Part shown: one piece after another, positions 1 through 36,087 of the stretch
How positions within the stretch are numbered: the first letter of the stretch is position 1
How the letters are laid out: the number at the start of each line of letters is the position of its first letter
Assembly (NCBI GenBank): GCA_008081395.1
Contig: VMCJ01000069.1
Span: forward strand, 1 to 36,087
Direction of reading: 5' to 3'
Origin: Rhodospirillales bacterium
Lineage (GTDB): Bacteria > Pseudomonadota > Alphaproteobacteria > Bin95
DNA: 36,087 bases
The notes under the pieces: model-generated
The model's database searches: none
What the model was told of the DNA's origin: nothing
Seen by the model: only the letters and a program-made list of their open reading frames with translations
Program-made: the position numbers and the translations under genes

Positions 1-299
1 AGGTTTTTTGACCCCCAATCATCAGCCGGATTTGTTACCAGATGGCAGGGCTGGAAAACGTTAAGGTCGATTTCCTCTTTAAGTTGAATAGAGTATCTTC
101 CATCTGAGAAGACAGCAGCCTTGTCTTTCAAAATAATTGAGATGCCGGCTGACCCTGTAAAACCAGTGAGCCATGCTAATCTCGCCGCAGATGCAGGTAC
201 ATATTCACCCTGAAATTCATCTGCTCGTGGCTGTATCCAGCCATCAAATCCTGCCTCTCGTAAAGCCTGTCGTAGGCGTGAGACATGCGCCAATGTCAT
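1..299 (-). CDS. pepP: Xaa-Pro aminopeptidase (M24 family), N-terminal part, cut by window edge
   Basis: The minus strand is open from an ATG at 297-299 to the left edge, giving 99 residues that are the start of a longer protein. The sequence has the N-terminal creatinase-type domain of the long proteobacterial aminopeptidase P group: a DGWIQPRADEFQGEYVP stretch near residues 19-35, then RLAWLTGFTGSAG and a VFSDGRYSIQ segment. The family removes an N-terminal residue preceding proline, using two metal ions bound in the C-terminal pita-bread domain. That domain lies outside this window, so the catalytic residues cannot be checked. An AAAGGG element about 6 bases upstream of the ATG supports the start. 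The gene is divergent from the 82-residue protein at 435. The family call is strong; the substrate specificity is only inferred. Confidence 0.88.
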   Translation of the reverse strand, partial: MTLAHVSRLRQALREAGFDGWIQPRADEFQGEYVPASAARLAWLTGFTGSAGISIILKDKAAVFSDGRYSIQLKEEIDLNVFQPCHLVTNPADDWGSKN

Positions 300-314
300 A
301 GGTGACCCTTTAGC

Positions 315-331
315 TTTGCAACGGTTGCAAA
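315..331. promoter_or_regulatory. Perfect 17-bp palindrome, possible operator upstream of pepP
   Basis: TTTGCAAC-G-GTTGCAAA is a perfect inverted repeat with 8-base arms around one base. It starts 15 bp upstream of the aminopeptidase start codon. A further half-site, TTGCAAC, occurs at 346-352. A symmetric site in a divergent promoter region suits a dimeric repressor, but no regulator is encoded nearby and chance cannot be excluded. Confidence 0.3.
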
Positions 332-434
332 ATTGTAATGCTGCATTGCAACAAAAACATGCCTCATTTTCAAAAAAGCTCCTATATGTCCGTTCAATGT
401 CAAAGTAACGCGACAGCAAATAAGGATGTTACAC

Positions 435-683
435 ATGTCAACGATAAAACCAATCAGCTCCCTAGAAGTTACAATTTTAGAGTGCCGGAGACGCGATGCG
501 CTTCAACTTACTCAGGCTTTGCTAGGGGTCTGGAATTCTATTACAGCACCCCACAATGCTGAGTCGGATAAACTTGAGGCCGCTATCTTAGCTTGTCAAA
601 AGAGAGATCGTGATTGCGTTAAAAACGCTTTGGCAGATGTTGTGGGTGAGCCAAGTGGCCCAACAACTACTGCGCGCGCCTAA
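435..683 (+). CDS. Hypothetical 82-residue protein with internal two-fold repeat
   Basis: I do not recognise this family. An ATG at 435 is preceded by AAGGA at 422-426, so it is preferred over the in-frame ATG at 426, which has that element abutting it. The protein contains two similar segments offset by 37 residues. The first runs from L10 and carries I14, L15, C17, R20, D21, A28, L29 and V32. The second runs from L47 and carries I51, L52, C54, R57, D58, A65, L66 and V69. The shared pattern is L-E-x-x-I-L-x-C-x-x-R-D-x6-A-L-x-x-V. This looks like a duplicated helical hairpin with one conserved cysteine per copy, plus an extra C61. There is no signal peptide or membrane segment. The 3' end overlaps the convergent prmA by 17 bases. 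The repeat supports a genuine protein; its function is unknown. Confidence 0.6.
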   Translation: MSTIKPISSLEVTILECRRRDALQLTQALLGVWNSITAPHNAESDKLEAAILACQKRDRDCVKNALADVVGEPSGPTTTARA

Positions 684-1596
684 CGGTTAAGGCGAGCCAA
701 TCACCTTTTCGTGTTCGCTTTTCCAAAGTAAGTCCGTGCGCTCTATGTGCCGTCATAACAAAGTTTTCTTGCCAGTAGAGAAATCCGGACAAAATAGCTC
801 TCCCTCCAGGCTTCAAAGCGTTGGCCAGGTCCCCCGCCATCGACCTAAGTGGTCTCGCTAGTATATTGGCTAAGACTAAATCAAAGGGCTCGATGCTTTT
901 GATTATCGGATTACTCCAGCCGTTAGCCTGAATCACCCTGCAAGACACATGATTTAACTTAGCTGCTGCTTTTGCAACTATTGCAGCGCGTTCATCAATG
1001 TCTGTCATAAGAAGCTGTGGCTTAGCCATCTTAGCTGCAGCTATACCTAGTACACCTGTGCCACAACCAAGATCGAGAACCCTTTTTGGCTGATGACGTT
1101 TAAGAGCAGCAGTTAACGCTTCAAGGCAAGCTTTTGTTGTTTCATGTTCACCGGATCCGAAGGCGGCTCCGGCCTCAATTTCTAGATCAATAACTCCTGG
1201 TCTAGCAGGTTCTGTTATGTGTCTTCCTCTTACACGAAAGCGCCCCACCTCGATTGGGGGTAGGTTCGCTAGAACCTCAGCCTGCCAGTCGATGTCGGGG
1301 ACTTCTGAGATAAACACTTCCGGTGGGTGCTCGTTAAGACTTGCGGCTGCTACTGCTATGGTCTGTTCTATGTAGGACTGGTTTGGCAAAGAGGTAGCTA
1401 TAGCTTCAATGGTACATGCTTCTGCCAGCCACAGATCTCCAGCCCAATTTGCCGGCTCCGGTAAACCGCGAGAAATCGTAATATTGTTACTCGCTTCAGA
1501 TACAGAAATTGCTTCTGAAAAAGGCTCCAGCGCCGACTCGTAAACTTCCGCTGAAACTGCTGACGTGGAGATAGTTATTTTCCAGGTTGGACTCAT
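667..1596 (-). CDS. prmA: Ribosomal protein L11 methyltransferase
   Basis: PrmA uses S-adenosylmethionine to methylate ribosomal protein L11 in the cytoplasm. The 309-residue product has an N-terminal substrate-recognition region, an AFGSGEHETT motif at residues 145-154, the SAM-binding motif LDLGCGTGVLG around 174-184, and the post-I catalytic-loop motif ANILARPL near 244. All of these fit PrmA, and the length is slightly above the E. coli enzyme. The ATG overlaps the stop of the upstream helicase gene as ATGA (1593-1596), so the two genes are very likely translationally coupled. The 3' end overlaps the convergent small gene at 435-683 by 17 bases. Confidence 0.95.
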   Translation of the reverse strand: MSPTWKITISTSAVSAEVYESALEPFSEAISVSEASNNITISRGLPEPANWAGDLWLAEACTIEAIATSLPNQSYIEQTIAVAAASLNEHPPEVFISEVPDIDWQAEVLANLPPIEVGRFRVRGRHITEPARPGVIDLEIEAGAAFGSGEHETTKACLEALTAALKRHQPKRVLDLGCGTGVLGIAAAKMAKPQLLMTDIDERAAIVAKAAAKLNHVSCRVIQANGWSNPIIKSIEPFDLVLANILARPLRSMAGDLANALKPGGRAILSGFLYWQENFVMTAHRAHGLTLEKRTRKGDWLALTVRRAQ

Positions 1597-3914
1597 ATTT
1601 TTTCAACGAAGCTCGCAATTACTGTTTTGGTACCAGCTTGTTCAAAATTGATCTCAAGTCTGTCTGCGTTCATATCTTCGATCCGACCATAACCAAACTT
1701 CTGGTGAAAAATTCTTTCGCCAATGGCAAACAGCTGACTGACCGCTTCATGACCTTTAACTTCTGAGCTAACGCCTTCGATAATATCCGTACGTCTCCCG
1801 GATGCTTTTTGGCCCATCGTAAGGGTTCTCGCGGATACGTAGCCACCATGCGTATCCCCATAGCCTTCAAACGTATAACCTGAAGAACCATAAGGGAGCC
1901 CGCCAGAGTGATTGGCATGGTCTGAGCGAACGTGTTCTTTAGGCAGCTCATCGATAAACCTGGACGGTAACGAAGACACCCATTGATTATATACTCGTCT
2001 ATTGGCGGCAGCAGAAATGATCGCGCATTTTTTTGCGCGCGTTAAACCTACGTACGCAAGGCGCCTCTCCTCTTCCAGGCCTGCCAGGCCGCTTTCGTCA
2101 ATAGCCCGCTGGTTAGGAAACATGCCGTCCTCCCAGCCAGGAAGAAAGACAATGTCAAATTCTAGGCCTTTAGCAGCATGGAGGGTCATTATGCTTATTA
2201 AATCGTCTCCAGCGTCTGCATCAATTTCCATTACAAGGCTCACGTGTTCAAGAAACCCTTGGAGGTTTTCGAAATCACTGATGGCCCGGACTAATTCTTT
2301 GAGGTTTTCTAGTCTACCAGCGGCTTCTGGTGATTTATCGTTGCGCCACATGTCTACATAGCCGGATTCATCCAAGATGGTTTCGACTACTTCAAGATGT
2401 TCAACACCTTGCTCAATAAGGCGCCAACGATCAAAAGCTTGGATTAAATCAGACAATGTTTTGCGAGTTTTGGGTCTTAGACTTTCGGCAGCAGCTAGCT
2501 TCCTACACGCCTCAAACAGCGATATTCTTTCCTGACGCGCCAAGTTATGAGCAGCTTGGATGGTTGCAGCACCTAAGCCACGTTTGGGGGTGTTGATTAT
2601 GCGCTCGAAAGCCAAATCATCGTCTGGCGATAGTGTGACTCTTAAGTAAGCAATAGCATCACGAATTTCTAAGCGCTCGTAAAATCTTGGACCGCCAATC
2701 ACACGATATGGAAGGCCTAAGGTCACAAAACGCTCTTCGAATGCACGCGACTGGAAGCTTGCGCGAACTAGAATGGCTATTTCCGAGAGAGAAGTTTGCT
2801 TTCGCTGAAAGTTTTCGATCTCTTCTCCTACTATCCTTGCTTCTTCATCTCCATCCCAAACCAAATTTAGATGTACGGGCTCACCCATATCTGCTTCGGT
2901 CCACAAAGTTTTTCCAAGTCTGGTTTCATTGTTCGAGATTAAGCCGGAGGCAGCTCCTAAAATATGTCCAGTCGAACGATAATTTCGCTCAAGACGAACA
3001 ACTTGTGCCCCAGGGAAGTCCTTTTCGAAGCGGAGAATATTTCCAACTTCAGCACCTCGCCAGCCATAGATGGATTGATCATCATCGCCGACACAGCAGA
3101 TGTTCTTGTGTTCTTGGGCTAACAGGCGAAGCCAAAGATACTGGGCAACGTTGGTATCCTGATATTCATCGACAAGGACGTATTTAAAACGTTGTCGCCA
3201 TTCCCTCAGAATTTCGGGTTCTGACTGAAAAATAGAGCACACGTGCAGAGTGAGATCCCCAAAATCAGCAGCATTTAACGTTTTTAGGCGCTCTTGGTAC
3301 TGGGCATAGAGATGGATGGCGCGCCCTCCTGCAAAATCCCCAGGGTCTCCGTTACTAACTTTTGAAGGTGTCTCTGCTCTGTCCTTCCAGCGCTGAATTC
3401 GTGCCATCAAAGCACGAGGAGGCCAGCGTGCTGTGTCGATATTTTCGGCCTGCATAAGTTGTTTTAGTAGCCGGAGCTGGTCATCGCTATCCAGAATAGT
3501 GAAGTTAGATTTTAGGCCAACCACCTCAGCGTGACGGCGCAGCATTCGGGTTGCAAGAGCATGAAAGGTACCTAACCACATCCCCTCTGCGACCCCACCG
3601 ATCAATTCGGTTACACGGTCCTTCATTTCTCGTGCAGCTTTATTTGTGAAAGTAACGGCAAGAATTTGTCTTGGCCAAGCTTTCCCTTCAACCAAAAGAT
3701 GCGCAATCCTGGTGGTTAATGCTTTCGTTTTTCCGGTACCAGCTCCAGCAAGCATTAGGAGCGGCCCATCGAGAGTTTCGACTGCTAACCTCTGTTCTTC
3801 ATTCAACGCGTTAAGATATGGAGGAGGCAAGCCAGGTCTATGACCTGAAACAGGCTGCATGGGGCTTGGTCGGTCAGCCCCATCATCGAATGGATTAATG
3901 AATTCTGAAGACAT
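1593..3914 (-). CDS. uvrD: UvrD/PcrA-type DNA helicase (superfamily 1A)
   Basis: This 773-residue ATP-dependent 3'-to-5' DNA helicase should act in nucleotide-excision and mismatch repair. It shows the ordered SF1A motifs: a Q motif (LNEEQRLAV, about 37-45), Walker A GAGTGKT at 57-63, VDEYQDTN (motif II), GDDDQSIYGWRGA (motif III), NYRST (motif IV), TLHAAKGLEFD (motif V) and VGLTRAKK (motif VI). The last 50 or so residues (IGERIFHQKFGYGRIEDM and following) match the C-terminal Tudor-like domain of PcrA/UvrD that contacts RNA polymerase. A proline-rich leader of about 35 residues precedes the helicase core, as in many alphaproteobacterial homologues. It is first in a two-gene unit with prmA. 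UvrD rather than Rep is supported by the C-terminal domain. Confidence 0.94.
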   Translation of the reverse strand: MSSEFINPFDDGADRPSPMQPVSGHRPGLPPPYLNALNEEQRLAVETLDGPLLMLAGAGTGKTKALTTRIAHLLVEGKAWPRQILAVTFTNKAAREMKDRVTELIGGVAEGMWLGTFHALATRMLRRHAEVVGLKSNFTILDSDDQLRLLKQLMQAENIDTARWPPRALMARIQRWKDRAETPSKVSNGDPGDFAGGRAIHLYAQYQERLKTLNAADFGDLTLHVCSIFQSEPEILREWRQRFKYVLVDEYQDTNVAQYLWLRLLAQEHKNICCVGDDDQSIYGWRGAEVGNILRFEKDFPGAQVVRLERNYRSTGHILGAASGLISNNETRLGKTLWTEADMGEPVHLNLVWDGDEEARIVGEEIENFQRKQTSLSEIAILVRASFQSRAFEERFVTLGLPYRVIGGPRFYERLEIRDAIAYLRVTLSPDDDLAFERIINTPKRGLGAATIQAAHNLARQERISLFEACRKLAAAESLRPKTRKTLSDLIQAFDRWRLIEQGVEHLEVVETILDESGYVDMWRNDKSPEAAGRLENLKELVRAISDFENLQGFLEHVSLVMEIDADAGDDLISIMTLHAAKGLEFDIVFLPGWEDGMFPNQRAIDESGLAGLEEERRLAYVGLTRAKKCAIISAAANRRVYNQWVSSLPSRFIDELPKEHVRSDHANHSGGLPYGSSGYTFEGYGDTHGGYVSARTLTMGQKASGRRTDIIEGVSSEVKGHEAVSQLFAIGERIFHQKFGYGRIEDMNADRLEINFEQAGTKTVIASFVEKI

Positions 3915-4252
3915 AAAGAGATATATAGCGTGAATCAGAAAGGAGTGCTTGTGGATTGCAGAAAGATTACGGCGGTATGAGAAAGTAAAACAAAAATTGA
4001 ATTTTAAACCTAGCCAAAGTTTATAACTGTTAAGTTAACCGAAGCCTAAAAAAACATCTTGGAGAACAATGTAGGCCTTAAGAGAGAGCACAGGCGGCAA
4101 CAGTGCCAAGCAGACACATTGATATAAAAATGATCATGTGGGGCATAGAAATATTTCATCCAAGCAAAGGACTTACACAGTAAGCTTTTAATTGTGCTAG
4201 CATTCTACATCCAATGTTTCGATAGGTGAAAATTTATTCAGGAGCCGTTGTC
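3915..4252. other. Intergenic region between divergent uvrD and TPP-enzyme genes
   Basis: This 338-base AT-rich spacer must hold the promoters for both divergent units. A TATATA run lies at about 3919-3925 just before uvrD. A TTGATA hexamer at 4119-4124 could be a -35 element for the plus-strand gene, but no convincing -10 follows at the right spacing. A short inverted repeat, CTTAC-ACA-GTAAG, lies at 4172-4184. I see no coding sequence or RNA gene. Confidence 0.4.
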
Positions 4253-5905
4253 ATGAGTGGGTATAATGTTGGGGACTTAGTTGCGGAATTTTTACAACAA
4301 GTGGGCGTTGACACAGTTTTTGGTGTGGTTTCCGTGCACAATATCCCAATGTTGGATGCGATTGGCCGGCGGAATGCGGTTCGTGTGATTGGCGCGCGCG
4401 GTGAGATGGGTGCGGGGCACATGGCTGATGCATACGCACGGGCGCGCGGTGGTTTGGGCGCCTTTTTCACCTCAACGGGACCTGGTGCTGCAAATGCCCC
4501 CGGCGCGCTTGTAGAAGCACGGTTCGCTTCTTCACCTATATTACATTTCACCGGACAAACGGCGACCGCTAACCTTGATAAGGAACAAGGTGCGGTGCAT
4601 GACGTCATGGACCAGCTTGGGATGCTTAAAGCTACATCTAAGGCGGCATTCCGCATTAGAGCGCCAGAGATGGCTCTTGGTGTTTTGATGAAGGCGGCCA
4701 CAGAAGCTTTAAGCCATCCAATGGGCCCAGTGTCTATCGAAATTCCTATCGATGTGCAGCGTGCCCAAATCAGTCGGCCAACTATGCTTGATAACCTTAA
4801 GATAGAAACTCCAAAAGGAGATGCTGGTGATCCTGATAGTTTGGATGTTCTTGCTGAAATGGCATCACAAGCAAAACGCCCTCTCATATGGTGTGGTACT
4901 GGAGCTCGACACGCCAGAGAAGCTGTACTTCGCTTAACAGAAATGGGTTTTGGTGTCGTAACGTCTGTTAATGGCAGAGCAGTCATACCAGAAACGCACC
5001 CAATGACCTTGGGTGCGTTCCAAGCAACCCCTGAAGTTGAAAACCTCTATCAAACAGTAGACTTCATGCTAATTGCAGGTGGACGATTAAGAGGACACGA
5101 AACAAGAGATCTCGCTCTTCAGCTGCCAGAGATGCGCGCCCAAATTGATGTAGATCCATCAGCTTGCGGACGTACATACAGTGTTGAGCATTTTCATGTG
5201 GGTGATGCATCCGAAGCACTATCTGCACTGGCCGATCGATTGGAAGGGCGAATGAAAGTTGCACCAGACTGGGCGCAAGACCTTGCTACTTGTCTGAAAG
5301 AAACTCGGCATAACTATCGGAAGCAACTAGGCCCTTATGCTGATTTTCCAGAGATTTTCCGAGATGCAATGCCATCAGATGCCATTTGGGCTCGTGATGT
5401 CACAATGAACAACACCACCTGGGGCAACAGGTGCTTGCAGCTGGAAAATCCAAGCCAGAATATTTATCCGGTTGGTGCTGCTATTGGACCAGGATTTCAA
5501 TTTGGAATTGGTGCGGCTTTCGGAGCGAATGGGCGAAAGACAGTAGCAATAACTGGTGATGGCGGCTTTTACTTAAATATGACGGAGTTATGGACTGCGG
5601 CACAGGAAAAGCCGGATGTAGCTATAGTCATTTTTAACGATGCAGGGTACGGCGTTATTAAGGATATTCAAGACGCCCTTTATGGAGAACGACACTATTT
5701 TGCAGACCCAATCGGACCAGATCTTGAGGGGCTCGCAAAGTTGGCGGGTCTTCCATACTTCCGAGTTTCTTCAGTGAACGAGATGGGCCCACAGTTGAAG
5801 GCAGCTATCGCTACTGAAGGTCCTTCTTTAGTAGAGGTTGAAATGACAAAAATTGGGAAACTGCCCAGATATTATCAGCCGCCACCCTATGCGGTTAAGA
5901 AATAA
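4253..5905 (+). CDS. Thiamine diphosphate-dependent enzyme, acetolactate synthase-like
   Basis: The 550-residue product has the three-domain layout of the acetolactate synthase/benzoylformate decarboxylase superfamily. The N-terminal pyrimidine-binding domain carries the cofactor-activating glutamate E51 in ARGEMGAGHMADAYAR. A central Rossmann-like domain follows. The C-terminal diphosphate domain has the ThDP signature GDG at 435-437, followed by N462 in IFNDAGYG. The ATG at 4253 is chosen because AGGAG lies 8 bases upstream; an in-frame GTG at 4226 lacks a site. No acetolactate synthase small subunit lies nearby, and the gene stands alone between a divergent uvrD and a convergent purK. It is therefore more likely a catabolic 2-oxoacid decarboxylase or carboligase than the isoleucine/valine enzyme. 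The substrate cannot be named from sequence. Confidence 0.85.
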   Translation: MSGYNVGDLVAEFLQQVGVDTVFGVVSVHNIPMLDAIGRRNAVRVIGARGEMGAGHMADAYARARGGLGAFFTSTGPGAANAPGALVEARFASSPILHFTGQTATANLDKEQGAVHDVMDQLGMLKATSKAAFRIRAPEMALGVLMKAATEALSHPMGPVSIEIPIDVQRAQISRPTMLDNLKIETPKGDAGDPDSLDVLAEMASQAKRPLIWCGTGARHAREAVLRLTEMGFGVVTSVNGRAVIPETHPMTLGAFQATPEVENLYQTVDFMLIAGGRLRGHETRDLALQLPEMRAQIDVDPSACGRTYSVEHFHVGDASEALSALADRLEGRMKVAPDWAQDLATCLKETRHNYRKQLGPYADFPEIFRDAMPSDAIWARDVTMNNTTWGNRCLQLENPSQNIYPVGAAIGPGFQFGIGAAFGANGRKTVAITGDGGFYLNMTELWTAAQEKPDVAIVIFNDAGYGVIKDIQDALYGERHYFADPIGPDLEGLAKLAGLPYFRVSSVNEMGPQLKAAIATEGPSLVEVEMTKIGKLPRYYQPPPYAVKK

Positions 5906-5975
5906 AATATTTTATCGGGGTAATGGAAGGATCAGTGTTAGGGCAACTTATTGCGTTTATTTTTAGCTAATTTGC

Positions 5976-7046
5976 TTATTGTGCTTTGTTCCAGTGTCCC
6001 ATTTTGCGGCCTGTTCGCGCTTCAGTTTTCCCGTATAGATGAAGATGAACGTTTGGGTCGGCTAGCAATTTAGGCCACTCAGTTACCTCATCTCCTAAGA
6101 TGTTTGTCATTTCTGCTGGGCGCAGGATTTGTGTTGAACCTAAGGGCAAACCCATTGCGCAACGCACCAATTGCTCAAATTGGCAGGTTGCCGCGAAATC
6201 CATGGTCCAATGGCCCGAATTGTGCGGTCGAGGGGCCATCTCATTCACGATAAGCTGGTGATCTTCCGTGACAAACATTTCGATTGCTAAAAGGCCTATC
6301 ATATCGAGCCCCTCGATGGCCTGGGATGCGAGATATTCTGCCTCTTCCGCTAATTTTCCAAGTTCTGCAGCTGGTGCAATCGTTTGTCGAAGTATGTGAT
6401 TTTCGTGCCTATTCTCTACAGCCGGATAGGATTTGATTTTTCCCATGACATCACGGGCAGATATTACTGAAATTTCTCTGGTAAAATTTACAAATCCCTC
6501 TGCTATGGAGGGAGATTGTCCTAATTCAGCCCAAGCGGCCTTTACGTCAGAAGAACTTGTAATCTTGACTTGACCTTTTCCATCATAACCAAAACGTCTG
6601 GTCTTCAGGATGATCGGAGATCCAAAGACATCCAATGCCTTCAATATATCTTCTGGCCCGTCAACAGCTTGGAAAGGCGCAGCCTTAAAACCAACACTTT
6701 CCAAATATTTTTTTTCAACCAAGCGATCTTGGGCAGTTGCAAGAGCCCGAGCATTTGGTCGGGCAGGCTTCAACTCGGCGAGCAGAGTGAGAGCTGCCTC
6801 TGGAACGTTTTCAAATTCCACTGTGATGGAATCTACGTTAGCTGCAAAGGCCTCTAGCGCAGGCTGATCATTATAATCCGCGCAGGTAAAGCGCCAGGCA
6901 ACATCGGATGCGGGGGAATCTTTTTCTGGCGCGAAGATATGGGTACGGTAGCCTAAATTGGCAGCAGCAAGCGCTGTCATTCTGCCTAATTGCCCACCGC
7001 CGAGAATGCCGAGAACGCTGCCAGGAGGAATCATTTGTTGTACCAT
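5976..7046 (-). CDS. purK: 5-(carboxyamino)imidazole ribonucleotide synthase
   Basis: PurK is an ATP-grasp enzyme that carboxylates aminoimidazole ribonucleotide with bicarbonate and ATP to give N5-CAIR, in de novo purine synthesis. The 356-residue product begins with PPGSVLGILGGGQLGRM, the N-terminal nucleotide fold. It ends with the conserved MAPRPHNSGHWTMDFA and QFEQLVRCAMGLPLG segments. The ATG at 7044-7046 shares its A with the purE TGA (TGATG), which fixes the start over a TTG one codon upstream and an ATG four codons downstream. Order and overlap show purE-purK translational coupling. It is convergent with the upstream ThDP enzyme gene. Confidence 0.96.
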   Translation of the reverse strand: MVQQMIPPGSVLGILGGGQLGRMTALAAANLGYRTHIFAPEKDSPASDVAWRFTCADYNDQPALEAFAANVDSITVEFENVPEAALTLLAELKPARPNARALATAQDRLVEKKYLESVGFKAAPFQAVDGPEDILKALDVFGSPIILKTRRFGYDGKGQVKITSSSDVKAAWAELGQSPSIAEGFVNFTREISVISARDVMGKIKSYPAVENRHENHILRQTIAPAAELGKLAEEAEYLASQAIEGLDMIGLLAIEMFVTEDHQLIVNEMAPRPHNSGHWTMDFAATCQFEQLVRCAMGLPLGSTQILRPAEMTNILGDEVTEWPKLLADPNVHLHLYGKTEARTGRKMGHWNKAQ

Positions 7047-7558
7047 CAATCTTCTGGCGCCTCAGGTACGTCTTTCGTTTGTTTGGCCCGCCAGATAGAT
7101 AAACGCTCAGCAATTCCTGAATCTGTCAGAGCGAGTATAGCGGCGGCAAAAAGGCCAGCATTGGTAGCGCCCGACTCACCTATTGCAAAGGTAGCCGTTG
7201 GAACGCCGGCCGGCATTTGTACAATTGACAGTAAACTATCAACCCCGTTCAGCATCCTGCTAGGGGCTGGCACGCCCAGCACAGGAAGGTCGGTCATTGC
7301 CGCTGCCATGCCGGGAAGATGAGCTGCGCCTCCAGCGCAGGCAATTATTACCTGTAAACCGCGATCTTTTGCGGAATGAGCATACTCATACAGTCGATCA
7401 GGTGTTCTGTGAGCAGAAACCACTTTCGCTTCATGCGGTATATCTAATGTTTTAAGAATTAAAGCTGCTTTACCGATTATTGGCCAATCGCTGCGACTGC
7501 CCATTATGATTCCCACTTTCGGATTCTTTTGCTCAGGCACTAGGGGCTTCTCCCACAT
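7046..7558 (-). CDS. purE: N5-carboxyaminoimidazole ribonucleotide mutase
   Basis: PurE class I converts N5-CAIR, made by PurK, to CAIR in purine synthesis. The 170-residue protein has [12 protein letters not shown] at the N-terminus, the [13 protein letters not shown] motif with the catalytic histidine, a glycine-rich [12 protein letters not shown] loop, and the [15 protein letters not shown] segment. Length is normal for the class I enzyme. The adjacent purK supports the bacterial two-step route rather than a class II AIR carboxylase. It is the promoter-proximal gene of the purE-purK pair, downstream of the YdcH-like gene with an 87-base gap. Confidence 0.96.
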
Positions 7559-7645
7559 AGGGTCACCGAAAGCGCGTCAGTATATGGTTCCACCAAACGA
7601 CCGCAAGCCCAAACGGAAGTACCCTAATTTTGAAATTATTTAAAC

Positions 7646-7885
7646 TTAGGCGATGATGTCTGGCGTTTCGCCTGCCTCTAGTCGATCTATAACATCCTTA
7701 AGTTTGAGTTTGCGTTTCTTCAATCTTTGAACTTGTAACTGATCAAAATGCGCCTGTTCACCCAGGGTCGCGATAGCATAATCGAGATCCCGATGTTCTG
7801 CCTTCAGGTTCTCAAGCTTTGCAAGGATTTCTGTGTTTTCTGAAGTTTCACTCACGAAAGCAGTCTCCCCGTCTTGCAAGCCCAT
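7646..7885 (-). CDS. YdcH-like protein (DUF465)
   Basis: This 79-residue protein is highly charged and almost wholly helical. Its leucine-spaced segment (LAKLENLKAEHRDLDYAIATL, then LQVQRLKKRKLKLKDVIDRLE) is characteristic of the small DUF465/YdcH coiled-coil family. The C-terminal PDIIA tail after the LKKRKL-LKD motif is typical of alphaproteobacterial members. No enzymatic role is known for the family. It lies just upstream of purE on the same strand and may be co-transcribed with it. Confidence 0.85.
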   Translation of the reverse strand: MGLQDGETAFVSETSENTEILAKLENLKAEHRDLDYAIATLGEQAHFDQLQVQRLKKRKLKLKDVIDRLEAGETPDIIA

Positions 7886-7977
7886 AATCCGACTACAATG
7901 GGATTACTAGAATCTCTCGGCGCTGAAGCTAAACTATATACTGTTTTATCCAAACTACCCATGGAAACCACTGAGCT

Positions 7978-8451
7978 GTGAAAGAAAATTCAAAAACAGA
8001 TGGAGCAGCTTTCTGGGAACACGCACTGAATTTTTATAATCAACCTGGGGCAAAGGAAGTATTGCTTGACTACCAAGATAGACTTGAAGTGGATGTTATG
8101 GCGTCACTTTGGGCTTTGTCAGCTGCGGTCGAGGGGCGGTCTTTAAACGCAGAAGATGTTAATGAGTTCTTTGCATTAACAAACAAAGCCCGAATGGAGG
8201 CTTCCCGGCTTCGTAAACTTCGGAGGAAGGCCAAGTCTGATGGTTGTCCAGAATACCAGCGCCTGCAAATACAGGAGTTGGCAGCAGAGCGAGCCGTCGC
8301 TTCATCAGCACCTCCAATCAATTCTGTAGGGAAGGCGGACATTTTTGATGCAAATCTTGGTTTTAGAAATTTAAAGCTAACGCTCGCGATAAGTGCTCCA
8401 AAAGTTACCCAGGCTGAAATTTGGAAGTTGACTAAGATAATTATTGGCTAG
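7978..8451 (+). CDS. TIGR02444 / DUF2390 family protein
   Basis: The N-terminal part reads FWEHALNFYNQPGAKEVLLDYQDRLEVDVMASLWALSA, which fits the family pattern of FW, a YxxPG element, LQD-like residues and DVxxxLW. Residues 60-110 are helical and basic. The function of the family is unknown. A TGA two codons upstream limits the start to the GTG at 7978, since the next ATG (8098) would remove the family motif. The ribosome-binding site is weak (GGA about 12 bases upstream). It is divergent from the DUF465 gene with 92 bases between them. Family call moderately confident; role unknown. Confidence 0.75.
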   Translation: MKENSKTDGAAFWEHALNFYNQPGAKEVLLDYQDRLEVDVMASLWALSAAVEGRSLNAEDVNEFFALTNKARMEASRLRKLRRKAKSDGCPEYQRLQIQELAAERAVASSAPPINSVGKADIFDANLGFRNLKLTLAISAPKVTQAEIWKLTKIIIG

Positions 8452-8645
8452 TGCTATTAGTCGGCGTCTGACAGATACCTGTTTTTTAAATTTTACTGAC
8501 CTCTGCTCTTTCCGTGGACCGGGTTTTATGTTTTGGGTGATGGGAACCGGTGTGCTATCGAAACGACAAAATTCTAATGAATATTTGACGATGCTGTGCC
8601 GGGTAAGCATTTATCTGGAAGCTGTAACATATAAGGTCATATTTT

Positions 8646-9233
8646 ATGCTTGCCGAAAATGATAAGAAAACAAAAGCATGGCTTAAACCAGCTGCTGATT
8701 ATGGCCCGCTAATTGCTTTTTTTACGGGCTATATGCTCTATGGTCATGACCTAATGATAGCCACCATTTGGTTGATGGTCGCAACCGCTGTTGCAGTCAT
8801 AGTGTTGCTTGTTGTCGAGCGTCGTATCCCAGTTATGCCACTAGTAACTGCAGGCATCGTGGGTGTTTTTGGAGGGCTAACGCTCTGGCTACAAGATGAA
8901 ACCTTTATCAAAATGAAGCCCACAATTGTGCAACTTATCTTCGCATCTATTCTCCTTGGCGGCCTCGCTTTCAACAAACTTTTGTTAAAGCCATTATTTG
9001 GAGCCGCTTGGAAAATGAGAGATCCCGCATGGCGGACAATAACTATTAGGTATGGGGTGTTTTTTATTGCAGCTGCCGTACTCAATGAAATTGTATGGAG
9101 AACGCAATCAACTGATTTTTGGGTTAATTTCAAGTTATTTGGATTGATTGGATTGACATTGTTATTCTCTCTTTCTCAAACGCCTTTAATTCTTAGAGAG
9201 GCGAAAGCCGCAGAAGCAGAGAAAGACACTTAG
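8646..9233 (+). CDS. yciB: Inner-membrane septation protein A (YciB/IspZ family)
   Basis: The 195-residue protein is dominated by five or six hydrophobic segments, roughly at residues 18-35, 38-55, 60-80, 95-112, 130-150 and 155-175. It contains the family landmarks PLIAFFTGYML, the KMKPTIVQLIFASILLGGL stretch, and RYGVFFIAAAVLNEIVWRTQSTDFWVNFKLFG. Members are integral inner-membrane proteins linked to cell-envelope maintenance and septation. An AAGG element 10 bases upstream supports the ATG. It is followed at 58 bases by glnS on the same strand. Confidence 0.93.
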   Translation: MLAENDKKTKAWLKPAADYGPLIAFFTGYMLYGHDLMIATIWLMVATAVAVIVLLVVERRIPVMPLVTAGIVGVFGGLTLWLQDETFIKMKPTIVQLIFASILLGGLAFNKLLLKPLFGAAWKMRDPAWRTITIRYGVFFIAAAVLNEIVWRTQSTDFWVNFKLFGLIGLTLLFSLSQTPLILREAKAAEAEKDT

Positions 9234-9291
9234 ATCCATAAATTTCCTGGCGGTTTATAAACGCCTCACTTCTAGAAAGAGACGCGGCCCT

Positions 9292-10959
9292 ATGCCTGAA
9301 CTCGAGTTACCGAAGGACGATTTCGTCCGTGACATCATTCGTGATGATTTATCTAAAGGTTCCCACCAGGCTGTTATAACCAGGTTCCCACCAGAGCCAA
9401 ACGGCTACTTGCATATTGGACATGCTAAATCAATTTGTCTGAATTTTGGCGTTGCAAAAGAATTTGGGGGCCACTGTCATTTGCGTTTTGATGACACTAA
9501 TCCCGCAAAAGAAGAGCAAGAGTTCATTGATTCGATTAAAGAAGATGTTAGCTGGCTGGGCTTCGATTGGGGTGAGAATTTGTTTCATGCCTCAGATTAC
9601 TTCGAACAGCTTTATTCATGGGCTGAAAGTCTCATCAACAAAGGACTGGCATACGTATGTGATTTAAGTGCTGAGGAGATGAGAGAGTATCGTGGAACCT
9701 TGACTGAACCTGGGCGCGACAGTCCATATCGAAATCGCTCTGTTGAAGAAAATTTAAGCCTTTTTCGTGAGATGCGAGCCGGCGGCTTCCCTGAAGGCTC
9801 TAAGACGTTGCGTGCCAAAATTGATATGGCATCAGGCAACATGAACTTACGCGACCCCGCCTTATACAGAATTAAACATGCTGCTCATCCTCGAACAGGA
9901 AGTACTTGGAAAATTTATCCAACATATGACTATGCCCATGGCCAATCTGATGCGATTGAGGGCATTACTCACTCCCTATGTACGTTAGAGTTTGCTGACC
10001 ACCGCCCCCTTTATGACTGGCTCATCGAGCATTTAACGGTTCCAGCGCGTCCTCGCCAATACGAATTTGCAAGGCTAAATTTAACACACACAGTCTTATC
10101 AAAACGCGTGCTTATGCGGCTAGTCTCAGAGGGTCATGTAACAGGTTGGGATGATCCTAGGATGCCAACAATCCGTGGCATGCGTCGCCGCGGCGTCCCA
10201 CCAGAGGCTCTTAAAGATTTTATTGGAAGGCTAGCGATATCCAAAAGCGATAGCACGATTGAGATGCAGATGCTGGATCACTCAATTCGTGAACACCTTA
10301 ATGAGCACGCTGAGCGAAGGATGGCGGTTTTGAAGCCATTAAAACTCACCATTCGTAACTGGCCAAAGGGTCAAACAGAGATGCTTGAGGTGCCAAATCA
10401 CCCAGGAAGACCTGAGCTTGGCACTCGAAAAATCCCATTTTCAGGGAGCCTTTGGATTGAAGCGGACGATTTTATGGAGGACCCACCGAGAAAGTTCTTC
10501 CGCCTTGGCCCTGGGCGTGAGGTGAGGCTTCGTTTTGCTTATTTAGTTACTTGTGAAGACTTCATTAAAAACGAAACCGGTGAGGTAACGGAAATAATAT
10601 GCACTTATGATCCAGCAACTGCTGGTGGAAATGCGCCTGATGGTCGAAAGGTCAAAGGAATTATTCATTGGGTATCAGCAGTTCATGCAATTGAAGCTGA
10701 GGTCTTATTGACCAGTCAGCTTTTCAAATCAGAAAATCCATCTGCTGGTGGGGATCCAATTGAAGATATCGACGCTAATTCGTTAGAAGTTGTAAAAGAA
10801 GTGAAGTTAGAGCCAGAGCTGGCTTCGGCTTTGGCGGGGTATCCGGTGCAATTTGAGCGGCTTGGTTATTTCAATAGAGACCCTGCGCAATCACAATTAG
10901 CTTTTATTCGCACAATTGGACTGCGCGACAGTTGGGCTAAGACCCAAACGAAGGGATAA
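9292..10959 (+). CDS. glnS: Glutaminyl-tRNA synthetase
   Basis: The product is a 555-residue class I aminoacyl-tRNA synthetase that joins glutamine to tRNA-Gln, close in length to the E. coli enzyme. It has the HIGH motif in FPPEPNGYLHIGHAKS and the KMSKS-type motif as VLSKRVLMRLV. It also shows GlnRS-specific segments: HCHLRFDDTNPAKEEQEFIDSIKEDVSWLGFDW, YDYAHGQSDAIEGITHSLCTLEF, and the beta-barrel anticodon-binding half with ADDFMEDPPRKFFRLGPG. It is GlnRS, not GluRS, because of these segments and the C-terminal beta-barrel. Many alphaproteobacteria lack GlnRS and make Gln-tRNA through GatCAB, so its presence is notable. The gene runs into the downstream exporter gene, whose only visible start lies inside its last 44 bases. 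Confidence 0.96.
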   Translation: MPELELPKDDFVRDIIRDDLSKGSHQAVITRFPPEPNGYLHIGHAKSICLNFGVAKEFGGHCHLRFDDTNPAKEEQEFIDSIKEDVSWLGFDWGENLFHASDYFEQLYSWAESLINKGLAYVCDLSAEEMREYRGTLTEPGRDSPYRNRSVEENLSLFREMRAGGFPEGSKTLRAKIDMASGNMNLRDPALYRIKHAAHPRTGSTWKIYPTYDYAHGQSDAIEGITHSLCTLEFADHRPLYDWLIEHLTVPARPRQYEFARLNLTHTVLSKRVLMRLVSEGHVTGWDDPRMPTIRGMRRRGVPPEALKDFIGRLAISKSDSTIEMQMLDHSIREHLNEHAERRMAVLKPLKLTIRNWPKGQTEMLEVPNHPGRPELGTRKIPFSGSLWIEADDFMEDPPRKFFRLGPGREVRLRFAYLVTCEDFIKNETGEVTEIICTYDPATAGGNAPDGRKVKGIIHWVSAVHAIEAEVLLTSQLFKSENPSAGGDPIEDIDANSLEVVKEVKLEPELASALAGYPVQFERLGYFNRDPAQSQLAFIRTIGLRDSWAKTQTKG

Positions 10960-11749
10960 TCCAACGTTCGAGAGCCTTACAGTTCAGCCGTTTGCCGACA
11001 CCGAAAATTGGGCGTTAGCGCTTACCCTAGCCGCGTATTTTTTGGGCTTCCTGGTTCGTGGTGCTTTTGGTTTTGGGTCTAACTTACCAATAATTATCCT
11101 TACCGCTTGGCTTCTTGGTCCGCACCATGCAGTGATTTTGGTGGTTTTGACGGGAATGATGGCGCAACTATATCTGTTCCCTCAGGGCTGCCGTACTGCT
11201 AATTGGCCCTTAGCTTTAAAGCTAACCATAGGCATTTATCTCGGGATTGCTCTTGGCACTTATGCGTTTGTTACACTCGACCCAAAAGTTTTTGCACCAG
11301 TCCTCGGCACCTTAGTAATAATTTTGGTTGCGATGGACCGGCTTAATGCCATTCAACATCTCTCAAAATTTATTGATCTTACAAGCCGACCAGTGACTCT
11401 AGCTCTCTCAGTTACGGGAGGTTTTGTTGGCACTGTCTCTGGCGGGGGAGGAATTTACTTCCTTGCGCCATTCCTTCGCCATATGTGCCCTACACCAATT
11501 GGTTTTAGGTCAACTAACCTCGTGATTTCTGGAATTTTTCTAGCAGGCAGAACAATATTCATAGCGATCGCAGGCTTAATTGATTTAACGTCAACAATAG
11601 AAGCGTTACTTTTAATGCCCGTTGCGTTTGCGGGAGGATGGGCAGGAGGGCGCTGGTTCTCACGCTTAAATTCAGACAAGTTCTTTCGTTTGCTGTCGTT
11701 TTTACTGGTAGCCGGTGCGCTCTCACTTATTTTTAGAAATTTCCTTTGA
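10916..11749 (+). CDS. TauE/SafE (TSUP) family membrane exporter
   Basis: The protein has about eight hydrophobic segments and the two-fold TSUP repeat: GFLVRGAFGFGSNLPIIILTAWLLGP near the N-terminus, and GGFVGTVSGGGGIYFLAPFLRHM near the middle. Family members export sulfite, sulfoacetate and other anions across the inner membrane. The start is uncertain. The only in-frame initiator before the first membrane segment is a TTG at 10916, which would overlap glnS by 44 bases. The next TTG (about 11038) lies inside the first hydrophobic segment. A non-standard start just after glnS is also possible. It is convergent with the hydantoinase gene, 3 bases apart. The substrate is not visible from sequence. 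Confidence 0.82.
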   Translation: MDCATVGLRPKRRDNPTFESLTVQPFADTENWALALTLAAYFLGFLVRGAFGFGSNLPIIILTAWLLGPHHAVILVVLTGMMAQLYLFPQGCRTANWPLALKLTIGIYLGIALGTYAFVTLDPKVFAPVLGTLVIILVAMDRLNAIQHLSKFIDLTSRPVTLALSVTGGFVGTVSGGGGIYFLAPFLRHMCPTPIGFRSTNLVISGIFLAGRTIFIAIAGLIDLTSTIEALLLMPVAFAGGWAGGRWFSRLNSDKFFRLLSFLLVAGALSLIFRNFL

Positions 11750-11752
11750 CCC

Positions 11753-13195
11753 CTATTCAAATGGGTTGAAGGGGCCTGGAAATATGCCTCGGGGTTTTAT
11801 GAATTCGTAAGGGTCTCTTGCTAAGAAACGGCCACGCCCTGGTGTTGCTTTGAATTCTCCATCGTCCCAAAGCACTTCGCCTCGTGAAAGCGTTGTTGTT
11901 GGCCAACCAGTTACGGTCATGCCTTCGTAAGGTGTATAATTGACGTCATGGTGTAGGTTTTCCTGCTTTATCGTAACCTTTACATCAGGATCCCAAATAG
12001 CAATATCTGCGTCTTTGCCTGGAGCAATATCGCCCTTGTTCTTTAGGCCAAAAAGCCGCGCTGGATTGCGTGATGAGATGGCGGCAAAAGTCTCTAAATC
12101 TATTCGGCCCTCAACCACGCCTTTTGAGAATAGAATAGGTAGCCTTGTTTCTAATCCAGGCACTCCATTTGGCATTCTAGTAAACGGAGTATTTGGTCCA
12201 TCAGGCAACTTTTCCCCCTCATTTTCTCCAAAATTGGAAGGCGCATGATCTGAAGAAACAATATCTAAGACACCAGATTTTATATATCCCCAAAGTTTGT
12301 CATGTTCTTCAGTTGAACGCGGTGCAGGGGAGCAGACCCACTTTGCTCCTTCGCCATTTGGCTTATCCAGATCATCAGAAGTTAGGGTTAAATACTGAGT
12401 GCAGGTTTCTCCCCAAATTTTCAAGCCACGAGCCTGTGCCCTCCGAATTTCTTCGGCCGCTTCGCCGCAGGTTACGTGAAATATCTGGACAGGTTGATCC
12501 ATTAGCTCGGCCATAGCTGCCACTCGATGCACAGCTTCCCGCTCTACAACTGGAGGTTTTGACCAACAATGATGTTTAGCTTCTGTTAACCCTTTCGCTG
12601 TGAGCTGCTCCATCATCCACATGATCATATCGTGGTGTTCTGCATGGATCACCATAAAGGCCTGATTTTTCCGAGCCAAAGCCATAAGATTCAGCAAGCC
12701 GGTATCGTCGACGCGGTTTGATGGATAGGTCATAAAGACTTTGATGGTGCGGTGACCTTGCGCGATTAGGGTCGGCAATGCGTCTAATGTTTCTTTATCG
12801 GCCCTATTTACAATTAAATGAAAAGAGTAGTCGCAGGTGGCCCCACGTTCGGCTCTGGCGTGATAGTCAGCAGTCGATGTTGTTATGTGCGTGGATTTGA
12901 ATTGAGGCGCAAAGCAGATAACTGAAGTGGTTCCGCCGCATATCGCAGCGCGAGTTCCTGAGAGGAATGTATCAGCATTGACCCCTCCGGTGGAACTCGG
13001 TTGTTCGATATGACAATGACTATCAACGCCACCCGGAAAGACGATACGTTTTCTAGCATCAATTTCGCGCGTGCCCTTTGATAGGTTTTTACCTACTGTA
13101 ACAACTTGCTCTCCAGCGATACCCACATCACCTTCAAATACTCCACTGGCTGTTGCAACAGTTCCGCCTCGGATAACAACATCAAAGTCAGCCAT
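11753..13195 (-). CDS. hydA: Dihydropyrimidinase / D-hydantoinase
   Basis: This 480-residue member of the cyclic amidohydrolase group hydrolyses the ring of dihydropyrimidines or 5-substituted hydantoins to N-carbamoyl amino acids. The binuclear metal ligands are all present: H60 and H62 (DSHCHIEQP), the carboxylated lysine K152 (IKVFMTYP), H184 (VIHAEHH), H240 (FHVTCGEA) and D316 (SSDHAP). The C-terminal ARLFGLKNKGDIAPGKDADIAIWDP segment is also typical. GGGAG about 9 bases upstream supports the start. No carbamoylase or dihydropyrimidine dehydrogenase is beside it, so whether it serves pyrimidine breakdown or another cyclic amide is open. Confidence 0.9.
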   Translation of the reverse strand: MADFDVVIRGGTVATASGVFEGDVGIAGEQVVTVGKNLSKGTREIDARKRIVFPGGVDSHCHIEQPSSTGGVNADTFLSGTRAAICGGTTSVICFAPQFKSTHITTSTADYHARAERGATCDYSFHLIVNRADKETLDALPTLIAQGHRTIKVFMTYPSNRVDDTGLLNLMALARKNQAFMVIHAEHHDMIMWMMEQLTAKGLTEAKHHCWSKPPVVEREAVHRVAAMAELMDQPVQIFHVTCGEAAEEIRRAQARGLKIWGETCTQYLTLTSDDLDKPNGEGAKWVCSPAPRSTEEHDKLWGYIKSGVLDIVSSDHAPSNFGENEGEKLPDGPNTPFTRMPNGVPGLETRLPILFSKGVVEGRIDLETFAAISSRNPARLFGLKNKGDIAPGKDADIAIWDPDVKVTIKQENLHHDVNYTPYEGMTVTGWPTTTLSRGEVLWDDGEFKATPGRGRFLARDPYEFIKPRGIFPGPFNPFE

Positions 13196-13307
13196 GGGTC
13201 CATCTCCCGCTTTGCTTTTTCTTTCTGTCTAGAGATTAAAGGGAAAACACATGCTCTGAAAATGTTTTTGCGTCTAAGTTAGGAATTTCACTTGGGCCTT
13301 TAATAGA

Positions 13308-14276
13308 TCAATAAAAAAGTGTCTTAGGATCCATACCCGAATACAGGCCAGCAACCTCTTCCGCATAACCGTTATAAAGCAAGGTGGGAATTCTCTCATC
13401 TTGACCAAGGGGTTTTTCGGTTGCTTGGCTCCACCGGGGGTGATCTACATTTGGATTAACATTCGCATAAAAGCCATATTCTCGGCTTTGAAGTTGTTCC
13501 CAAAAGCTCTTTGGCTGTTTGTCTGTGAAGGTAAACTGGACAATCGATTTGATTGACTTGAAGCCATACTTCCAAGGTATTGCCAAGCGCAAAGGTGCTC
13601 CCATCTGTTTAACCAGAGGCTTTCCATAAATCCCTGTAACTATGAATGCTAGGTCATTAGTTGCTTCGTCGAGCCGCAAACCCTCGAGGTAGGGCCAAGG
13701 ATACCAACGTTGTCGTTGACCTCTAGCAACATCTGGTTTTGTAAAACATCGCATTTCTAGAAACTTCGCTCCAGCTTGGGGCTGAGCTAGTTTGACCAAC
13801 TCTCTGAGTGGAAAACCGCTCCATGGGACGGCCATCGACCACGCCTCTACACATCGGTGACGGTAGAGCCGCTCTTCTATGGGCATTCTCCGAATTAGAT
13901 CTTCTGCATCAAGCTCTATGGGATTGGAAACCATACCGTCGATTTTAACTAACCACGGCTTTACTGATAGTTTCTGAGCTCGTTGCCAAATATCTTTGTG
14001 AGATCCAAATTCGTAAAAGTTATTGTAAGTTAACACGTCACTGCGCGGTGACAGTTTGCGATCGAGAGAATATGTCAGGTTCTGTTTTGCAGGGTACAAC
14101 TCGGTCGCAACGTCAGGGCTATCATTAAAGTTAGCGGCACGGGCATTAGACGGCATACCAGCGGCTAGAATTCCAATTCCAGTAGTCCCTAGGAGTTGGC
14201 GCCTACTCATAAATATCGTTTCGGGCGTAGCGTCGCGTTCGGGAATTGCCCATCGAGGGGTTTGGCGAATGAGCAT
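13308..14276 (-). CDS. msrP: Protein-methionine-sulfoxide reductase, catalytic subunit (molybdoenzyme)
   Basis: MsrP (formerly YedY) is a periplasmic molybdopterin enzyme that repairs oxidised methionine in envelope proteins. The 322-residue product begins MLIRQTPRWAIPERDATPE and carries a twin-arginine signal around SRRQLLG (residues 24-30), with likely cleavage after A47. The molybdenum-ligating cysteine is C142 in RHRCVEAWSMAVPW. Further family segments are MGAPLRLAIPWKYGFKSIKSI and the C-terminal LYNGYAEEVAGLY. The ATG at 14276 is chosen because AAGGAG lies 8 bases upstream; an in-frame ATG 18 codons earlier is inconsistent with the family N-terminus. The usual haem membrane partner MsrQ is not adjacent. 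Confidence 0.93.
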   Translation of the reverse strand: MLIRQTPRWAIPERDATPETIFMSRRQLLGTTGIGILAAGMPSNARAANFNDSPDVATELYPAKQNLTYSLDRKLSPRSDVLTYNNFYEFGSHKDIWQRAQKLSVKPWLVKIDGMVSNPIELDAEDLIRRMPIEERLYRHRCVEAWSMAVPWSGFPLRELVKLAQPQAGAKFLEMRCFTKPDVARGQRQRWYPWPYLEGLRLDEATNDLAFIVTGIYGKPLVKQMGAPLRLAIPWKYGFKSIKSIVQFTFTDKQPKSFWEQLQSREYGFYANVNPNVDHPRWSQATEKPLGQDERIPTLLYNGYAEEVAGLYSGMDPKTLFY

Positions 14277-14369
14277 ACGAATGGCTCCTTGAGATTGCTT
14301 CTTTGATAAGATTCTAGGAAGGTTCTCCATGAAAGGCCAACAGTTGGAAAAAAATTAGAGGATCCAGAC

Positions 14370-15179
14370 ATGAGCCCCAACACAGATAAGGTAGCAGTGG
14401 AAATTGATTCTAAAGGCGTTGCTTGGGTAACTCTTAATGAACCAGCTGTCAGAAATGCACTATCTCCAGAGCTGCGGGCACAGTTTTGCGAGCGTATTCC
14501 GCAGCTAGAATTTAATTCCGCAGTGCGCTGCGTGGTTTTGCAGGGGGCAGGTGATCATTTTATGGCTGGTGGAGACATCCGGGTAATGAAAGAACGCTTG
14601 GAGTGGTCCAAGGAGGAGAGATCACAGCGCATCATTGCGGGCCTCCATGATATCAATCACGCAATATTCGCCCTTCGCCGAATGCCAAAGCCTGTAATTG
14701 CAAGTGTTAGAGGCGCAGCGGCTGGATTTGGCTTAAGCTTGGTTGGCGCTGCAGACTTGGCGATTGCGGCAGAAGATGCATTTTTCACCCTTGCCTACTG
14801 TCATATTGGCGCAAGTCCTGATGGTGGAGCTTCTTACTTTTTAGGCCGAACGCTCGGAATGAAACAGCAGATGGAGTTAGCTTTTCTTGGTGAGCGCTTT
14901 GAGGCTCACAAGGCTAAAGAGTTAGGCATTGTGAACTGGGTGGTGCCATCCGTCGATTTGAAATTTGAAACAGAGAAACTTGCTTCTCGACTTGCAAGTG
15001 GTCCTACACGTGCATACGCCAATGCCAAGGCTCTGTTCAATGCAAGCAACCATCTGTCTATGGAAAGTCATCTACAGATGGAGGCAGAGAGGATAGCTGA
15101 CAGCATGGCCTCTGAGGATCATGCAGAGGGAGTTAGCGCATTTTTGGGGAAGCGAAAGGCTAATTTTAAAGGAAAGTAA
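14370..15179 (+). CDS. Enoyl-CoA hydratase/isomerase (crotonase family)
   Basis: The 269-residue product has the crotonase fold signatures. The first oxyanion-hole segment is HFMAGGDIRVM at about 64-73. The second is ASVRGAAAGFGLSLVGAADLAIA at 111-133. The active-site region GASPDGG places D151 at one catalytic carboxylate position. A GxxPDGG pattern with Asp rather than Glu is common in isomerase-like members such as PaaG, so this may be an isomerase rather than a hydratase. AGAGGA about 7 bases upstream supports the start. It is divergent from msrP and convergent with the selenoprotein gene. The acyl-CoA substrate is unknown. Confidence 0.85.
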   Translation: MSPNTDKVAVEIDSKGVAWVTLNEPAVRNALSPELRAQFCERIPQLEFNSAVRCVVLQGAGDHFMAGGDIRVMKERLEWSKEERSQRIIAGLHDINHAIFALRRMPKPVIASVRGAAAGFGLSLVGAADLAIAAEDAFFTLAYCHIGASPDGGASYFLGRTLGMKQQMELAFLGERFEAHKAKELGIVNWVVPSVDLKFETEKLASRLASGPTRAYANAKALFNASNHLSMESHLQMEAERIADSMASEDHAEGVSAFLGKRKANFKGK

Positions 15180-15303
15180 ACAGTACTTAACCCCAAATTT
15201 CAAAGACGGATGTAAGCGATCAATCAGACATTATCCCAAGTCTCTGCTGCATCTCAGCAAAGCAGCTAATCTTATTCGATATTAGCTTTCCTGGCTGTTA
15301 GAG

Positions 15304-16527
15304 TTATTTGTTAATTATGACTTCCGCAACGTGCGGCACTGTTAAACGCTTTATAACAAAATCAAGCTTGGGATCCTTTCCACCACCAATTTTGCGGATC
15401 GCAAGCAGAGTTTGTCCCGCTTCAGTTTCATTCCAAAACCATGAGTTGATTTCTGCCGTATTGCCAACTGCTCCTGGCTGAGCGTTAGCCGCTTCCTGAT
15501 AAAAAGTTAGAAGGTCGTTCACGCCCAACTTAAAAGTATTTGCAGTTTCGCTACCAGGCAAAAGCGCCCCAGGCTCGTGTCCATCGGCAAAGCTTCCAAA
15601 GAAGTCTGCAAGTTTTTCGGGTTCTAACCCAGTTAACCCAAATCCTGTTCTGCCATGCTTGCGCTTCCACGCTTCATGCCATGGAACAAGAAGTGATACC
15701 TCCGCAGCTAGCCTTGTTGCATGGGTGTCATGGTCGCTGACTGAAGGGCTATTAAAGCTAACAGGACATACCCAGTTTTCATCATAGTTGGATATGTTGT
15801 TGTCTGGTGGTGCATCTTCAGGAAAGTCATTGAGAACTGGAGTTGCTTGGTTTCCAAGAAGCTTTAGTGCAGCTTTAATGACTCGGCGTTGAAACCTCGA
15901 GTCTTCTGGAGCACCTAACGGCCGGCCCAGCTCAAATGGCACCCAAAGTGCGCGTGGAGGGCGAATTTTTTCAGCATGCGGCTTTACAAGCGCGATGAGG
16001 GTTGTTGGTAACCCAGCAGCCTCCAGTTGATGAGCAATTGCGCACACGGCGCGAGTGCAATTTGGTCAAACAGGTAAAAGTAAAACAGCGTCGACTTTTT
16101 CTTGCTTCATCGACTTGGCAATCATATCGATCCCAGGCTTCATCGTTTCAGGATCAGAAGCGCCCATAAAGCTGTAATGGTGATCAGCAACTGTGCCGAT
16201 CGTGCCGTCTTCGGCCATCTCGCGAAGCCGCTCCAGAGGAAGAACAACATTCCAATCGCGCTGATACCCGGTTCTATCGTAATTTACGGAGATGTGGCTC
16301 ATGACGATATCATCAGCTTCAGCATTTCCAGGAATTATCCTGTAATCTGCCGCTCCCATACCAAATGGGCTTTCTCCGCGCATAGATAGGCCTGCCGTGG
16401 AGATAAGTGCGACACGACGTTCTGAAAGGGAGGGGCCGTTTGCAGATGGAGTGTCTTCAAATACCGGTAACGGTAAGGTTTCGACGTGCTGCCTTAGTGC
16501 CTCCGGCATATCGGATAGTCGAGCCAT
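15304..16527 (-). CDS. GrdB-like selenoprotein (glycine/D-proline reductase B family) with in-frame UGA = Sec154
   Basis: One reading frame runs from the ATG at 16525-16527 to the TAA at 15304, interrupted only by a UGA at 16066-16068. The frame is continuous on both sides. The residues around the stop, LLLPV-[UGA]-PNCTRAVCAIAHQLEAAGLPTT, match the active-site pattern U-x-x-C of the GrdB/PrdB family followed by a helix. The first half has family sequence (IVMSHISVNYDRTGYQRDW, TVADHHYSFMGASDP), and the second half has another family segment (PFELGRPLGAP). Read through, the protein is 407 residues with Sec154. GGGGA about 8 bases upstream of the ATG supports the start; an upstream TTG is less likely. 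Known family members reduce glycine, sarcosine, betaine or D-proline via a selenol, but those need partner subunits absent here. Most likely a genuine selenoprotein; a sequencing error or pseudogene is the alternative. Confidence 0.88.
16034..16058 (-). promoter_or_regulatory. Bacterial SECIS-like hairpin downstream of the UGA
   Basis: Starting 8 nt after the UGA, the RNA can fold as GCA, two mismatches around one T-A pair, then GCGC paired with GCGC around a 5-base loop CGTGT, returning to TGC. The apical loop begins 17 nt past the UGA and has G at its second position. Both features agree with the published bacterial SECIS consensus for spacing and loop G. It lies inside the coding sequence, as bacterial SECIS elements do, and would recruit SelB. 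Folding energy was not calculated. Confidence 0.6.
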
Positions 16528-16712
16528 TTGCTTATTCCCCCGCAATTTTCTGATAGCTGTATTGCAAAAACTACATACCGCCTCTGCGTGTGCTGGGCAG
16601 CCTAAATTATTGCGTAAAGCGACCGTATTCCGTTAGTTTAGAGATCAGCGCGCTAAATTTATAGAAACGCGTGTTGATAAAATTTCATGCGTTAAGTTAG
16701 GGGACTGATTAA

Positions 16713-17693
16713 ATGAAAGTGAACGCGTTCGTCTTCGAGAAACCTGGTGCTGCTGGTGTTATGAAATGGCGTACCCTTGAGCTAGGTGATCCTGGTCCTG
16801 GCGAAGCATTAGTGCGTCACACCGCTATCGGTCTGAATTACATTGATATTTATCATCGTTCTGGGCTCTATCCGCTGCAGTTTCCAAGCGGTCTCGGTCT
16901 CGAGGCGGCTGGAGTCGTTGAGGCCGTTGGTAAGGGCGTAACTCACGTAAAAAAAGGCGACCGCGTAGCTTATGGGACGGGAACGCTAGGAGCCTATTCT
17001 GAAGCCAGAATAATGCCAGCTCAGCACCTTTTGAAATTGCCAAATGGCATTTCTGATGAAGAAGGTGCTGCCATGATGCTGAAGGGGATGACTGTAGAGT
17101 ACCTCTTTAATCGGACTTACAAGGTTAAAAAGGATGAGTGGGTATTGTTCCAAGCCGCAGCTGGAGGAGTTGGTCTTATCGCTGGTCAGTGGTTGGCTGC
17201 AGTTGGGGCTCATGGGATTGGCACTGCCGGTGGCCCCAAAAAGGTGAAACTCGCCAAGGAGCATGGCTTTGAGCAAGTTATCGATTACAAGAAAACGCAA
17301 AATATTGCTGACCGAGTAAAGAAGATAACGAAGGGTGCAGGAGTGCCGGTCGTTTTTGATAGTGTGGGTAAAGATACTTGGGCGCAATCGCTGAATAGCT
17401 TAGCCCCGCGCGGGCTGATGGTCAGTTTCGGTAATGCTTCTGGTCCTGTGCCAGAGTTTGGTCTTGGGGAACTCGCAAGTCGAGGGTCTTTGTACGTTAC
17501 CCGACCATCTCTTGTGGCTTATACCTCTACTCGCCAGGAGCTCGAAAAATCAGCAAGAGCTCTCTTCAAGATGGTAACATCAGGTGCAGTAAAAATTGAA
17601 GTGAACCAGACTTATCCATTGAAAGAAGCACCACAAGCTCACCGTGATTTGGAAGGTCGTAAAACAACTGGTTCGACCATCTTCATACCGTAG
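16713..17693 (+). CDS. qor: NADPH:quinone oxidoreductase (zeta-crystallin type)
   Basis: The 326-residue product is a medium-chain dehydrogenase/reductase of the quinone-reductase branch, lacking the zinc-ligand pattern of alcohol dehydrogenases. It starts with MKVNAFVFEKPGAAGVMKW and contains NYIDIYHRSGLYPLQFPSGLGLEAAGVV. The NADPH-binding motif AAAGGVG lies near residues 149-155, and the signature VVFDSVGKDTW near 210. The C-terminal ATP-like GRKTTGSTI segment is also typical. It probably reduces quinones or enones with NADPH. AGGGGA about 9 bases upstream of the ATG supports the start. It is divergent from the selenoprotein gene and ends in a strong hairpin. Confidence 0.93.
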   Translation: MKVNAFVFEKPGAAGVMKWRTLELGDPGPGEALVRHTAIGLNYIDIYHRSGLYPLQFPSGLGLEAAGVVEAVGKGVTHVKKGDRVAYGTGTLGAYSEARIMPAQHLLKLPNGISDEEGAAMMLKGMTVEYLFNRTYKVKKDEWVLFQAAAGGVGLIAGQWLAAVGAHGIGTAGGPKKVKLAKEHGFEQVIDYKKTQNIADRVKKITKGAGVPVVFDSVGKDTWAQSLNSLAPRGLMVSFGNASGPVPEFGLGELASRGSLYVTRPSLVAYTSTRQELEKSARALFKMVTSGAVKIEVNQTYPLKEAPQAHRDLEGRKTTGSTIFIP

Positions 17694-17711
17694 GGGCAGC
17701 CTTTGCCTCGT

Positions 17712-17746
17712 AAACTGGCTCCAGTTACTTTGACTGGGGCCAGTTT
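17712..17746. terminator. Bidirectional intrinsic terminator hairpin between qor and the AhpD-like gene
   Basis: AAACTGGCTCCAGT (17712-17725) and ACTGGGGCCAGTTT (17733-17746) form a 14-bp stem with one G-U pair around a 7-base loop. T-rich flanks occur on both strands (TTTCT on plus; the AAAC/GTTT ends on minus). It lies between convergent genes, 19 bases past the qor stop and 19 bases before the minus-strand stop at 17765. Confidence 0.8.
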
Positions 17747-17764
17747 CTAAAGATTCACTAAGAG

Positions 17765-18313
17765 TTATCTAGGTAGTGGGTGCGCATCTAAGTGCGGCTG
17801 ATAGCTTGGTTCTACGTCCACTCCAAGTGAGGCCAAAAGCCTAACGACGCCGCAATAAAAAGCTATCACAATCACTAAATCGACCATCAGTTCATTAGTA
17901 AGGTCTTCAGACAGTTGGCTATAAGTGGTTTCCGCCATCTCACCGTTGGTAGCCATTTCTCGAGCAGCCTGTAGGGCTAATCGGTAAAGCTTTGGAAGCT
18001 GGGTTTTTTCTCCTGCGGTCTCGAGTTTGACAGCTTCTATCTCAGCATCTGAGAGACCAAAATCCTTACCAATTTTCACATGATGAGACCACTCATATGG
18101 ACTTTTGGACAACCAACCTACTTGGAGTATGGCAAGTTCGCGCAGTTTGGGATCTAGACGTGAGCCAAATCTAATCCAACTCCCAACTTTACCAAAGGCT
18201 TTGGCGCCCTCTGGTGAGTGGGCCAGAGCTCTGTGGAGGTTAATAGGCCTTTTCAATATCTCTTGGTCGTTTTCAGCAAGATCTTTAGCATCAAGGTAAG
18301 GTAAGCGTGCCAT
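17765..18313 (-). CDS. Carboxymuconolactone decarboxylase/AhpD-like protein
   Basis: The 182-residue product has the AhpD-like helical fold signature LRELAILQVGWLSKSPYEWSHHVKIGKDFGLSDAEI, with the W-x-H-H motif of the branch that lacks the CxxC peroxidase pair. It therefore probably is not a thiol peroxidase. Its function in this branch is poorly defined. The ATG at 18313 lies 1 base past the aminotransferase stop (18315-18317), which fixes the start over an in-frame ATG 15 codons earlier. The two genes are almost certainly one unit. Confidence 0.82.
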   Translation of the reverse strand: MARLPYLDAKDLAENDQEILKRPINLHRALAHSPEGAKAFGKVGSWIRFGSRLDPKLRELAILQVGWLSKSPYEWSHHVKIGKDFGLSDAEIEAVKLETAGEKTQLPKLYRLALQAAREMATNGEMAETTYSQLSEDLTNELMVDLVIVIAFYCGVVRLLASLGVDVEPSYQPHLDAHPLPR

Positions 18314-18314
18314 G

Positions 18315-19487
18315 TTAAGCAGTCTCCGCCAAAAATGAAGCAGCCGCGTCAAGCGCACCGGCGCCGTGGGGCACCTTTAGATGCTTCAACGTTAAATCAA
18401 TGCCAGCAAGGGCGCCCATTATCATTGGTTCATTAAGGTCACCCATGTGGCCAATTCTGAAAGCTTTATCAGCCAGCACGTGTAGCCCCCCGCCGAGGCT
18501 TACGTTGAAACGCTCTCTAGCTACTTGGCGGATAGTGTTCATGTCCGTTTGCCCTACCTGGCGAACACACGTGATAGAATTTGAGCGCGATTTTGGGTCG
18601 ACAGTATTGAATTCAAGTGCGCCACCTTCTGCCCAGCGCGCCACGGCAGTTCTCGTGGCTTCAGCAAGCCGTGCGTGGCGCGCAATAATGTTATCAAGTC
18701 CTTCTACTCGGACTTTCTCCATCACCTTCATTAGGCCCCAAACCATGTGCATCGGCGCTGTTCCGCAGAAGCGTCTGTAGGTCTCCATCGCCATTCGGCT
18801 TTTCCAGGACCAATATTCTCTGTGAGAAGTGCAAGCTTCAGAAGCTGCAAGCGCCTTAGGTCCTGCGGCAGTAAACGAAATACCAATGGGCATCATCAAG
18901 CCTTTTTGAGAGGCTGCTATCACGCAATCAATTCCACTCTCATCCATATTCAATTTATGGCAACCGAAAGATGCAATTGCGTCGACAACAAAGAGTGCCG
19001 GGTGGCCAGAGGCATTGATAGCCTCTCGAATAGCTTCCAAATTACTCACAGCGCCGGTCGCAGTCTCCACGTGCACGGCCAAGACAGCTTTAATTTTTTT
19101 TTCTGAATCTTGTCTCAATGCGTCTTCAACAGCTTGGGGATCGATTGGCGAGCGCCAATCATTATTCAATCGGACTGTCGAAATGCCGAATGCCTTTACC
19201 ATATCATCCCAAACGAGAGAGAACCGACCGGTATCTGGCATCAAAACTTTGTCGCCCGGTGACAGCAAATTGACAATTGAGGCCTCCCACGCTCCATGAC
19301 CATTGGCGATATAGGCAAATACTTCACCTTTTGTGCGAAAAAGGTCTTTAAGTTCCTCGAACATCCTAAGCATTGTTTCCATAAACTCAGGAGCAGAGAA
19401 ATCTTCCGCAGGTCGATGCATCGCGTTAAGCACATCTTCTGGGATGTTGGTTGGGCCTGGGGTGTGTAGAAACATTCGACCTGGCAT
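18315..19487 (-). CDS. Class V aminotransferase, alanine/serine-glyoxylate type
   Basis: This 390-residue PLP enzyme transfers the amino group of serine or alanine to glyoxylate, producing glycine and hydroxypyruvate or pyruvate. It begins with the family's LHTPGPTNIPEDVLNAM and has the PLP-binding lysine K195 in AASQKGLMMPIG. The cofactor-stacking aspartate D169 is in VVDAIASFG. The C-terminal RIGHMGDLNEPMIMGALAGID is characteristic of alanine-glyoxylate and serine-glyoxylate aminotransferases. It is followed by the AhpD-like gene. A GAGAG stretch upstream of the ATG is a weak ribosome-binding site. The rne terminator lies immediately upstream, so it must have its own promoter or rely on readthrough. 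The exact donor is not visible. Confidence 0.88.
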   Translation of the reverse strand: MPGRMFLHTPGPTNIPEDVLNAMHRPAEDFSAPEFMETMLRMFEELKDLFRTKGEVFAYIANGHGAWEASIVNLLSPGDKVLMPDTGRFSLVWDDMVKAFGISTVRLNNDWRSPIDPQAVEDALRQDSEKKIKAVLAVHVETATGAVSNLEAIREAINASGHPALFVVDAIASFGCHKLNMDESGIDCVIAASQKGLMMPIGISFTAAGPKALAASEACTSHREYWSWKSRMAMETYRRFCGTAPMHMVWGLMKVMEKVRVEGLDNIIARHARLAEATRTAVARWAEGGALEFNTVDPKSRSNSITCVRQVGQTDMNTIRQVARERFNVSLGGGLHVLADKAFRIGHMGDLNEPMIMGALAGIDLTLKHLKVPHGAGALDAAASFLAETA

Positions 19488-19509
19488 TACAAACTCTCAG
19501 TGATTGTTT

Positions 19510-19547
19510 TTAAGAAAATGGAAAGGGCGACAGAAGAACTGTCGCCC
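19510..19547 (-). terminator. Rho-independent terminator of the RNase E gene
   Basis: GGGCGACAG (19525-19533) and CTGTCGCCC (19539-19547) form a perfect 9-bp GC-rich stem with a 5-base loop. On the minus strand the hairpin is followed by a T-rich tract (TTTCCATTTTCTT). It lies 16 bases past the rne stop codon and before the aminotransferase start. Confidence 0.85.
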
Positions 19548-19562
19548 AAGTCAAGGATGTCG

Positions 19563-22052
19563 CTATGAACGTAGTCGGCGCCACCATCCAGTGCGAGGTG
19601 GTCCAGAAGGTTTGGATTCTGGCTCTTGCTGCATAGCAGGTGTTTCAGGTGGTGTATCTGAGCTAATTTCCGATGAACTATGCTCGACCTCACTTGCAGG
19701 TCCTACCTGCTTATCTACTACGCCCCCTGAAGTCATCGCAGGAATTTCTTGTACATCGTTATTGGAAGCAGGCTCGGATTTTAATTCTGCGCCATCAATA
19801 TTCTCGTTGATATCCTTGTGGGAATCATTGACCCCGCTTCTACGACGCCGGCGACGGCGCGGGCTTCTTTGCTCTGTCTCACTATCTTCAGCAACGGCAT
19901 TGCCTGGCTCATTTTCAGAGCTTCCATCAGAAATTTCTGGAGTATCGCTCTCGGCGCTTTTGCGGCGGCGTCCGCCGCGGCGTCCACGACGACGACGACG
20001 ATTACCGTTCTCATCATCATCTTCTTGGGCCGTTTCTTGTGAATGCTGCTCGTCTCTAATTCTGACTTCTTCGGTTTCTTGAGACTCTTCTATATTTCTT
20101 TCGTCGACACGTTTGCGACCACGTCTTCGATTTCGAGGTGAGCGGTCGTCTCCTGCATCATCTTTCTGGTCGTGTCTACTATCGTAAGCGTTATCTTGTT
20201 TTCTGTCGGAAACGTCATTTTTTACGCTACTACGCCCAATAACTTCTACAATACGCTCATGCGCTGCTAGAGTATCATCTGGGGTGAACAACAAGCGCAC
20301 CCCGTAAACCTCTTCGATACGCCGCACCCCGTCTCGCTTATGATTAAGTAGGTAAACAATGGTCTCTGTTGCTGTTTTGACGGCAATATCAACACCACCG
20401 CCTTCATGAAACGCGCAATCCTCCGCCGCTCGAAGTAAGCCAAGTGCATTAGACTCAACACTTCGAACCCTTCCAAGGCCAGCGCACATTTCACACTCGT
20501 GGAAGTTGGTTTCAAACATGGAAGGACGCAGCCGCTGCCGCGATAATTCAACGAGTCCTAAAGGACTCATTCTGCCAACATGAACACGAGCTCGGTCAGC
20601 CTTTATTGATTCCTTAAGCTTGCGTTCCACGGCAGCATTATTGCGCCGTTCGTCCATATCAATGAAATCTATAACAACTATGCCCGCCAGCTCGCGCAAA
20701 CGCAGTTGACGTGCAGCTTCGACGGCCGCCTCTAGATTTGTTTTGAGAGCAGTCTCTTCAATATTTCTTTCCCGAGTCGAACGGCCAGAGTTAACATCGA
20801 TTGCGACTAATGCTTCTGTCTGATTGATTACAAGATATCCCCCAGAGGGCAACCGAACGATTGGGTGAAAAAGACTCTCTAGGCGACCTTCAACGCCCCT
20901 TGCCTGGAAAAGTGGCACTGGGTCTTTGTATGGTTGTACTCGCTTAGCATGGCTCGGCATGAGAGATCGCATGAAGTCTTTAGCTTCGCGATAACAGTCA
21001 TCACCCTCTACGAGAACCTCATCGACATCTCGGCCATATAAATCACGAATTGCACGTTTTACTAAACTTGCTTCTTCATAAATTAGTGCGGGTGCAGAAG
21101 AGGTGAGAGTACGCTCCCTTATTTCGTCCCATAGCCGAAGGAGAAATTCATGATCCCTTTTTAACTCTGCCTTGGTGCGTTGTACTCCAGCTGTTCTGAC
21201 AATGGTTGCCATCCCTTCTGGTAAATCGAGGTCATCAATCAAGCTTTTCAGACGCTTTCTATCGTTTGCGTCTGTGATTTTTCGGGATATGCCACCGCCA
21301 TTACCTGTGTTTGGCATCAAAACACAATAGCGGCCGGCTAGAGATATAAATGTAGTCATTGCAGCACCCTTGCCACCACGCTCTTCCTTGCCAACCTGGA
21401 CGAGCATTATCTGACCACGTTTAATAACTTCCTGGATTTTATATCGGTTATTGGATGGGTAGCGGCGGCGTTGTTGTCTGCGGCGAGACCTGCCTCGATT
21501 GCGGTCATGATCTCTACCTTCGTCTAACTCACCGTCTTCCGTATCTTCCTCTTCTACTTCTTCCTGGCTTTCATTGTGCTCAACTTGGCTGGCGTCCAGC
21601 AGCTCTGTGTCGGACTCACTTTCATCAACTTGTTCTGAATTTTGATCCTCAGATATTTCTTGGGATGGCGCTTCCGTTACATTGTCATCGTCTGCTGCCC
21701 CTGTCGGGCTTTCAACATCATCTTCATCAGAAACCTCATCATCTGGGACGATTTGATCGTGCTGTTCAGCAGCGGTTTCCGCAAGCAGAGCTTCTCGATC
21801 AGCTATGGGAATGCGGTAATAATCGGGATGAATTTCACTGAATGGCAAGAACCCATGACGATTACCACCGTAGCTTACGAAGGCGGCCTGCAGAGATGGT
21901 TCTACTCGCGTTACTTTTGCGAGATAAATGTTGCCTTTGAGTGTCCGAAGGGATGCACTCTCAAAGTCAAATTCTTCCAGCCCGTTGGGGCCAATTACGA
22001 CGACGCGCGTTTCTTCGCTGTGCGCAGCGTCTATCAGCATTGATTTGGACAT
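19563..22052 (-). CDS. rne: Ribonuclease E
   Basis: RNase E is the endoribonuclease that starts decay of most mRNA and matures tRNA and rRNA, scaffolding the degradosome. The 829-residue product has an S1 domain (GNIYLAKVTRVEPSLQAAFVSYG, about 40-62). An acidic, Asp/Glu-rich insertion fills about residues 85-180 before the S1 domain resumes. The RNase H/DNase I-like catalytic core carries VAIDVNSGRST and GIVVIDFIDMDERRNN, with the metal-binding aspartates. A Zn-link follows (CEMCAGLG). The tail from about 608 is disordered, with three Arg-rich clusters near 634-641, 685-697 and 732-738. It ends in GWWRRLRS, resembling the GWW motif that in Caulobacter RNase E binds PNPase. The first of two Met codons is chosen because GGAG lies 10 bases upstream. 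It has a 440-base upstream spacer. Confidence 0.95.
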   Translation of the reverse strand: MSKSMLIDAAHSEETRVVVIGPNGLEEFDFESASLRTLKGNIYLAKVTRVEPSLQAAFVSYGGNRHGFLPFSEIHPDYYRIPIADREALLAETAAEQHDQIVPDDEVSDEDDVESPTGAADDDNVTEAPSQEISEDQNSEQVDESESDTELLDASQVEHNESQEEVEEEDTEDGELDEGRDHDRNRGRSRRRQQRRRYPSNNRYKIQEVIKRGQIMLVQVGKEERGGKGAAMTTFISLAGRYCVLMPNTGNGGGISRKITDANDRKRLKSLIDDLDLPEGMATIVRTAGVQRTKAELKRDHEFLLRLWDEIRERTLTSSAPALIYEEASLVKRAIRDLYGRDVDEVLVEGDDCYREAKDFMRSLMPSHAKRVQPYKDPVPLFQARGVEGRLESLFHPIVRLPSGGYLVINQTEALVAIDVNSGRSTRERNIEETALKTNLEAAVEAARQLRLRELAGIVVIDFIDMDERRNNAAVERKLKESIKADRARVHVGRMSPLGLVELSRQRLRPSMFETNFHECEMCAGLGRVRSVESNALGLLRAAEDCAFHEGGGVDIAVKTATETIVYLLNHKRDGVRRIEEVYGVRLLFTPDDTLAAHERIVEVIGRSSVKNDVSDRKQDNAYDSRHDQKDDAGDDRSPRNRRRGRKRVDERNIEESQETEEVRIRDEQHSQETAQEDDDENGNRRRRRGRRGGRRRKSAESDTPEISDGSSENEPGNAVAEDSETEQRSPRRRRRRRSGVNDSHKDINENIDGAELKSEPASNNDVQEIPAMTSGGVVDKQVGPASEVEHSSSEISSDTPPETPAMQQEPESKPSGPPRTGWWRRLRS

Positions 22053-22065
22053 CTAATTTTTTCTC

Positions 22066-22079
22066 CAGCGCGATGCTGA
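22066..22079. repeat. 14-bp direct repeat, copy 1, near the rne start
   Basis: CAGCGCGATGCTGA is repeated exactly at 22257-22270, 191 bases apart. CAGC and GCTG at the ends can pair, so in RNA each copy can form a small hairpin. This copy overlaps the rne ribosome-binding region, starting 14 bases upstream of the start codon. Confidence 0.45.
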
Positions 22080-22256
22080 AGCCAAGTTTCCGACCAGGCT
22101 CTGCCAATTGGCAAACTCTCTGCGTTCGAAAAAGAACGTGACGAGTGCCTTTACTATCTATTTGGCAATACATTTCGGTCATGCGGGCTCCAGGTGTGCG
22201 CGCAAAGTTAATTCTGCGTTCGGAATCGTTCAGCCGCGCTAAGGTTTTAGCCTTGT

Positions 22257-22270
22257 CAGCGCGATGCTGA
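22257..22270. repeat. 14-bp direct repeat, copy 2, in the rne upstream region
   Basis: This copy is identical to the 14 bases at 22066-22079. It lies about 205 bases upstream of the rne start codon, inside the probable leader. Confidence 0.45.
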
Positions 22271-22491
22271 TCGACCTTCGTCGTCTCACTGGGGCACTTG
22301 CGATGTGAAGAGCCAAGTGGCGCGTCGAAATAAATCCATCCCAATATGTATAGGTAGAAGTGGAAACCAACAACAAAAATCGGCAGCAATTCAATCTGAA
22401 ATATTTTTACTGGTCCGACTATTTAGGAATTATGTCGGTTTAAAAGGACTGTTCAGTAAAAAAATCAGGGGAGTTTTTGGGCTAGAAATGG

Positions 22492-24030
22492 CTAATTCTC
22501 TTTTTCCCTGGCTAACAGATTTCGTAACTCTGTTTTTAAAACCTTGCCGTAATTATTTTTAGGCAAGCTTTGAACAAAACGATAACTTTTGGGTCTTTTG
22601 AACCTCGCGATAAGATCCTGGCAATGTAAATCCAGCGACTTATCGTCAACTCCCATATTTGGGCGGGCTACAATGTACGCTAAAACATTTTCGCCCCACT
22701 CTTCATCTGGCTCACCAATAACTGATACTTCATTTACGCCAGGATGGGCTAAAAGCGCTTCTTCTACTTCTCTGGGATATATATTGGTACCGCCTGAAAT
22801 TATCATGTCCTTTGAACGATCTCTTAGTGTCAGATAACCCTCAGAATCTAAGAATCCGACATCACCAGTATGCAACCAGCCATTTCTGAGAGTTTCAGCA
22901 GATGCCGCTGGATTTTCCCAGTAACCCGACATCACTACGTCGCTTCGAACGCAAATTTCCCCAACCTCTCCTATGGACGCGGGCTGATCATTTTCGTCAG
23001 CAACCATTACCTCCACATTTGTGAAAGCTCTGCCCACCGATGCTATATGTGTTTCGTAACTCGGGTGATTCACATCAGAAATGTCTGCCCGAGGCAGGCA
23101 GGTGATTGTCATTGGGCACTCACCTTGGCCATAAATTTGCACAAGAACGTCACCAAACGCAGATTTGGCTGCCTTACAATCCTCTACGTACATTGGACCA
23201 CCACCATATACGATCGTTTTCCAGTTTCTGCTGTCGGCGGTTGCAAGGCTTGGGTGTTCAATAAGGCGCTTTACCATAGTCGGCGCCGCAAACATTCCAG
23301 CTTTTGGGAGTTCTGGGAGAAGATCAAATATCTCTGGCGGATCGAACTTACCGCTTTCCGGCACTACTTGAGAACCCATTCCCGCAACGAAGGGTAGTCC
23401 ATAAAGGCCCCCTCCATGAGACATGGGAGCTGCGTGAAGCCAATGCTCTCCTTCAGCAGGTACATCCACATCTGAAAAGTATGCTAGTGAACACCCCAAA
23501 AGATTTCGATTTGTAAGAGTTGCTCCTTTCGGTCTTCCTGTAGTGCCAGAAGTGTAGAAAAGCCAAGCAGGGTCTTCGGCTCGACGCGAAACAATACCTA
23601 GAGGATCTTCTTGGAAGATTTTGGAGTACTCGACAGAGTTCGCGAGTATTAATCTTTCGCAAAGAGGTAAATCGCCCATTATACCACTCAACCCGTTGAG
23701 CAAGTCATCTGTCGTAAAACAGATTTTTGCTCCTGAATTTTCTAGGATAAATTGGATTTCCCTAGGATGCAGTTTGGCATTTATAGGAACAGCAACTAGA
23801 CCGGCGAACCAACATCCAAACAGAACTTCTAAAAATTCTACGCAATTTGTCATTGCAAGACCGACCCGATCTCCCGGCTTAAGATTAACGGTTTCCGTTA
23901 ACCAGCGTGCAATAGAGCCGGAACGCTGTGCGAATTTTGCATAAGAAGCTACGGAAGTGGTGCCTCGCTTTATCGCGATTGTATTTGGCCTGGCACGGGC
24001 TGCCCGAAGCAGGAGGTGGGCGATGTTCAT
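22492..24030 (-). CDS. AMP-forming acyl-CoA synthetase/ligase
   Basis: The 512-residue product activates a carboxylic acid with ATP to an acyl-adenylate, then transfers it to CoA. It has the P-loop-like YTSGTTGRPKGA at 159-170. The adenylate-binding TGDVGFLDSEGYLTLRDRSKDMIISGGTNIYPREVEEAL stretch carries the hinge aspartate/lysine, and the catalytic lysine is in KNNYGKVLKTEL near the C-terminus. The chain length, FadD-like layout and lack of a cyclase or carrier domain fit a stand-alone fatty-acid or aromatic-acid CoA ligase. The substrate cannot be named. GGAGAGG upstream of the ATG supports the start. No beta-oxidation genes are adjacent except the distant crotonase. Confidence 0.88.
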   Translation of the reverse strand: MNIAHLLLRAARARPNTIAIKRGTTSVASYAKFAQRSGSIARWLTETVNLKPGDRVGLAMTNCVEFLEVLFGCWFAGLVAVPINAKLHPREIQFILENSGAKICFTTDDLLNGLSGIMGDLPLCERLILANSVEYSKIFQEDPLGIVSRRAEDPAWLFYTSGTTGRPKGATLTNRNLLGCSLAYFSDVDVPAEGEHWLHAAPMSHGGGLYGLPFVAGMGSQVVPESGKFDPPEIFDLLPELPKAGMFAAPTMVKRLIEHPSLATADSRNWKTIVYGGGPMYVEDCKAAKSAFGDVLVQIYGQGECPMTITCLPRADISDVNHPSYETHIASVGRAFTNVEVMVADENDQPASIGEVGEICVRSDVVMSGYWENPAASAETLRNGWLHTGDVGFLDSEGYLTLRDRSKDMIISGGTNIYPREVEEALLAHPGVNEVSVIGEPDEEWGENVLAYIVARPNMGVDDKSLDLHCQDLIARFKRPKSYRFVQSLPKNNYGKVLKTELRNLLAREKEN

Positions 24031-24234
24031 TAGATGCCTCTCCGGTGTTTATGTTTTATTACAATAAATATACGCGCAGCTGTCTAATAAAATGCTCGGG
24101 CGTCAGGTCTAAAGTCTAAATATAATCTTATTTGATTATTACGTTGGAAATAAATATATGCTCGGCAAGTATCATTATATTCCCGAGAATACCCTTACAT
24201 CGTGCTTGCGGGAGCTTTCAAATTAACGATTACA

Positions 24235-24263
24235 TTGACAAAAACTTAAATTTTAATTATTTG
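24235..24263 (+). promoter_or_regulatory. Possible sigma-70-like promoter for the DEAD-box helicase gene
   Basis: A perfect TTGACA at 24235-24240 is followed 17 bases later by TATTTG at 24258-24263, a weak -10 match. The segment between them is AT-rich. It would give a leader of roughly 90 bases before the ATG at 24364. Confidence 0.35.
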
Positions 24264-24266
24264 GCC

Positions 24267-24281
24267 GCAATAAGTTATTGC
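24267..24281. repeat. 15-bp perfect palindrome near the helicase promoter
   Basis: GCAATAA-G-TTATTGC is a perfect inverted repeat with 7-base arms. It lies just downstream of the candidate promoter, where transcription would start, so it could be an operator or a leader hairpin. No regulator is linked to it. Confidence 0.35.
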
Positions 24282-24363
24282 TCAGCAGCGATAATTCAGT
24301 CTCAGTGTTTTTACGCGATAGACCTATTTTTCCAATAATTGATTAGTGATTGATTAAACCCGC

Positions 24364-25806
24364 ATGAAATTTGATGATTTCGGACTCAGTGATCCGATCC
24401 TTAAGGCTTTAACCGAGGCCGGTTACGAAACACCTACCCCTATTCAGGCAGAAGCCATTCCTGTCGCTCTTATGGGGCGTGATATACTTGGTTGTGCTCA
24501 AACTGGCACTGGAAAAACGGCTTCTTTTACTCTTCCAATGATAGAAGCTCTGCACAATGGGAGAGCGAAGGCGCGAATGCCGCGAGCTCTTATCCTAGAG
24601 CCCACACGGGAGTTAGCGGCTCAGGTGGCTGAAAATTTTGAGAAGTATGGAACTCACCTAAAACTCAGTCACGCACTTTTAATCGGCGGCGAATTCATGG
24701 CCGAGCAAATGAAAACCTTAGAGCGTGGTGTCGACGTTCTAATTGCGACGCCTGGCCGATTGATGGATATGTTTGAGCGCGGCAAAATCATGATGAGTGA
24801 CGTAAAGATTTTTGTCATAGATGAAGCTGACCGAATGCTCGATATGGGGTTCATTCCAGATGTTGAGCGAATAGCAGGACTTTTGCCTCGTTTACGTCAG
24901 ACTATGCTGTTTTCTGCCACAATGCCGCCAGAGATTAAAAGGCTTGCGGATCAGTTTTTGATGAATCCAAAGTCAATTACTGTAGCTCCTCCTGCGTCTC
25001 CTGCTGAAACTGTAGATCAGAAAAAAGTGCGCTGTGGCCCCAGGGATAAAAGACGAATTCTTCGCGATATAATTCGTGGAGAAGATATTCAGAATGCAAT
25101 AATATTTTGCAACCGAAAGCGTGATGTAGATATTCTCGTCCGTTCACTGAAACAACATAAGTTTAGTGTTGCAGCCCTTCATGGAGACATGGCTCAGTTC
25201 AAAAGGATGGAAACTCTTGATGAATTCAAGAAAGGGCAGGTAGATATTCTTGTTGCCAGTGATGTAGCAGCCAGAGGACTGGACATTGTTACTGTTTCTC
25301 ATGTTTTCAATTTTGATGTGCCCAATCATCCTGACGACTACGTCCACCGTATAGGCCGCACGGGGCGGGCAGGTCGTTCAGGAAAATCCTTCACCTTAGT
25401 AACAGAGGAAGACGACAAGTCGGTTGCCGCCATTGAACGATTGATGGCAAAGGAAATCCCCGAGCTGAAAATCAAGTCGACGGAAGTGCCAGATAAAGAG
25501 GCCTCCTCTGAGACTTCTTCGCGATCACACAAAAGTCGCCGTAACGACCAAACCGTCAGGTCTGATAAAAACCAAGCTTCTTCTCAGCGACAAAATCATG
25601 AGACAAAGCGAGATTTTACATCTGAACCGAGGGTAAATAACCGCTCAGATTCCAACAGACGAAGACGTCGCGACTTCGGTGACGATGGAAATCGCCGCAC
25701 CCCTTGGGTCGAGCATCCAGCTGATATACCTGGTCCGCAATCTTTTGGAAAAGATAACACTCCTGCATTTCTTTTGAGGCCAGGTCGACGAGTTGTTGCC
25801 AAGTGA
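24364..25806 (+). CDS. rhlE: DEAD-box RNA helicase, RhlE-like
   Basis: This 480-residue ATP-dependent RNA helicase has the full DEAD-box motif set. A Q motif (GYETPTPIQAEAIP, about 20-33) is followed by AQTGTGKT at 45-52, PTRELAAQV, ATPGRLMD and DEADRMLDMGF near 153. SAT, GDMAQFKRM, ASDVAARGLDIVTVSHVFNFDVP and HRIGRTGRAG follow in the second domain. The C-terminal hundred residues are charged and Arg/Lys-rich without a clear fold. Similarity is to the RhlE branch that acts in ribosome assembly and RNA decay. The ATG gives the expected MKFDDFGLSDPILKAL start, but no Shine-Dalgarno sequence is visible upstream (TTAAACCCGC). It ends convergent with the HNH gene. Confidence 0.93.
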   Translation: MKFDDFGLSDPILKALTEAGYETPTPIQAEAIPVALMGRDILGCAQTGTGKTASFTLPMIEALHNGRAKARMPRALILEPTRELAAQVAENFEKYGTHLKLSHALLIGGEFMAEQMKTLERGVDVLIATPGRLMDMFERGKIMMSDVKIFVIDEADRMLDMGFIPDVERIAGLLPRLRQTMLFSATMPPEIKRLADQFLMNPKSITVAPPASPAETVDQKKVRCGPRDKRRILRDIIRGEDIQNAIIFCNRKRDVDILVRSLKQHKFSVAALHGDMAQFKRMETLDEFKKGQVDILVASDVAARGLDIVTVSHVFNFDVPNHPDDYVHRIGRTGRAGRSGKSFTLVTEEDDKSVAAIERLMAKEIPELKIKSTEVPDKEASSETSSRSHKSRRNDQTVRSDKNQASSQRQNHETKRDFTSEPRVNNRSDSNRRRRRDFGDDGNRRTPWVEHPADIPGPQSFGKDNTPAFLLRPGRRVVAK

Positions 25807-25820
25807 CGGTCTAAGACCTG

Positions 25821-26390
25821 TCAACCCTCTTCAAGTTCGCTATCCCAGTATAAAAAATCTCCCCAACTTTCATGGAGGTAGTTGGGAGGGAAGCTACGCC
25901 CTCTTTCTTGCAATTCGAAAACAGACGGCTCTCGAGGTGTCCAAAGCAAAGGCATGCGGGCTCGGTCAGGTGTTAGATTGGCTTTTGCCACATTGCAACG
26001 GGAGCAGGCCGCAACAACATTTTCCCACGAGGTTACGCCACCTTTCGATCTAGGTATCACATGATCAAATGTAAGATCTGAAGGAGCGAATTTGCTGCCA
26101 CAATAAACACAATGAAAGCGATCTCTGAGAAAAACGTTAAATCGTGTGAAGGCAGGCCGTTTTGCTGGAGCAATATATTCTTTCAAAGATATAACACTGG
26201 GCGCTTGCATCTCAAAATTAGGAGAACGAACGGTAACATCTTCATACTCGGCCAGGACGTTGACACGATCTAAAAACACGGCCTTGATGGCGTCACGCCA
26301 GGACCACAATGATAATGGGAAATAGCTTAGAGGCCGAAAGTCGGCGTTCAGCACTAGAGCGGAGCGTTCGTCTAGCATCGTAGCGTTCAT
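25821..26390 (-). CDS. HNH endonuclease family protein
   Basis: The 189-residue product has an HNH domain at about 90-140. Zinc-binding cysteines C94 and C97 (FHCVYCG) pair with C129 and C132 (ACSRCN), around the core D109-H110 in LTFDHVIPRSKGG and N124 in WENVV. The N-terminal VLNADFRPLSYFPLSLWSWRDAIKAVF segment is typical of the compact chromosomal HNH protein widespread in alphaproteobacteria. Its biological role is not established; it is not linked to phage or restriction genes here. It is divergent from the Atm1-like gene and convergent with the helicase gene. Confidence 0.88.
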   Translation of the reverse strand: MNATMLDERSALVLNADFRPLSYFPLSLWSWRDAIKAVFLDRVNVLAEYEDVTVRSPNFEMQAPSVISLKEYIAPAKRPAFTRFNVFLRDRFHCVYCGSKFAPSDLTFDHVIPRSKGGVTSWENVVAACSRCNVAKANLTPDRARMPLLWTPREPSVFELQERGRSFPPNYLHESWGDFLYWDSELEEG

Positions 26391-26468
26391 TTAATCACTC
26401 GACTTATTCTCCACGGATTGCATTTCCGTATCACAATATATTGTTACATATCGGAGCATCATTACAAG

Positions 26469-28295
26469 ATGAAGACAATGTCTAGGGGTGTGGAGGAAAA
26501 CCGGAAGGCGCGGGTTGGTGTTTTGAAGATGCTTTGGCCTTACATTTGGCCGAAGGATCGCCCAGTCTTTAAGTTGCGAATTTTATTAGCCGCCATCTGC
26601 CTAGTTCTGGCAAAGGTTTGTAATGTATACGCACCTCTTTTTTATAAAGATGCTATCGACAGTTTGGGTGTTGCTGAGAACCTAAGTGCAGCCCTTTTGG
26701 TGGGAGTTATTGTTGCTTATGGGCTGGCTCGCATTGGTGCGACGCTCTTTGGCGAGATTCGCGAAGCGTTATTCGCAGCCGTTGCGCAAAATGTAGTTCG
26801 ACAGGTTGGTTGCCGAGTATTTGAGCACTTGCATGCTCTTTCCCTACGTTTTCATTTGGAACGTCGCACAGGCGGTTTATCCCGCGCCATAGAACGGGGC
26901 GTTAAAGCAATAGAAACTCTTTTACGTTTTGCAGTTTTCAATATTTTTCCAACGATATTTGAAATTATTGTTGTTTTAATCATCTTGTGGGTGCTGTTGG
27001 ATTGGCGGTTTGCTGCGGTGACGTTGGTAACCATCGTAATCTACGTGCTCTATACAAAGGAGGTAACTACCTGGCGTCTGGGTATTCGCCGTCAGATGAA
27101 TGAGGAAGATAGCCGAGCGCACTCTAAAGCGATTGACAGCCTTCTTAACTATGAAACGGTTAAGTATTTCAATGCAGAGGCACACGAAAGCAAGCGCTTC
27201 GATCAGGCCTTAGCTGCTTATGAAAAGGCAGCCATTAAGAGCACCATCTCCCTTTCAACTTTGAATGTTGGACAGGCAGCCATTATTTCTGTTGGGCTCG
27301 TTGCCGTAATGGTTATGGCGGGCTTGGGTGTAAAAAATGGCAATATGACCATCGGTGAATTTGTTATGGTCAATGCATATTTAATCCAACTGTATCAACC
27401 ATTGAATATGTTTGGATTTGTTTATCGCGAGATTATGCAAAGCCTCATTGATATGGAAAAGATGTTCTCGCTCTTGGATGTGCCGCAAGAGGTTCAGGAT
27501 AGTCCAACAGCAAAGCCGCTCAGTGTTTCCGCAGGAGAGGTGCGATTTGATAACGTCGTTTTTGGATATGACGAACGGCGCCCAATTATTAAAGGGATTT
27601 CTTTCACTGTTAGGGCTGGAAAAACTGTAGCTATAGTTGGCCCGTCTGGCTCTGGAAAATCGACATTAGGGAGATTGCTATACCGATTTTACGATGTTGG
27701 GAGTGGGTCAATCTCAATTGATAATCAAGATATTCGCGACGTTTCCCAAGACAGCTTGCGCGATTGTATCGGTATAGTACCGCAGGATACGGTACTGTTT
27801 AATGATAGCCTGATTTATAACGTTCTCTATGGTCGACAGAATGCATCTGAAAAAGAGGCGAAGGAAGCGGCGCGACTTGCGCAGATTGCAGACTTTATCG
27901 AAAATCTGCCCGACGGGTGGGCTACGGAAGTTGGTGAGCGCGGCTTGAAGCTTTCGGGTGGCGAAAAGCAGCGTGTTGCCATCGCTAGAACTATTCTTAA
28001 AGACCCACCTATTCTTCTATTAGACGAAGCGACATCAGCGCTTGATACAGCTACTGAACGTGCAATCCAATCCAACCTGGATGAGCTGGCGCGAGGCCGA
28101 ACAGCAATTGTGATTGCTCACAGATTATCAACCGTAGTGAATGCAGACGAAATTTTAGTGTTCAGGGATGGGATAATTTCGGAGCGGGGACAACATCACA
28201 AACTGTTAGAGCAGCAGGGCATCTATGCGGAGATGTGGGCTCGTCAACAGGAGGATAAAACAAAGCTTGAACATACAATGACGGCGCAGGATTAA
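26469..28295 (+). CDS. ABC exporter of the Atm1/HMT family
   Basis: This 608-residue half-transporter is a fusion of a six-helix membrane domain (about residues 30-330) with an ATPase domain. It has Walker A GPSGSGKST (391-399), the signature LSGGEKQR (from 495), Walker B LLLDEATSALD, and the H-loop IVIAHRLST. The membrane-domain segments LHALSLRFHLERRTGGLSRAIERGVKAIETLLRF and YFNAEAHESKRFD are diagnostic of the Atm1/ABCB7 group. Relatives export glutathione-linked compounds and support Fe-S cluster or metal handling. It probably works as a homodimer in the inner membrane. The ATG at 26469 is preferred over a TTG at 26418 because GGAG lies 12 bases upstream. Its stop overlaps the convergent DUF4864 gene by 4 bases. 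Confidence 0.92.
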   Translation: MKTMSRGVEENRKARVGVLKMLWPYIWPKDRPVFKLRILLAAICLVLAKVCNVYAPLFYKDAIDSLGVAENLSAALLVGVIVAYGLARIGATLFGEIREALFAAVAQNVVRQVGCRVFEHLHALSLRFHLERRTGGLSRAIERGVKAIETLLRFAVFNIFPTIFEIIVVLIILWVLLDWRFAAVTLVTIVIYVLYTKEVTTWRLGIRRQMNEEDSRAHSKAIDSLLNYETVKYFNAEAHESKRFDQALAAYEKAAIKSTISLSTLNVGQAAIISVGLVAVMVMAGLGVKNGNMTIGEFVMVNAYLIQLYQPLNMFGFVYREIMQSLIDMEKMFSLLDVPQEVQDSPTAKPLSVSAGEVRFDNVVFGYDERRPIIKGISFTVRAGKTVAIVGPSGSGKSTLGRLLYRFYDVGSGSISIDNQDIRDVSQDSLRDCIGIVPQDTVLFNDSLIYNVLYGRQNASEKEAKEAARLAQIADFIENLPDGWATEVGERGLKLSGGEKQRVAIARTILKDPPILLLDEATSALDTATERAIQSNLDELARGRTAIVIAHRLSTVVNADEILVFRDGIISERGQHHKLLEQQGIYAEMWARQQEDKTKLEHTMTAQD

Positions 28296-28705
28296 AGGGC
28301 CTGCCCTTGCATTGGTTGCATATAGCAACCGTCTATTCTCCATTCTCCATCGGCTTGCTGAACCATTGGGTAAATGGCTAGGAACACTTTTCCATCGTTT
28401 GTTACAACTCGCGCGCGTGCCACCCCTTTTCTTCCTGAGGTTTCAACATCGCGAACCTCAAACTTCTGAGGGTTAATCAGAGCGGGATAACTAGCCTTAA
28501 CCATGTTTATGAAAAAGTCCGCTGATACAAAACGAGCTTGAATGCTCGGTGTGGCATAGTTAAATGCGGCACTTGCATTGTCATCCGAAAGAGCCCGTAC
28601 CTGGTTTGAAATTACATTTCGTATTTCAGATTTATCGTCTGCCATCGACGGAAAACAGAAGGCAATTAGAGCTATAACAAGAGCTTTGTGTATCCAAGCC
28701 GACAT
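28292..28705 (-). CDS. DUF4864 secreted protein
   Basis: The 137-residue product has a signal peptide (cleavage about A22) then a compact domain with SEIRNVISNQVRALSDDNASAAFNYATPSIQARF, KASYPALINPQKFEV and DGEWRIDGCYMQ. These match DUF4864, an NTF2-like group of uncharacterised exported proteins. Its function is not known. GAGTGAGAAG just upstream of the ATG is a good ribosome-binding site. It is convergent with the Atm1-like gene, overlapping it by 4 bases. Confidence 0.8.
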   Translation of the reverse strand: MSAWIHKALVIALIAFCFPSMADDKSEIRNVISNQVRALSDDNASAAFNYATPSIQARFVSADFFINMVKASYPALINPQKFEVRDVETSGRKGVARARVVTNDGKVFLAIYPMVQQADGEWRIDGCYMQPMQGQAL

Positions 28706-28963
28706 CTTCTCACTCTTTAAAAGGTTTTAAATAGTTTACGTGTGTGGCGGTTCTATGGATCAAATTCAGAATTTTTTGGGTTCTGCGGGGAAATATAGTT
28801 TTTGCAGTTGCATGATAATTTAGAGATATTTTAAGCAGAAGTTTGCATGAGCTGACCAGACTAATACGATAAGGCGTAACAAATTTTAAGTTTATTGAAA
28901 GCATAGACAACGTTTGAAAATGTCTATTTTGATGGAGCAGAATGAATTGCTCTGAATGCCTTA

Positions 28964-29278
28964 ATGGCCAAAGGAGTTAACCAAATTAGGCGCTTATTTA
29001 CTTTGGGTTGTATTTTATTAGCGGCTTTTACACTTGCAGCTGATATTTATGAATGGTGGGCTACAGGTCAATGGAACCTAATTCTTTTTGGGGATATAGC
29101 GTTCAGATTGTTTCCAGAAACTTTGAATATTTTTCAGGCCATAATTCAACGTTATGTTTGGGCATATCTCTGGGATCCCATTGCACAGACCTTACTTCTT
29201 TTGCCTGTATTTCCAGTCCTTGGCACAATCGGGTTAGGAATTTTGACCTGGGATCTTTCTAAACGAAGATTTCGGTAA
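28964..29278 (+). CDS. Hypothetical small membrane protein
   Basis: I do not recognise this 104-residue protein. It has a hydrophobic segment at about residues 11-27 and a second at about 74-96, with an aromatic-rich loop between them (WWATGQWNLILFGDIAFRLF) and a basic C-terminal tail (DLSKRRFR). This fits a two-helix inner-membrane protein with the termini on one side. There is no clear ribosome-binding site in front of the ATG; the preceding 258-base spacer contains no recognisable gene. It is convergent with hemW. Compositional bias supports coding, but the call rests on the membrane pattern only. Confidence 0.55.
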   Translation: MAKGVNQIRRLFTLGCILLAAFTLAADIYEWWATGQWNLILFGDIAFRLFPETLNIFQAIIQRYVWAYLWDPIAQTLLLLPVFPVLGTIGLGILTWDLSKRRFR

Positions 29279-29344
29279 GGCGACCCTAGCAATTCCAAAA
29301 TGGGGGTTACGCAGCTTTTTAGATTTGGAATCGATTTAGCGAAT

Positions 29345-30499
29345 TTAGCTCATCAGACGCGATAGTACTGCGTTAAGTCTTTGTCGACCATCTGCCGTTG
29401 CGCACAAATGGGAGTCATTCAATTCAAGAAACCCTCCGTCTATGAGGGTTTTTAATGCTGATTTGTCTGTCAACGCTTCAAGAGACAGTCCAGTTTGAAA
29501 AGAGAGCCTGTCTAGGTTGACGCCTTCTTTGAGCCTTAATCCCATCATGAGATTTTCTTGACCTATTTCCACTGCTGTCAGAGCAATTTTTTCAGCTACG
29601 CCATTTCCACTAGCCTCTACTCGTGAAATCCATGCTTCTGGGGTTTTTACTTGCCGAAATGCTGTTCTATGGCCGTTGACACCTAATCTCCCGTGTGCCC
29701 CAGGCCCCACGCCAACCCACGAACCACCGCGCCAATAAATTAAATTATGTCGAGCTTCTTGGCCGGGGTAAGCATGGTTTGAAATCTCGTAATTTAAGAG
29801 TCCTGCCGAAGATAAAATTGATTGGGTTGCCTCGAACAATTGTCCGGCAAAGTCATCTTCTGGTATTTGAAAAAGTCCACGTGCATGAGCGCCATGGAAG
29901 GCGGTTCCTGGTTCGATCGTTAGCTGATACGCAGAAAGATGGCTGCTTCCAAATGATAGAGCTTGGTAGAGTTCATTTTCCCAGGCTAGCTGAGATTGTT
30001 CTGGCAAAGCATAAATAAGATCAAGAGACCAACGATTGAAGGTTTCACTTGCTATCTTTATGGCTTTCAAGGCATCCGCTGCTGAATGCTGACGGCCCAA
30101 GAATTTTAATGCATCATCATTGAGAGATTGTACGCCAAGGGAAACTCGATTGACGCCTGACGCCGCATACCCCGCGAACCGTTCTGCTTCAACGGAACTG
30201 GGATTGGCTTCCATTGTGATTTCAATGTCGTTACTGAAACCCCATTCCCGTCGAGCTGCATCAATCACCGAAGCAATAACCACAGGTTCCATTAGCGATG
30301 GGGTGCCGCCACCAAAGAAAATAGTTTCAAGCGGACGGCCATCAGTGTTAGCCGCAAAGTAAGCGATTTCCTCTGTTAAGGCTTTTGCCCACCGGGACTG
30401 ATCAATTTCTGCTCGGACGTGACTGTTGAAGTCACAGTAAGGGCATTTAGATTGGCAGAACGGCCAGTGAACGTACAGGCCAAAGCTACCTTCATGCAT
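29345..30499 (-). CDS. hemW: Radical SAM haem chaperone HemW-like protein
   Basis: The 384-residue product has the radical SAM cluster motif C-x3-C-x2-C at C15, C19 and C22 in FCQSKCPYCDFN. FFGGGTPSLM binds SAM, and SLGVQSLNDDALKFLGR and WSLDLIYALPEQS are HemN/HemW family motifs. The shorter chain, without the longer HemN N-terminal region, and the rph-rdgB partners favour HemW over coproporphyrinogen dehydrogenase. HemW delivers haem to respiratory enzymes. The gene starts 9 bases after the rdgB stop, forming the rph-rdgB-hemW unit typical of alphaproteobacteria. Confidence 0.9.
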   Translation of the reverse strand: MHEGSFGLYVHWPFCQSKCPYCDFNSHVRAEIDQSRWAKALTEEIAYFAANTDGRPLETIFFGGGTPSLMEPVVIASVIDAARREWGFSNDIEITMEANPSSVEAERFAGYAASGVNRVSLGVQSLNDDALKFLGRQHSAADALKAIKIASETFNRWSLDLIYALPEQSQLAWENELYQALSFGSSHLSAYQLTIEPGTAFHGAHARGLFQIPEDDFAGQLFEATQSILSSAGLLNYEISNHAYPGQEARHNLIYWRGGSWVGVGPGAHGRLGVNGHRTAFRQVKTPEAWISRVEASGNGVAEKIALTAVEIGQENLMMGLRLKEGVNLDRLSFQTGLSLEALTDKSALKTLIDGGFLELNDSHLCATADGRQRLNAVLSRLMS

Positions 30500-30508
30500 T
30501 AGAACTAC

Positions 30509-31123
30509 TCAGCGCCGAAGACAGGAATCAACAAAAAGTCTGAATGCATGGGCTCGGTGGCTCATGCTGTGCTTAATGTGTGGTTCCATTTCACCAAAAG
30601 TAATTGCGTGCCCATTTGGCTGAAACATTGGGTCATACCCAAAGCCTTTGTTTCCACGGGGCGGCCAAGCTATGTCGCCCCATACCTCACCACGAAAGGT
30701 GAGAGATTTTCCGGTTGGCCATGCAATAGACAGGCAACATACAAACCAAGCAGTTCGATCTTCTTGTGTGCCCAATTGATCGTTTATGCGGGACATCGCT
30801 ACACTAAAATTCTTATCTGTTCCTGCCCATCTTGCGGAATAGATGCCAGGAGCTCCTTCCAATCCGGCAACACAAAAACCAGAGTCATCAGCCAGCGCTG
30901 GTAAGTTTGTAAATTGAGCAGACGCATGGGCCTTAAGCCTAGCATTGGCCTCAAATGTATCACCAGTTTCTTCTGGCTCAGGTGCCCCAAGGTCACCTGC
31001 TGAAAGAATTTCTAAACCAAAAGGTTCTAGTAATTCTTGTATCTCGCGGACCTTCCCTGAATTATGAGATGCAACGACTAATTTATCGCCAGGCGAGAAA
31101 CTCGTTTCTGTTGTCAAATTCAT
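30509..31123 (-). CDS. rdgB: Non-canonical purine NTP pyrophosphatase
   Basis: RdgB/HAM1 hydrolyses ITP, dITP and XTP to monophosphates, keeping deaminated bases out of DNA and RNA. The 204-residue product has the nucleotide-binding [12 protein letters not shown], the [12 protein letters not shown] segment, catalytic [21 protein letters not shown], and the C-terminal SHRAHAF motif. The ATG at 31123 overlaps the rph stop as ATGA (31120-31123), so it is preferred over an in-frame upstream Met. It is coupled to rph and followed by hemW after 9 bases. Confidence 0.95.
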
Positions 31124-31845
31124 TCGCTCATCGCTATTGCTTCGGCTTGAGCCTTGCATAAATCGGCAATGCCGTCTGTGGCAAGGTCTAGGAGTTCGTT
31201 AAATTGTAGGCGTGAAAAAGGAGCGCCTTCTGCTGTTCCTTGGACCTCAATTAACATCCCTTCTTTCGTCATCACGAAGTTTGCATCGGCTTCTGCAGAG
31301 GAGTCTTCTTCATAATCTAGATCAATAATGGTTTCACCTTGATAAATACCGCAAGAGATTGCCGCTACTTGGCCAACAATTGGGCTTCGCGTAATCGCAC
31401 CTATCTTTTCAAGGCCTCGACAGGCTAATGCAAGAGCTACATAGCCTCCCGTAATTGCAGCAGTTCGGGTTCCCCCATCCGCCTGAATGACGTCGCAATC
31501 GACCTTAATTTGTACTTCTCCTAGTGTCTTTAAATCTATTATTGCCCGAAGCGAGCGACCAATCAGGCGCTGGATTTCTTGAGTCCGGCCAGACTGTTTT
31601 CCTCGGGCAGCTTCTCGGTCTCCGCGTGTGTGTGTGGCGCGAGGTAACATTCCGTATTCCGCAGTCACCCAGCCGCGCCCAGAATTTCTCATCCAACCTG
31701 GAACGCGATTTTCAACCGACGCAGTGCAAAGCACGTGGGTATCACCAAACTTCGCCATGCAAGCGCCCTCGGCATGCTTGCTCCATCCTTTTGTTTCAAG
31801 TGATATTGATCGGAGTTGATTTCGGTTCCGCCCAGAAGGTCGCAT
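31120..31845 (-). CDS. rph: Ribonuclease PH
   Basis: RNase PH is a phosphate-dependent 3'-to-5' exoribonuclease that trims the 3' ends of tRNA precursors. The 241-residue product begins [17 protein letters not shown]. It carries the phosphate-binding [36 protein letters not shown] segment, the core [20 protein letters not shown], and the C-terminal [13 protein letters not shown]-like metal site (here [14 protein letters not shown]). Length is normal. AAGGAAG upstream of the ATG supports the start. It is the first gene of rph-rdgB-hemW, divergent from sdhAF4. Confidence 0.96.
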
Positions 31846-31981
31846 TGACTAGATTCTTCCTTGAAATAATGTTGAGGGTTCTAACTATCTGATAAGAATG
31901 GGTACCCTTTTGTGGGGTTTTTTACCAGGAAATTTCATCCGAACGCGCTTTGTGCGCTGAATTGATGGTGGTTAAAGGCTT

Positions 31982-32152
31982 ATGACCGAAAAAAATATGA
32001 AAAAACAATCTGATCCCGTTGGATCAGTTGCAGACGATGAAAAAGTATTTACGGATGAGCAAGTGTCGGTAGAAGAGATTGGTGGTCCTAAGGGCCCCGA
32101 TCCAACGCGTTTTGGTGACTGGTCAGTGAAAGGTCGATGCATAGACTTCTGA
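31982..32152 (+). CDS. Succinate dehydrogenase assembly factor 4-like protein (DUF1674)
   Basis: This 56-residue protein ends in the diagnostic SdhAF4 signature GGPKGPDPTRFGDWSVKGRCIDF. SdhAF4 binds the flavinylated SdhA subunit of succinate dehydrogenase and protects it before complex assembly. The N-terminal half is acidic and low in complexity, as in the family. Its C-terminal motif is complete. A weak AAAGG lies just upstream of the ATG. It is divergent from rph. No sdh genes are in the window, which is usual since the gene is often unlinked. Confidence 0.88.
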   Translation: MTEKNMKKQSDPVGSVADDEKVFTDEQVSVEEIGGPKGPDPTRFGDWSVKGRCIDF

Positions 32153-32367
32153 TCTTCTCTCCTGCGTCTTATCCTTGATTTGCGGATTGTGCCTATTTAA
32201 TTAATTTGGCGCCCTATTATCTAAGTGCGTTTCCGAGTTCTGGACCGTGTAAATTTTCAATAATTGTTATATTGCTAGTTTGTAGGCTTTGAGCGGTTGA
32301 TCACTGGTCAAGTCTTTCGAGTGAGATACACTGCCCTTTGGCTATGGATTTAAAGGGGCTACGTGTG

Positions 32368-33078
32368 ATGCAATTCTCTGATTTTGAAGCTCTATCATTT
32401 GATTGTTATGGAACTTTGATAGATTGGGAGACAGGAATATGGAACGCCCTACAGCCTATCGTCGTTCGTTCTCAGCTGTCAGTAAAACGGGAAGAAGCTT
32501 TAGTCGCTTTTGCTGAATTAGAGTCAGCTGCTCAGGCTTCCAGACCAACACAATTCTACCCTCACTTGTTAACCAGCATTCTTCCCCACATAGCGGAACG
32601 ATTTGATGTTGTGGCGTCGGAAGAGGACGCGGCTGCGTTTGGGGCGTCAGTGGGGTTATGGCCAGCATTTCCAGATGCTGCGTCGGCTCTAAGACGTCTT
32701 GGCGAACGTTATAAATTGATAATTCTTTCGAATGTTGATGTTGCCAGTTTTTGCCAAAGTGCAAAACGCTTAGAGGCACCTTTTGATTACGTATTTACTG
32801 CGCAAGAAATCAGATCTTATAAACCAAATCCCGCAAATTTTGATTTTATGGAAAGTCGATTGGAAGAGGTGGGGATCACAAAAACCAAGACATTACACGT
32901 TGCCCAGTCCTTGTTTCATGACCATCAAGAGGCGACCAGACAAGGTTACGCAACTTGTTGGATTGACAGACGACAAGGTTCTGGTTGGGGGGCCACTAAA
33001 GAAATTGACAATATGCCTAAAACCGATTGGGCTTTTCCATCAATGTCTTCTTTTGCTGATGCAGTAGAAAACGAATAA
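32368..33078 (+). CDS. HAD-superfamily hydrolase, haloacid-dehalogenase type II-like
   Basis: The 236-residue product has HAD motif I with nucleophile D12 in LSFDCYGTLIDWETG. Motif II is LSNVD, motif III the conserved lysine in SYKPNPANFDF, and a motif-IV region is LHVAQSLFHDHQEATRQG. The pattern D-x-Y-G-T-L-I-D and the ending LFHDHxxA are typical of type II haloacid dehalogenase-like proteins, many of which are phosphatases rather than dehalogenases. The ATG at 32368 is preferred because AAGGGG lies 9 bases upstream, over an in-frame ATG at 32344. It precedes the aminopeptidase gene on the same strand by 13 bases, suggesting one transcript. Confidence 0.85.
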   Translation: MQFSDFEALSFDCYGTLIDWETGIWNALQPIVVRSQLSVKREEALVAFAELESAAQASRPTQFYPHLLTSILPHIAERFDVVASEEDAAAFGASVGLWPAFPDAASALRRLGERYKLIILSNVDVASFCQSAKRLEAPFDYVFTAQEIRSYKPNPANFDFMESRLEEVGITKTKTLHVAQSLFHDHQEATRQGYATCWIDRRQGSGWGATKEIDNMPKTDWAFPSMSSFADAVENE

Positions 33079-33091
33079 AGGATCTTTGAAC

Positions 33092-34471
33092 TTGGTTAGT
33101 GTATTACTGAACTCTGCCCGAAATTCTTTGCCTCTTGATGTTGTAGAAACGTCGCAATTTTCAATCTGGTGCGATGCTCTGCCCAAGAATTCGCTAACTT
33201 GGGTCGAAGCATCTGGTTTTACGGCCAGAGCAGGTGAGACGGTTTTGTTGCCTGACTCGAGTGGTTTGCCTGCCTCTGCAGCACTTGGTGTTTCCAGTTT
33301 AGATGATGTGTGGGCTTTTGGAGATGCAGGATTAAAATTACCACCAATACGACCCTATAAAATTCGAACTAAGCTATCAAAGCTACAAGCAACCAATGCT
33401 GCTATTTCCTGGGCTCTGGGAGCATATAAATTTGACCGTTACAAAACGAAAGGTGGTCACAAAGTTGCCCAGGTGATCTGGCCAAAGGGCGCAGATAAAA
33501 CCCTCGCTGAGTCGGTTATTGATGGTGTTTCCCACGCTAGAGATCTTATCTCCACTCCCGCTAATGAGATGGGACCAAAGGAATTGGCTGCCGCTGCTCG
33601 AAAGATTGGCCGCCAGCACCGGGCAAAGATCTCAGTAATTGTGGGCGATGATCTTTTAAAAAAGAATTTTCCGACAATCCATGCCGTTGGACGTGCAAGC
33701 TCTCGCGCACCGAGATTAATAGATATGACTTGGGGCAATCCAAGAGCGCCCAAAGTCACCCTTATCGGTAAGGGTGTATGTTTTGATACTGGAGGCCTTG
33801 ATCTTAAGCCGTCGGGCGCAATGCTTAACATGAAAAAGGATATGGGGGGAGCTGGTAACGTATTGGGGCTTGCCCACTCAATTATGGCGACGAAGCTTAA
33901 TATTCGTCTTCGAGTACTTATTCCGGCAGTAGAGAATAGTGTATCAGGCGACGCGTTTCGGCCGCTTGACGTTATCAAGACCCGAAAGGGTATCACGGTT
34001 GAAATTGGTAATACCGATGCCGAAGGACGCCTTGTGCTTTGCGACGCGATAGCCCTCGCCGTGGAAGAAAGCCCAGATCTCGTTATCGATTGCGCAACGC
34101 TGACTGGAGCGGCGCGCGTTGCACTCGGGCCAAGTTTGCCTGCCCTTTTCTGCAACAATGATGTTCTTGCCGCTGATATTCTTAGGGGTGGTTTAGAGAC
34201 AGATGACCAATTTTGGCGTTTACCTCTCCATCAGCCGTACAAAAGCATGTTGAAGGGCGAAGTGGCTGACTTAAATAATGTTTCGTCAGGTGGGTTTGCC
34301 GGAGCCATCACTGCAGCATTGTACCTGCAGGCTTTTATTGAGGACACGGTCCCATGGGCACATATCGATATGATGGCTTGGAATCCAACAGGTAGACCTG
34401 GTCGTCCCAAAGGAGGTGAAGCTCAAGGTTTGCGAGCGTTATTGTCCATGCTTCAAAAGCGTTATTGCTGA
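33092..34471 (+). CDS. M17 leucyl aminopeptidase family protein
   Basis: This cytosolic zinc/manganese aminopeptidase removes N-terminal residues from peptides. The catalytic C-terminal domain shows the ligand segment IGKGVCFDTGGLDLKPSGAM, the MKKDMGGAGNVLGLA stretch, and the family signature NTDAEGRL (residues 307-314). The chain is about 459 residues. This is shorter than PepA, as in the second alphaproteobacterial M17 type. No ATG is available near the 5' end. A TTG at 33092 lies 9 bases after AAAGGA and is preferred over a TTG at 33086, which is only 3 bases from it. The gene overlaps convergent SURF1 by 10 bases. Confidence 0.9.
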   Translation: MVSVLLNSARNSLPLDVVETSQFSIWCDALPKNSLTWVEASGFTARAGETVLLPDSSGLPASAALGVSSLDDVWAFGDAGLKLPPIRPYKIRTKLSKLQATNAAISWALGAYKFDRYKTKGGHKVAQVIWPKGADKTLAESVIDGVSHARDLISTPANEMGPKELAAAARKIGRQHRAKISVIVGDDLLKKNFPTIHAVGRASSRAPRLIDMTWGNPRAPKVTLIGKGVCFDTGGLDLKPSGAMLNMKKDMGGAGNVLGLAHSIMATKLNIRLRVLIPAVENSVSGDAFRPLDVIKTRKGITVEIGNTDAEGRLVLCDAIALAVEESPDLVIDCATLTGAARVALGPSLPALFCNNDVLAADILRGGLETDDQFWRLPLHQPYKSMLKGEVADLNNVSSGGFAGAITAALYLQAFIEDTVPWAHIDMMAWNPTGRPGRPKGGEAQGLRALLSMLQKRYC

Positions 34472-35124
34472 CCTTTTCGATGAACTAGTACTGCAATAAC
34501 TAACCACGCAATAGCTAAACCAAACCAAGTGAATGAATATTGCAGATGATTATCTGGAATATTCGGTTTTGCTTGTCGGCCAGTTAAACCCTCAGGAGGG
34601 TTGGTCAAACGAAGAATTAAAGAGGATACCTGGGTATCGTTGAGACCGGCTGTTCGGGTTAATGCAATTGGATCAATCCAATACCAGTCTTCAGGGGGTT
34701 GGTTATCAGGGGTGAAAGTGGAAGGCTTTCTAGCTGGAATTAAAACACCCTCAATTATAGTAGTGGTTTGAGGAAGAGAGATTCCTTTGATCTCATTATC
34801 TGACCATCCCAATTCAACAGCAATGATTCCTCCATCCTTCAAGCGAAAAGGTGCCGCATATACCCTGCCAACCTTCCCAGCTGATGTAGTTGGAAAAACA
34901 CGTATTAGATGACCAATTACCCATGAGCCATCAGCTAGGACTGGGCGCCAGGAAAAAGTGCTGTCGGGAATTTTTTCAATTGTAACAGGAGGTGATGCCA
35001 GACCGGCATTAATTTCTGCCAGCATGTTTTGTTTCCATGCACGCCTCTCCCACTGCCAAACCCCGAGTCCTGTAAGAATTAGGAACCCCACTATCGATAC
35101 CACGATAAATAATTGCCTCTTCAT
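34462..35124 (-). CDS. SURF1 family cytochrome oxidase assembly protein
   Basis: The 220-residue product has an N-terminal membrane segment (IVVSIVGFLILTGLGVW) followed by the SURF1 signature GVWQWERRAWKQNML, and a C-terminal membrane segment in HLQYSFTWFGLAIAWLVIAVLV. SURF1 helps insert haem a into subunit I of cytochrome c oxidase. The ATG at 35124 is chosen because the DUF983 stop ends at 35129, four bases away; an upstream TTG would overlap that gene. It is last in the cox3-DUF983-SURF1 unit. Confidence 0.9.
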   Translation of the reverse strand: MKRQLFIVVSIVGFLILTGLGVWQWERRAWKQNMLAEINAGLASPPVTIEKIPDSTFSWRPVLADGSWVIGHLIRVFPTTSAGKVGRVYAAPFRLKDGGIIAVELGWSDNEIKGISLPQTTTIIEGVLIPARKPSTFTPDNQPPEDWYWIDPIALTRTAGLNDTQVSSLILRLTNPPEGLTGRQAKPNIPDNHLQYSFTWFGLAIAWLVIAVLVHRKGQQ

Positions 35125-35128
35125 CGGC

Positions 35129-35446
35129 TTAGAGGGCAGTTGACCGACGTCGATATTGTATGTCGACAAATTTGGCTTTTAGCGGCCTTAGTAAGGCTAA
35201 CGTTAGGCCGATGACCACTATGGGCCAGATTAAAAAATGAAGCCAATAAGGTGGCTCAAAAAGTGCCTCTAAACTAAGAGCGCCAATGACTGAAAGAGCG
35301 CCAACAATGAAGATTACAAAGATAGCGGGACCATCTCCTGCATCATGAGCGCGCAAGTCCAGTCCGCATGAAGGGCATTCTGGGTTTACGTCTAGCAACC
35401 CAGAGAACAATGCACCTTGTCGGCAGCGTGGGCACCGGGCACTCAC
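35129..35446 (-). CDS. DUF983 protein of the cytochrome oxidase cluster
   Basis: The 105-residue product has an N-terminal zinc-ribbon-like pair, CPRCRQG and CPSCGLD, then two hydrophobic segments (FVIFIVGALSVIGALSL and LHFLIWPIVVIGLTLALL). This is the DUF983 layout, found near cox genes in alphaproteobacteria; the exact function is not settled. It starts at GTG, with a purine-rich GAGCAAGA just upstream. The cox3 stop is 6 bases away, so the genes are co-transcribed. Confidence 0.85.
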   Translation of the reverse strand: MSARCPRCRQGALFSGLLDVNPECPSCGLDLRAHDAGDGPAIFVIFIVGALSVIGALSLEALFEPPYWLHFLIWPIVVIGLTLALLRPLKAKFVDIQYRRRSTAL

Positions 35447-35452
35447 TCTTGC

Positions 35453-36087
35453 TCAGCCACCCCAAACGTAAACGCAAGCAAACAAAAACAGCCATACAAC
35501 GTCAACGAAATGCCAATACCATGCGGCAGCTTCAAAGCCAAAATGATGGTCAGATTTGAAGTGTCCATTCATACCGCGGAATAGACAGACCGCTAGAAAG
35601 ATGGTGCCGATAATAACATGGAAACCATGAAAACCGGTCGCCAGGAAAAAGGTTGAAGGATAAATTCCATCACGGAAGCCAAACGCTGCATGGCTATACT
35701 CATAAGCCTGCAATATTGAGAAGAAGAGCCCCAGAAGAACTGTTATTGTTAAGCCTAAGATAAAATCTTTGCGATTGTTGTGCAGAAGAGCGTGATGCGC
35801 CCATGTGACGGTGCAGCCTGAAAGCAACAATATTAGCGTATTGAGCAGTGGAAGATCTAAGGCATCAAATGTTTGTATGCCCTCTGGAGGCCACGTAAAG
35901 CCAGTTGCTGCTTTTGGAAAAAGGCTCGCATCAAAGAAGGCCCAGAAAAACGCCGCAAAAAACATCACTTCCGATGCAATGAAGAGGACCATGCCATATC
36001 GAAGCCCTATCTGGACTGTTTTGGTATGATGCCCTTGATGTTCGCCTTCTCGAACGACATCGCGCCACCAGCCAAACATCACGCCTA
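35453..36087 (-). CDS. ctaE: Cytochrome c oxidase subunit III, C-terminal part, cut by window edge
   Basis: The frame is open to the right edge, giving 210 residues that lack the first membrane helices of subunit III. It has [16 protein letters not shown], then [22 protein letters not shown] with the conserved glutamate, [10 protein letters not shown], and the C-terminal [20 protein letters not shown] and [21 protein letters not shown]. Subunit III stabilises the aa3-type oxidase. The in-frame ATG at 36079 is internal because the conserved [15 protein letters not shown] motif lies deep in full-length proteins. It is first of the visible cox3-DUF983-SURF1 genes. Confidence 0.95.

Follow-up and report, generated by a model that had tools for sequence, protein, structure and literature searches.

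The gene studied here lies on the minus strand at 15304..16527 of the window, by which we mean the whole 36,087-nucleotide stretch of DNA that was analyzed. The window belongs to a draft genome of 2.57 Mb (G000; 96% complete, 176 contigs). Translation of the window gave a single 407-codon frame running from 16527 to 15304 (−), the sole interruption of which is a UGA at 16066..16068. The frame begins with an ATG at 16527, upstream of which direct reading finds a probable ribosome-binding site (GGGGGA, 16536..16541 (−)), and it ends with a TAA stop at 15304-15306. When the TGA is read as selenocysteine (Sec, U), the product contains the stretch ...DAVLLLPVUPNCTRAVCA..., and the recoded residue is Sec154 in the motif V-U-P-N-C-T-R-A-V. 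The frame, its coordinates, the position of the UGA, the residue number, and the length of 407 amino acids are exactly those given by a first-pass annotation of this DNA. Just two sites in the 36-kb window have a lone stop codon flanked on each side by an in-frame stretch of 100 codons or more, and the second of these (30511) is an ordinary junction between a Ham1-like gene and a HemN gene.

We compared the UGA column across homologues drawn from seven loci of a species-level genome collection and from related genomes, each read codon by codon. Twenty genes share the long form of about 405 amino acids (two are cut by contig ends), and all 20 have TGA at the same place, within a VUPxCTRAV motif that reads TCAV at its end in one gene. 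Because both the UGA and the frame on either side of it recur in these 20 long homologues, the broken frame is far beyond what chance would produce. Short paralogues of about 300 amino acids carry TGA at the column in 11 cases, with the motif UPVCHQT (UPLDHQT in two), and two TGA-carrying short paralogues accompany the long gene in its own genome. Another 16 short homologues have Cys at the Sec column; short forms from other lineages read CPVCHQT or CPICHQS. The column thus holds Sec or Cys and nothing else in the aligned homologues, which bears out the first-pass proposal that the UGA occupies the catalytic Sec position of the GrdB/PrdB family. Sec and Cys members are intermixed inside the short clade of the tree, and none of the long-clade homologues read has Cys at the column.

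Several individual homologues depart from this pattern in their own ways. The only copy in one genome (G084) has Cys at the column, and this genome is without selA; the idea that it decodes UAG as Sec was rejected, since its UAG sits elsewhere and the Sec column is Cys. In the two short selenoproteins that read UPLDHQT (L054 and L055), Asp replaces the Cys that completes the UxxC pair, and Sec there may act with no resolving Cys. Another genome (G047) has a long homologue in which, in addition to the UGA, the conserved Trp283 position of the C-terminal domain is occupied by a UAG (L044:2341); this homologue is a pseudogene, a sequencing error, or a truncated protein.

Substitution patterns were assessed by the NG86 method against a relative of 72% identity. 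Before the UGA dN is 0.13 with dS saturated, and after it dN/dS is 0.26/1.35; by this comparison, purifying selection acts on both halves of the gene. These data bear on the simplest alternative, that the UGA is a nonsense mutation, a sequencing error, or the mark of a pseudogene. The contig does come from a fragmented draft genome, and gene callers do split the frame. However, the same UGA recurs across 20 homologues of the long form and 11 short paralogues, frame and selection are kept on both sides of it, and the genome carries a complete Sec machinery together with the conserved recoding hairpin described below. As judged from sequence, this alternative is refuted by the comparative data, and we give it practically no weight.

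All components of selenium incorporation that the first-pass annotation had suggested searching for are present in the genome. We found a tRNA-Sec with a UCA anticodon (71.5 bits, above the family cut-off), selA (522 bits) next to selB (438 bits), and an Ndh-SelD gene, in which selD is joined to an NADH-dehydrogenase-like domain (L075:3198-5366(+)). Neither of the two outcomes that had been named as refuting a selenoprotein, namely the absence of all selenium-pathway genes or homologues with a different residue at the column and conserved frame breaks, was observed. The Ndh-SelD fusion, a type already known from marine metagenomes (PMC2398784), is the sole protein in the genome above the selD cut-off (TIGR00476, 282 bits), and it scores 490 bits against the model 'fusion_not_SelD' (TIGR04369), for which the cut-off is 700.

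Across 95 related genomes, selA scored above cut-off in 17 of the 20 genomes with a UGA-containing homologue versus 5 of the 75 without one (Fisher p = 1e-11), and the association holds outside the window's own family (p = 6e-5). The three UGA carriers without selA are drafts of 83%, 97%, and 77% completeness, the 97% one being in 730 contigs. In three genomes from families other than the window's own, the link is also physical. An Ndh-SelD fusion lies about 86 bp upstream of the long gene in G080, where the contig also carries selA; in G047 a convergent Ndh-SelD is about 150 bp away and selA about 4.6 kb off; and in G066 the distance to selA is 2.2 kb. Taken together, the sequence data make it almost certain that the UGA is decoded as Sec.

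Immediately after the UGA we identified a SECIS-like hairpin at 16038..16054 (−), spanning bases +12 to +28 and consisting of a 6-bp stem and a C-G-U-G-U loop at 16048-16044. It lies just 3' of the UGA and carries a G in its apical loop, as expected of a SECIS hairpin, and is weak by single-sequence energy. Pair 13-27 is mismatched in the window's own copy, the folding energy of which is not unusual (z = -0.25); the support for this hairpin is comparative. Bases +18 to +21 are CGUG in 31/31 UGA forms versus 1/16 Cys homologues. Pairs 15-25, 16-24, and 17-23 form in every one of the 31 UGA forms; among the 16 Cys homologues, the two closing pairs form in 4 and 3. Among 25 distinct sequences, 95.3% of the alignment cells in the stem pair, compared with a shuffled mean of 70.9, and two-sided (compensatory) changes occur at five of the six stem pairs. 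The covariation score of 0.703 (shuffled, 0.256; reached in 0/500 shuffles; maximum for a slid window, 0.184) partly reflects the two clades, in which the stem is CGCGC/GCGCG (long) or CAGAC/GUCUG (short), and the hairpin positions also encode conserved amino acids. Since the GUG codon is invariant and the loop is lost in Cys forms, the RNA itself appears to be selected.

The same GUG codon enters into another reading, in which the UGA would act as a regulatory switch: the functional product would in part be the 153-residue fragment, with the full-length protein made only with selenium, or the GTG at 16047 would start a separate protein. Every Sec gene depends on selenium supply, and a downstream GTG-started open reading frame of 247 amino acids does exist. 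Against this, the Sec/Cys column is conserved as the probable active site, the short-form Cys homologues read straight through it, and the GTG belongs to the loop of the conserved hairpin, which is the reason for its invariance in UGA forms. We therefore regard a switch or a separate protein as improbable, and return to a single Sec-containing protein of 407 residues.

Residues 1 to about 233 (15829..16527 (−)) form a PrdB/GrdB-like catalytic domain, as supported by TIGR04483, by PF07355, and by an alpha/beta fold in an AlphaFold model (pLDDT 81.9, pTM 0.81). The best-matching family is TIGR04483 (PrdB), over residues 33-225 with an E value of 2e-32; its 112.5 bits fall short of the cut-off of 300. 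PF07355 (Pfam GRDB) scores 36.8 bits, above its gathering cut-off of 22, and matches 25 of the 25 family members scanned (E <= 1). Models for glycine, sarcosine, and betaine reductases score 51-67 bits, under their cut-offs. The protein is closer to PrdB than to the GrdB of the first-pass label, and it is a proper member of neither. In the model, Sec154 is placed between a strand (147-151) and a helix (155-170), i.e., at the helix start. Many residues beyond UxxC are invariant as well (H78, N82, D84, R85, H117, and R159). Five Firmicutes PrdB genes, four of them annotated prdB, read UGTCHR at the aligned column. In both the alignment and the model, Sec154 pairs with Cys157 in a UxxC arrangement like that of PrdB, and a redox role for Sec and Cys is probable.

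The remainder of the protein, from about residue 255 to 407 (15307..15765 (−)), is a C-terminal domain of no known family, with about 140 residues helical; the AlphaFold model is all-helical from residue 269 to the C-terminus. It is conserved at W283, AQPG, and WFW, and a conserved C254-P stands just before it. Searched alone, the C-terminal part matched nothing in Pfam or in the PDB. A PDB sequence search with the protein and two profiles returned no credible match, and Foldseek against the PDB returned nothing below an E value of 0.01, with low TM-scores, and so gave no lead as to function. Across the 95 genomes, clearly significant matches to this domain came only from the PrdB-like fusion. 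The long form (support 100/99) and PrdB (100/100) are separate groups in the tree, the deeper order of which is unsure, with long branches. Judged by its sequence, the long form is a clade of its own, marked by U-P-x-C-T-R and the C-terminal helical domain. We conclude that, very probably, this is a genuine selenoprotein of PrdB-like type, representing a distinct long form and neither a proline nor a glycine reductase.

A contrary reading is that the protein is a true subunit of a D-proline- or glycine-type reductase acting with a pyruvoyl partner. Its Sec column and UxxC pattern are those of genuine PrdB (UGTCHR), the TIGR04483 match is strong by E value, and Pfam GRDB is above cut-off. However, PF09338, which covers the pyruvoyl partners PrdA and GrdE, was found in none of 95 genomes (the window's own and 94 relatives), although in positive controls that search recovers PrdA (90 bits) and GrdE-type proteins (675 bits); these controls were plasmid records with genuine prd/grd genes from Enterococcus raffinosus and Peptoclostridium acidaminophilum. 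GrdA, found in the control, is likewise absent from the window's own genome. The TIGR04483 score far below cut-off, the separate clades with 100% support, and the extra domain also stand against this reading. We consider it highly improbable and, barring a very distant pyruvoyl partner, already refuted.

These results agree with the first-pass statement that an anaerobic amino-acid reductase cluster is lacking, as neither PrdA/GrdE nor GrdA was found. That annotation also named a cytochrome oxidase unit as a neighbor. SURF1 and COX3 do occur in the window (34462-36082) but lie about 18 kb from the selenoprotein gene, and so are not its neighbors. COX1 is found elsewhere in the genome. A haem-copper oxidase is thus encoded, and describing the organism as apparently aerobic is reasonable, if not proven. 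Because the reductase partners are absent while COX1, SURF1, and COX3 are present, a Stickland-type role is very unlikely.

The closest neighbors are of a different kind. Divergent from the selenoprotein gene is a Qor-type NADPH:quinone reductase of the MDR family (16713..17693 (+)), which scores 395.8 bits against PRK10754, above cut-off; its assignment as an acrylyl-CoA reductase of the AcuI type, with 71-89 bits, was rejected. Convergent with the selenoprotein gene is a crotonase of the enoyl-CoA hydratase/isomerase family (14370..15179 (+); PF00378, 170 bits). We consider Qor a conserved partner, as it is divergent from the long gene in 9/9 genomes with flanks read (genera g1 and g2), across a gap of 68 to about 197 bp. 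Crotonase, near the long gene in 7/9 genomes, is a probable partner; it directly follows Qor in 5/5 g2 genomes and lies on the opposite side in the window and in one other genome (G002). This arrangement did not recur at the remaining long members inspected, and there was no neighborhood common to every long member. The Qor/crotonase neighborhood may therefore be lineage-specific, belonging to two genera of one family, and Qor and crotonase are themselves broad protein families, which counts against functional inference from them. Downstream of one long paralogue are genes for an AMP-binding CoA ligase and a short-chain dehydrogenase.

Other genes were seen beside members of the wider family. 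A CaiB-type CoA transferase lies directly 3' of short genes at L072:3-1954(−) (contig C55 of the window's own genome) and at L049, L081-L086, L088, L090, and L091; this pair is conserved with Sec in the window's own genome and with Cys in several others. Another contig of that genome (C24) encodes a second PrdB-like selenoprotein of the short form (UPVCHQT; L073:9432-10304(−)), divergent from egtB and egtD of ergothioneine biosynthesis (L073:10393-12596(+)), a pairing not seen at the other loci compared. In the window itself, the catalytic subunit of an MsrP-type methionine sulfoxide reductase is encoded near the selenoprotein gene (13308-14330(−)).

Qor and crotonase at this locus, and the CoA ligases and CoA transferases near members of the wider family, suggest CoA-linked small-molecule metabolism as the common thread of these neighbors. 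From these considerations we can sketch how the enzyme might work. SelB would deliver Sec-tRNA to the UGA, aided by the downstream hairpin for which there is comparative support. A small substrate would then be attacked by the selenolate at an activated carbon adjoining a carbonyl or unsaturated group, its leaving group would depart, and the resulting Se-S bond would be re-reduced by cellular thiols. By analogy, this chemistry would be the PrdB/GrdB-type reductive step carried out without a pyruvoyl subunit; activation of the substrate would therefore have to take another route, perhaps through a CoA thioester, or an enone or quinone (a conjugated carbonyl), rather than through a pyruvoyl Schiff base. 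The added helical domain would probably close the active site or replace the missing partner. A place for the enzyme in a small catabolic or detoxifying CoA-linked pathway with reductive cleavage is possible but doubtful. We put forward with slightly greater, still tentative, confidence that the long form could be a new type of selenoenzyme of oxygen-respiring bacteria, combining PrdB-type chemistry without a pyruvoyl partner, a helical domain of its own, a CoA-linked or quinone-like substrate, and a Sec that is never swapped for Cys.

We also considered whether the protein could be a general thiol/selenol disulfide reductase or a peroxide-protecting enzyme rather than one catalyzing substrate-specific reductive cleavage. 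It has a UxxC pair, thiol-redox proteins are many among marine selenoproteins (PMC2398784), and the Qor neighbor suits stress or quinone chemistry. However, the domain is of the PrdB type rather than thioredoxin, the many residues listed above are invariant besides UxxC, and CoA metabolism is indicated by the neighbors and by other members of the family. A general redox role is in our view unlikely.

PrdB-type proteins are among the most counted selenoproteins of the surface sea, where a role in D-proline fermentation makes little sense. The PrdB-type UxxC family was the third most abundant selenoprotein family in Sargasso Sea data in 2005, with 42 genes (PMC1088965), and 235 PrdB-type selenoproteins were counted in Global Ocean Sampling (GOS) data in 2008 (PMC2398784). 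A selenoprotein of this class in such a bacterium is thus less of a surprise than the first-pass annotation supposed, and Sec in a PrdB-type protein is expected from earlier work. A 2026 review lists PrdB simply as D-proline reductase (PMC13188914). The label is probably wrong for at least some of these proteins, because the required partner proteins are absent. The long clade, its private domain, the lack of partners, and the gene neighbors appear undescribed in the searchable literature, which includes few subscription journals. The conserved Qor and crotonase neighbors and the private C-terminal domain offer handles for finding the real substrate of an enzyme that standard-code gene calling splits at the UGA and thereby loses.

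Among known systems, the protein most resembles PrdB (TIGR04483): the catalytic domains are homologous, and the Sec column and the UxxC pair are shared. It differs in its motif (UPxCTR here, UGTCHR in PrdB), its length (407 versus about 240 amino acids), the lack of PrdA, the Qor and crotonase neighbors in place of a prd cluster, and its separate clade with 100% support. In the protein B subunits of glycine, sarcosine, and betaine reductases (GrdB/GrdF/GrdH; PF07355), it is the second half of GrdB that aligns with residues 16-226, including the Sec; the first ~200 residues of GrdB are missing here, GrdE and GrdA are lacking, and scores are well under the NCBIfam cut-offs. The "proline reductase PrdB" of the Sargasso Sea and GOS surveys (PMC1088965, PMC2398784) comprises PrdB-type UxxC selenoproteins of surface seawater, and the window gene would probably be counted there. 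The available portions of both surveys give counts and describe no PrdB fusion or long form, gene neighbors, or absence of partners; the fusions described for GOS concern the Prx, Prx-like, UGSC, and SelD families (PMC2398784). FarB/FarE, a GrdB-like pair proposed to reduce fluoroacetate, belongs to an anaerobe and acts with a GrdE-type partner, in which it differs from the protein described here (PMC10838667). Like our proposal, however, it would pair a GrdB-type Sec protein with a non-amine substrate, and it indicates that GrdB relatives may act on non-amines (PMC10838667).
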